DNA of 64,000 bases from the NCBI RefSeq assembly GCF_004210375.1, contig NC_134834.1:40142264-40206263 (forward strand). Reading direction: 5' to 3'. The notes under the pieces are model-generated. The model searched no databases. It saw only the letters and a program-made list of their open reading frames with translations, and had not been told where the DNA came from. The position numbers and the translations under genes were made by a program. This DNA comes from Tachypleus tridentatus. Its lineage: Eukaryota > Arthropoda > Merostomata > Xiphosura > Limulidae. Every line of letters starts with the position of its first letter. The first letter of the stretch is position 1. Below are positions 1 through 64,000 of the stretch, one piece after another.

Positions 1-954
1 TAGATTTTAAATACAATTATGAAATAAAAAACGATGCGGAACTTTAATATCCTTTATCTATTTTGTTGTATCTTTAGCAGAACTATTAAATACTTGAATA
101 CTTAACAGTCAATAACACAATCGATAATTGTATTCTAAATACGGCTGGTATGGGTATTAAAATTTTAATTAAAATACAGCATAAAAATAACATTTGGACC
201 TTTTCAGATCATCTTAAAGATAAGAGACAGTTTCAAACAATGGGTTTCTCATAATCAACTGATAGCTATACTTTGAGAATGAAAAATAGGGTGTCATCTA
301 GTGATTGTGTTTTGAACTAAAGATACAAATTTTATGATAATGCATAATATTCGAGCCAAGTTAAAAATCATACAAGATCTTCAGTACATAAAAGCCTTAT
401 TGGATATTATAACAACAACTATTTGAAGAAGAAAATAAAACCTATATGTTGAAACAGAACATCTTCCTTATGATGTGTAAAAGAAACATTTCAAGGACTT
501 TGCATTGGCCTGGAAAAATAACTCAATATCACCGACTCGCTTTTCAGAGAGATAAGGTCTCAGTTGTGTAAAATATATAACAAATCCATCTTAAGCACAT
601 GCTGACTGTACTTATCACGTCCCGAGGAATTTTTAACTTGAAATCAGTCTCGATGAGACGACTACCGCTTGTTAGTTGGTCACGTAGCAATACCAAAAAC
701 TAACTTAAAGGGATTTGTACTTCATAAGGTAATGAATATATTGTAATATTTATAACACAAAAAATAGCGTATATAATATCAACCAAAACATATCGTAAAA
801 GAATAGTAGTTGATAAAATTCTATGTTGTCATATTTCTTCATATAAATCAAATTAAGAATAAGACATATATTAGTTGAACAACCTAAATAGTTTGTGGGT
901 TCTTCGCTTTATATATATATTTCACAAACATACAATTATTTTTTTGTTTTCTAG
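1..954. other. AT-rich intergenic or intronic DNA, nothing recognised
   Basis: No credible open reading frame, repeat copy or RNA gene is visible. The right edge is a pyrimidine-rich tract ending in CTAG at 951-954, which is the acceptor of the candidate exon at 955. Confidence 0.5.
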
Positions 955-1035
955 GCCTGTTTTTGGCAAGTAGTGACATCATGTTCGATAAAAGTGGCAC
1001 CATTAGCCTAGTTTTAATCTGGATTTCTTTAGCAG
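955..1035 (+). CDS. Candidate small exon with a signal-peptide start (coding from 981)
   Basis: A strong acceptor (T-rich tract, then CTAG at 951-954) and a strong donor (GTAAGT at 1036) border 81 bases. Inside, an ATG at 981 opens an 18-codon hydrophobic stretch (residues 5-18 include ISLVLIWISLA) that reads as the core of a secretory signal peptide. The exon ends in phase 1. It could be a 5' exon of the JHBP-like gene at 11.2 kb: a TAG acceptor near 11262 would join in frame just before the mature domain, but that acceptor lacks a good pyrimidine tract and the 11.2-kb exon has its own signal peptide. It could equally belong to the prominin-like exon at 57058, which also begins in phase 1, or be a chance pairing of splice sites. 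The only evidence is the borders and the hydrophobic run. Confidence 0.3.
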
Positions 1036-1389
1036 GTAAGTATTTCCAAGAGCGTAAAGATAAAATATTACTTGGCCGTTATTCAGCCAGTTTGTACCAA
1101 GTATTGATTACTTATGTTTTGAATGAATTTGATGCCAACATGTTCTAGTCATGTTTTTAAATTAGTCTTTAAAATGTTTCCTAATCTTCAATTATAATAA
1201 CTTTTCGTGTAAGTTACGGCGCTAGCTAGTGTTATATGTACCATAAAATTACTGATATATAACCATTGTTTGTCTAGGAGAAGCTAACATAACTTACGAT
1301 TGGAGAGGGTACGGTAGGCATGTATTACAAGGGATAATGAACTACAGAAGCTGAATTTAAATTGGGGTATTGTAATATAATAGTACCAA
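1036..1389. other. Unassigned AT-rich DNA
   Basis: The interval between the candidate exon and the tandem array. No coding or repeat signal is visible. Confidence 0.4.
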
Positions 1390-2110
1390 CATGTTAATTT
1401 AGCGAATTGAACTATCCAACATGCTCTTCAGATTATTTATGTTTTAGATTTGATTTTGTAATTTAAACGATAGGAGTTGGTTTTAATGTGAGATGTTTGT
1501 GTAAAAGAACTGGGAGGTTAATTGAGTGAGATTAACCCTACAGGTTTTGTAGTTTTAAATTGTGTTTATTTATGTAGTATTGCAGACGGGTTAACGTAAC
1601 AAGTTAAACAGTACAACTACACTACTACTTAAACTTGAAGTTATTTTTCATAGTGCTAACAGGTTAAATTAGTGAGTTGGAGTACACAGTTTGAAACAAA
1701 AACATCTTAACTTCAGGCTATTTATGTAATACCACTGTTAAATTAGCTATTTGAGTTATACAGTTAGGTTGTGACATAAGTTCATTTATGTAAAAGTGCT
1801 TACTGATTAATTCGGCAAGTTGAACTAAAGAAGTGGATCATAAATTGATGTTATTTGTATAACTGCTGACAGACTAACTTATCAATGTGAACTATATAGG
1901 AACATTTAAATTTGGTTTTAATTGTGTACTAATGATGACATCTTAGTTTTAAGAAGTTTAATCTTATAGTTTATTACAAGTACCTGTTAATCTGAAGTAT
2001 TTAGATTATACTGGTGACAGGATAATTTAGTCCGTTGAATTACATAAGTATGTCTGAACTTTAGGTATCTATAGAATGTTGTTGAGGTATTAAATTGACG
2101 AATCAAACTT
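1390..2110. repeat. Degenerate tandem array, ~72-bp period
   Basis: A core resembling GGTTAATTAGTGAGTTGAAC followed by a short TAYACAG-like segment recurs near 1390, 1510, 1584, 1658, 1733, 1802, 1871, 2017 and 2085. Adjacent spacings are mostly 69-75 bases, with one gap of two units. Between cores, a TTATTTATGTAA-like segment also recurs. The units are diverged, so the array looks old. It has no coding potential. Confidence 0.6.
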
Positions 2111-2194
2111 TATTAATTAATATTAATTAATTTTTGCTTCCAAAAATCATGGTTTTAATACAATTAGTTGTGTTTTATGGCATGTGCATAACTA

Positions 2195-2480
2195 CTATCT
2201 TGACCAAAATCTTTACATATTTTGTAACAGATAGGATCCTTATTATTAAGATTGAATACAAATGCATTTAGCGTTATCAAACTGAGAAATGCATGATATA
2301 TTAAAGATATACGTATGTAATTTGTATAGTAAGACTGGTTTTATGATACGATTTATTAAAACAGCAAACAATTTTAGAAAGATGTATAACTAAACATTTC
2401 ACCTATCGCAACAGAACCTTATCCAAACATATATAATAACAAAATATGACATCAAATTATTATAAATAGCATCTGCAATC
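2195..2480. repeat. Dispersed repeat A, copy 1
   Basis: About 285 bases shared with 4040-4340 and with the split copy 21905-24345. It starts near a segment like CTTGACCAAAATCTTTACAT and ends near CAAATTATTATAAATAG. In this copy and in the 24-kb copy it directly precedes a minus-strand Tc1-like transposase relic, so it is probably the 3' non-coding end of that transposon. Confidence 0.65.
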
Positions 2481-2489
2481 TTATACCAG

Positions 2490-2920
2490 TTGATATTAAA
2501 CATTCAATACTTGGTTGGTCCTCCTCATACATTAATGACTTCTGCAAGACGATATGGTATGCTGTCGATGAAGTTCCATTGTAAATTCATCTTAACACGA
2601 AACTATGCAGTGCTGCACCTCAGCTACAGCACCTGGTTCAGGGTGGTGGTCAGCAATTTTCCGATTCAGTTCTGCCTAACGGTTCTCAATAGAATTACAA
2701 TTTTGATACTTTATTGGCCGTAGCAATCTTGTAATTTCCTCCTGGTCGAAATAATCTTGTGCAATACTGTGGGCAGTGGCAATGCCACACTGGAACAGAG
2801 AATTATTGCCAATCTTGCTATAGCATATGGTAGAAATATCATCTCGACGTGGCGCTTGTATGTGACGCCATTGACGATTCCCTGAAACATGCCTCATCTG
2901 AGAAGATGACACGTTACCGC
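2490..2920 (-). pseudogene. Tc1/mariner-type transposase relic
   Basis: The reverse strand reads through recognisable Tc1 C-terminal blocks: a degraded 'FQ-D-N---H' catalytic block reading NNSLFQCGIATAHS, then IAQDYFDQEEI. The second catalytic Asp has been lost in this copy. A homologous relic at 24400-24900 keeps it, reading FQDGNVTAHSANVLQDYLN. Only the C-terminal third is recognisable and stops interrupt it. It lies next to dispersed repeat A, as in the second copy. Confidence 0.55.
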
Positions 2921-2929
2921 ATAGAATAT

Positions 2930-3770
2930 TAAAATCACCTTACGACCTAGCAGTAAAAACTATCAAAAATATAGACATTTTACCGGATTATATTTTGACT
3001 GATCATTATTAGAAAATACGTGTTTATAACACGTGCAGTTCGTTTGTTGACAAAATGGATCATGTATGCATGCAAGATTTGAAGTCCAAGAGGTAAATGT
3101 CACAAGTTTAGGCTTTTGTTGATAATGATTCCAGTAATCCAATGGTAAAGTATTTAAGTCTAAGAATAACTAAAATGTAAACTAAATATTTTTGAGGTTT
3201 TTAATTTTTCTTGCACAAATTCATTTGACGAGATTATTTATTTCTGTAAAAGTGAGGACGAATTTGGATATATTTTACGTGTAAGAAACTATTTTGCTAT
3301 TATATCACCTAATTAAAAATATTATTTTATTTTATTGCGTAATTTAAACATTATGTGTTTATATTTGTACACTTATAACTAAATATTCTCTGAATTTAAC
3401 ATTTACTAATAGTAGGCCTATTTCTAGCGTAATTTAATTATTAGTCCTAAATTAAATGTAACGACGTAACGTAAGTCTTATTACTACTTCGTCTGCTGTT
3501 TCCGCCATCATTTATAATATGAATGATAAGAATTTAATAAGAGATTTAAATTCATTGTTTCCGATTTCAAGTTTACTGGGTAAGTGTTCAAGTTGAATAA
3601 TTTTAATATGAAATCCGTGACAGACGTTGGCATCTTATTTTCTTCGTATCCTGTTTCAAGACTTTCATCAGCCTACTTCTTTTCTGATGTACTACTCTGA
3701 GCCTTGTATAAAGCACACTGGTGGCTATTACAACTCTCAGCTGAAAGATTATTTAATGTAAGGAAAGCTG
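2930..3770. other. AT-rich DNA, nothing recognised
   Basis: No ORF, terminal repeat or SINE head could be supported here. Confidence 0.4.
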
Positions 3771-3771
3771 T

Positions 3772-5750
3772 TCATTTTAATTCAATAGGCAGAAAAATGA
3801 ATAGTTTTTGTTTATTATTCCACCTGTTCACTTTGGAAGTTATTTTGAACTGGATCTGAAATGTCTTCCACGGTACCTTTCTATCATAGTATTTTGGTTT
3901 TTCGATTGGGCAGTATTGTTGAACTAGCAAGCTAAATCCTGGAACTGGACTTGGTTGTGATATAGCTGGAGAGGTTCCAAAAGGTTCTGCAGTTACAGAT
4001 GGCACAGCAGAATTGCTCAACAGGTATACACAAAATACAATCTTGGCCAAAATGTTTGCATAATTTGTAATAAATAAGAACATAACTATTGAGATGGAAT
4101 GCAAATGCACTAAGCACTATCAAACAGGGATATGCATGGTATATTAAACATCTACATATGTAATATGTATGACTAGGCAAGTGCTATGGATATCATGAAC
4201 GATGTATTAGAAAAGAAAACAATTTTATCAGACACCTGTAAAAATATATGAAATTCAGCATTTCACCTATCACAATTAAAGCCTTACCAAAATATGCATA
4301 GTGACAAAATTATTATAAATAGCGCGTGTAATTTTATATCAAAAATAATATATATGCTTCGTAGATTACACTAAGGCTTCTGGTAAGGTAAAAACTTACA
4401 CATGATAGAACGATCATAGGCTACAGGAATTAATGAAAGGAATTTCCATATCATTACAAAGATAAAGTAGGAACAAATACCAAAGTCTTTGCCTGAAATA
4501 ATTTCAGAAAATACACTTTTCATCAGTATCATTATCCACACATTATTTCATATTAGATTTTACAGAGAAGCTTTTTAAAGCAAAGGTAATTCCTATATTC
4601 CGTTTTGCTGGAACTTTGTATTCACCTGTCTCATATTTTTTCATATCTGGAGACAATTTATAATATTCCATTAACGATCAATAACCATCAATTATCATAC
4701 TGTAATGTTTTCTGTAAAAAATCCAGTTAATCTACCAACGATTTTCGTCAAATAATGAACTTATTTTCCCGTTCATAATAAAAATATTTCCAGTTGAAAT
4801 TTGACTCATAAATTCAATTAAGTCTTGTTTTCTTATATCAAGTTAGCTCGTTATTGTTTGTTTGTTTGTTTTTTATCTGGTTGGACTTCCTTTTCTTGAC
4901 TTGATGAGAGATTTTGATTCCTTACAGGCTTAGCTGTAATGGTTAGGTTTCCCACAACCATAAATTACTTCTTTCTGATATCTTTTGAAAATTCTTATTC
5001 CATACTAGCTTTTATCATAATTCCTGACAATATGCCCTTCTTGTTAATTTCTTTAGTTCTTTTATGCTGTTGTTATGAAGATTTCTTGTTTAAATACTGC
5101 AGGATATTATATTTTTGTAACTTCCAGATGGCGTCTTTATTAGGTTGTCTGTGACTTTAATGAATTTAAATTTCATTGTCAATTGTAGAGCTTCTTTAAG
5201 AACTTACTTTACTTGTTTTCAGCCTAATTTTTATATTCTTTTCTGTTATAGCGTCTATAAATTGGTTACTTGTCAACTAATTCATCATTTTACTAGGAGT
5301 GTTCGGATGATATAAGTGGGCAAGCCTCTCTACGTCCTCCTCAACTTCAGCTAAGGTCTCTTATTTCCTCTGTATATCCTATTTTTGAAATTTTCTCTGG
5401 ATACCGATGCGACGTTCTGGACTTGTTGGATAAGGTAGCCACCAGTACTTGGTAGTTGTTACGGCTCTCATCTGGAAGGGTATTAATGCTGTCAAAGCAG
5501 CAGGATGGATGGCTTGTTGTTCAATATTCAACATTATAAACTCTGGGAATTATTTCAAACTGAGCCTGATATGCCTTCCATGGTACCTTTTTATCATAAT
5601 TCTTTGATTTCTTTATTAGCTGATGTTGAATCAACCAGCTGAATTCTGGAAATTGACTTGATAATGTCATGGCTGAAACAATCAAAGAAGGCTCTTCAAC
5701 AACAGGTGGTATAGTAGTGGTAATAGGTGTAGACCAAATAAATACTCCTA
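3772..5750 (-). pseudogene. Ty3/gypsy-type gag debris, at least two diverged pieces
   Basis: On the reverse strand, 3840-3900 reads KYYDRKVPWKTFQIQFKI and 5550-5610 gives a second, diverged version of the same block. This resembles the 'K-(Y/F)-DG---W--F--QF' start of capsid in Metaviridae-like gag. At 5405-5490 the reverse strand reads LPDESRNNYQVLVATLSN, matching the next gag block ('LP...R..Y..L...L...F'). The two W..F..QF blocks indicate two insertions or a duplication. A copy of repeat A (4040-4340) separates the pieces. LTRs were not recognised. The coding sequence is heavily broken. Confidence 0.5.
4040..4340. repeat. Dispersed repeat A, copy 2
   Basis: Same family as 2195-2480 and 21905-24345. 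Shared words include CTTGGCCAAAATGTTTGCAT, GGTATATTAAACATCTACAT and TCAGCATTTCACCTATCAC. This copy has no transposase relic after it and lies within gypsy gag debris. Confidence 0.65.
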
Positions 5751-5759
5751 TTGTGTATT

Positions 5760-7029
5760 TTATATCAGATCGTGTTCCAGACTAAAACTCTTGGACTGAT
5801 TAAAAAAAATAAGTGGGTGATTTAATTTTCATATTTAATAATTCACTTTCCAGATATTTCATTCTTTCTTTGATGTTCTTTTATATTTCAGTAGCGCTTT
5901 TTTTTACCCTCTTGATTTCTTTTTGTACACCTTCAATTTTATTATCACAGCTTTTCTGTACATCTTTGATATCTTTTTTCATTTTTTCAAACTTGTTATT
6001 CTAATCACTCTGTAGATTTTTAGTATCTTTATCAATCTTGTCTTCAAGCAGTCGTTTTAAATTTATACTAAAATATCTAACATATGACACCAATGTAGCA
6101 GCGTTGTCCATTCGTTGGTATATTATTTTAAATTTTATGGTGAAAATAATTCAACGTCGAAGTAACAACAATAAGTTACTTTATTCATCTTTTAACGTTT
6201 CTATAAACTTGAACACTTGTACACTGCTGTAAGTTGCTGTAAACTTACGTTACAAATGACGTTAGTTAACATAAAACAAATCGACGCATTTTCACAACGT
6301 AATTGGGATAATTGATACACCGACTGGTTTAATCTCTATCTTCAGAAAACTTTCTACAGTTCAGAACTACCTTTCAAGGGAAGTTGAAATGCGCCAAAAT
6401 ATTTTACGTTATATGATTAGTTTCTTAGAGGTGTGTGTAATACATTTTTCTGTATTAACTTCTTGATTTAGACCCATTGTTTCCATTCACCAACATTAGA
6501 AATATAGTTTACAACAGTTTATACGACAAACGAATTACAGAGCACGTATCTATTCACGCGCGTGCTCGCATATATGCGTATATACGATATGCATAAAGAT
6601 ACGATAAGTAGTAAAACCATATGTTATCGGAAAGTGACTATTCCCAGGCTTTGCCTTGTGTCTGCTCTCGAACAAACGTATACAAAACAAAGATCCAAGT
6701 TTCCTACAATCTACCTGGAACAATTATCAGCACACTCTTACAATCATTTATTTATATATTTTTTTTCAAACTAATATGTAAAGGAAACAATTAAACAGGT
6801 AAAGAATTTCCTGTCAGGTAAGTGCTTCACAAAATGTAAAATTTTATTTCACAAGTAAGGTGAATAGGGTACCAGTATGGAGGAAGATTCCCCATATTCT
6901 ATATCGCATGACTCTCCTATAAAACACGTACTTTTGGAATATTTGTTTTATCTTCTGTAACATTTTAATATAAGAAGTCAAGATTTAGCGTAAAAAACTT
7001 ATAACTAAGTTAAGTCTTATTGGTTGTAC
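5760..7029. other. AT-rich DNA without an identifiable gene
   Basis: Short hydrophobic ORFs here (for example 5813-6004) are low-complexity T-rich readings, with no domain pattern or splice context to support them. No repeat copy was recognised. Confidence 0.4.
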
Positions 7030-7250
7030 TTGTTTGTTTATTTTGAATTTCGCGCAAAACTATTTCTAATTTAGCAGTAAAAGACTAGAGGGAAGGCAGC
7101 TAGTCATCACCGTCCACCTTCAGCTTTTGGTTAACCAACGAATAGGCTGTCACATTATAACGTCCCAGGACTCAAAAGGAGAGCAGTTTGGTGACGGGGA
7201 TTGGAACTTGCGACCCGAACACTATAACCACTAAATCAGGCTAGGTCTAC
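7030..7250 (-). mobile_element. tRNA-derived SINE (family 1), diverged copy
   Basis: Reverse-oriented copy of the ~270-bp SINE. The tail end (TTTGAATTTCGCGC) is on the left, then the conserved body (GACTAGAGGGAAGGCAGCTA, CACATTATAACG), then a damaged tRNA-like head at the right. It is shorter and more diverged than the other copies. No clear target duplication was found. Confidence 0.8.
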
Positions 7251-9317
7251 CGTTAATAAGAATGTATTATGTGTACAGTGCGTGCATAAGCGACTGTTAT
7301 TGATTATATATAATTATTCAAGAAATCCTGGCTTTTTGCATTAGCTCTGAAATGCCTGAATAATAAGTTACACTGTTCTACTAGAATCTTCATGATAATA
7401 TGTTGATGAAGAAATGATACGAGCCTAGTTACATCTTTAAAAATATAAGAAATATGGATGTAAGTAGTTTAATCTGTGATATATACAACAAATGCCGTGA
7501 ATTAGAGAACACAAATTTCGGCCCTCAATTCTCCAACTTGCAGTTTCACTGATATTAAATAATCAGAAAGCCAAAATTTTGAACCTGTTTAATCACTAGT
7601 GTTGATACGAATTGAATATTAAAAACACAGGAACATCTTGATCAGGAACATCAGGATAATTAATAATCGGCAGCACTCAATCATTAAGTATTATGATAAA
7701 ACATGAAACACAGGAATATCTCGTGATAACTAGTAATCCACAGTGCTTAATCGCTAGGGATGATACGAAAAACATAATCAATAAAACGTAGTTTGATTAT
7801 GATATAAAAAACGTATTCGGATTTTTTTATTAACTTAGAAACACTAAAATAAATTAAAATTATTTTCAGGTTGTCACAGTAATTTATAAATTATTTTGAA
7901 TGAATCCTACTTTAATTTAGTTGTTTATTTTCTTATTATGCACAAATCTACACCAAAGGTATCGAAAGTCGGTTTCTAATAGCATAAATCCGCAGACACT
8001 GTGCAACTTGGGGGGAGGGTCATTTAAGTTGTTAATTAGGTTATATTAATTTGTTGGCTTGCTAAAATTAGCACAAAAGTTAAATATTTTCTTAACTTTG
8101 AGAGAAACTTTTAATCTCACTTTTCTTGTTAAAAATAAGTAAACTTCTGTGATTTAATTTGCCTGTATTAAGATTTAATAAGACAGTATTGGCTGTGGTG
8201 ATATAATTACACTTGACAAGTCGTTTTTATGAGCACGACTGTGTAGCACTTCGATCTGATGACGTATTATCTTGTACATCTGCTAACACAAACGTTTTTT
8301 ACTAGTGTTAGTTTATAGTCAGACTTTACTCAGAACTTAGTAGAACAGACGAGCTGTACAGACCTAGTACTCTTTGTTTCTATGCATTTTTCAATAACTG
8401 GTTTATAAATCATTTCTTTGTATATGCTAAACCACATTACAAAGATGATGACGGGCTAATAAATCAGGACTATGTTTCAAAATGTATGTTTGACAGGTTT
8501 TTTAAGGCCAGATTATTTGCAGTAGATGTCTGCAACTTGTTAGCGATAAATTTTAACAATAAGACACAGCACAAAATCCACTTGTTTTATAATAATATAT
8601 TCAAAACAAGTGAAGTGTATGTACAAAATTTCGTTACTCTATTGATTATCATAGTTGTATCAAGAACTTTAAACGATTATCTATTTTTCGTGTTCACATA
8701 GGCGGGTTGCGTTATTTTAGAACATGCTTTTACAAGACAAGTTATTCTACTATATCTCTGTTATTACAATAGAAGCTGTGAAACTCCCTTTAAAAATCGC
8801 CCATTACATCCAAAATGACACACAGTCTAACTTTATTTTTATTTTCTCTTTCAATAACTTAGTTTTCCTCTATGTTTCTGCACGTATTTATAACATGCGA
8901 CAGAAAAATCTAGAACTTTCTAGTCTTCTAGTAATATTAAATATTAAGCATAACGAGAAACAGTTAGAATCTTCGAATAAAATGACGTCAACAATATCAC
9001 AAAACCCAAATTAAAAACATAAAGAAACTTGTCACGGCTATAGCTTTTAAAATAACTAACGTTTAACGCTCCTGTTATGAAAACGAAATATTCATTAACT
9101 ATTGAATTAGTAAATAATAACTCTTAAGTTAAACAGTTTACTTCCTATAGGATATAGTCTGCACAGCACAGTACATATTTTAAAACTATGCACAATAGAA
9201 TAGGACATATTTTTTGATAATTCTGAATAATACATTATGGTACGTATTTAATAAAATCATTGTAAAGTAACCTACATTTTAAAAGATCTGTACTGTACAT
9301 CGTGGTATATATATATA
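7251..9317. other. AT-rich DNA, nothing recognised
   Basis: Two ORFs (8486-8701 and 8724-9014) have no family resemblance that I can see and are typical of chance ORFs. No repeat boundary was found. Confidence 0.4.
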
Positions 9318-10664
<1,347 letters not shown>

Positions 10665-11208
10665 TATATACATATCAGTGATTCTGTAATTATGGACATT
10701 AAATTAACTACAAAGCTCATTAAGCTACATGTAAAAAGAACTGTATATTATAGCAAGGTACATTTAAAAATTCATAGACTATACATATATATAATATGTG
10801 ATGCAGTAAAGTACTGAACATCTGTAATAGCTCTATACATTACAGTATGCTACATATATAATAATTATTTACAGTACAGTACAACTGAAAAGAACTCAAT
10901 ATTGTACTTAAGTATAAAATGGCAAATGCGTTTGTTTGTTTTTGAATAACTTTTATCATTGTTTAACTAAATGCATTACTTACATTCTTATTCTGAACAA
11001 CAGAGAGAAACTCTATGATATGCCTTACCAAATCATTATGTTTACTGTAATTACACTAGGTAATTCTTGCAAACTCTCCTACTCCCGTAATTAGGAGAGT
11101 GGTTTAGTGTCAAAATTTGTCGTTTCACAATGAAATAATTAAATGTAAAGACATAATAAAGTATAAATGCAGAAATTCAGCATTCAAGTTTATTATATAC
11201 GCTTTTAT
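10665..11208. promoter_or_regulatory. Upstream region of the JHBP-like gene; no defined element
   Basis: AT-rich interval between the Tc1 element and the first JHBP-like coding exon. If the ATG at 11209 is the true start, the promoter and 5' UTR lie here. I see no convincing TATA/initiator pair and mark this only by position. Confidence 0.25.
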
Positions 11209-11445
11209 ATGCCTCTGTTCTCATATATAGCATTAATTATATCAAGTACGTGTAATGAAGTAGGAACGTTAAATAGCAGAGGAGACCCTGCATTCGAAGC
11301 TTTCCTTCTAAAAGCTTTAGAAGTGTTTAGAGAAAAAATGAAAGACGGCTTAGGGCCAATTCCTCCACTGGATCCGTTGCTTCTAAGTAACTTGAAAATA
11401 AATGTAGCTGACGATATTATAAAGATGGATCTAACATTTCATGAG
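11209..11445 (+). CDS. JHBP/takeout-like secreted protein, exon 1
   Basis: First clear coding exon of a lipid-binding protein of the hemolymph juvenile hormone binding/takeout (TULIP-fold) family; in arthropods these are secreted carriers of hydrophobic ligands. The ATG at 11209 is preferred over an in-frame ATG at 11167 because it places a compact signal peptide (MPLFSYIALIISS) at the N-terminus. The mature part has the family's amphipathic first helix (DPAFEAFLLKALEVFREKM) and then the hallmark IPPLDPLLLSNLKINV. The exon ends in phase 0 at a GTATG donor (11446) after the codon for Glu in LTFHE. It joins 13930-14418 without a shift to give 241 aa, the usual family size. An upstream exon at 955-1035 might replace this signal peptide. 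Confidence 0.75.
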
Positions 11446-13929
11446 GTATGAAAACTTTAATGTTTGTCTCTTAATGTTCACTGATATATTCATAACCAAG
11501 ATGTGTATTTTCAAACATGTAAAACTAAAATGATTGAAAACTGTGGATGTTTTGCTGATAGTCCATCTCGATGGTTAGTGGTAGGTTTAGACTATCACTC
11601 ACTGTCCTCGGACGATTATAGGTATAGTAACAATCTTAAATTATAAAAAAAAAATTTTAAATAAAGACCTGTATAGAGTATAAGATACATAAAGGCAAAG
11701 CAGTTGGTCCAGACGACATACCCATTGAACTTTTATTAGCCCTAAAAGAAGTGGGAATCCAGGAAGTGACAAAACTACTGAACACTATTTATGATACGGG
11801 TGAAATACCGGAAGACTTTAAAAAATCAGTCTTTACTGCATTGCCGAAAAAGCCCGGAACAACTGACTGTGAACAGCACAGGATAATTAGTCTAATGAGT
11901 CATCTTACCAAGGTTCTTTTAAGAGTGCTCATGTCTAAAATGATGAATAAGATAAGACCAGAGATTTCTGATGCTCAGTTTGGATATATAGCCGATAAAG
12001 GCACTAGAAATGCAATTTTCGCTCTAAACATGCTCATGCAAAGATCACTGGAAGTACAAAAGGATTTATATCTATGTTTTATCGATTATTCTAAAGCCTT
12101 TGACAAAGTGAGATATGGTGACCTATTCGACATGTTGTCAGACCTGAACATCGATGCTAAAGATCTAAGAATCCTTAGAAACCTTTACTGACAGCAAATG
12201 GCAGCTATCAAAATTGAAAATGAATTGAGTGAATATAGACCAACTGAAAGAGGGGTGAGGCAGGGATGTGTATTTTCACCAGATCTTTTTTAACTTATAC
12301 AGTGAAATAATCCTACGAAACATCAATGAACATCAGGGAGTCAAAGTAGGCGGATGCAATATCAACAACTTGCGCTACGCTGATGACACAGTCCTCATTG
12401 CGGACTCCGAACGAAATCTACAGACTCTCCTCACAACAACAGTAGACGAGAGTGAAGAAAAAAGGCTTGCAGTTAAACGCAAAGAAAACAGAGTGCATGG
12501 TTATCTCAAAACAATCAATTACACCCACATGTAGCATAACCGGCAAGGACGTGAGAATAAAACAAGTCGAAAGCTTCAAATATCTTGGATATACTATAAC
12601 ATCAAATGCAAAGAGTGACACAGAAATAAAGAAAAGAATTGCAATGTCCAAGGATACTTTCAATAAAATGAAGTCCATATTCACAAACAGGAACATAACA
12701 AATGTCACTAAAATTAACACCTTGAAATCATATGTATGGTCTGTTTTCTTATATGGCTGTGAGAGCTGGACACTGAACAAAGATACAGAGAAGAGATTAG
12801 AAGCTGCTGAAATGTTGTTCCTTAGAAGGATGCTAAAAATATCATGGACTGAAAGAAAAACAAATGTAGAAGTCATGGAACTGGCAGGATACAAAAGGTC
12901 CCTCATGAAAACTATAAGAAAGAGACAAATGGAATTTCTAGGACACATCTGTAGGAAGAATGGGATAGAGAAACAGATGCTATGTGGAAAAATAGAAGGG
13001 AGGAAAAGCAGAGGGTGTCAAAGAACTAAATATATCGACAGCCTCAATAACTATGTCACCAAGAACTCAATGAGCAACATCGAGTTGATAAGGAGGATTG
13101 ACAACAGAGAAGTCTGGCATGCCATGGTCGTCGATGTCTGCCGCAGATTTGACACATGAAGAAGAATATAGAGTATAATGAAAACATCCAACCATCGTGC
13201 AGTAGATACAATTTCTAAGTTCTTAAACACGTGTAAGCGTAATGCAAATAAACATTTTAAATTAGTATTATATTACCTTCCTGTATAATACGATGAAATG
13301 TTTGCATGAGTATATTGAAGTTCATCGTTAGAGACATAACCAGAGAGACTGGATATCCTCAACGATTTTTAGATGATATCACTAAATTTATCCTTTTGAA
13401 GTGGTATCTTATGTATGTATATAATTATATGTTTGTAGCTTGCTGGGACAATTCATTTTTATTGTTTATATCTGGCTCATGGTGCTGAAAGTTTTGCCAA
13501 TTTTTCAGATAATTATGATTCATTTACTTTGTAGTTTCATTTTTATAAGTATGTGTAAGAACAATTTACATATAAATGTGTGATATATATATATATATAT
13601 ATATATAATACGCGTGTATATATATACGTTCAACAAAGCGAAATAAAAGTACGCAAACGTTTTAACAATTTGTTTCTAGAAAAAATAGGTGAACTAGCAC
13701 AGGAAATGTAAAAGTAGTATGCTTATCTTTGTGCATTTTATGCCTTGTGCTTATTGCTATGCAAAAGTACTAACTTAAACTGTTAAAATCATTCCTATAT
13801 TTTATTTATGATAAAATAATACAACAGTGAATGTGAGGCGTGAGAAAGGAATGATAAACGTCTCATTCATTCCCCAAACTTTACCAGATTTCTTTGAAAA
13901 TGTTTATACTTCTTTGTGCCTGTTTTCAG
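11446..13929 (+). other. Intron of the JHBP-like gene, expanded by a LINE
   Basis: A GT...AG intron of 2484 bases (GTATG at 11446, TTTTCAG at 13923-13929). 1483 bases of it are a LINE insertion (11684-13166) plus one copy of its 12-base target duplication, so the ancestral intron would have been about 1 kb. An AT dinucleotide tract lies at 13580-13607. Confidence 0.7.
11684..13166 (+). mobile_element. 5'-truncated non-LTR retrotransposon (LINE, RTE/L2-like)
   Basis: Perfect 12-bp target duplications TATAGAGTATAA at 11672-11683 and 13167-13178 enclose the insert. It begins within the reverse transcriptase: blocks GPDDIPIELL, YSKAFDKV, a G-RQGC-SP block at 12252-12282 and the catalytic YADD at 12375-12386. 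It continues through the C-terminal KYLGYTITSNAKSD, YGCESWTLNKD and FLRRMLKISWTERKTN blocks to a stop near 13159. The 3' end is a short GAAGAA tail, not poly(A). Several stops and frameshifts (for example near 12190, 12290 and 12450) show that it is dead. Class is by resemblance: the C-terminal CESW and LRRML blocks are shared by RTE/L2/CR1-related LINEs. Confidence 0.85.
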
Positions 13930-14418
13930 GTTAACATCAAAGGTCTCTCCAGCTTCAAAATCACAGATGTCAAGTCAAATCTGGTATCATTCAACACCAA
14001 GATAAGCTTCACCATACCGAAAGTTTTGGTAACTGGGACGTACTCTTTAGATGGTCTTATCATCAACATTTTCCCTCTATCTGGTAAAGGGAAATATCAG
14101 ATAGAAGGTGATGACATCACCTTTACGTTTTTTGGTCGATTGTTTTTCAGTTTGGATGACATTAAGCTATCGTCTTTGTTACTTGATCACCTTGAGTGGA
14201 AGAACGTTCGTGTGGTAGAACTTGCTGATTTTCTTGGTGGAGGTATATTTGCTGAAAAGATCGCAGAAGTACTACCAACTGTGGGAAAGGGAATGTTTGA
14301 GAGGTTTCAACCGAAACTAGCTGAACTAACCAATACTTTGTTGTTAAACGTTTTAAATCATGAATTGAGAAGACCTGAAGTTCGAGAAATCATAAAAGAC
14401 TTTATCCCAACCGTTTGA
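13930..14418 (+). CDS. JHBP/takeout-like secreted protein, exon 2 (C-terminal 162 aa)
   Basis: Continues in phase 0 from the exon ending at 11445. It opens with VNIKGLSSFKITDVKSNL, the family's '(V/I)-GLS-FK(V/I)' strand. Alternating beta-strand segments follow (KISFTIPKVLVTGTYSLDG, then LSGKGKYQIEGDDITFTF). It ends in the long C-terminal helix region (LLLNVLNHELRRPEVREIIK) and a stop at 14416-14418. The end resembles both takeout proteins and the mite Der p 7-like branch of the fold. The frame is open and codons look constrained, so the gene appears functional. Regulation is not visible. Confidence 0.8.
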   Translation, partial: VNIKGLSSFKITDVKSNLVSFNTKISFTIPKVLVTGTYSLDGLIINIFPLSGKGKYQIEGDDITFTFFGRLFFSLDDIKLSSLLLDHLEWKNVRVVELADFLGGGIFAEKIAEVLPTVGKGMFERFQPKLAELTNTLLLNVLNHELRRPEVREIIKDFIPTV

Positions 14419-14640
14419 AATACACTGAAAAACATCGCAATAATATGCATATAAATCTACCAAAATACCTATTTTCTTAAGACAAGACAAATGTGGAACT
14501 CACGGTATAAAGTTTTGTTCTATTAGATAGATGTTTTAAGTCGGCCAACTTACACATCCAGGTTTAATCTGTAGTTTATAGTCAAATTCTGTTTTTAATT
14601 TCGCTTTAACGTGAAAAGAGGTTATTATATTAATAAAACT
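14419..14640 (+). terminator. 3' UTR of the JHBP-like gene with poly(A) signal
   Basis: A canonical AATAAA lies at 14632-14637, 214 bases after the stop codon. It is the first strong polyadenylation signal downstream. Confidence 0.6.
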
Positions 14641-15096
14641 TTACTCAACCCGAGCTTCAGTGTTTCATTTTTTTAAACAAAATTATCATAGAGAAATATA
14701 ACACAGCAGCAACACGGATATAAGTACTATACACAGTGTAGCTTTACACCATGCGGAAGAAGAGAAGTCACATAAAATGTGGCGTTACTTTAACTACTAT
14801 TATCCAATTGTCAATGAGTCAGATATAAGTACCACGTGCAAATTTGAGCACTTTACATTTATCTTGTGGATTTTAATAAAGGACCATAGTGTAGTAAGAA
14901 ACGATACTCAAATGATCCCATCATGATTAACCACTTCATGTTTTGTCTGCAAAAATAAAACAATTGAGTTGTGTGGTCAATAGGCATATGGTATGAAACA
15001 TATACACTGAAAGTAAATCGAGTTCTTTGAAATGTTCACGATGTATTTACTTCTAATTTTTTCAGGTTATATGGATTTTTTTAATTACTATACCCA
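14641..15096. other. AT-rich DNA downstream of the JHBP-like gene
   Basis: No feature is seen before the SINE fragments that begin near 15097. Confidence 0.4.
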
Positions 15097-15215
15097 CGGG
15101 CCAGCGATAAGTTTCCTTACATTGGCTAAAATCCTGGGTTTGATTCCTTTTCAAAGAACATAATGCAGATAGCCCATCCTGTAGATTTGTGCTAGAACAT
15201 TCAACTATCAAATGA
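15097..15215 (+). mobile_element. tRNA-derived short SINE (family 2), degraded
   Basis: The head resembles a tRNA: GCCAGCGATAAGTTTCC as a worn A box and GGGTTTGATTCC as B box. The family's body follows (TGCAGATAGCCCATCCTGTAG, where better copies read CACAGATAGCCCATTGTGTAG). Confidence 0.5.
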
Positions 15216-15314
15216 GGCACACCTGACATATTAGGAAAACAAAGTATCAACAACATTACAAGGAAAACGTAGCACTACAGTCGTATTTTAGTCAAGTGGA
15301 CCAATGGTAACTCT

Positions 15315-15410
15315 AAAAGCCTCTAACGCCCAAAACCGGGTTTCTATACCTCTTGTGAGCAAAGCACAGATAATCCATTGTATAGGTTTTTGCTTAACTG
15401 TAAATAAAGT
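15315..15410 (+). mobile_element. tRNA-derived short SINE (family 2), degraded
   Basis: Reads AACGCCCAAAACCGGGTTTC (B-box region), then GCAAAGCACAGATAATCCAT and a TTTTGCTTAAC end. The same body recurs at 26664-26765. Confidence 0.5.
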
Positions 15411-15734
15411 CAAGACTACTGTATCCTTGCCAGCCAAATGTGTTGTGTTGGGCGAAAGACCTAGTTTTCACTGTATGTAACAGTAATAGTGCGGTTGGCA
15501 TATTACTATATTCTTCTTTATTTTCATTTATAATTACTATAGGCCGTTCTGTCGAACTGCTGATATAACAAGGAGTTTCCATACATCACTTCATATTTTT
15601 ATAAAGGTACTGTTGAGGACTGAGTCCATGCCCTTTGATGAGAATGTCAATATATGTGTGACGCTGTCTACGTACTTGTTTAATATGGAATTTTGTGTTT
15701 GAAAATGTTAGGTTCAAAGTTAAAACTGGTCGGT

Positions 15735-15870
15735 ATTTGGTGTGTGTATGTATTTTGTTATAGGAAAGCAACATAGGGCGGTCTGCTGTGTCCATCTAGG
15801 GGATTCGAACTCCTGATTTTAGGGTTGTAAATCCGAAGGCTTACTGCTGTCTCAGCGAGGGACCTGCATT
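15735..15870 (-). mobile_element. tRNA-derived short SINE (family 2)
   Basis: Reverse orientation: TTTTGTTATAGGAAAGCAAC (body), GTCTGCTGTGTCCATC, then GGGGATTCGAACTCC (reverse B box) and GTAAATCCGAAGGCTTACTG, then the A-box end. It matches the 21597-21719 copy in reverse complement. Confidence 0.65.
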
Positions 15871-16249
15871 TGGTGATACTATTCAATACGCACTGAAATA
15901 TAAATAAAGCCATTACTGACAAGAACATGACAGATAAAGTATCTGCCTATAATGTTTGTAGAAATAATTGCACACCAATAATAGATTACAACTTCTGTTG
16001 AAGGTTGAGCATTTTTTAGAGCTGAAATATTTTTTGTGTATTGCAGTTATTGTATTACAAATAGTCAGGACGTGTAAAGCTGCTAGAATTTGGACTTGTT
16101 GAAAAAGGATTGCACGTTTAGACTGTTTATTCAACACAGCTGAAAAAGAAAGATTAGAATGTTTCAGTGCTACTTGGTAATGTAATACAGCACAGAAAAT
16201 AAAAAAAAAAAGAAATTTTGAATACACGCGGCTTAAATCCGGCTCCTTC

Positions 16250-16607
16250 ACTAATAGACAGAAAGTCGCATAAAAACTGTCAAAAAGAATGTAATTCTAC
16301 CTAGCACAGGCAGACAGGTAGTCACGTTATATTAATTGTGAATTGTTCGTTCCCTACCTCCATAAAAAGAAACAGTGTCATAAAAACTATAAAAGAAGAG
16401 TCTCTCTTTCCCATGAATACATAGACACTGTCATGATAGTTTGTCTCACAACACTTATTCCTTACCTACACAGAAAGAAACAGATGGTAATCCATATGAA
16501 AGCTATCATTGCCAGTCTGACATTCCCATGTAGAGATGAATGGAATGTCATTTGGACTTAACTGACAACAATAATTATTCCCCTCTCTCTCTATATATAT
16601 ATACATA
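16250..16607. repeat. Degenerate ~100-bp tandem array, left part
   Basis: Units share a core like TTCCTTACCTACACAGAAAG followed by AAACAGA. It occurs near 16350 and 16458 here, and the same core recurs to the right of the Tc1 insertion. Confidence 0.55.
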
Positions 16608-16742
16608 CACCACATGGCCAAAAGTATGTGGACACCCCTTCCAATTAGTGGGTTCCGCAATTTCAGCCCCACCAATTGTTAACAGGTGCATAAAATCAAG
16701 CATACAGCCATTCAATCTCTATAGACAAACACTGGCAGTAAA

Positions 16743-17996
16743 ATGGATCGTTTTTTTAGTTTTTGAATTTCGCGCAAAGCTACACGAGAGTTATCTGCGC
16801 TAGCCGTCCGTAATTTACCAGTGTAAGACTAGAGGGAAGACAGCTAGTCATCACCGTCAACTCTTGAGCTACTCTTTTACCAACGAATAGGGGGATTGAC
16901 CATCACATTATAACACCCCCACGGCTGAAAGGGCGAGCATGTTTGGTGTGACAGGGATTCGAACCTGCGACCCTCGGATTACGAGTCGAGTGCCTTAACC
17001 ACATGGATACGCTGGGCCAGAATGGGTCGTACTGAAGAGTTCTGTGACTTTCAACGTGGCACTGTCATCGGATGCTACCTTTCCAACAAGTCAGTTCGTC
17101 AAATTTCTGACCTACTAGAGCTGTCCTGGTCAACTTTAAGTGTTGTTATTGTGAAGTAGAAGTGTTTAGAAGCAACAACAGCTCAGCCACGAAGTGGTAA
17201 GCCACACAAACTCACATAACGGAACCGCCGAGTGCTGAAGCGCGAAACGCGTAAAAATCGTCTGCTCACAGTTGCAACACTCACTACCAAGTTTCAAACT
17301 GCCTCTGGAAGCAAAGTTAGCACAAGAACTGTTCATTGGGAGCTTCATAAAATGGGCTTCCATGGCTAAGATCACCGTGCACAATGCCAAGCGTTGGCTG
17401 GAGTGGTATAAAGCATACTGACATTGGACTCTGGAGCAGTGGAAACGTGTTCTCTGGAGTGATGAATCAGGTGGATGTCAGGAGAACGCTACTTGCCTGA
17501 ATGCGTAGTGCCAACTGTACAGTTTTGTAGAGGAGTAGTAATGGTCTGGGGCTGTTTTTTCATGGTTTGGGCTAGACTCTTTAGTTTCAGTGAAGGGAAA
17601 TCTTAATGCTACAGCATACAATGACATTATAGAGAATTGTATGCTTCCAACTTTGTGGGAACAGTTTGGGGAAGGCCCTTTTTTGTTTCAGCATGACAAT
17701 GCCCCCGTGCACAAAGCGAGGTTCATAAAGACATGGTTTACCGAGGTTGGTGTGGAAGATCTTGACTGGCCTGAACAGAGCTCTGACTTCAACCCAAACG
17801 AACACCTTTGGGATGAATTGGAACGTTTACTGCGAGCCACGCCTTCTTGCCCGACATCAGTGCCCGACCTCACTAATGCTCTTGTAGCTGAATAGGAGCG
17901 AATCCCTGCAACCATGTTCTAAAATCTAGTGAAAAGCCTCCCCAGAACAGTGGAGGCTGTTATAGCAACAAACGGGGAACCAACTCCATATTAATG
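16743..17996 (+). pseudogene. Tc1-family transposase, SINE-disrupted
   Basis: Transposase relic. The start codon region is split by the SINE at 16752-17020; after it the frame reads GRTEEFCDFQRGTVIGCYLSN, then RQISDLLELSWSTLS and QPRSGKPHKLT (helix-turn-helix and hinge). The catalytic domain is visible as WSDES-like sequence at ~17457, VVMVWGCFF near 17540, FQHDNAPVHKARFIK near 17685 (second Asp) and DFNPNEHLWDELER near 17790 (Glu). A piece from about 17370 to 17500 is worn, and multiple stops and shifts are present. The blocks resemble a vertebrate Tc1 subfamily different from the 9.3-kb copy. Confidence 0.8.
16752..17020 (-). mobile_element. tRNA-derived SINE (family 1) inserted into Tc1
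   Basis: Target duplication AATGGATCGT (16742-16751) / AATGGGTCGT (17021-17030). Left side is the tail (TTTGAATTTCGCGCAAAGC); right side is the tRNA-like head in reverse: GGGATTCGAACCTGCGACCC (B box), ACGAGTCGAGTGCCTTAACC (A-box side). It must be younger than its Tc1 host. Confidence 0.9.
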
Positions 17997-18079
17997 CCCA
18001 TGGTTTTGGAATGAGATGTTCAACAAGCACATATGGGTGTGATGGTCGGGTGTCTACGTACTTTGGCTATGTAGTGTAT

Positions 18080-19346
18080 AGATATACAGAGAGAAGCAGA
18101 CAGGAAGACACGTACAAGTGACAAAATAGAGTTGGCTTATCATGTACAAACATAGACAGAAGGTAAACTGTTAGCTTCTTTGACATCAGCTATTTCCTAC
18201 ATACACACAGGGGAACAGAGAAAATGATTCATATTACTGACCGTACATGTTTACCTCTTCTTTTCTTAACGTATACAGACAAAAGTATCGTGGTAAACCA
18301 TCTTTCAAACACTGATAGAAAATAATGTTAGCTTGACATACAACAGTCCATTTCCTACTCATCCAGAAAAAACCGGAAGTACTCATGAGAATGATTTTAC
18401 AGAATTGAATTGTTTCCCTGTCCTTACATTTATAAACAGGAGCACACTTCTTACTGACTGACAACAACTTTTTTCCTGTTTAAAAAAATAAATAGAAAGA
18501 AGGACTCATATATGTGAAGAAATACATTGGTAATGGTCCCTACACAAATAGAAGGTCATATTATGTTGCTTAATCAAATATATTTTAAACCTATTTAGAG
18601 AGAAACATATGGAGAAACACGTAGAAACTACCAATAACATTTGACTTTCCCATGCACATATCGACAAATTGTCATATTAACTAGTCTGATAAAAGCACAT
18701 TTCTTACGAACACAGGAAATAATAAACGGAAAAACTCATTAGTGACCTACGTAGGTGACTCATTCCCTACATATATACATTAAAGGTCATGTTAACTCGA
18801 ATGGCCACAGTCCATTCCCCACTTCTACAGAAACAGATCAAAAACCAAATAAGATCTAATATCAAACGTGTGAATTTCTGATATACAGATATAAGGTTAT
18901 ACTAAGTTGACAAACAAGGCTATATCTCCTTTTATACAGAGAGGAACAGAAAGAGATATATAAGAGTTATCGAGAAAAGGAATTTTCTTTTGCACAAAGA
19001 CAATATTTATGTTAGGTTGATAAACAACACTATATTTCCTTCTACACAGAGAAGAGCAAATGGAAAGATACATAAGAGCTACTAATAATAATTTATCTCT
19101 CCCATACACAGATTATGCTAGCCTTTCTGACAACAGTTCATTCTCTACCTACAAAGACTGAAAGAAAACGGAATTCATATGAGTGATCGTAAATAGTCTA
19201 TAGGAAGAACACATTAGATAGATTAACAGTAATTAAATTTTCATTTGCAGATAGAAACAAACATTAGTACTTATACGAGTGAGTGTGCACAGTTGACTCA
19301 TAAATTGCACATATAAACAGAAAGTCGTGTTTTCTAGACTGAGAAC
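18080..19346. repeat. Degenerate ~100-bp tandem array, central part
   Basis: Cores like ATTTCCTTCTACACAGAGAA followed by GAACAGAAGG recur near 18190, 18350, 18700, 18815, 18930, 19030 and 19145, about 93-118 bases apart. Between cores, a CATANGAGTGANC-like segment and AACAGTCCATTTCC recur. No coding potential. Confidence 0.6.
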
Positions 19347-19358
19347 AGTTCAATTCCT

Positions 19359-19569
19359 AATATATATGCAAAAACGGCTCGTTTGGGTTGAGAAAATATT
19401 TTACATAGAAGAGCGAACAACGTTTCGACCTTCTTCGGTTATCGTCAGGTTCACGAAGAAGGTCGAAACGTTGTTCGCTCTTCTATGTAAAATATTTTCT
19501 CAACCCAAACGAGCCGTTTTTGCATATATATTTCTCTACAAGTGGGTTTTCTCGACATCACTGATTATT
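19359..19569. mobile_element. Palindromic Penelope-like terminal element (211 bp)
   Basis: Two inverted arms (GCAAAAACGGCTCGTTTGGG ... CCCAAACGAGCCGTTTTTGC) meet at the middle, so the insert is a near-perfect hairpin. A 12-base target duplication with one mismatch flanks it: AGTTCAATTCCT (19347-19358) / AGTTCATTTCCT (19570-19581). The left arm carries the 42-nt hammerhead-like core (minus strand 19413-19454). The same unit recurs at 28.1, 40.4, 43.7-44.5 and 55.1 kb. ORFs across it are palindrome artefacts. Confidence 0.75.
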
Positions 19570-19769
19570 AGTTCATTTCCTGTTTACGCGAAAGAAAACA
19601 GACAAAAGGTTTCATACGAGTGAAAACATACCATATTGTGAAAAAGTATCGAACAAAGTAAAAAATTAGATGTCAAGCTACTTTCAAAGAAACAAGTAAA
19701 AGTAAATTACAGGTGAAACCTTTAAATTTTATTAATCCTCGTATTTAATAGAACAGAAACTCAGTGGAA

Positions 19770-20530
19770 ATGAAAACAGTTAATATGTTGTGTGTCTCCT
19801 TTTGCTTTAAAAACTGGACAGTCTTTCAGGCATTGTTGTAATATATTTAAACAAAATGTTCTTTTGGATTTTACTTGAAATGTTTCAAATATCTCCAAAA
19901 ACATTTCCAAACCATCATGCTCTCTCCTCTATCCTTTATGATAGGTATTATGCTTTATGTATCTATGACATTTCGTCCACCGGACATATAACCTACGCTT
20001 TGAACCAAATATTTCAAACTTCGACTTATCCGTCCATAACACTCTTTTCCAATAATCAATAATCTAGTTTACGTATTGTTTAGCACACTTCAGTTTCTTG
20101 ACAATATTTGGAGATCAAAGTAAAGGTTTTTTTAACTACTACACGACTAAACATTCCATTATTTTTTGTTGTTGTTAAGTCTTTTTGATACTGTAGAGCT
20201 GGACACTTTTCTGTCATTTAGTACATGGTCGTTTATCTCATGCTTGAGATCAGTGGCAGTCTTCTTTCTATCCCGAAGACTGAATAAACGAAAATACTTA
20301 ACATTGCTATGATTTAGTTTTTAGGTATTCTGCCTCCTCCTTTCCCATCTTTTTCAAATTTACCTATCTGTCACACGATCTGGGATGTACTTGACAGTGT
20401 TTGGGAAGCATTTCATGTCTGCAGCAATTTGTCAGAGTCCAATCAACATCACGTAAAGTTTTTATGTGAACTATCCTTTGTACTGACAGTTCTCTACGTT
20501 CTTTTTTGGGTCGTGGCATGACAATAAAAC
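19770..20530 (-). pseudogene. Tc1-family transposase relic
   Basis: The reverse strand begins near 20524 with MPRPKKERRELSVQRIVHIK and continues with a worn paired helix-turn-helix. It reaches WKRVLWTDKSKFEIFGSKRR near 20050-20000 (first catalytic Asp in WTDKS) and a GGS-VW-like block near 19900. The second Asp and the Glu are not recognisable. The start resembles a different Tc1 subfamily from the copies at 9.3 and 16.6 kb. It lies within the ~100-bp tandem array. Terminal repeats were not found. Confidence 0.6.
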
Positions 20531-20879
20531 TTATACCGGTACCATATGCTCGCTCCTTGCCAGCTGATTTCTATATGGTTAAGGCACTACATGGGGTACT
20601 ATAACAATTATTTCAGACCCTAAATTTGATCAGTATGTCCATTCAACCAGAAAACTTGTGGCATCTCCTTAGAACAAGCGTATGAGAATTTTAAAGAATG
20701 ATAAGTATTGGCACCTTGGCTTGTTCAACTGTCAACAGGGATTAGTGAAGCATTAACGTGTAATTGAAATTTACATTATTTAATGATACAGAAGAATTAG
20801 CTATATAAAGTAGAAAGAATAACAAAATATTCTCTGGTCCTAACAGTTTTGCTCAGTACTATACATTTACAACATACAT

Positions 20880-21185
20880 AGATATGTCATGTTTCCTTCA
20901 CTAAGAACAGTCCGTTTCCAACTCACACAGAGGAAAACATAAGGGTTCATATAAATAACAACACACATCTATAAGATATATAGACAGAAGATTATATTTC
21001 TTTGATGATAACAGTCCATTTCCTACATAAACACAGGAAAACAAACGAAAAACCATGAAAGAGCTACCAAGAATATTTTAAACCTAACATTCACACAGAT
21101 AAAGGAGTTAATGCAAAACTGATTTTAAATAATCCACTTCCTACCTACACAGAGAGAATCAGACAGAAGGGCTCATACAGACACC
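20880..21185. repeat. Degenerate ~100-bp tandem array, right part
   Basis: Cores GTTTCCAACTCACACAGAGG (near 20918), CATTTCCTACATAAACACAG (21012) and CACTTCCTACCTACACAGAG (21128). This is the same family as 16.25-19.35 kb, so the array once spanned about 5 kb minus insertions. Confidence 0.6.
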
Positions 21186-21585
21186 AGATCGTGATCATTA
21201 TATCTTATAAAAACAACAGTCCTTGATTTTTTAACCTATTTTAAAAACAGTAGTTTCTCTTTTTTAATCTTTTTTCTTAAATATTATACAATACAACAAT
21301 TTATGACTTGTAGATTCTATAGACATTAGTTCCAGGTCTTTACATCTAATATAGCGAAAAGCTCCTAATACAATCTTGGCTAAGATGTTTGTATACTGTT
21401 CTATACTGATGCTATTGTCTACATACATGAAGCAGTTATTGAGTAAGTGGTCGAGTAGTAACAGACAAGGTAGGTTATAATTGAACAAACATGTAGAAGT
21501 TTTTTATTCTGATCTGTAAAACTTGTTTGAGCATTTTTCGTCAAAACACGCATATACACTTGTTTTGTATAAAAGGGTGTGCTTT
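21186..21585. other. AT-rich DNA with a short repeat-A fragment
   Basis: A 40-base fragment of repeat A lies at about 21366-21400 (ATACAATCTTGGCTAAGATG). Nothing else is recognised. Confidence 0.35.
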
Positions 21586-21596
21586 TGGTACAACCT

Positions 21597-21719
21597 GCTC
21601 CCCGCTAGTACAGCGGTAAGTCTACAGATTTACAACGCTAAAATTAGGGGTTCGATTCCCCTCGGTGGGCTCAGCAGATAGCCCGATGTGGCTTTGCTAT
21701 AAAAAAAAAACACAAACAC
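21597..21719 (+). mobile_element. tRNA-derived short SINE (family 2), best copy
   Basis: Target duplication TGGTACAACCT (21586-21596) / TGGTATAACCT (21720-21730). A-box-like TAGTACAGCGGTAAGTC, B-box GGGGTTCGATTCCCC, then a ~40-base body (CAGATAGCCCGATGTGGCTT) and an A-rich tail. Because it has a body, a tail and target duplications, I call it a SINE and not a tRNA gene. Confidence 0.8.
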
Positions 21720-21981
21720 TGGTATAACCTTTTTAGAAACATCAATGCTTAATTCAAACAATTTCTTGACCACGTGCCAAAATTATAGGGAGGCAAATTA
21801 TTTGACTGTTCAGAAATAGCATGAAGCAAATGAGCATTGCTATAACAGAAGAATATTAACCATTTACTGTATCTAAAATACTGAAACATTGGAAGAAAGG
21901 AAAAGTTGTTCCAGGAAACGCTAGAATGTTTACATATTTTGTAACAAATAAAATAATTATTATTAAGATGGAATACAAGTA

Positions 21982-23254
21982 TCAGGTCATCCTATAAGTA
22001 ATGTCCGAAAATTGAATACAAAAAGTGCATCATTTTTTTCTGTCTTTGTAGAAGGCTTTAGGGTTAAAATATGTAGTAGGACGTGTATAAAAATGTTCAA
22101 ATAAAATAAACTCACCCAACTCCACTTTTTCAGATCATTAATCAAATAAACCCTTATGAAGATGGATGTGTCTGAGGAGCACGTTAGATATACAATGTTT
22201 TATGGGTTTTAAAAAAGTAATAATGCAGCAGAAACTACATGAAACATTTAAGGTGTTTATGGTGCGGAGTCTCTCAAGGAAATAAAATATCGAAGGTGTT
22301 TTCAAAAGTTCAGATCAGGTGACTACAGCTTAAGTGAAGCGCCACGTTCAGGTCGCCCTTCTGAGTTCAATGATGACTTGCTGCTGGTTGCACTTGATGA
22401 AAATTATACTGTAACAGTTGAAGAACTAGCACAGAAGCTTAATCCAACCCATTCAACAGTTCACTGTCATCTGCAACAACTTGGAAATATGTCAAACTTG
22501 GAAAATGGATCCCCATGATTTGGCAGAAGCAAACCTTAGAGCAAGAGTAAACATTTGTACTTTTCTGCACTCTCGTGAACGTAACTCACCTTTTTGGACA
22601 GGTTAGTGACTGGATATGAAAAATGGATATATTATAAAAATGTTAAGCGCCATAGACAATGACTCAGTGCAGTTAAACTGACTAAAGCACAGCCCACAAT
22701 GAACCTCCACCCTAGGAAAGTTTTGTTATGCATGTGGTGGGATATTGTTGGTGTGATCCATTTGAGTTGCTGCCACTCAACGTAGCGATTACATCACACT
22801 TCTATTGTCAGCAACTAGAACACTTGAATGTTACACTGAAAGAAAAAAGGCCTGCTTTGATCAATCGTAAAGGTGTTGTGTTACACCAGGATAATGCACG
22901 GCCCCATACAGCAAGAATCACTTCTGCAAAGATTGAAGAACTAGACTGGAAAAACTTCCACATCCTCCTTATTCTCCAGACCTTGCCCCATTTGATTATC
23001 ATCTACTCCGAAGTTTGCAGAACTATCTTGATGGAAAAGAGCTTGAAACGTGAAGATGTCAAAACTACCATCTCTAAATTCTTTTCCTCCAAACCCCAAG
23101 AATTTTATAGAAGTGGCATTCAGAAGCTTGTGAATCGTTGGCAGGAAATAATATTAATGAAACATACATTATTGATTGAATTACATTAAAAGCGTTTGAA
23201 ATCTTTTCTCTTTTTCTGAATCTAAATTCGGACATTACTTAAGGTACGACCTGA
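21982..23254 (+). mobile_element. mariner element, terminal repeats intact (1273 bp)
   Basis: TA flanks at 21980-21981 and 23255-23256. Inverted ends: TCAGGTCATCCTATAAGTAA on the left and, reverse-complemented, TCAGGTCGTACCTTAAGTAA on the right, both continuing TGTCCGAA. The size is standard for mariner. It is nested inside repeat A. Confidence 0.85.
22156..23188 (+). pseudogene. mariner-type transposase, broken
   Basis: The N-terminus from the ATG at 22156 reads MKMDVSEEHVRYTMFYGF then a stop. Later blocks are clear: CFQKFRSGDYSLSEAPRSGR (HTH and hinge), TVEELAQKLNPTHSTVHCHL (second HTH), a WWDIVGVIHFELLPLN block near 22735, the second catalytic Asp in LHQDNARPHTARIT near 22880, and SKPQEFYRSGIQKLVNRWQE near 23090. 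Stops and frameshifts around 22200, 22490-22700 and 22960-23000 kill it. The family is mariner (DD34D) by these blocks; the third Asp (normally '-SPDLAPCD-') lies in the shifted segment at about 22975. Confidence 0.8.
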
Positions 23255-23281
23255 TACATTGTCAATCTGAAAAATGCATGT

Positions 23282-24150
23282 TGTTACGTATTATTACTTA
23301 TCTCGGACGATTCTCCGATTTATTATTTTACGTATTACGATTTCAAACACCCTGAAAGTGAGTTAAATTTTAATTTCAATTTCGAAATTTAGATGTATCA
23401 AATTTATTATGTTTGCCAGTGTGACTGATACACACAGTTTTATTTCTTAATAAAATATATTTTAATATACAAACAGTAATACAATTTATAATAACGGTTA
23501 TTAGAAATATTTATTACAACTAATGGTTTATATGTAAAAGTTTTATAAACTTACAAACAATATTGAGTTTTCTATTCAATCGGGAACTTCCTTGATATCT
23601 TATGGAGGATTAACGACAAGTGAATTAATTCTGAGTTAATATGTAATTCGCTTAATGGGGAGGTAGCTAGATCTTCACTGATCCCAAGTGAATTTTGCAC
23701 TACTGAAAACATGTCATGTCATATCTTCGTAATCCGCTGAAGTTAAACGATTTGTAATGTTTGAATTATATAAATGTTCCTGATCACATATTTTTAAATT
23801 ACCGATTAATAAGCGTTTATCACAGTTAAAGGTTCTAAGATGTATAGTATACCAATTGTAGCAAAACAACAATATATACTATCTATCTGCGTGTTGTGAT
23901 GGTTACATTTTATAATAATTAGGCGAGATTCTAGAAATTTCAGGTAGCAACAGTATTGGCAATCACTAGAACTTACATATAAACATAGTACATTGTCGAT
24001 TCTTGCACTCGAGAAATTTCTATAAATTTAGCGAATAGACGGGAATTTCACAAAACACATTTAACAGTATAAGTTACACGCATTTTTAAATATATATGCA
24101 ACTAAAGCAAATATCGATATTAAAATAAATATTTACTAGTAAATCTGTCA
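23282..24150 (-). mobile_element. Solo LTR, same family as the 59.7-61.5 kb LTRs
   Basis: Aligns by eye along most of its length with 59662-60501 and, in reverse complement, with 60502-61512. Shared stretches include TATATTTTAATATACAAA and, in reverse, TAGTGATTGCCAAT and a GAAATTTCT segment. On the reverse strand it ends in GTAACA, as the others end in TAACA. It interrupts repeat A, with imperfect short duplications (GCATGT / AAATGT). No internal coding sequence is adjacent. Confidence 0.6.
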
Positions 24151-24399
24151 AAATGTTATATTAAGCATCTATATATGTAACTTGTATAATGAGACAGGTA
24201 CTATGGACATCATGAACGATTTATTAGAACACCAAATAATTTTATCAGACACCTGTGTAATTCAGCATTTCACCTATCACGACATAGCCTTACCAAACAT
24301 ATATACTGAAAAAATATAACATCAAATTATTATAACTAGTATGTGTAACTGAATAATTAATATGAATTGATATTTATATTACTTGTATTCTAAGATGAC

Positions 24400-24900
24400 C
24401 TAGTATTCTGTCAGTGAGATTACTAGCGTAATCCATTGCACCGTGACTTCATCCAACTTGTCACTGGAAGACGCTACAGTTCAGCTGTAGTAGCTAGCTT
24501 AGGGTCATGGCTAGTAATTTTTTTGTTTAGTTCTGCCCAACAGTTCTCAATGGGTAATCTTATGACATCTTCTTAGTTGAGGTAATCCTGTAAAACATTC
24601 GCACTATGGGCAGTGACATTGCCATCCTGGAACACAAAGTTATTGCTAAATCCTGTCATGGCATATGGCAAAAATATCGGTCGAAGTGATACCCATAGGA
24701 TATGAAGAGCAAAGAGCAGTTTTTCCACCTTGATGAGTAGCTTCCCAATTATGTACTGCACCACTTCTTGTGTGTTTTCTTATCTGTTCTCCAGGCAAAC
24801 AACGATAACTAATTCTATCATCAGCATTATCAAATCAGAAACAGGGCATATCTGAAATGATGACATTTTGCCAGTGCTCTTACTGTAAAGTGGCATACTG
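24400..24900 (-). pseudogene. Tc1-like transposase relic next to repeat A
   Basis: Reverse-strand blocks: PYAMTGFSNNFVFQDGNVTA and HSANVLQDYLN (second catalytic Asp region; 24573-24690), followed leftwards by an IENCWAELNKKIT-like PIE-W block near 24520-24560. This is the better-preserved homologue of 2490-2920. No start codon or N-terminal domain is readable. Confidence 0.6.
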
Positions 24901-26663
24901 TCTTACCCGTGTAATATAGTGAAGATGGTGAATTCTGTTAATATAGATTTGCAGATACCTCTTGTAAAATAACCTTATTTGGTCAGTCTCCTATTCGCTG
25001 TTGTTCTGGATACCCTGGAACTTACGTATTTATGGCATTCCTGTCGAAAGGTACTGCAAGACTTCTTTCTACTCTGAAGTATTAACCTTATTAAAACACG
25101 ATCATTTCGGCAACATTTTTATCAGAATATAACGGTAGAATTTTCGGGAACAAAGTTTTCTCTACTCTCTCTCTATATATATATATCAGGAAGTGTTGTG
25201 ATTCGTAAGATGTAAAAATCAACAATTTCTGTACTATGTAAGTATCAGTGATGGTTCTACTATGTAAGATATAAAAAAATAGAATTGTGTTGCTATATAT
25301 GATGCAAATATCAGGAATTGTTATATTCTATAACATATTATGGTCGGGAACGTTTGTTCTATATATGATATATATATGGGTCCATGTAGAGATACATTGC
25401 AAACTAGTGGGTTACATTTTGTGTTTTTGCGGTTTTTATGAGCCTTTTTTTTGCAATTACAGATAATGGAAGCAATTTTTCATGTCCTCAGGTAACCTTT
25501 CGTTAATCATGAATTTGCGTAACTTCTGTTCGGAGGATAGGTATTCCAGCTTGTAGTAATAATAGCTCCTGGCCTTTATATCATATACAGTTCAGTATTT
25601 CCTAAGCTATACTTTACTCTTCTTATCACAATAGTTCCTGTACTTGTTTAATACTTTATTCAACTAAAAACTTTAGTTCATACAATACAATAGAATACGT
25701 TCTTTTACAGTTATTGTAGATACATTTATATGGTGTGTTTATCATTTTCCTTCTTTAACTGTAAACTTCATATTAATTCATTTAAGATCCGTCATTTTGG
25801 TGTGTTTTTTAATACCAATCAGTTATTCAAAATATATTTGATAGTGCCTTTGCAAGGTTCCTCTTTTTATGATGTGCGGTCACATATTTGTATTTAATAA
25901 TTAGAACTTTGAAACTTTATAAGCAAACAAATATAAACGGAAGATTTCTATCTGTTTTGTCGTTTACATTTTTATACGCATCTTTGTTGCTAGAGTAATA
26001 GTTTTCCATCCACAGTAGATGTTAGAAATTCACGTACATTTCTTACTTAAGCTAATCAAGGAATGAACTACATCCAACGTCATAATACAGGTGCTAGACC
26101 TGCTGGAACGTTACTGATGTGAGAACTGGTGTAGTAGTATTTGTCTGTATGGGACGAGGACTCTTCTATACGTCCTTTTCCAGGGTAGCCACAGAAAGAA
26201 ACCTTAGAAGCTAACACACTTCGTCCACCGGTAGGTATTCTTTGCTAAAACAAGGTGTCTTTTTAATGTTTAAAGTTCAGTGTTGTTATTTTGAATTATA
26301 AAACAAAGTGAGTAAAATTAAGGCACTATTATAATTAGGTAAAACGGGTAACATTTGTTAAAAATACTGTTTGGAAGATGATTTTTCTTTACGTTTTTTG
26401 TCGGACATCCTACTGTCAAACTATTTCATGAATCCAATAATCTCATAAAAAAAGCAAGTAGTTTTACAATCAATCAAATCTGTTTCATGTACTTTTATAA
26501 AATATTTAAAAATTTTATTTGACTGAATTAATTTCGATTTGCAAAATAACCAATGCTACAAAGCTTTATAAGTCCTTTAAAAAATCTCACTACTATTAAC
26601 GATGATTTTAGTTTGTCTCTATAATAGATTCAAGTATTTTAGCCACATGACGAGGCCAAAATC
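24901..26663. other. AT-rich DNA, nothing recognised
   Basis: Short TA and CT microsatellite patches (for example 25160-25187). No ORF or repeat family is supported. Confidence 0.4.
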
Positions 26664-26765
26664 CCCTGTAGTTCAGCTTAGAGCTTGTATCGCTAATATA
26701 TCGTGTTTCGATACCCGCTGCGGGCGCAGCACAAATAGTTCATTATGTATTATACATATATACTT
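26664..26765 (+). mobile_element. tRNA-derived short SINE (family 2), degraded
   Basis: CCTGTAGTTCAGCTTAGAGC (A-box side), TTTCGATACCCGCTGCGGGC (B box), then GCACAAATAGTTCATTATG body. Same subfamily as 15315-15410. Confidence 0.5.
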
Positions 26766-27678
26766 GATATAAAAACGAAAAATGCAAAATAATCTTCATG
26801 ATTGTAAAGATATATAATGATAATTAAAATTATTATTAAAAGTAACTTTAAAACCGAGTTAGGTACTGCTTAGTAGACACCCAGTTTATCAGAACACGTT
26901 CACCAATACGTTTTATATATTAATTGAATATAATTATTTTGTGTTTATTATCTAGACAATTCATATGTAATTAAACTTTTTCAATACATACATGTTATCA
27001 AATAAAGGTTAAAAACATGTACTTTTAGGCAAGTCCTTTAGAAATAATTTAAAATACTCTACATTTCTGTAGAGGTAGTTGCGAAAACTTATTTCGTCCC
27101 TGCTGTACAATTCCTTAATAAATAAAAAAAAGTTGGCAAACATAGTTATGAGGCATTTGATTAATTTCTCAATAATAGGATACTTGCCAAATATTTACTG
27201 TGTGCCAAAATTAAATACAGTAAAATAATGGAATTAAACCACAGTTGAGCTTTCTTTAGAAACTGTTTATGTATATATATACATTGATAAAAAAGTGAGA
27301 CAATATTTTGTGTTACATGGGGTAAACCGAAGAGTTTTTAGTATAACGAGAGATAATGTAGAAGTAAAAATACAATATCGATGGCAAAAGTCCTAAAATA
27401 AAACATTATTGTGATCATTTATGGAAAAAGAGAATAAATGTTTAAATTAGAAATTATTTCGATAATACTTAAGAGTTTTAAAAACGAGAGGAAATTTAGA
27501 TTCGTATAGAAAATAATTGATTTTGCTTTTTCATTGATTAATTCTCTTTTCTATTCCTTATATTCATAAGAAAAACATTCTGCTTAAAAAGTTGCTGGTA
27601 AAGGAAGAATGTAGCCAAAAGCCAAATGCCTCTTCATAAAATTGAATTCAATACAGAAATAAACCAGATCCATCTGTA
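26766..27678. other. AT-rich DNA, nothing recognised
   Basis: No coding or repeat signal beyond A/T-rich simple sequence. Confidence 0.4.
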
Positions 27679-27691
27679 TCCATTTACTATA

Positions 27692-27969
27692 CGGCCCGGC
27701 ATGGCCAAGCTTATTAAGGCGTGCGACTCGTAATCTGAGGGTCGCAGGTTCGCATCACCGTCGCGCCAAACATGCTCGCCCTTTCAGCCGTGGGGGCGTT
27801 ATAATGTGACGGTCAATCACACTATTCGTTAGTAAAAGAGTAGCCTAAGAGTTGGCGGTGGGTGGTGGTGACTAGCCTTCCCTCTAGTCTTACACTGCTA
27901 AATTAGGGACGGCTAGCACAGATAGCCCTCGAGTAGCTTTGTGCGAAATTCAAAAAACAAACAGACAAA
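27692..27969 (+). mobile_element. tRNA-derived SINE (family 1), full length
   Basis: Target duplication CCATTTACTATAC (27679-27691) / CCATTTACTGTAC (27970-27982). Head: CGGCCCGGCATGGCCAAGC with A box, GGTCGCAGGTTCGCATC with B box. Body: CCCTTTCAGCCGTGGGGGCG, GGTGGTGACTAGCC. Tail AAAAACAAACAGACAAAC. Confidence 0.9.
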
Positions 27970-28142
27970 CCATTTACTGTACAAAAACACCGCTGCTACG
28001 AGTTGGTGGGGCCAGGGATTTTTTAACCTACGACGTTACTAAGACAAAGATCTAACTCAGTGGTGTCAAGAAAACCCACTTGTAGAGAAAAATATTTGTA
28101 AAAACGGCTCGTTTGTGTTGAGAAAATATTTTACGTAGAGGA

Positions 28143-28184
28143 GCGAACAACGTTTCGACCTTCTTTGGTCATCGTCAGGTTCAC
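28143..28184 (-). ncRNA. Hammerhead-ribozyme-like core (28-kb copy)
   Basis: On the minus strand: GTGAAC (stem I), CTGACGA (conserved core), an extra T, GACC-AAAGAA-GGTC (stem II), GAAAC, GTT (GUH cleavage-site position), GTTCGC (stem I, six pairs with GTGAAC counting one G-U). The extra base before stem II departs from the canonical fold, so activity is uncertain. Confidence 0.5.
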
Positions 28185-28315
28185 AAAGAAAGAAAGAGGT
28201 AACTGACCGGAAGCTGACCACATGCTTGAAAGGGGTTGTGTAACTGAGTGTCGGAATGTAGAGGGCGGTGTTAGATGTTTGAATATATAATTTTATATTA
28301 TTTATTTTATTGTTT

Positions 28316-28450
28316 TTAATATAGGTATAAAGGTGTTCCTATGTATTGGTTTATTTTGGGCTTGAGTTGTTGTATAAGTAAGGCTTCTTTAATTTTGCGT
28401 TTGTTTATGTTTGTTTCTTTTTTTAGTATTTGGGTGTTTTTATAGTTATG
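28316..28450 (-). pseudogene. C-terminus of Penelope-like GIY-YIG endonuclease
   Basis: The reverse-strand frame gives HNYKNTQILKKETNINKRKI, KEALLIQQLKPKINQYIGT and LYLY before a stop at 28316-28318. This is the signature end of the GIY-YIG endonuclease of Penelope-like retroelements (the 'R-I-EAL-I-----P-IN---G' block), where the 'KE-L' glutamate is the conserved one. Upstream the frame is shifted, but HCKSNKHNI at about 28455-28480 fits the preceding 'H' block. The reverse transcriptase is absent. Confidence 0.65.
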
Positions 28451-28500
28451 TTGTGTTTATTTGATTTGCAGTGTCTATTTTGTACTTTGATCTTTTTTTC

Positions 28501-29085
28501 GAGAAAGTGAGTAAAATATTTTATCGATTATAATGTACATTCTTCCAAAAGCATAACAGATTGTGATAAATATAGCTTATTTTCATAATTCTTTGTTTGG
28601 GAGAGGCTACTTTTTCTGCGAAACGTCTACATTATCCGAACTACGTAATACTTTTAGCTTTGATTTCATGTAATTTAGTTACTTAATTTAGATGAAAAAA
28701 AGAAGTGACAAATTTTCAATTAAAAAAGAAGCACATATGAGCTACTTTTTGTCTTTTCTGAAAAATATTAATTCTACCTCACCAGCAAAAGTAATTCAAG
28801 TTTTTATTTTATAATTAAAGACATAATAATAAATCTGAGGGTTTTATTAACTAAAAATAGCATTCTAGATAAGGCAACGAGTAACGTCACATCATTTGCG
28901 TAACATGCAAGTGGACTTTTATCATTAATGATTTAGGTGGTTTAAAGAAAATAGCGATAAGATAAACTGCTCTTACAATATGATTGTTGTAAGTTAACTG
29001 AAGGTTATTTTATTTGTGTTTCATGTAGCTCAGGATCGTTATCTTTTCCAAATTTTGCTGGTCACGTGACCAAATTGCAACCGAA
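28501..29085. promoter_or_regulatory. Upstream region of the prominin-like exon
   Basis: AT-rich; if 29086 is the first coding exon, its promoter and 5' UTR should be here. No defined element is visible. Confidence 0.25.
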
Positions 29086-29299
29086 ATGGTGATTTTTCTA
29101 TGTTTAATTGTTGCTTTGCTGGATCCTTGTTCTTCTCTCGGGAATATAAATAACACGTGTGTGGGAGACGAGGGACTTCCTTCCTTTAAATCCTACCAGC
29201 TAGACATTTCAGAGAACAATGACCAAAAAGATATGAAAGGATGGTTCAACATGGTGAACAAGTTCATTAGGGCTGTCCAACCAAGTGACGAACTTCTGG
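29086..29299 (+). CDS. Prominin-like membrane glycoprotein, first coding exon (partial gene)
   Basis: The ATG at 29086 opens 71 codons. MVIFLCLIVALLDPCSSLG is a convincing signal peptide; NNTC supplies an N-glycosylation sequon; then MKGWFNMVNKFIRAVQPSDELL. The last block resembles the prominin extracellular N-terminus, where 'G-----V--F---VQP-D' precedes the first transmembrane helix. The exon ends in phase 1 at a GTAAG donor (29300). A compatible phase-1 acceptor starts the exon at 57058, giving a junction reading LLDSFIDYATTKEF. Prominins are five-pass proteins of membrane protrusions; the transmembrane parts are not in the window. The family call rests on one short block. Confidence 0.5.
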
Positions 29300-29365
29300 G
29301 TAAGAAGGTTTTGATTTTGATTTTTCAGTAGGATCATAAGGATTCGTTTTTTATATATTTATACA

Positions 29366-29570
29366 TTCTAATAAACAGAAACAAGTCTAAACAACAAAAA
29401 GACTGCCAAACTGAAAAATCCCCAAGGTACAGGCTGTAATGTGAGATATAAAATGTACCTGTGACTGTGAAGTAGGACCCACATTTCGGATACACCGCCT
29501 ATCAGTCTTAACCTCTGTTCACTAGTTTTACATAAAGAAATTCATAAATAATAATAATAATAAAAGTAAG
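29366..29570 (+). repeat. Left direct repeat of a reverse-transcriptase element
   Basis: Aligns with 31862-32085: shared CAGGCTGTAATGTGAGATAT / CAGACTATAATGTGGGATAT, GACTGTGAAGTAGGACCCAC / GACTGCGGAAGTACAACCCA, CTTAACCTCTGTTCACTAG / CTTAACCTACGTTCACTTG, and a shared (AAT)n end. Confidence 0.65.
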
Positions 29571-31861
29571 AAAATAAGGGATAAAAATAAATTAGAATGG
29601 GCTATTTTTTCACAATTTTATAGTAATTTACAAAATATTTTTATACTAGTGTTAGTGCACGTAAATTATTATTCAAAAAGTTTCATCAACTTAATCTTAC
29701 TAAAATTAAGAGCTTTTATTTTAAAAAATGTTTTCGAAATGATCATGCAAAGCACTTACTTTCAGACGTTATAAAATATCATTTAAAAATGAATGATTTA
29801 TCAATTTTATTTAAAAATCAGAAACTACAAATTAAAACTTCATATTTGATAATTAATTTTAAACATAAAGTATTCAATGACTTACAGATTTCCAGAATTA
29901 TTCATCAATCTATAAAAATAGTTAAAAATACGAAATTCCAATCGGTTTACTATTATACAATTATAAAAGTTTTTAAACACTAATTTAAATGTAAATAAAG
30001 TTAATACCTTACCTTGTGAGTGTGAAAACAGTTTATTTATTGATACGTTTAAATAACCATATTATTACTGGTAACTTGAAAAATATAAAAAGATAAATGA
30101 TTATGTGAAATACTTAAAAAAGAATCTAAATACAGAATTGCCACAGAGCGTAATAAGCAATATATTCTAAAATCTATTTAAAACAATACTGATGAATATA
30201 TTTTAAAACTTAACTATACTACCTTTTATCCACCTAGCTGTTTATTAAAATGAAAGTTTTATTTGTGGGTTTGGGAGTTTTTGTTATAACAAAACCACAT
30301 CGGGATATCTGCTGTGTCCACCGAGGAACTTTTATATATTAAAAAAAAGTTTATATTATCCCATATAAAATTAAAGAAATATCGCATAGGTTTGTCTTTC
30401 CATCGGTTGAAAAATAAGATTCAAGAATTACATGAAAAATATGTTATAGTTTCCATTTATAAAGCAAACTGTAATTTTGGTATCATTTGTAAAACGTTTT
30501 ATGCATTAATTATGAAAAAAAGGAAATCAACAGTATGCAAACATTTAAGCTTATTTACCGATCTAAAGATACAGTAATTAATAATTTTATTAAAGCTTAA
30601 AAAAACTTTATGCTAAACCAGATTCGTTTGTAGATTTACCTTTTCTATATGCTCATATTACTAAACTCCATAAATATTCGATTAAATTTAGATATATTTC
30701 TATTTCAATAAAAACAATTACTAAACAACTGGATAGTGTATTAAATAAGTTACTTAATATTTTATTTGATAAATTTTAAAATATAAGTGTTAATAATAAC
30801 AAACACAAATCTTGGATAATAAAAATAATCAATCCATTTTAGAATATCCAAGAAACTGTGAACAAATAAAAAAGTATTCAAGCATTTGATTTTACTACAC
30901 TGTACATCACAATTTTATTAAAAGAATTAATATTTGTTTTGAATTCATTAATACAACAGTCTTTTTATTCTTTCATAGTACTAAAAGAAAGAAAAATTAG
31001 CTCCGAAAACATAAAGACATACTAAGTTTCTGCATTTATAATAATTATATATATTTCAATAACCAGGTAATTAAACAAGTAATAGAAGTTTCACTGAGAA
31101 CTAGCTATTCTGCTTGTATTGCAAGTTTATACCTTTATTTTTATGAGAATGGATTTATTGAGAATTACATAAACCTGGACATTTTTGCTTTAACTTACAG
31201 GTATATAGATGATTTAATTAGTATAAATAATCATGAGATGAATAATGTTATTAATACTACTTATATGGTAAAATTTGAAAATTAAAATACTTTAACTTCT
31301 GATGTAGAAGTACATTATTTATATTTAGAAATTAAAATAATTGATAATGATATCAATCTGAATATTTTTGATAAAAGAAAATATTTGGCTTTAGAATATA
31401 TGGATCATCGTCTTTTAATAGTAATATATCATACTCTTCGGTTATAAGCATTATAACTTCACAATTATTCAACGTAAGCTCAAGTTTTCACGGATTAATA
31501 GAATACGAAATAAACTATATTTCTACGAAATTGTTTCTGTTGTACGTAATTTCATTTGTATGATTGATCGTTTTTTATTACGTTGTTTTCTATCAGTTTT
31601 AGTTTCGATATTATCCAAGAAACAAACATATTTTTCTGGCTTGAATATGCCATTTTTATATGAAAGTCAGATATAACTGATTTTACATTTAGAAATCCCT
31701 CAGTGTACATATGAAAGCTAAAATAGCACATAAGTTACAGTAAGTGGCACCTTCTAGATTTAGTATTTAGTTTTCCTCAACAGTCAAGTAATATAATAAA
31801 AATCAATAGGAGGGGCTTCGTTAAAAAGAGCAACTCCAAACCTCTGAATAATAACATTTTC
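29571..31861 (+). mobile_element. Decayed reverse-transcriptase element between direct repeats
   Basis: The forward strand shows pieces of one protein: LHEKYVIV followed by KANCNFGIICKTFYALIMKK (30428-30520), which is the 'I-EKY--VP-DKA---I-ICK-(Y/F)Y' block; then, around 31085-31230, SYSACIASLYLYFYENGFIE and TYRYIDDLISINN, where YIDD would be the catalytic motif; then SDVEVHYLYLEIKIIDN and FDKRKYLALEY (31300-31410). I recognise this as a multi-copy animal RT family but cannot place it firmly among Penelope-like or other RTs. Extremely AT-rich, many stops. Confidence 0.55.
30255..30332 (-). mobile_element. tRNA-derived short SINE (family 2) fragment
   Basis: GTTTTTGTTATAACAAAACC, CCACATCGGGATATCTGCTG, TGTCCACCGAGGAAC: the body and start of the head in reverse, truncated at the B box. 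It is nested in the RT relic. Confidence 0.55.
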
Positions 31862-32085
31862 TAATAAATAAAAATAAGCCTAAAAAATCAGAAACGCTTC
31901 ACAACTTAAAACAATTCCCACGCCACAGACTATAATGTGGGATATAACATGTACCCTAGGTTTTGGAGGTGACTGCGGAAGTACAACCCATATTGCTGTG
32001 TGGATGCACCGTCTGTCATTCTTAACCTACGTTCACTTGTCCCACATCAGGAGATTCATACATAATAATAATAATAATAAATAAG
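31862..32085 (+). repeat. Right direct repeat of the reverse-transcriptase element
   Basis: Partner of 29366-29570, ~2.5 kb away in the same orientation, ending in (AAT)n at 32061-32081. It looks somewhat longer and less worn than the left copy. Confidence 0.65.
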
Positions 32086-33962
32086 TAATAAAATAATTAA
32101 AATAAATAGAAATTATAAAAGTAGGAGAGCGATATGTGGGTACTCAAGCCCATAACGTCTCACATCTATATCACTTTTCGTTGCCTGCAAACAGTTATGG
32201 AAAGGTGACTGCTCTCCAGAATAATAATAATAAGGTACTACCACTTGAGGGTAAGTAAAATAACTTCACCTCCTAGAGTTAGCATTACAGGCCTCAACCA
32301 GTTATCTCAACAAACTAGTATACTCTTAACCATCACTCATTCAAGTCCACTGTAATTACCAGTCTTCAAACTCTAAAGAAACCTTTATATGCGATAAAGT
32401 GTTCATCCGCATAAAAGTAGTTACAAGTTATTTAAATGACCTTATTAACAACTAAAAACAGTTATAAGAAGCTTTCAGTGAAACTTCCTTAATTTTTACT
32501 TTTTTATATTTATTTAATACATTATTATATTTATCACAAAATATTTTAATAATTTTAGTTAAAGTTTCCTTATTAAATCCATTAAATATTCATTTTTTTG
32601 CATCAATAATTCAACATTAATAATACAATTCTGGTAATTAAAAGTCTTAGTTTTTTTACCTCAAAAATTTTTCGTAAGCAGGTACAGCTTACTTGTTAAC
32701 AAGTGACTTTATTTCTGTGTAACCAACGAAAGCTATTATTTATGAAAAAAAACAAACTGAGGTTATGTAACGTATCAAATACCAACATTAATTTCTTCTC
32801 TTTCCCATTTCCTTTATTACTCTTTCTTGATCTTTCCAAATTTTAGCTGCAACTCACTGTTATAGGCCTTAAAAGATGTGGCTTAGTGTCGATTGGTAAC
32901 ATTTCTCAGGGTGGTATGGCGTTCATTTATAAGGTATTTTAAAACATTTTAGAAAATTTTGTATTTGATATGTGACATATCTGAAATAATATACGTGTTG
33001 ATCATATTATTACGGAAGAATGATATATAATTTTCTGAACCTATACTTGGCTTCTTCTGTGGAACCACTCGCTCTGTAAAAGTTCTATATTTGTGTTATT
33101 CGGGAATAATTAGATTCATTTAACGTAAGGCTATACTAAAATATATTAACAGAAGGAATATTAATAACCTTGAGCAGATACTTTAAAATCACGTTCCTTT
33201 GAGTGTATTTTCAATTTAAACTTCTGCACGATGTTGCTTTTTCCTTTCATTGGTGATTTTTGCTATAGCTTAATGTTTAAAACCATTTAATAAAAGATTA
33301 TAAGCTACAATTTTGTTAATTTCAAAATACGATACAATAAAACAAAGATCTGTATAATTCACTATTATTTTTATTATATGGATATGTTGCAGTTGAATAC
33401 TGTACAACACTCGTTTTGATGTGAGGGTAAACATTTATATTGATTTACTTTTTACAAATAAAATATTAATTGGAATTCGCAGTAAGTTTTTGTCTAACAC
33501 GTTAATGTTCATTGGTAAATTCATAAAGGTTAGTGTATAAAGGTATAAAAGTTTCGATTTTAAAATAACCTTAACTTTTGAGAAGAAACAATCTTTCTTA
33601 AATAACCATCAGTAAGTTCTGACCGAATGTGAGCTATCTTACAGATTAGGAAGTAAGTTATAAATAACTGAAGATAAGTTTGCATATTTGGAACAGCTTG
33701 GTCGCTAAAAAAAACAAAACAAACTAAATAAGATAGAGATGAAAATGGACATATCACTGGATCCAGCTAATTATTACATAGCAAACTAAATCTCTAGTCT
33801 TTAATCGGAAAATAAACTCCTTACATAGCTTTTTTATTTACAGTTAAATGATTTTTCTAACACTTGTTTTTACGTATTTATAAGAAGGCATACGTGGATT
33901 ACTGTCTTATAGAGTGTATTCTAAAGCTTCATAAATTTTGTGTAGAATAATAAAATGGGTAG
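32086..33962. other. AT-rich DNA, nothing recognised
   Basis: No ORF with domain logic and no repeat family match within the window. (AAT)n patches at 32221-32233. Confidence 0.4.
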
Positions 33963-35413
33963 TCAAGCTAGAACTAAATAGTCGCTAGGCCTGTTTAAGA
34001 AAAATGATGATGAACGACAATAAGAAATCTCGATTTTGGCTATTCGCCGGTTTTCGACTTTGGGACGCTCTGGATAGCTGATAAGCGGCATATACACCAA
34101 AAATAACCACCAAACGTTAGAATGGTACGGAAGTACCTCGAATCCAGATCCCATTTCATTACACAGCTCTTTGAAGACGCGGTGCTTCAGTGCACTATTT
34201 CGCACAAAGTTCACACATTCCACTAGAATTTTTAATACTTCTGCCAGTTTTGAAGGCAAGGTTTTTTTGCCAATGCATGCCTGTGCAGAACACAGTGCGT
34301 TACAATGATGTGTGGTGCATCGGCTTTCACCAGCACACCAAAACCAGAGTTTCGTCCCAGCATGACTGGAGCTCCGTTCAAACAAACTGCAGAAACCATA
34401 TCCCACGAAAGATCGTTGTCTCTGAAGAAGTCATCCACAAGTTTTTTCACGTCGGCTGCCTTAGTTGTTGTTGTAAGAGGCTTACAAAATAAAAAATCTT
34501 CTTCTATCTCGTCGTTCTTTACATAGCACACAAATACAACAAGCTGGCTTAGACTGGAAACGTCGGTGGTCTCGTCGAGTTGAAGGCTGAATTTTCCTGG
34601 GCTTGAAATCAGATCTGCAACTACTTGAGCCAAGATGTCATCACTCATGTCATCTATTCTGCTGCTGATGGTGTCATTTGAAAGAGGAATTTGGGATAAC
34701 TTATTTTCAGCAGCTTTTCCCAGCATGATATTCGCCATCTTCAACGCAGCTGGTTTTACGAGTGCTTCACCAATGGTGTGTGGTTTGCCCTGCTTTGCGA
34801 TCAAGTACGCAACTTCGTACGATGCTGTGAGGATCGGTTTGTCGATAGGTACAAAGCTGAGAACAGACAAAGTAGCCTTTTCATAGAACCTGGCTCTCTT
34901 TACCTTGAATTCAGCAAGCGTTGTGTTCTTGTATTTCCCATCTCCATGCAGCTTAAGGGAGTGTTCTCTTAGTTTTACCGGTGCTAGACTAGAATTGCTC
35001 AACTTAGCATTGCAAGTCATGCATTGAGGAGGCTGACTCCCATCATATTCCGTTATACACGTGAATCCATATTGTACGTATTCGTCCGACCGCTTTCTGT
35101 TTTTGCTCGACATAGTTAGTATGAATAGATTGAAAGATTAGGGAAAAAAATCACAAATGACTCACGATTACTACAGTCACAAGTTGACTGCTAAGCGCAC
35201 GAAGTTCCCTGCAGCTCATATATTAAGGCCATGTGATGTGGCGTGATCAGCCACAGCCAATGATGGTCAAGTGGAGCATGACGTCACGAATCATACCAGT
35301 GGGATGAACGGAACGGACACACACACAGTGTGTGTGTCTTGACCTCCAACGAACTCCTGAGACTGACTCGCCGAACCCCTGGGGTTCGATTGAACCCAGG
35401 TTAAGAACCACTG
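33963..35413 (-). mobile_element. hAT transposon, 3'-deleted
   Basis: The right edge is a hAT-type terminus: TTAAGAACCACTG at 35401-35413 (reverse complement CAGTGGTTCTTAA), with GGGGTTCG repeats just inside. The left terminal repeat is missing: sequence homologous to the transposase stops near 34080. The remainder to 33963 shows no match. Confidence 0.75.
34080..35113 (-). pseudogene. hAT transposase, ZBED/SCAND3-like, truncated
   Basis: Starts at 35113 with MSSKNRKRSDEYVQYGFTCI. Residues 1-70 form a BED-type zinc finger (C-x2-C in PPQCMTCNAKLSN, then H-x4-H in LREHSLKLH). The RNase-H-like catalytic fold follows, with DETTDVSSLSQL (first catalytic Asp region, residue ~183) and AVCLNGAPVMLGRNSGFG (second Asp-equivalent segment; the usual 'TDGA' Asp reads N here). 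The (C/D)-x2-H motif region is THCVLHRHALA. A frameshift near 34260 moves the reading into SKLAEVLKILVECVNFVRNS, then a block ending about 34080. The hAT dimerisation domain and last Glu are absent. The long open frame (293 codons) suggests recent arrival. Confidence 0.8.
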
Positions 35414-35810
35414 TTCTAGATTCTGTTGCTGATACATTTGGTTAGTATGTTAGTCTATATTGCACAATGTGATAGGTGGGTAATCTTTTAGATTTTCTTT
35501 TTCTCTTTTATAATGCAATGTGATTATTTCAATTTTCTTTGAAAATAGTAAATTGTCTTCATTCAAACACTGTTTTAACATGTGTACAATTTATCTGTAT
35601 TATTTACTTGCATTTTTTAAATATAATGCATCCTGCAGTATGTCAGAATCTGATGAGTTGTTCATGTTTATACCTTTTTATTTACCTCCCAACATTCTTA
35701 ATTCATGAGGGCTCCTGTTATGCTGTTTCTATGTTTAACTTAACTATCTTATATGTTGTGTTATATTGTCCCATTTGTTTATGTTTACAGGTTTCTGGAA
35801 AAATAATTTA
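35414..35810. other. T-rich DNA, no confident feature
   Basis: The reverse strand reads a suggestive NNSSDSDILQDALYLKNASK near 35590-35660 but stops interrupt it, so I make no call. Confidence 0.3.
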
Positions 35811-35975
35811 GTTTGTTAGTTTTTGTATTTTGCGCAAAGTTCCACGAGGACTATCAGAGCTAGCCGTCTCTAATTTAGCAGTGTAAGACAAGAGGGAAGG
35901 CAGCTAGTCATCACCACCCACCAAATAGTGGGATTTACCGTCATATTACAACACCCCTAGGCTGATAGGACGATA
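35811..35975 (-). mobile_element. tRNA-derived SINE (family 1), head-truncated
   Basis: Tail and body present (TTTGCGCAAAGTTCCACGAG, GTGTAAGACAAGAGGGAAGG, CACCCCTAGGCTGATAGGAC). The tRNA-like head on the right is missing, and ~20 bases are deleted at CACCCACCAAATAGTGG. Confidence 0.8.
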
Positions 35976-36889
35976 TTTTAGTTAAATGTTAACTAGAGTG
36001 TTTAACTTGCTTTCTGTTTCTGTTTGAATTATAATATTTCTGTCTATTAATACATTTTTGTTTGTTCTTATTGAAATGTCTGTAAAAAAGCCTGAGAATT
36101 TTTCTCATTTCTTTCGCTATTATTCTGATTTTTATGCTTTCAATTTTTGGTTGTAAAGCTCAGCTTTTATTAGTTGAACTGATACTAACAATTTTGGGGC
36201 ACTTTCTGTATTTCTGGCTATTGCAATTTATATGCGTTTGGGGAGACCGATTTGTTTGTTTCTGTTCTGGGTTTGCCATTTACTTTTACTTTTAAAAATG
36301 TTTTTTACTTCTAATTTTAGGTTTTCCCGCTAATATGTTGTGAGGGTTTCGTTTCTGCATAGTAAAGCTAACATATTCTTATGTTGTCTATAATGTCTGT
36401 ATTGTCGAGGACAGAGAGGTCCAGTTTTTAATGTCCTTAACCTCGATCTGTTTTACTCAGAGTGATGGTCCGTTACATATTACCTATGGTATCTTTCGGA
36501 CTTGCTGACTTGTCCTAGATTTTACCGTAGACTGCAGAATATTCCTAGTGACGTAGAGCTTATCTAGTATGACCCTACTCCTACTTCTGTATATCATTCC
36601 AAGGTTAAACCTCTGAATATGACGTCAAAGCCATTTCATTGATTGTTGATTGGTAAAGTGACCTGGAAGGGTCAAGTACAGCCTGGACTTCTACCTTCTT
36701 CCTTTGCTGTTTCATCGGAACTATTTTGTCTTATTATGTATTCAAGGAGTTTGAAGCAATCAATTTATTTTGAAAATATTAATAAATCGCTCTTGAAGGT
36801 GCATTAGTATTTTATCAACTATCGTATTGACGAATGTAAGTGTGAAGTGCTGTTCTGGGTGACAAGGAGTTTCACGGTCAAACATTTCA
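35976..36889. other. Unassigned DNA left of the minisatellite
   Basis: Less AT-rich than most of the window from 36380 to 36720, but no ORF, splice-bordered exon or repeat could be supported on either strand. Confidence 0.35.
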
Positions 36890-38030
36890 TCGTCTTTTTA
36901 TTCTGCACAGTCTCTTAGGTGGACAATTTCATCATATTGTCTTTTTATTCTGCACAGTCTCTTAGGTGGACAATTTCATCATATTGTCTTTTTATTCTGC
37001 ACAGTCTCTTAGGTGGACAATTTCATCATATTGTCTTTTTATTCTGCACAGTCTCTTAGGTGGACAATTTCATCATATTGTCTTTTTATTCTGCACAGTC
37101 TCTTAGGTGGACAATTTCATCATATTGTCTTTTTATTCTGCACAGTCTCTTAGGTGGACAATTTCATCATATTGTCTTTTTTATTCTGCACAGTCTCTTA
37201 GGTGGACAATTTCATCATATTGTCTTTTTATTCTGCACAGTCTCTTAGGTGGACAATTTCATCATATTGTCTTTTTTATTCTGCACAGTCTCTTAGGTGG
37301 ACAATTTCATCATATTGTCTTTTTTATTCTGCACAGTCTCTTAGGTGGACAATTTCATCATATTGTCTTTTTATTCTGCACAGTCTCTTAGGTGGACAAT
37401 TTCATCATATTGTCTTTTTATTCTGCACAGTCTCTTAGGTGGACAATTTCATCATATTGTCTTTTTATTCTGCACAGTCTCTTAGGTGGACAATTTCATC
37501 ATATTGTCTTTTTATTCTGCACAGTCTCTTAGGTGGACAATTTCATCATATTGTCTTTTTATTCTGCACAGTCTCTTAGGTGGACAATTTCATCATATTG
37601 TCTTTTTATTCTGCACAGTCTCTTAGGTGGACAATTTCATCATATTGTCTTTTTATTCTGCACAGTCTCTTAGGTGGACAATTTCATCATATTGTCTTTT
37701 TATTCTGCACAGTCTCTTAGGTGGACAATTTCATCATATTGTCTTTTATTCTGCACAGTCTCTTAGGTGGACAATTTCATCATATTGTCTTTTTTATTCT
37801 GCACAGTCTCTTAGGTGGACAATTTCATCATATTGTCTTTTTTATTCTGCACAGTCTCTTAGGTGGACAATTTCATCATATTGTCTTTTTTATTCTGCAC
37901 AGTCTCTTAGGTGGACAATTTCATCATATTGTCTTTTTATTCTGCACAGTCTCTTAGGTGGACAATTTCATCATATTATCTTTTTATTCTGCACAGTCTC
38001 TTAGGTGGACAATTATGGTTGTCACCAACT
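36890..38030. repeat. 47-bp minisatellite, about 24 copies
   Basis: The unit contains TTATTCTGCACAGTCTCTTA then GGTGGACAATTTCATCATAT. GTGGACAAT occurs from 36919 to 38005, giving 23 intervals averaging 47.2 bases. Copies are almost identical; variation is mainly in the T-run length (46-48 bp units) plus a G-to-A change in the penultimate unit (ATTATC). The near-identity implies recent amplification or homogenisation. Long ORFs through it on the + strand are repeat artefacts that begin at GTG/TTG. Confidence 0.95.
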
Positions 38031-38794
38031 TTTTTAACAGTTGCCTTCATTTCTTCTTGTATTTTTAATCCTAATATGAAAATCACTTTGCACGTGGACT
38101 AGTAAAAAAACCAAAAACACTTGATATATTTTCGTACAAATAGTTTTTAATTTATTAGAATACTTCACTAAAAATTATGACTTTTTTGTATGTGAAAGAA
38201 TTTAATGTTTACTGAACGTCTGCCGAATTTTCTGAACATATACATACTATATTAAAAGTCAGTAATATCCAAAACTACAAAGACCCTAAACGATTATAAA
38301 AACGCCACGTGGTCGGTCAAATTGAACAAGCCCGTGCTGAGAGTTTTTGGTTAATTAATGATATGATACAGTGTTTGTAAAAATTTGTTGTAGCTATCCG
38401 AGTTTGCCTAACTTTGCCAGTTACAGTAAACATTCTTTCAGTAAATTGAAATTAATGAAATCGTATTTCCTAACAACAACTAGTCAAGACCGTTTTAATT
38501 TCTTGGTTGTTTTGTCAATTGAGAGAGAGGAAGTAAAAACCTGCAATCTCAAAAACCTCATAGAAAAGCGTGCCAATGATAGTGCAAGAAAATCTAAAAT
38601 TCTGTAAGCACATTTTATTTTTCATTGTTATTAATACATCTGCTTCCACATTTTTGTTTCAAAACTTGGTAGGCGATTAGTGAAATTGAGTTTTCAAATT
38701 CATCATGCATGGTTATACTTTTTATTTTCAATTTCCCTTTCTCTCATACATATATAATTTCATGTACAGTTGTGTTAGGGGGGCACCATTAATT
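38031..38794. other. AT-rich DNA, nothing recognised
   Basis: A 78-codon ORF at 38371-38607 has no recognisable domain or splice context. Confidence 0.4.
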
Positions 38795-39215
38795 ACACAG
38801 GTCAACAAATTTTTTCGAAATCTCAGTTGCATAAGATTTTTTTACTTATTCTTACCCTTTGTGACCTGCTAAATTCAAATATGAAAACGGTTCAGCTCTA
38901 CATGCTCTAGTTTTAATGCAATTTTAAGTTTTTCATTCTAGCCGTTTGTGGTCAAATTAACACGTTTCCTGCGATGCCTATATTGGCAAACCGGCAACTG
39001 CTGCGATGCTCTTGTACATCTGTCAGCTTCAGTGCTGCATGAGCTATGATAACGTGAGGTTGTCGTTACACTTGTCTCTTGCCTGCAACTTAGTTAAAGG
39101 TAAGACAATAGTGGGACACCGGTGGGTCCCATCGCAGGAAACGTGTTAATTACTTACACGTTTATGTTATCAACAGAGATATTAAAATTGTTTAGATTTT
39201 GTTTCAGATCTGATC

Positions 39216-40975
39216 ATGGCTACAAGGAGACGTCAATGTGAGAACAAGCCGGACGCTTTCTGTTATATTTGTGGATGCTTCACGCTTATTCGTCAAAGGC
39301 GTAATATAACATCATTTCTGAGGCGTGCTTATAAAGCGTACTTTGGACTTGCTCTTGGTGACCAAGACAAGAAATGGGCCCCACATATTGTGTGTCATAA
39401 CTGCGAGGAAATGCTGCGTGACTGGACAAAGGGAAACGTAAGGGTTTACCTTTCGGAATTCCCATGACCTGGCGAGAACCGATGGACCACACAACTGACT
39501 GCTATTTTTGTCTGGTCAATACAAAGGGCATTGGCAAGAAAAACAGACACAAAATCTCATATCCTAGTATCCCCTCAGCAATCCGACCTACTCTGCACTC
39601 TGATGAGCTCCCAATCCCAGTTTTAAAGGATTTCTTCCATCTGAAGATGTGGGTAGTGACCAAGAGCAAGAGACTGCTGATGAAACTCAAGAAATACTTT
39701 CAGAATCTGGCGATCCTTCTTATGAGACCCCACAGTCATTAACTCCTCAACAGTTTAGCCAGCCAGAGTTGAATGACCTTGTGCGTGATTTGGGTCTCTC
39801 CAAAATGCAGCTGAAGTGTTAGCTTCCAGGATGCAAGAAAAGAATCAGCTGAGCCATACAACTAAAGTGTCATACTTCCGAAATCGGGAGCAGGCTTTTG
39901 TGCCATATTTTACAGAGGAGAATATGTTTGTTTATTGTCATAATATCTCAGGTCTTCTCCAGGAATTAGGGATGCCAGTATACCATCCAAATGACTGGCG
40001 ATTATTTCTAGATTGTTCTAAGCAAAGTTTGAAGTGCGTTCTACTTCATAATGACAATGTCTATGCAGCTGTTCCAATTGGACACTCTGTGTATTTACGA
40101 GAGGAATATAATGTCATTAAGACTGTGACTGACCTACTAAAATACCACGAGCACAACTGGACAATTTGTGTGGACCTCAAAATGGTTACTTTCCTCCTAG
40201 GTCAACAAAGAGGATTTACAAAGTACCCTGCTATCTTTGCATGTGGGACAGCCGAGCTCGAGAAAAGCACTGGAACCAGAAGGAGTGGCCCATACGTGAG
40301 ACTCTGAAGGCAGGTATGCCAAATATTGTCAACGATCCAATTGTCTGTCATTTGAGGAAAAGATCATATTTCCTCCTCTCCATATCATGCTGGGCTTGAT
40401 GAAACAGTTTGTGTAAAATATTTTCTCAACCCAAACGAGCCGTTTTTTGCATATAAAGTTTATGAAGGCGTTGAATACTGACGGTGAATGCTTCCAACAC
40501 ATATTTTCTGTGCTCCCTGGTTTGTCCTTCGAGAAGATCAAGACAGGTGTTTTGATGGACCACAGATTCGTGCACTTGTGCGTGATCAAGAATTTGCCAG
40601 AAAGATGAACGACAAGGAAAGGACTGCATGGCTTTCATTTGTGGCGGTGATGGCAAACTTTCTCGGTAAAAAAAAGCTGACAACTATGAAACCCTTGTAA
40701 CGAATATGTTGTCAGCTTTTCGCGACCTTGGATGTAACATGAGTGTCAAACTCCATTACCTGTACAGTCATCTTGATAGATTCCCTGAGAACCCAGGAGC
40801 TATAAGTGACGAGCAAGGCAAGCAGTTCCATCAGGACCTCAAGACCATGGAAGAGCGTTACCAAGGGAGATGGGACAAACATATGATGGCAGATTACTGC
40901 TGGAGCATTAAACGAGAATGCCCTGAGACAGTCCACAAACGCAAGAGCTACAAGCGGAAATTCATGCCTGAGTAG
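39216..40975 (+). pseudogene. Putative novel transposase or unnamed multi-copy zinc-finger protein
   Basis: From the ATG at 39216, MATRRRQCENKPDAFCYICG begins a treble-clef-like zinc-binding region (CYIC near residue 17, CHNC near residue 66, then a second pair DCYFC near 39495). Then come DWRLFLDCSKQSLKCVLLHN (near 39990), VPIGHSVYLREEYNVIKTVT, and ICVDLKMVTFLLGQQRGFTK (40165-40225), which could supply a catalytic Asp. CYLCMWDSRAREKHW (40230-40280) looks like the C-x2-C/H insertion of some DDE transposases. Next are LGLMKQFV, then FDGPQIRALVRDQEFARKMN (near 40555) and HYLYSHLDRFPENPGAISDE plus QGKQFHQDLKTMEERYQGRW (40755-40870) with a candidate acidic residue. At least five frameshifts and one insertion (40414-40456) break it. 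I recall very similar unnamed proteins in many arthropods and in Hydra; no function is known to me. The transposase role is inferred from the inverted repeats. Confidence 0.6.
40414..40456 (+). mobile_element. Penelope-like terminal fragment inserted in the zinc-finger gene
   Basis: 43 bases (TAAAATATTTTCTCAACCCA, then AACGAGCCGTTTTTTGCAT) identical to the outer end of the palindromic elements, lacking the hammerhead core. It sits between imperfect 8-base duplications AGTTTGTG (40406-40413) / AGTTTATG (40457-40464), and removing it restores the QFVKALN frame. An ultra-short 5'-truncated insertion. Confidence 0.7.
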
Positions 40976-41328
40976 ACTGCAATTGAGCTTTCCCTCCTCA
41001 TAGTAGCAAATGTCTTATCTACTAATCAGTTTTATATAAATAAATTGAATTAATATAAATAACTTGAATACATTTATACTATCTTGCATTTTCTTTTTTA
41101 TTGCCCAGCTATATTAAAGAGTTTTATAACATATTTTATCACATATTTTTCATGATAGACTACGACGTCAATGTGATGATGACGAAATTTTGAGATTTTC
41201 AAATACCTTGATTGCAAAAAAAGTAGAGCACTGAGGAAAAAACTAACTTCAGATCTGAAATCAGGGCAAGAAATTATGTAATACCAATTGTTTGATATAA
41301 ATGCAACAAAAATTTTGTTGACCAGTGT

Positions 41329-41573
41329 TATTGCACCCGGGGACCCTGTACTCTAGGACCGGAACTGTATTTAACCAGTAAGTTTAGTTTAACGTACAGT
41401 CAAAAAGTTAAAACTAGGAAAAATGAAAACGCATTTGACTAGGAAAGCTAGTTGAAACTTTTCGAACACCGTGAGAGTGACCCTTGTTATTCCTTTTTCA
41501 ATCTAGAGGTGACTTCGCAAATGGATGAAGGAGCCTTCGCCCTTATTTGTTTGCTATTGGACTGGTTTGATTT
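41329..41573. other. Unassigned DNA between elements
   Basis: Nothing recognised. Confidence 0.3.
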
Positions 41574-41636
41574 ACCTAGAATTTCGCGCAAAGCTACACG
41601 AGGGCCATCAGTGTTAGTCGTCCCTGATTTAGCAGA
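41574..41636 (-). mobile_element. tRNA-derived SINE (family 1) tail fragment
   Basis: AGAATTTCGCGCAAAGCTAC and AGTCGTCCCTGATTTAGCAG: only the last ~60 bases of the SINE in reverse orientation. Confidence 0.75.
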
Positions 41637-41979
41637 AAAATAGTATTGTGAGAACTTAATCTTATATTGCACATTTCTCTATCCTTATTATATTTATTCT
41701 GTACACGTTAAGCTACTGATAAGTTAAAACGGAGAATCCTACGTTTGTTTTGAAATCTAACTTATAAGATAATCAATGATACAAAGATTTAGGCTATCAT
41801 ACTAGACAATCATAAAAATATTCAGACAATCCTTTGTCAAATTGAATGTTAAGAATATTTTTTTAAAATTATTGTACAAAGGTCGAAGTTCACCATAAAA
41901 CCACACAATACTTTTAGAAATAGTACATTAACATCTCGATGACAGGTCAAAATTTCACTCGCAAACCGAGATTTATTAC
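41637..41979. other. AT-rich DNA, nothing recognised
   Basis: Between two SINE copies; no other signal. Confidence 0.35.
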
Positions 41980-41988
41980 TTTCTCCCT

Positions 41989-42252
41989 GCCAAGTGGGTT
42001 AAGGCATTCGAATCGTAATCCGAGGGTCGCGGGTTCCAATCCCTGTCGCACCAAACATGCTCGCCCTTTCAGCCGTGGAGGCGTTATAATGTACGGTCAA
42101 TCCCACTATTCGTTGGTAAAAGAGTAGCCCAAGAGTTGGCGGTGGGTGGTGATGACTAGCTGCCTTTCCTCTAGTCTTACACTGCTAAATTAGGGACGGC
42201 TAGCGCAGATAGCCCTCGAGTAACTTTGCGCGAAATTTCAAAACAAACAAAC
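41989..42252 (+). mobile_element. tRNA-derived SINE (family 1), near full length
   Basis: Imperfect target duplication TTTCTCCCT (41980-41988) / ATTCTCCCT (42253-42261). The first ~10 bases of the head are missing (begins GCCAAGTGGGTTAAGGC). B box GGGTTCCAATCCC; tail CAAAACAAACAAAC. Confidence 0.9.
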
Positions 42253-42261
42253 ATTCTCCCT

Positions 42262-42966
42262 ATTCGACTTGACACTAATATTTAAATAGAATTTGTAGAT
42301 CATCATCCAGATCGTGCTCAAAATCTGTAAATAGAAACAAAACAGTATTTCATGGCTGAGCTTTTTTTGACATCTGCTCTTAAGGCCATTCTCATGTGTA
42401 GAAAAGGGAAGACAGTAATGTAAGTCTAAATTCTGAATTCTTCTTTTGTTATCATTTCTTATAATGATCCCGTGGATCCCCTGGAGATATGTGTCATACA
42501 AAATATCATTTGAAGAAAATTTATATATATAATTACTGTCTTAGTAAAAAGATTGTACTTTATACTTGTATACACAAATCAAAATGATATACATAAAAAA
42601 ATCTATAGAAGATGTGATGCCCTATCAGATGCTATGTTAAACATTTTTCGGTTAGTTTCAATAATAGTAAAAGTGATTGAATTTTGTTCTACTTTAAATA
42701 TTTTCTTAAGAAGAACATTTTGTAAAGCATAGCATCAGTGTTACTGTATTTCGTTAGAAGAACAATGATAGCTTAATTTCTTATATGGTGTTTATGTAGG
42801 GCACGAATATTTTATGTAAGAAACAAAAAATGGCTATTTTCTGAACTACGTAGATTGTAAGTTAAATCAGGGTATGGATATACATAAGATATACCTGGAG
42901 TTTGAATTTTTATGCTATTAAAATTATTTCTTTTGAAGGACTAGACTGTAGTTAAATTAATATTTA
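42262..42966. other. AT-rich DNA, nothing recognised
   Basis: An 87-codon reverse ORF (42238-42501) partly overlaps the SINE tail and has no domain logic. Confidence 0.35.
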
Positions 42967-42974
42967 CATAAATA

Positions 42975-43256
42975 TTGTTTGTTTGTTTTTTGAAATTTCG
43001 CGCATAGCTACACGAGAGCTATCTGCGCTAGCCGTCCCTAATTTAGCAGCGTAAGACTAGAGGGAAGGAAGCTAGTCATCAACACCCACCGTCAACTCTT
43101 GGGCTACTCTTTTACCCAAGAATGGTGGGATTGAGCGTCACATTATAACACCCCCACGGCTGAAAGGGCGAGCATGTTTAGTGCGACAAGGATTGGAATC
43201 CGCGACCCTCAGATTACGAGTCGAACGCCTTAACCCACCTGGTTATGCCGGGCAGT
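42975..43256 (-). mobile_element. tRNA-derived SINE (family 1), full length
   Basis: Exact 8-base duplication CATAAATA (42967-42974 and 43257-43264). Complete tail, body and head in reverse; the head ends CCACCTGGTTATGCCGGGC. Confidence 0.9.
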
Positions 43257-43264
43257 CATAAATA

Positions 43265-43731
43265 GTGAAAGATACTAACAGATATTCAAATGCTGCGAAC
43301 GAACACTGATGTTTATTTTTTTCAAACACTTTGTTTGTTATCATTAATTAATTACAACTGTCGATTTTTCTTTGGATATACGACTTTAGTTAATGATTTT
43401 GTGTTACATATATCTAAATATTAAATATTTTATTTTAATATTGAAAACAGGTCTTTATACAAGATATTGTTAGACTAGTATATCAATATTCAGGAAGTAT
43501 ACTATAAAAATTAATCAGTTTGTAATATATGAAATAGTACTTTACACATATTCAAAGCGTTGTTTATTAATACTACTGAAATGATGCTATAAAGCTGATG
43601 TTAACAATAACACAAAATCTAATATCAGGTTAAGAATTACAGTAGTATATTTGCATAAAATGACAAAACTTGACAGTCTACAACAGTCAAACTTGACAGT
43701 TTGTTAACTAACAACATGACAATAATCTGAC
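43265..43731. other. AT-rich DNA, nothing recognised
   Basis: No feature seen. Confidence 0.35.
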
Positions 43732-43831
43732 TATAGACCATTATAATCAGTGATGTCGAGAAACCCACTTGTTGAAAAATATATATGCAAAAACGGCTCG
43801 TTTGGGTTGAGAAAATATTTTACATAGAAGA

Positions 43832-43873
43832 GCGAACAACGTTTCGACCTTCTTCGATCATCGTCAGGTTCAC
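43832..43873 (-). ncRNA. Hammerhead-like core, left arm
   Basis: Same 42-nt layout on the minus strand; stem II reads GATC-GAAGAA-GGTC (one wobble pair) and stem I GTGAAC/GTTCGC is intact. One extra base precedes stem II. Confidence 0.5.
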
Positions 43874-43999
43874 AAAGAAAGAGGTAACTGACCGGAAGCT
43901 GACCACATGTTTGAACGGGGTTGTGTAACTGAGTGTCGGAATGTAGAGGGCGGTATTAGATGTTTGAATATATAATTTTATTTATTTTATTATATTAAT

Positions 44000-44255
44000 A
44001 TACTAATTATATATTATATAATTATATATTATACATTATATATTAATATATAATATATATTATATTAATATACGTAATGCCCCCTAGTAATATACCTATT
44101 AATATACTAATTATATATTATACATTATATATTAATATATAATATATATTATATTAATATACGTAATGCCCCCTAGTAACATACCTATTAATATACTAAT
44201 TATATATTATACATTATATATTAATATATAATATATATTATATTAATATACGTAT
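44000..44255. repeat. 89-bp tandem repeat in the foldback centre
   Basis: ACGTAATGCC at 44072 and 44161 and ACGTA at 44250 give an exact 89-base period. The units contain GCCCCCTAGTAAYATACC and long ATATTAATATA palindromes. The words TGCCCCCTAGTAAC also occur once outside the element (44543-44556). Confidence 0.8.
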
Positions 44256-44379
44256 TAATATAATAAAATAAATAAAATTATATATTCAAACATCTAATAC
44301 CGCCCTCTACATTCCGACACTCAGTTACACAACCCCGTTCGAACATGTGGTCAGCTTCCGGTCAGTTACCTCTTTCTTT

Positions 44380-44421
44380 GTGAACCTGACGATGACCGAA
44401 GAAGGTCGAAACGTTGTTCGC
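44380..44421 (+). ncRNA. Hammerhead-like core, right arm
   Basis: Plus-strand copy: GTGAAC, CTGACGA, T, GACC-GAAGAA-GGTC, GAAAC, GTT, GTTCGC. Stem II has four Watson-Crick pairs; this is the best-preserved copy. It matches the hammerhead consensus CUGANGA...GAAA...(G)UH except for the extra U. Confidence 0.55.
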
Positions 44422-44479
44422 TCTATTATGTAAAATATTTTCTCAACCCAAACGAGTCGTTTTTGCATATAGACCATTA

Positions 44480-45379
44480 AAGTTTCATCACTTCCGTACA
44501 GCTTAGAAGTATTTACTCCTACTAACACAAATTAGATTTACCTGCCCCCTAGTAACCCAATTGTTACTATCAGCACACTGGAACCAATTTGTGAAACTAT
44601 TATGTTACGTAACATCCCCTTTCAATTGATATCCTCCACTTTTTAGTACGTTTTAATATCAACTCACAAACAACCCTTGACTGAGGAAATTCTCATTGCC
44701 TTAGATTTTGGTGGTTGGTTACTGTAGAGAAACTGAAACCATATACTTGACTGCACCACTATTTGAGTATTGTTTATATGTGAAACAGGTGAATACACCA
44801 GTATTCAAGTGATTAGCTAAGAACCATTTCCTCAAATATTTCAAGTAAGTAACTGCTTCATATGAATATACTATGGAACAGGTAATGTAATATCAAATAC
44901 TGACTCTTGATGGGCGTCTTTTTGATGCTTTAGAGTAGTTGGATAAAAAGCAATATTACAACTGTATTACACAATTCTTAACAATTGGCACTGGAGAATT
45001 TATCCTGTAAAGAATAATTATGTACAGGACTAAATTCAAAGCTCAAAATTATGGCCAGGCATATCTCCCATAGATTGTTATTGAATATGCATCCATAAGT
45101 TCATCAAGAACTGCTAAGAAACCTATGTGGTACCACACAACCCTGAGAAACATTTAATTCCCAGAGAGGCATTTAATTTTTGATGGTCTGTTTTTAATGG
45201 ACACGTTAAACCGTGAGCTGAGGCACAGGAAAACCCCAGCAGCAACAGTGACAACTGCAGCTAGGAACATAGGCTTGAGACAACTTCAAAATTTGTGATG
45301 GTACCCAAGGATCAGAAATATAAAGCAAGTGTTGTAAGGCATTGGGGTACAACAGCTAAAGTAGTTTTTTAAAGTGAAA
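44480..45379. other. Probable 5' part of the decayed gypsy element
   Basis: Directly precedes recognisable protease remains and shows long, stop-interrupted coding-like stretches, but no block I can name. LTRs were not found. Confidence 0.3.
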
Positions 45380-46303
45380 ATATGTACTCTCTTCTTTCAT
45401 CAAATAGAAGTTGAAGTTTTGTAAATAGTAGTATAACCAAGATTTTATTCAGTTTTGTCATGTATTAGATGTTCTCTGGAAAGCCACTACTTCATCTAGT
45501 TAGCACAAACTTTATTCTAGTGAATGGCAATAAGCAATTCATAAGTATAGAGGTACATCTAGAATATTGTTTCAGCAATATTCGTTACCAAGCAAAGATA
45601 AGTGTCAGTGATCTGGGCTCAGGAACTGTTATATAAGGGATTAACCTACTACAGACATTGTCAGTTAATTTTACTTGTGCTATAGGTGAATTGAAGTTTG
45701 GCAACAGAATTTGGCCTAAGAATAATGAAGTGCATGCAAGTTGAAAATGATATTGTAATTTTGTCTAATGTGGGATTCCATGGTGTAATAAGTATGCACT
45801 GTACTGCATGGCCGCTGTTTTGTTCAATGGTATAACCCACACAATAAACAGTTTTCTATCTGGAAAGCAGGCTTTACTTGCTTGAACACTGGTCTGTTGG
45901 AGTGTGAGTGTTGTATCACAGCTAGTTTATAAATAAGATTCTCAGCTATTAAGTTTTGAGCTTAAATAGTTGTTGGTATAAATTAGCCAATTAGGCATTT
46001 TCACTGGTATTTTATCACATCCAAGAATGAATGCATAATTTCAGAGCATCTTTAGTTACCAGAGGAGAACTGGAAAACAGTCTGAAGTCAGCACAGAGAC
46101 ATGCACTGAGCAAATTGTTCAATGCATTTTATAACGTATTTTTAGGACGACATGATCAGTTTAGTTGGACAGCAATACAATTTTATGATATAGATAAGAT
46201 GACATATGGCCTACTGAACAAAAAACACTGTGCAAATTCTCTTAGAGTATCAGGAATGTTACCGGCGCTGAAACTGAGTGAATATTTAAGAGATGCTATA
46301 ATA

Positions 46304-47211
46304 CGAGGTTTGTTCAAAAAATACGCGGACTGATGTCATAAAACAAAATGTACTTTATTTAGAAGTTACAGGTCTGGGACCCCTTCAAAGTACTCTCCTC
46401 CCCAACGCACACACTTATCCCAACGGTGTTTCCACTTGTTGAAACAGTCCTGGTACGCTTCTTTTGTAATGTCCTCCAGCTCCTTCGTCGCATTTGCCTT
46501 AATCTCGGAAATCGTCTCAAATCTTCTTCCTTTCAAGGGTCTTTTGAGTTTGGGGAACAAGGAAAAATCGCAAGGAGCAAGGTCAGGTGAGTAGGGGGGA
46601 TGAGGAAGAACAGTGATCGAGTGTTTGGCCAAAAACTCACGAGTTCTGAGAGCTGAATTTCGCAGCAACGCGGTGCATCTTCAATTTTTCGGTCAAAATC
46701 TCGTAACAAGATCCAACTGATATCCCACACTCTTCAGCAAGCTCCCTGACAGTCAGACGTCGATTTGCCCGCACCAAGGTGTTGATTTTGTCGACGTGTG
46801 GGTCGTTAGTTGACGTGGAAAGATGTCCAGGACGCTCATCATCTTCAATGGACTGTCGACCATCCTTAAAACGTTCATGCCACTTTAAACATGCCGTACG
46901 ATTCATAGCAACATCACCATAAGCCGTGTTAAGCATAGCAAAAGTTTCAGTCGCAGATTTTCCACGTTTAACACAAAATTTCACAGCAAGTCGTTGCTCC
47001 TTCAGGTCATTCATTCTGAAATCCGCCAAACGAAAAAAATCGCACTTCACTTAAAACCGCGTAGCTAATACAGAAATGAAGATATCTGCAATCGGGAAAT
47101 GGTGTCGTAATTAGCTGATCTGTGCGAACCTAGCAACACCAAGCGGATTCCCCTGGAACCAACTGGAGCCGCGCAATTCAAACAGTCCGCGTATTTTTTG
47201 AACAGCCCTCG
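46304..47211 (-). mobile_element. mariner element with internal deletion (908 bp)
   Basis: TA flanks at 46302-46303 and 47212-47213. Inverted ends CGAGGTTTGTTCAAAAAATA (left) and, reverse-complemented, CGAGGGCTGTTCAAAAAATA (right), both continuing CGCGGACTG. It is nested in the gypsy RT and transcribed right to left. The short length is due to a ~400-base internal deletion. Confidence 0.9.
46366..47017 (-). pseudogene. mariner transposase, centre deleted
   Basis: The N-terminal part from about 47017 (MNDLKEQRLAVKFCVKRGKS) has two helix-turn-helix units and the linker (SIEDDERPGHLSTSTND, then LTVRELAEECGISVGSCYEI). It breaks after HRVAAKF and resumes at about 46660 with TREFLAKHSITVLPHPPYSP and DLAPCDFSLFPKLKRPLKGR. 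The third catalytic Asp is in the LAPCDF block (DD34D). The segment with the first two Asp residues is deleted, so it cannot be active. The surviving parts are little decayed. Confidence 0.85.
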
Positions 47212-48950
47212 TACAACCCTAGAGAGTACTTGGCTCTCTTCAGTGATGACTATAAAAAAGAAGGAACGAATAACAAAGTTTCGTAGGGTTAGATGGGTGA
47301 AACAGGTGGTATGCATTGGTGCCACGCACATTAACGTATACATGTATGGGGACCCATCCATTGGATAACATACCTAGATCTGATTTATCGTTAATGGTAA
47401 ATAGAAGTGAATAATAAAATATGACCGAAGATTTGTTTCAATACTCAAGAAAAAGTGGATGAATTTTGTATCACGCCATTTGACTTATTTAATGGACCTC
47501 TCATTTTTGAGAGACTGATGGAATTTACACTTGGAGAACATCAGTAGAAGAGGTGTCTCATATACTGGTCTCTTATATCTATCTTTCACCATATGATTAA
47601 AGCCGCTGCTAAAAATCTGAGAATGGTATTTCAGTTGATCAAGGACACAAGTTTGAAACTGAAACCTGCAAAGTATGTGCTTATATGCATGACACACATA
47701 ATTTGCAGAAATGGAGTATCTAATGACTATTCAACTATCACAATGGCTCTTAACTTTAAATTACACAAGAAACTAGCAGTGTTCCAAATTTTGCATCATA
47801 TTAACAAGGTTTGTGATAATTTTTTTTCTAACGTAACTACACTACTCTCTGTATTGATTAAAGTTGACGTCCGTTTATTGGACATTTTACTGTGGAGATG
47901 TGTTCCAGATCATGAAATACCTTAGTCAAAGTATTAGTGTTGGCATATATTCATCAGTAATGTCAATTTATCCTTGATACAGATACCAGTTTTAATGAAA
48001 CAGACCTAACCTTTGTCACCTGTATATTATTATGAAGCATGTGATCATGCCAGCGATTTGTATGCAGAAACCTGAGCACTGATACTGTGTGAAAAAAGGT
48101 ACTGCTTGCAGCTGTAGGATTTGTCAAACATTACCCACTAAATGTACAATAATGAGTCGTTACTTAAGTGCACTCTGTTTCACTGAACTGGCTAAGGGTA
48201 TGATTGCACATTGGATAATGATTTACGTTTTTGTACAACACTATTTGGGTTAGCAACATAAAAATAACGACAATAGTTAAATCCGTTGCTCCAGCACTGA
48301 TAATGAACCATCCAAACAGTGGTCATTTTCTATATATGGATAGACACCATTAATGACCAGTCAGGAATGCTACTTTCAGTATGTGACCAATACAAACTGG
48401 CAGATTTAGAAGTAACATATGAAATTTGGCACTTGTACAGGCAGTTGAAAGTGCAGTATGGTAAGTTGTGCCATCATTATGAATCACTGTGATATGATAA
48501 CCAAGATATGATAAAGCTAGTAGTCCTCATACTTCTAAAGCAAGGAATCTTTCTTAATGGAAATATTATATGGCGCCAAGGAGTGACACACACTATTTAA
48601 ACCTGGATATTGTTTGTTCTCTTCTGAAAGCTGAAAAAGAAGAGTAAATATATGCTGGACAATATCAACTACGTATTCGAGTGGACTGTAATTTTTCTGT
48701 CAGTTAACATGTTAATACAGTACTTCACAGACGCCTTTATGTCCATACAGATCAAGTAGTTACCTTGAAAAGCTAGTTATTTGTAGAGTTATGTCAAGGG
48801 GGAAAGGAGAATACACGCTTTCATTCTCAATCTGATGATCTTGCTGTATCGGCTGTACAGATAGTAGATGTCCATCCCAATTAATTCAGTCAGTGCTAAC
48901 AATGATACCAAGCCTACACTCGACAACTATGTGAGGCCTAACTGAACTGA

Positions 48951-51900
48951 TTGAGATGGACATTTACCATACGTTAGAATAACATACTATGTAACAGAGT
49001 AACAGTCAACTGGTTGTTCTTTAAATTTCCTAGGAGGTCTAATGCATTATGATCCTCTTTCCTAACGAATGTATTTGCAATGTCCATATGTATATGCGGA
49101 ATTACTGTATTCTGTGAAGTTAATTAGCATAAATATCTGCTTCAGAAAGTTACCAAGGTAGCAGTACATCAAACAAGATGTCACAAGAAAATAATGATAT
49201 AACAATAGTTTGAGACTTGTGACTAATTATATTTGTAGAATACAACTGTATCACAGAAATAACAGCCCTAGTATTGAATTGTGAGTTACTGTAGTTAAAT
49301 ATGTCAACAAACTTACATTATATGTCACTAGTGGGTAGTTTGAGAAGTGTTTTTGTCAAGATATAGATTATAATTGTAAATTAGCTATGATGATAATAAT
49401 ACTGTGTTGTTGAAAATCATATTAGCTGATATTAAGGAAAAAACTTCGTACGTACTTAAATTAACAGTATTTATCTGTCTTCTCTGATAAATGCCTGAGG
49501 CGCTGATGATGACCTTTTAATCACTATGATTGGGATTAATTGCTTTTATTGGGGATAGAATGGCCTGTTATTCTAAAATATCTGTGGCCGAAAGTGACTT
49601 TTATTGTTTTCTAAGCTATCAAATGGTGTTTAATAGGATGTATATGTATTGTATTACACGATAGTTATATGACATTCTACCGTTAGGACAGCTGATAAAT
49701 GGTACTTACCTTACTTTCAAATAATCGTGTGGTCAGTCTAGCTGGGATATAGGATGAAATGTTTTATCTATATACAGCTAAGACTGATAGGTTTGTTAAA
49801 ATAAATATTGGAGAAATGAACAATTGGTTTGACTGCTGATGATGGCATGGTGCTCTGACAAACTAACCTTGCCTTCTGAGCACTAAGAAAGTTTGAACAA
49901 TTACAAAACAGGTGACCTTGTCCTGTTGAGTCTTATAGTATAGTTTGTATACATTATATTTAGGCATTTCTTACTTTTACCGAGTTATTGTAGAGTTTAC
50001 ATGATATGGCTGGTTTTCAAAAGCCTTAGCTGGCAATATGAGTGCAGCAATCTGGTATTTTGGAGTGACTGGTAATATGATGACAAAGTTATTGAACATC
50101 GTAATCAGGACGGATGTCCATAGTAGAATAGGCTATTATTTCTTAATTTTTCAACACTACTTTTATTTTTATGAAGTCGTTCTAGTGAGCCTATCTCTTT
50201 AAATGGTACCTGTGACCTAACACGTGTTTTTTACACATAGAGAACACGAGTGACTCTGGTGTTGTTGACATGGAAATTAAGTTAGCTGCTGAATTAAGGA
50301 AATCATGTACATCAAGTCAGTTGATGATAAACTAATTGGTAAAGCAGCACAAGTATGTCTTCTTTTTCATATTTGAACGAGTTGGTATACATTGAATTAT
50401 ATGTATACACGAATATACGTATATATAAAAAATCATTAGTTATAAAGCTATCAGCTACATTAATTGCAAATGAGCAATATTTTGAACAGCTCTATAAATA
50501 TAATGATAAAATTAGTATAAATCAACAACATTTTACAAAGAGGCCTAAAAATCAAAAAATATTTTTACATGACGAGTCTTTGTTGTCCTTATTAAAACTC
50601 GTAACGGGCAATGTCTGTGGCCATAGCACCCAAACACGTTAGGGGAAGTCCATCTATCAAACAAGATGCAGATGACAAACAAGCCAGCAACTAAAGAAAA
50701 TTAGTTAAGGATTAGGATGTGAGTGTTTGAACATACAATGTCTCAAATCCTACTGTCTTTCACTGTCTGCAGCCAATTCTGGAAAGAGAGTTATTCTTAA
50801 TATTTATATTTTGAATTATTATTTTTATGTTTACAAATATATCAAGTAGATTATTAAAAATCCTGACTAAATCTTTCAGGCCTATTTTAGAATATAATGT
50901 AGTAACAGAGTTAGTTATTTTTAAGGAAATTAAGTTAGTTAAGCATTCCAAAAATTGGTATATTATTTTTAATGATAAAAACAGTGTTTCAAATCATTTA
51001 ATGACAGTTACTTTATTTTTTAATAAAGCATCTAGAATGTTGTTATTAAGTACAACAGTAGCAGATCTAATCAGTGTGTTTAAAAAGCGTGTAATAAACC
51101 TGAACTTAAAAGAAGTTTTATGCAATTTCAAAACTGCATATAAAATGATAAGTTAGAACATGTATAATCTATATTTATAGGTCGATTTCAATAGGTTTCT
51201 TTGAATTTGTAGTAACTATATTTGTATTGAAGATGCTTTTGTAAATGTGTTTGTTGTATTAATTTCAACAATTGAAATTTAAAGTGTGTGTATATTATTT
51301 TTTACATACAAAATCAAAATTACAATAAACTTTATCAATACTGATAATAAGGAATTGTTCTTAAAATTCTCTTATTTTCCTTTAATAGATATTAAAATAA
51401 ACACATATCTCATATTCTGATAATTTTAAAGCTTTCTATTAAGTTAGAAATAGTTTCCATTTAAAAACACGGAGGATAATAAAATTTTTACTGATTTTGA
51501 TCAATATTTTTCCAAATATTTCAAGATTTTATTTTTTAAAGACTTTTTTTAAAATTCTAAATTTGGTACTTTTTCTATAAACAATTTTTAGTCGTAATCG
51601 CTTATAACATCTTAGTTGCAGTTTAATATATGTGTATGAAATGAATAAATAAAACCACTAACTATACAAATGGAAAGTAAATTATCGATTCATATCGGAT
51701 TTAATTATTCACGAAAACAAGACGTGGTTCTATAGGTTTATTATACTTAAAACTAACAATTTTATGAAATAAATATGGTAGAGATAAATCATCACATACT
51801 TTATGTTTGAAATATATTACCGTAAAAGATATGTGTTTTTGTTCTTGACCAACATATTCGTTAGAACATGATTCCATTTGAATTCAAATTTGATCAGGTC

Positions 51901-52287
51901 TATAACTAAACTAAATCTTTAGTATGAATATGTTTAAACCTATATATGTTGGCAAATATTTCAGTTTTGTGTCGTTTAATTCGGATAATTCTTTTATTCT
52001 ATATTTTAAAATATTAATAGATCTGTCGAAAGCATAATTTTTCAAAATTAACCTATTATTTCTATTTTTATATTTACCTTAATTTTATTTGTTTAATTGT
52101 ACAAATATTTATCTGGAATAAGAATCTAATACAAATATTTTAATTAAATATTCAGCACGTTTATTTTGAAAATTCTGGTTTAGTCGATAAGGATGTACAG
52201 ATTCTTCTTTTAAGATAAAATTTTATTCTTGTTCTGTTAATAAATTGACATTATATATATTCTCTATTGTTGCAACTTTGACAATAT
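48951..52287. other. AT-rich DNA; possible gypsy 3' end, otherwise unassigned
   Basis: From 48950 to about 50340 the composition still resembles the gypsy debris to the left, but no LTR or chromodomain is seen. The ORFs at 50355-50642 and 50827-51156 lack family resemblance or splice borders. From 51300 on it is very AT-rich. Confidence 0.3.
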
Positions 52288-52400
52288 ATAAAACAGTGGT
52301 GCAGCGGTAAGTCAACGAATTCATACTGCTTAAAGCAGGGGTTTGATTCCTCCCAGTAGACACGGAAAATAGTTCGATGTGGCTTTACTAAAACATGTGC
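52288..52400 (+). mobile_element. tRNA-derived short SINE (family 2)
   Basis: AGTGGTGCAGCGGTAAGTCA (A box), CAGGGGTTTGATTCCTCCCA (B box), TAGTTCGATGTGGCTTTACT body. Matches 21597-21719. Confidence 0.7.
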
Positions 52401-54560
52401 ACACAATATGTCATTTGTTGGACCATTACTATTATTGAGGAAAGACCATATATCTGAAATGTAAAAATGTTCTCTTAGATATTAATATCACTATAATTAT
52501 TATCTTTTTATATAAACCTGAATAATGTGTTTTAGTATTTAATATTCACATATTCAAGATTTGTAGAACTTCAGGGTAGATGTTGCTAATACAATTTGTA
52601 TTACTTGATTGCTAATACTATTTATATTATCAATATATCTATATTTATATATCTAAGGAAAATATCTCTAGATTTGAAAAAATTATTTATAAACTTGTTT
52701 TCATAATTCAAAGGATATAAATTAGCAATACAACTTAAATAAATAGATTCCATCAATATACGCACTATTTCCTTATCAACGTACTTATCAGAATGAATAT
52801 AATTATTATATGAACAAAAATATAATTGTGTTTTTAATATTGGTAGCAGTAAAACTTTGACTTTTTTACTTTAAAATTGGTAGATCAATGAATGGATCTA
52901 TTAAAGAATTTATCACAAACAACAAATCGTTGAGTAGTATAGTCGTAAATAATGTAGTTCATTAAATCATAAGTTTGAATTGTATCTGCTAATTATGTTT
53001 TATTCAACATTTCTACGTTCTTTATATCTAAGTATCTAGATATTAACAGTATAATTAATATTTTTAACAATTGACTGATTTAGTCATTTGCTTAAAAAAA
53101 TCGAATGTTGCTTCAGAATAGTTTTTGTCGAACTAGAAATAAAATGAATAGTTTGTTTTGAATTTTGCGGAAACTGCATGAGAGCTGTATGCACTAGCCG
53201 TCTCTCATTTAATAATGTAAGACAATATAAAAGGCAGCTAGTTATCACCACCCGCCGCCAACCCTTGGGTTAATTTTTAACCAACAAATAATGAGATTGA
53301 CCGTCACATTATAACGCTACTATGGCTAAAAGGTTAAGCATGTTTGGTGTGACGGAAATTCGAACCCTTGACCCTCGAATTACAAGTCGAGAGCCTTAAA
53401 ACCTGGTCAGGCCGGGCCTAGAAATAAAGCAACAATGAATGGGAAATTTTTGTAATTTAAGTCTTACATATAGATACGGTAATTTTGGATGTAGTTTGAT
53501 TTAATATCAATTTGTGCAGCTTTCAACAATTGTTAATAAATACCCTCTTTATAGTTACCTTGTAATTTAAATGTTTGTTTAGTATCTGTCAAAATTACAC
53601 TGGTTTTATCTGCAGGCACTGTAATATATTTCTCCTGTATTTTACTGATTTTTTTAAATTGAAAAGATTCAAAACTATTGGATATTTATTAACGTTAATG
53701 ATAGCTAATTTATCTTTAATTATATTGTTCACATAATATATTAATTATAAAAACCAATTTCGATGATAATGTGTAGAATGAATAAGTTTTAAAATATAAT
53801 CATCTTTGTTTTTATAAACATAAACAAAATAACGACCTATATCTCTAGAATGGAATGGTAATGGTTTTCCTTGTAGAATTTGAAATGTCTATATTGTACA
53901 TTTTGTAGTTAGCCCTGTTTTGCAAGATTTTCTGTAAAAAAAATATATTTTATTATATCTAAATTCCCAGTAATAATAAATTCATAAAAAATTGCCAAAG
54001 ATTTTGAGTGAGAATTACATGGTAAATTGTGTATATTATTTATATTTAAATTATTTTTAAAAACACTTGTTATTATATATAAGTGGTCCTATTAGAAGTT
54101 GATATTCAAAATTGATAATAAGTTTTAAATATTTTAAATTAAAATTATTTTGTATTGCAGAAACATGTAAGTCATTAACAATTTTATAAACACTTTTGTA
54201 GAAATAACTACGAACGTCAGCAACCAAATAAAATTTACCATCTAAATGAGTACAAAAGTCTATAATATTTGCCCATTTCATTTTTTTTTTAACTTTTTTT
54301 TTATATTTGTCATTTTGTACATTTTTGGATAAAACTATCTAAACAAAAGAAATTACCAATACAATTTCTATTAGTTAATTCCATATCAGTAAACCATTAT
54401 AATTTTGATTCAGATCATAAAAATATAAAGTTTTGTATTTATAGATGTAAAAATTTTATTTTGTAATGTATTTGTTTCTAAATGTTTTAAATGTGGTTGA
54501 AGATTTCGTGTTTAATTAAGACGTGCTTTGTGTTTTCTTAATACAAGTAGATAATACATA
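52401..54560 (-). pseudogene. Second copy of the YIDD-type reverse transcriptase, decayed
   Basis: The reverse strand contains the same blocks as 29571-31861: DDYILKLIHSTHYHRNWFL (53780-53730), KDKLAIINVNKYPIVLN, then IQEKYITVPADKTSVIL (53650-53600), and further left YRYIDNINSISNQ (52655-52615), where the Asp-Asp pair reads DN. It contains a younger SINE (53144-53417). The direct repeats that bracket the 29-32 kb copy were not recognised here. Confidence 0.5.
53144..53417 (-). mobile_element. tRNA-derived SINE (family 1), diverged
   Basis: Exact 11-base duplication CTAGAAATAAA (53133-53143 and 53418-53428). More substitutions than the other full-length copies (for example ATTTTGCGGAAACTGCATGA), so an older insertion. 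Confidence 0.9.
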
Positions 54561-55130
54561 CAGTTTAAATTTGTAATACGTTGAGAGACAGGAATGGACA
54601 TAACATAATTTACGCCACATGAAGTAAAAAAATTGATGCAAGTACGATATTCATTTATGTTGAAGAAATATTTTTCAGCTACAATTTATATGATCACTTG
54701 TTTGGTAAAAATAAGAGAAAACACAGCATACTCGCTGTTTGTTAGTAGTGAAATTTACAATTATACTTGACTTGTATGATTAAACAATTTCCGAACTTTG
54801 ATATTACTGAATGTTTTATGCCAATATGACTTATGAATAAAGTAGATGCAAATCACGAACTACTTTTTAACTACATTTAGTTGTTGTGTTATAATAAGTT
54901 TATATAAACTACAAGAATAATGTTTGGAATTTATTTGCGAAATAATACATGATTTTTCTTTACTCACATCATAATGAACTTGAATCAGTTGGAGTTCTAA
55001 GATACAGGTTACAAATCCTTCATGTTCAGTAGCTTTCATCTCTAATACAAAAGCGATCAGCTTAATTTCAGTTTCGAGTGTAAGGTGTTAATCGCATTTT
55101 TTACCTTTTCCGCCCCATTGATCCGAGAGC
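54561..55130. other. AT-rich DNA ending in a small dispersed repeat
   Basis: 55060-55130 plus 55344-55365 pair with 57640-57757 (shared CCCCATTGATCCGAGA, TGTTTGTCTTT, and GACAAC-GTACAAC), a ~110-base repeat of unknown kind. Confidence 0.5.
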
Positions 55131-55143
55131 TGTTTGTCTTTAT

Positions 55144-55330
55144 ATATATGCAAAAACGGCTCGTTTGGGTTGAGAAATTTATTTTACATAGAAGAGCGAA
55201 CAACGTTTCGACCTTCTTCGGTCATCGTCGAAACGTTGTTCGCTCTTCTATGTAAAATATTTTCTCAACCCAAACGAGCCGTTTTTGCATATATATCTCT
55301 CTACAAGTGGGTTTTCTCGACATCACTGAT
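55144..55330. mobile_element. Palindromic Penelope-like terminal element (187 bp)
   Basis: Perfect 13-base target duplication TGTTTGTCTTTAT (55131-55143 and 55331-55343). The unoccupied paralogous site is visible at 57725-57740 (CTGTTTGTCTTTGTGACAAC), so the insertion is unambiguous. The two arms meet directly (GGTCATCGTCGAAACGTTGT), and the CTGA half of the hammerhead core has been lost. Confidence 0.85.
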
Positions 55331-55343
55331 TGTTTGTCTTTAT

Positions 55344-55760
55344 GACAACTGTACAACATGTATGTGAGATGCAGGAATTTGTTAATTAGTAACTGTTTTC
55401 ATTGGCCGCCCTAGTAGGAGTTCTGACTAAGTTAACTATGTTTGCTTTTTTATAAAACTATTTTGATTGTGTAACCATTCGTGCTTGGAACAAACACGTC
55501 CTGATGTCGTAATGGCGAATGTATTCATTATGAATGACGTAAGGTATGGTATGCCATATCTATTTATGAAAGACCTTTCCCAGGAACGGGTCAGATCATA
55601 ATGTTCAACCTTATATTGTTAACTGAAGTTTTGGTTTGTCACATATTAAGTTATCTTGGAGCTTTCAATTTATAACATAAGTCAATATATATAAATGTAA
55701 TAAGTCCATAATGTTTAAATTTACTGATATGTTCCAATGAAGTTGACACAGTGTTAAATA
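55344..55760. other. Unassigned DNA before a Tc1 element
   Basis: Nothing recognised apart from the end of the small dispersed repeat. Confidence 0.3.
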
Positions 55761-56897
55761 CTCTTCAAAAAAAAGAAACGCAAAAGGGATATTCTTGTTA
55801 TTTTAAAGAGAAATATATGTAATAACGTTAAAAGCTCAGAGTATGTGATGTTACACGTGTTAAGGCACTGATTGCCAGACCAAAATGACAATAAAAGTTG
55901 TGCACTTTGAAAACGAAGGAAAACATTGGATTTTTCGCCAAAACGCATTCGTGTCCAATACATTTGTTTGAGAGATCTGAATGTTCTGCAAGTGCAACAT
56001 GTGCAAAGTCCCTACAAAAGTGACGGGTTCTCGGTTTTCATAGCTCAGTGTTAAGCCACCGACACGCAATACAGTTACGCCAAGACTGACTGAAGCACAA
56101 CGCAACAACGCCATTGCTCGCTTTGAAGCAGGCGAATCTCGATCAGATGTTGCCAGAGCTGTGAATGTTCACCTAAGCACCATCACAAGGCTATGGAACC
56201 GTCACCAACAGCATGGATCAACTTGTGACCGTCCACGATCTGGCAAACCTCGTGTGACCACGCCCGCACAAGATCGTTACATCCGGTTACGTCACCTTCG
56301 GTATAGGACCACCACTGCGACGTCTACTACCTCAACCATACCAGGGCTGCGTAGGATTCTCGATCAGACCGTACGCAACCGTCGACGAGATTCTTAGGCC
56401 CCATGTGCAACCCATCATGGTGAACGTCAACGACGTTTTTCAACATGACAACACCCGTCCTCACACAGCCCAACTCACCACTGTCTTCTTCAGACACCAC
56501 AACATCAACGTTCTTCCCTGGCCCTCCAGATCACCAGTTTTTGGGACGAGTTGGACCGACGTCTGCGACGGCGACAACCTCAACCGCAAACTCTACCTCA
56601 GCTTGCAGCAGCTTTGCAGGCTGAGTGGACATCCATTCCATAGGATGTGATTCGTCATCTCATCGCTTCCATGGGCAGGAGATGCCAAGCAGTTATTGAT
56701 GCTCACGGGGGGCATACTCGTTATTGACGTTGAGTGACGTTAAACGTCAACTAGTGAGCATGGACTTCGCCTTTGCAGACTTTGGATGTTCAGCAGTGAA
56801 TGTGCAAAGTTTCACACATGTCATACAGAACTACCCGGAATAAACTTGTTAACAATATGTCTCAAATTTTGCCTTTTGCGTTTCTTTTTTTGAAGAG
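55761..56897 (+). mobile_element. Tc1-like transposon with internal deletion (1137 bp)
   Basis: TA flanks at 55759-55760 and 56898-56899. Inverted ends CTCTTCAAAAAAAAGAAACG and, reverse-complemented, CTCTTCAAAAAAAGAAACGC, both followed by CAAAA-like sequence. Much more GC-rich than its surroundings, which suggests recent entry relative to the base composition of the region. Confidence 0.85.
56085..56730 (+). pseudogene. Tc1-family transposase with deleted catalytic centre
   Basis: The forward frame gives EAQRNNAIARFEAGESRSDV, then ARAVNVHLSTITRLWNRHQQ and DRPRSGKPRVTTPAQDRYIR (both HTH units and hinge) to about 56395, where a deletion removes the first catalytic Asp region. It resumes at about 56436 with a block reading FQHDNTRPHTAQ (second Asp), NVLPWPSRSP, and a shifted FWDELDRRLRRR (Glu neighbourhood) near 56540-56570. 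It ends in a CQAVIDAHGGHTRY-like tail near 56725. A third Tc1 subfamily, distinct from those at 9.3 and 16.6 kb. Confidence 0.75.
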
Positions 56898-57057
56898 TAC
56901 AGTTTCCAGCAATGACTGTTAAATATAACGTATGTGTTACTTTTATAATAAAATAGACGCTATGAAGCATGTAATCTACCATATTGTAAACCCCCTGTTT
57001 AAACTATATTTTGTAATCAGCAGTTAAAGTTGTTTCAACCGGTTATTTTTCTTGCAG

Positions 57058-57117
57058 ATTCCTTTATTGACTATGCCACAACAAAAGAATTCCATATACC
57101 TGAATCGGTTTACGAGG
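57058..57117 (+). CDS. Candidate second exon of the prominin-like gene
   Basis: A good acceptor (TTTTTCTTGCAG ending at 57057) and donor (GTGAGG at 57118) border 60 bases that are open in the phase-1 frame: SFIDYATTKEFHIPESVYE. Joined after the phase-1 end of 29086-29299 it continues without a shift, replacing the linker between the VQP block and the first transmembrane helix expected in prominins. It ends in phase 0, so the next exon should start in phase 0 beyond the window or in the TE-rich right end. The phase-1 start is also compatible with the exon at 955-1035. Small size makes the family link tentative. Confidence 0.45.
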
Positions 57118-57940
57118 TGAGGAAGGTTAAAACCATTTATTGCTGAACCAAGGTTTTTTTGAATATTATAAAATCGCTTGAGAAAAAAGTGAACGATTAA
57201 CCGCCGGTTACAGTTTAGGAAGATAACTAATAAAGACTTGATATTAACGCGCTGTAATTCTTGTAATTTAATTTTCTAATCAACCCAATCAGTAATTACA
57301 CCAGAAAACAAAGTAGCAATTACTTTGAGAGCAACAGCATTCATTACTGGTTGTGAATATTTTAGTTATAAACAATATCGTTTTTAGTATTAAGTTTATT
57401 CTATTTTTATTTAACTTATACGTTTGTGTTGTTGTTTGGCCAGAAAGAAATTTGACGTCACAGGTTAAGCACATGGCTTAATGACTGGACTATTCTTTGA
57501 CGCTTAAGAACTCTGCTACAGTGTATTGTTAGAATCATCCACACGAATTCTTAAGTTCATGCTTTACCCAAATAGTGAGATTGATCACCATATTATAACA
57601 TATCCACATCTGAAAGAGCGAATATTTTCGGTATTATATTGTTGTTTATTTAGTCAGCTTAATTTTAGTTTTGAGTGTAAGATATTAATTGTATTTTTAC
57701 CTTTTCTTCCCCATTGATCCGAGATCTGTTTGTCTTTGTGACAACCGTACAACGGTAAAAGAAACTCTCATGTAGACATGAAAAAGAAATTAAGAAGTTA
57801 ATGATGGTTTAATGCTATTTGCAAAGCTATGCTTATCCCAGGTTAGTTTTAAATAAGTAACCACGTGAATCAAATCCCTCACGTTCATCATTGTCACTCA
57901 CCAATGAATTGTCAGTAGGACAGTTATTCACAATATAATC
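57118..57940. other. Intronic DNA with a small dispersed repeat
   Basis: Includes the paralogous empty site (57640-57757) of the 55.1-kb palindromic insertion. No other feature. Confidence 0.4.
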
Positions 57941-59661
57941 GTCGGGTCCAAAAAATGCCTGAGACAAATCTGTAATATCGTCTTCTAAACACATCTCTAT
58001 CATTTGTTTTTGGCTTAATTTCTAGCCTGAGCTCGAGTCACAACACACTGAAAAACTTCTGGATTCGTCTCCACAACATCATCCTTAGATGAGACAGTGA
58101 CTGGTTCGATACCAATCTCGGGTTCGACAACAACCTATCTCTCAGTCAAATCGTTTCTCAAGAATAATGATACATTCTTAACTGATCCCGAAACGAGGTC
58201 TGATGCTAAATAAATGTTATGAACAGAAACATTAACAAAGCCCCCCCCAGTATCCTGAGTAGTAACAGACTCGCCAGTTGCAGAACTCAAATATAAAGGC
58301 AATACACCTTCTAACAGCAATGATTGAGCCGCATCAGTAACACGTGAAATACGTATGGGTATACGATTAGCAGTGTTAGTTGTCAAAGACATAGAATCAA
58401 CAGACACAAAAGGTTTAAATTTCCCCCTAATTACATTAACCCTTTTATTAGTGTCCAAATAAATAACATCGTGTGACCTTGTGAAACTACGCTCATATGT
58501 GGAAACAAACAACAACTGGACATAATATACAGAAACAGCAGACACACCTTGATGAAGATTTATCCCGTCTGTGATATGATTTTGAACTAGAGAAGCTGGA
58601 ATTTTCAAACGAATCCTTAATTAACTTTAATAGATTGAATAGGTTCATAGTTTCGCTAAGACGGCAGGAACTTCTTTTTATGAAAAGTGGTTTTATGAGT
58701 GAAAGTGTAATCATCGGAAAGAGAAGCTACATTGTGTGGTGTTTCAGTTTTCTTTTCATCTAAATAAGTCTTGAGGCCAACACTTGTACAGCATTTAAAT
58801 TCCTCAATTAGAATAATTATTTTACTTTGTCGAAACTGTTACCAATATGCACAGAATTACACCATCGGTCAAAATAAACCTCTTTTTCGTGGGCGAATTC
58901 CATATAACTTTAGCTATTTTGCTTGCAATAACCTCTAACCTTTGGCGATAAGCCTCTGGTACTAACTCTTATGCTTTGATAGTAGCTGCTTTAACCTTAT
59001 TATAATTGGTGCAACCTTTAAGAGAAACAGCGGCATAAGCTTCTTGTGCTTTACCAGTCAAAAATATTAATAACCATTTTTCGGTGAGTCATTTCTTGGT
59101 TTGGACAACTTTCCCCAAATGTTAGAAATATTTATCAACTTCGTTTTCATTAAACGTTGGTACTTTAATATATCGATTGAGATTAAAGTTGTCATTTTGC
59201 CTTGGTAGATTAAAATTAAGTCTCATTTCCATTTATTTCAGCCTAATTTCTTTCTCAGCTTCGATATGGGTTTCCTCTTCCTGGGCTCCGATGCGGACTT
59301 GTTTCTAACTTATTTTTGATCTCTATTACTCAACTCTGACTGACTGGTGGAGACACTAGATATTCCCCTAATGTTTCCTCAGACAAGAAATCATCATCGA
59401 CTAATACTTCAACAATACACTTTTTACTTCATTTTTTCTCACTGATTTTTGATTCTCTATTTCTAAACTCTTGGAAATTTTGAGTAATTCACTTATGTTA
59501 TATTTCTCTAGTTGTTCGAGGGGCGTGATTCAAGAAAACCTTGATAATCAGACAAAATAAATTCTTGTCGGCACTCAGAACTACAAACTGAACAAAGATT
59601 TCAATTTTAATTTATAACGATTTTTTTCTTCATATCTCGGACACTAGACCCCAGTTTATTA
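57941..59661 (-). pseudogene. Gmr1-like LTR element: gag and protease region
   Basis: Reading right to left from the LTR at 59662: a primer-binding-site-like segment (ACTGGGGTCTAGTGTCCGAG), then gag from about 59230 (NFNLNRYIKVPTFNENEVDK, LTEKWLLIFLTGKAQEAYAA and ELVPEAYRQRLEVIASKI), a nucleocapsid/spacer, then a protease-region frame (58135-58608: KIPASLVQNHITDGINLHQG and others) ending in VVTRAQAR near 58020-58045. Such a 'TRAQAR' end commonly precedes integrase in this family. Internal stops are present; integrase, RT and the 3' LTR are missing on this strand. Described as an inactive relic only. Confidence 0.65.
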
Positions 59662-60501
59662 TGTTAAGTATTATAATTTATTTTGGACGAGTATCCGAGT
59701 TAGTATGTTACATGTGTTAACGTATTAACGATTTCGAAGAGCTGGGAATTTTAATTTTAACTTAAAAGTTAATTGCATGTCGATATGTATTAAATTTATG
59801 ATATTTGTCAACAAGAACCACACACAGAATTTTCTTTCTTAATTCTAATATATTTTAATATACAAATAATAATACAATTGATATTAATGGTTATTACAAA
59901 TATTGGTTTATATACGAGTTTTACTGAATTACAAACTGTACTGAGTCTTCTATTTGTTCTAAAACTGAAAATTTTATTGATGGTACAGGTCCACGATGAG
60001 AAATTAATACTGAGTTGATATTGTTTCACCTCGCCTAAGTTAGCTGTTTATTTTTGGCTGGCTTCTCACTGGTTACAAGCTTACTTCTTACCGGCGAAGA
60101 TATTTAATGTCCTAATAGAAATTCTAACGTGCGAAGTAATTCACTAAAGTTGAACAGTTTGTAATGCTCAAAATTATAATTTTTCTGGTCAATTCTGTAA
60201 TTTTGTGAATAATGAGCGTTAATCGCAATTATAGCTTTCTAGACTTATAACAAACTGACTGTAGCTGACCAATAATAATTTTATTCGACTGTTTCTCGGC
60301 TACTAAGTTGCTTTTATACAAATCACGCCAGATTTCGTAAAGCACATATTGATACTTACTCTTAAGAATTTCCTACAAAGTTCGAAAACAGGCGGGATTT
60401 GCGCAATACACAGTCAAGAATATACGTCACATGCAAAACAGAAAACTTTACTGAAACAAACATAGGTGTTAAAATAAACGTATAACGTTAGATCCGTTAC
60501 A
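59662..60501 (-). mobile_element. LTR (840 bp), 5' LTR of the leftward element
   Basis: Reverse strand begins TGTAACGGATC and ends CTTAACA, giving TG...CA ends. The sequence just beyond it is primer-binding-like. It aligns with 60502-61512 in inverted orientation and with the solo LTR at 23282-24150. Confidence 0.65.
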
Positions 60502-61512
60502 GTATATAACTTATATTGTTAAATGTGTATTGCATAAGACTTAGCTGTTCTCTAACTTTGTAGAAGGGCCTGGCATGGCCTAGCGCGTTAAGGCGTGCGC
60601 TTCGTAATCTGAGGGTCGCGGGTTCGCGCTCGAGTCACGTCAAACATGCTCGCCCTCCCAGCCGTGGGGGCGTTATAATGTTACGGTCAATCCCACTATT
60701 CGTTGGTAAAAGAGTAGCCCAAGAGTTGGCGGTGGGTGGTGATGACTAGCTGCCTTCCCTCTAGTCTTATACTGCTAAATTAGGAACGGCTAGCACAGAT
60801 AGCCCTCGAGTTGCTTTGTGCGAAATTCCAAAACAAACAAAACTTTGTAGAAAAATCTCGAATGTAAGAATCAACATAATACGATGTATGTAAAATACCA
60901 GTGATTGCCAGTATTATTGCCAATTGAAATTTCTTGAACATCGTCTTAGTTTAAAAATCAACACGCCAAGAAATAGTTTATATATATTGTTTGGTTACTG
61001 CTGTCAGTATACTATAATCCTTGGAAGCAATAATTGTGACAAACACTTATTTTTCGGAAAACTACAGGGACGTTTATAGATTTCCAATCGAATATTACAA
61101 ACTTTAATGAATTAACTCGAAGGTTAGTATTTCTACGAGGATATTATATATTTTCATCGAGTAAATCTCATGCGTGAAAAATAGAACTACCAAGCATTCT
61201 CGTCAAGCGAAGTGTATGCGTGTATCAAAATAAAAGTAGTTTACGCTTCGTGAACCGACGACAAAGTATTCAGTTCCAGACTTCATAAAGGATTAATATT
61301 GTTTTTAAGTTTGTAAAATTTTTGTATATAAATCATTGTTTATATTAACTATTTGTAATAACCATTATTATAAATTGTATTATTGTTTGCATATCAAAAT
61401 ATATTTTTGTTAATAAAGATAATTGTATGTATCAAATTTGTTGACAAAAACCATAAATTTGATACATATTAACTTTTAATTAACTTCTAATTTGAGATAA
61501 TAACAAGTAACA
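60502..61512 (+). mobile_element. LTR of the rightward element, 5'-truncated, SINE-interrupted
   Basis: Reverse-complement relative of 59662-60501, about 724 bases without the SINE and its duplication, ending AAGTAACA at 61512 followed by TAATAAACCGTAGACTCGTC, the counterpart of the primer-binding region of the other element. It lacks ~120 bases at its start, where it abuts the other LTR head-to-head. Confidence 0.6.
60566..60840 (+). mobile_element. tRNA-derived SINE (family 1) inserted in an LTR
   Basis: Perfect 12-base duplication AACTTTGTAGAA (60554-60565 and 60841-60852). Full head (GGGCCTGGCATGGCCTAGCG), B box GGGTTCGCGCTCG with a short insertion, and tail CAAAACAAACAA. Confidence 0.95.
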
Positions 61513-61949
61513 TAATAAACCGTAGACTCGTCTGAGATAAATTATAGTACACAACATGGAAACAATTTGACTGGGGAAAGTTGTTGCTGAACCCAGAATG
61601 GTTAACAAGCGATCACTGTTTCATCTACGCATGATGTTGTCGTTGAGAAGAATCTAGATGTGTTTTCCTCATGTGCTGGACTCGAGTGCAGGCAAAGTAA
61701 TTAAGCCCAAAACAAATTATTGACATTATTATAGGATAATATTATAGGTTTGTCTCAGACATGTTTTGGATCTAACAGGGATCTTGTGAATCATTGTACT
61801 ACTAACGATTGATTCTTTAGTGAGTGACATTGATGGATATAAGGAATCTGTTTCACCTGGTGAAGTTTCGTTTACTAAAAGTAAACCAATAACTAAGCAA
61901 GAAAGGAAGCCGCAGATCTCTCCACTATTTAAATAAGCATTTACAAAAG
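61513..61949. other. Leader region of the rightward LTR element
   Basis: Between LTR and integrase. gag and protease are absent or unrecognisable, implying an internal deletion. Confidence 0.4.
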
Positions 61950-64000
61950 GTGAAGTCGAGAAAGTACCAAATGGTTATGTTCTCAAAAATGGCGTGTTTG
62001 TGAAAAAATGGAAACCACTGGATGTGCCAGCTTCAGAAAACTGGGCTATAGTTTACCAAATCGTTGTTCCCAAAGAATATTGTTCTGAAATATTGAAAGT
62101 TGCTCATGAAACCATCCATGGAAAGTAATTTAGATGTTAAGAAGACATATTAAAATAATATGAGACATTTCCTTTGGTCAAAAATTAGGCAAGATGTTTC
62201 TCGGTTTTGCAAAACTTGTCATACTTGCCAGCTGCTCGGAAAACCTAACCAGAAAAGTCCTGTTTCTCCTTTGAAATCTATCTCAGCTTTTATATAAATC
62301 TTCAGTCGTGTGATTGTTGATTGTGTTGGACCTTTACCAAAAACTCATTCAGGAAACCAGTATTTATTGACTATTATGAGCGCATCCTCTAGATTCTTTG
62401 AAGCTATCTCTTTGAGAAACATTTCAGCCGAAACATTTTTAAGGCTTCGATTAATTTCTTTAGTTTTATTGGGTTGTCCAAAGAAATATAGTCTGATTAA
62501 GGACCAAACCTTATGTCAGAATTGTTTCAACAAATTGCTTATTGGCTCAGTGCAAAACAGATCAAATCTACTAGGCACCAACCAGAAGCACAAGATACTC
62601 TGAAAGATTCCATTCTACCTTCAAATATATGAAGCTGATTTAATGTTTCGTTAACAAAAACGATTGGGATGAAGAAGTTGGTTTATTATTATTTGCTGTT
62701 TGTGACTCAGATCAGGAGTCATTGAGGTTTATCCAATACGTGGTCTCTTGGAGTTGCTGAAGAAACAATGGTTGAAAGATAATTTGAAATAAATGCACTT
62801 ATTGGATTATGTTTTCATCTTTTGATTCAAACTCTTACGTGTTTATTAACTAGCTCGGAAAAAAATTAAAATCCTCCCAAGCTAAAATTAAAATTTTTCA
62901 TGACCACAAGGCTAAAGAACGTAATTTCTATCCTGATCACATTGTTTCATACCTGTTACCCATTAAAAAACATCCACTGAAAGCTAAATATCATGATCTT
63001 TCTGAGGTTATTAAGAAAGTTATTGATACATACAGTGTTGTGAAAATACCCAATCGTCGAAAGGCTATCAAGCTGGGTCATGTCAATACGTTGAAGCCCT
63101 ATCACATCCGAGATACACCCAAAAATACTTTAGCCGTTGAATGTTCTTCTGATACTTATACCAGTCACCTTAATTCAGACGCCCATAAGTTTGAAATTAT
63201 TGGATATGAATGCAACAACAAATTGAGTAGTTTTGACATTCTGACCAATCTTGAATCAAAACTCGATTTCTTGCCTCCTGAACAGAAAAATCAACTTGCT
63301 AGTTTATTGATTGAATATGAATGTATATTTCTGGACTTTTGTAATCAAGCCAACATCACTGTTCATTATTTAGATGTAGGTGACGCTTCTCCTGTGAAAC
63401 ATCCTTATCGTGTGAATTGAATCAAGGCCAATAAAATGTGTACAGGAATATTTTATACGCTGGAAAACTACATTGCATAGTCCAGTAAAAGTGATTGTTC
63501 TTCTTGTACACTTCTTCCCAAATATGATGATTTGGTTAGACTATGTACAGACTTTCACAAAGTAAATGCTTTGACAAAGAGAGATTCTTATCCTATTCTA
63601 AGAATAGAGGACTGTATTGATAAAATTAGAAAAAACAACAACAGATATATTACAAAGTGTGACCTACTAAATAGATACTGGGCTGCTCACCTAACTGACA
63701 GAGCAAATGAAATATCTGCTTCTGTTATTCCTGATGAATTATAATAGTACAATGTGACTCTGTTTGGGATGAAAAATTCTCGGGTATCTTTTCAACAAAT
63801 TATGAATCAACGTCTGAACAATCTGTCAGATGTTGGAATTTATGTTGATGATATTACAATTTACGATAACAGCTGGGAAGAACACTTACTTGTATTACAT
63901 GGTGTTTTTGAGAGACTTACTGTAAATTTGACAAAAAGTGACTTTTGTAAAGTCGAAGTTTTTCATTTAGGTCATGCAGTGGTTCACGGCTAAGTTTCTC
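61950..64000 (+). pseudogene. Gmr1-like LTR element: integrase followed by reverse transcriptase
   Basis: The order on the + strand is integrase, then RT. Integrase: zinc-binding HETIHGK (62107), then FLWSKIRQDVSRFCKTCHTC (62165-62225, the C-x2-C pair), PNQKSPVSPL, VDCVGPLPKTHSGNQYLLTI (first catalytic Asp region, 62310-62370). The C-terminal end is KIPNRRKAIKLGHVNTLKPY (63040-63100). The same open frame continues through a spacer to LPPEQKNQLASLLIEYECIF and VHYLDVGDASPVKHPYRVN (63275-63418), the pre-RT linker. RT blocks: RLCTDFHKVNALTKRDSYPI (63535-63595), YITKCDLLNRYWAAHLTD, LFGMKNSRVSFQQIMNQRL and GIYVDDITIYDNSWEEHLL (63835-63890, catalytic YVDD). The element continues past the window; stops show it is inactive. 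Confidence 0.8.

What the first reader, a model, noticed from the sequence alone, without database searches (positions are those of the whole stretch)
38795..41328. TIR-bounded element carrying a conserved, unnamed zinc-finger protein: candidate under-described DNA transposon
Seen: 20-base inverted ends (ACAC-GGTCAACAAA) enclose a single 1.76-kb gene whose product starts with paired C-x2-C motifs and later has a VDLKM block, a C-x2-C...KHW insertion and a DEQGKQFHQD...RYQGRW block. Known to me: near-identical unnamed proteins occur in many arthropods and Hydra as multi-copy predicted genes. Inferred: the mobility of the family is explained if this protein is the transposase, with an RNase-H-like DDE core and a C/H insertion. 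I cannot place it in a named superfamily, and the target duplication is unclear.
Basis: partly seen in the sequence, partly recalled or inferred. Interest (0 to 1): 0.8.

Follow-up and report, generated by a model that had tools for sequence, protein, structure and literature searches.

The report
Young Chapaev3 DNA transposon, RAG1-like transposase
This stretch is a recently multiplied cut-and-paste jumping gene that fits an already named animal group (Chapaev3), whose enzyme is predicted to fold like the enzyme that cuts our antibody genes; the one fresh hint is that its front zinc domain looks like a domain of insect gene regulators.

The parts
38793..38795 (.). left target-site duplication, TTA
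41328..41330 (.). right target-site duplication, TTA
38796..38815 (+). left terminal inverted repeat, starts CACAGGTCAACAAA
41308..41327 (-). right terminal inverted repeat, starts CACTGGTCAACAAA on the - strand
38796..41327 (+). whole Chapaev3-type element, 2,532 bp
39216..40975 (+). transposase coding region, broken in this copy (pieces in three frames)
39216..39630 (+). N-terminal zinc domain (Chapa-type by position; predicted ZAD-like fold), conserved cysteine pairs C16/C19, C60/C63, C96/C99 in P0001 numbering; coordinates approximate because the frame shifts inside
40011..40013 (+). first presumed catalytic Asp (D267 of P0001)
40173..40175 (+). second presumed catalytic Asp (D321 of P0001), in VDLKM
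40229..40240 (+). C(2)C motif (C340/C343 of P0001)
40378..40383 (+). LH motif (L388/H389 of P0001)
40414..40464 (+). insertion of about 50 nt inside the coding region, shared by 28 of 28 copies of subfamily A; matches the ends of an unrelated inverted-repeat element elsewhere in the window
40754..40771 (+). H(4)H motif (H497/H502 of P0001)
40811..40813 (+). presumed catalytic Glu (E516 of P0001), in DEQGKQFHQD
38955..39151 (.). nested segment with 22-nt perfect inverted ends that include TTAA; present in 30 of 30 fetched copies of the element, so an old passenger upstream of the gene

Best explanation
A young, transposase-defective copy of a cut-and-paste DNA transposon of the Chapaev3 group (Chapaev / CMC). 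Shown: CAC...GTG inverted ends, TWA duplications, many near-identical dispersed copies, conserved acidic and C/H residues, a predicted RAG1/Transib-like fold. Inferred: the transposase binds the ends (probably helped by the N-terminal zinc domain), cuts the element out at CAC/GTG with its DDE centre and joins the 3' ends to A-TWA-T targets with a 3-bp stagger. Subfamily A, including this copy, carries two shared lesions in the gene, so its burst was probably driven in trans by a relative with an intact gene; that source was not found.
Confidence: 0.93

Rival explanations
1. It belongs to a different CMC lineage (EnSpm/CACTA or Mirage) that also has CAC...GTG ends and short duplications.
For: EnSpm also has CAC..GTG termini and 3-bp duplications, and C(2)C and H(3-4)H motifs (PMC12730594 passages).
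Against: The TWA duplication with A before and T after, the LH and H(4)H motifs and the protein size fit the published Chapaev3 description in detail.
Confidence: 0.04
2. An undescribed superfamily.
For: No Pfam family reached E 0.001 in the five window pieces or among the 25 families listed for 51 homologues; the names shown for the listed hits are 'uncharacterized' or 'hypothetical' protein.
Against: The marks of Chapaev3 in print that could be tested are met; missing names more likely reflect missing models.
Confidence: 0.02
3. A multi-copy host gene, or a PIF/Harbinger element (which also makes 3-bp duplications; the TWA preference is recalled).
For: 3-bp TWA duplication; multi-copy.
Against: Copies are dispersed with unrelated flanks and sharp ends; CAC/GTG ends; closest folds are Transib and RAG1.
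Confidence: 0.01

Closest known systems
Chapaev3 transposons (families Merrow, Garfield, Conan; Repbase Chapaev3)
   Same: CAC/GTG ends, TWA duplication between A and T, C(2)C, LH and H(4)H motifs, protein of about 556 aa, hosts including insects, Hydra and vertebrates (PMC4079192 passages and section 14)
   Different: not compared directly with Repbase entries, so whether it is a family of its own is open
Chapaev (other subgroups)
   Same: same broad group, CAC/GTG ends, Chapa zinc domain (PMC4411706 passages)
   Different: two Chapaev subgroups carry a RING finger after the Chapa domain; duplications are 3-4 bp for Chapaev as a whole, with 4 bp for the non-Chapaev3 part recalled
Transib / RAGL transposons and vertebrate RAG1
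   Different: 5-bp duplications (PMC4411706 passages); Transib lacks the RAG1 N-terminal region (PMC8355894 passage); no second gene was seen in this 2.5-kb element
ZAD (zf-AD) domain of arthropod transcription factors
   Different: sequence match below Pfam's cut-off (best E 0.0029, 18.2 bits against 28); the transposase has a third cysteine pair after the ZAD-like part

Membership tests
[quoted passage not shown]
   30 of 30 fetched copies
Chapaev3 | 3-bp TWA target duplication | tested here: met
   25 of 30 copies; 5 exceptions; one empty site
Chapaev3 | A 5' and T 3' of the duplication | tested here: met
   25 of the 25 copies with a duplication; over all 30, A in 29 and T in 30
Chapaev3 | DDE plus C(2)C, LH and H(4)H motifs | tested here: met
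   51 of 51 homologues, except H497 in 50 of 51
Chapaev3 | transposase of about 556 aa, in most families a single exon | tested here: met
   most of the 120 listed homologues are 550-600 aa; coding region continuous apart from lesions
Chapaev3 | Chapa zinc domain shared with the RAG1 N terminus | tested here: inconclusive
   three CxxC pairs in the same order; Pfam RAG1_imp_bd weakly in 3 of 51 (best E 0.011); hhalign not above shuffles
Chapaev3 | groups with Repbase Chapaev3 transposases in a tree | not testable with these tools
   no reference sequences held
Transib / RAGL | 5-bp target duplication | tested here: not met
   3 bp
Transib / RAGL | RAG1-like catalytic fold | tested here: met
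   (a shared fold shows no membership)
EnSpm/CACTA | match to the family's transposase profile | tested here: inconclusive
   no transposase family among the 25 Pfam families listed at E <= 1 (capped list)
ZAD (zf-AD) | Pfam zf-AD match above its cut-off | tested here: not met
   26 of 51 homologues match at E <= 1, best 0.0029; 18.2 bits against a cut-off of 28

The most novel reading that the evidence does not exclude
The Chapa domain of Chapaev3 transposases, the N-terminal zinc region of RAG1 and the ZAD domain of arthropod zinc-finger transcription factors are one and the same zinc fold, with an added third cysteine pair in the first two. Then RAG1's undefined zinc region gets a structural model, the pairing role known for several ZADs suggests that the region pairs transposase or RAG1 subunits, and insect ZAD regulators may descend from, or have fed, transposases of this kind.
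Probability: 0.4. Interest if true: 0.6.

Novelty: new member of a known kind. Interest (0 to 1): 0.33.

Why it matters
Chapaev3 belongs to the group of mobile elements related to the V(D)J recombinase (PMC4411706), yet only 4 papers of the searched library hold the word and no Pfam family reached E 0.001 on its protein among those listed. A young family with dozens of copies, and relatives with unbroken reading frames in databases, give material to test how RAG-like transposases cut and choose targets. If the ZAD link holds, it gives a fold to a RAG1 region whose zinc motif was described as undefined in 2011 (PMC3124419, passages).

Tried and rejected
Relatives in prokaryote and viral collections: none confirmed (62 and 77 stretches matched a pattern, none encoded a relative). 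Pfam scans of window pieces and of 51 homologues: only weak hits; among these zf-AD in 26 of 51 (best E 0.0029), FYVE in 6 (best 0.0015), RAG1_imp_bd in 3 (best 0.011). So FYVE, another zinc domain, matches a few members as well as ZAD does by sequence; only the structural comparison prefers ZAD. Sequence searches of solved structures: best hit a FYVE-domain protein at E 0.36 and 0.34. TIR letters in papers: 1,405 papers; the 20 listed are, by title, mostly barcoding and similar work; none opened. The N-terminal part was barely covered by the full-model comparison, so it was folded apart; Foldseek gave no hit below E 0.001 there, best 0.2 for the M1BP ZAD. RAG1 against Chapaev3 by hhalign: with one typed RAG1, E 0.026, probability 1.9%; with 22 of 68 database RAG1s, N-terminal E 0.058 (score 16.6; 40 column shuffles reach 19.66, at least five above 17) and core E 0.23 (score 18.0, equal to the shuffle mean), so sequence homology is not shown here. 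Families missing from the structural list are not thereby excluded. An intron reading of the 50-nt insertion was considered by eye: it can be cut as GT...AG, but the 5-nt lesion upstream still breaks the frame. Literature for a link between ZAD and RAG1: 62 papers matched, 10 listed; 151 matched, 40 listed; Chapaev and Transib also among the terms; no listed row counts ZAD together with RAG1, Chapaev or Transib, but most matching papers were not listed, so this does not show absence. The Panchin and Moroz paper on N-RAG-TP was not held and is known here only through a passage of PMC8355894. PMC11844651 and PMC7204232 were searched by terms: the first had no occurrence of 'zinc'; the second describes the N-terminal zinc motifs C1-C3 of RAG1 and RAG1L without a fold in the passages seen.

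Full report
What is there. The window holds one element bounded by inverted repeats from CAC at 38796 to GTG at 41327, flanked by TTA on each side. The end motif without mismatch occurs nowhere else in the window. The gene between them is broken in this copy: its pieces lie in three frames.

Is it mobile? The genome that holds the window has 2.17 Gb; a DNA search scored 40 of 2,052 first-look candidates and returned 44 matches, 34 of them near full length, 28 at 99-100% and 6 at 94-95% identity. Thirty of the 34 were fetched. All 30 have the CAC and GTG ends. Ungapped mean pairwise identity is 0.88 over the first and 0.98 over the last 100 bases inside; it is 0.34 and 0.40 at the single bases next to the five-base target and 0.27-0.29 further out. 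25 of 30 have an identical 3-bp duplication, TAA in 16 and TTA in 9, in each case as A-TWA-T. The five exceptions (L004, L009, L018, L023, L024) have A+T-rich junctions too and by eye fit a longer repeat with one or two extra bases at one end. For L013, the flanks joined with one duplication align without a gap at the junction to a related repeat without the element in the flank of L022, 111 of 153 positions identical. So the insertion product is shown, by one divergent empty site and by the duplications.

Which family? Passages and one full section of PMC4079192 give the marks of Chapaev3: CAC/GTG termini for Chapaev, TWA duplications between A and T in all Chapaev3 examined there, motifs C(2)C, LH and H(4)H, a 556-aa transposase in the silkworm family, and empty sites that confirm the duplication. 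Those that could be tested are met. Passages of PMC4411706 place Chapaev3 with Chapaev, Transib and TransibSU and say that Chapaev3 carries the Chapa domain, a complex zinc finger also found at the RAG1 N terminus. Passages of PMC12730594 put EnSpm, Mirage, Chapaev and Transib in one clade. I could not align to a Repbase entry, so membership rests on features, not on a tree.

State of this family here. Relative to the majority sequence, 28 copies (subfamily A) have 104 substitutions and 163 insertion or deletion events; 157 of the 163 are single bases, 136 of the 163 in runs of 3-6 equal bases. Such an excess looks like long-read assembly error (inferred), so frameshifts private to one copy, including most of those in the window, should not be trusted. 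All 28 share two lesions around the LH region of the gene, an extra 5 bases and an insertion of about 50 bases; L029 and L030 (subfamily B) have neither, and L030 has 500 codons open. The insertion matches the ends of an inverted-repeat element present elsewhere in the window. The likely reading is that a defective lineage was multiplied by a transposase made elsewhere in the genome. No copy with the whole gene in one frame was seen in the 30 loci; the genome-wide protein search did not complete.

Verdict.

Noticed in passing
L004, L009, L018, L023, L024 (element ends): Five of 30 copies lack a matching 3-bp duplication; by eye they fit a longer A+T repeat plus one or two extra bases next to one end.
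   Followed up: partly
38955-39151: Nested segment with 22-nt perfect inverted ends including TTAA, then CACGTTTCCTGCGATG, in 30 of 30 fetched copies of the element; looks like an old TTAA-inserting miniature element.
   Followed up: partly
19363-19528 and 55145-55293, also 28101-28133, 43776-43822, 44431-44471: Short element family with about 40-nt inverted ends (two inverted pairs and single ends); one end matches the insertion in the transposase gene.
   Followed up: partly
36892-38014: Tandem array of a 47-bp unit, 23.8 copies, 99% matches, left of the element.
   Followed up: no
9382-10442, 17542-17892, 22716-23186, 46369-47050 (-), 56044-56394: Broken transposase pieces, mostly of Tc1/mariner type (Pfam hits to one piece of each, that at 22716 just under the cut-off; the fuller ranges judged from translations).
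   Followed up: partly
11661-12188 and 13858-14415: A reverse transcriptase fragment (RVT_1, E 3.2e-10) and a JHBP-domain gene piece (E 6.2e-15), the latter suggesting an arthropod host (the inference is from the domain's name).
   Followed up: partly
41989-42255 and at least six more places in the window: A dispersed repeat of up to about 290 bp, roughly 70-95% alike, also in the flanks of many fetched copies; not identified.
   Followed up: no
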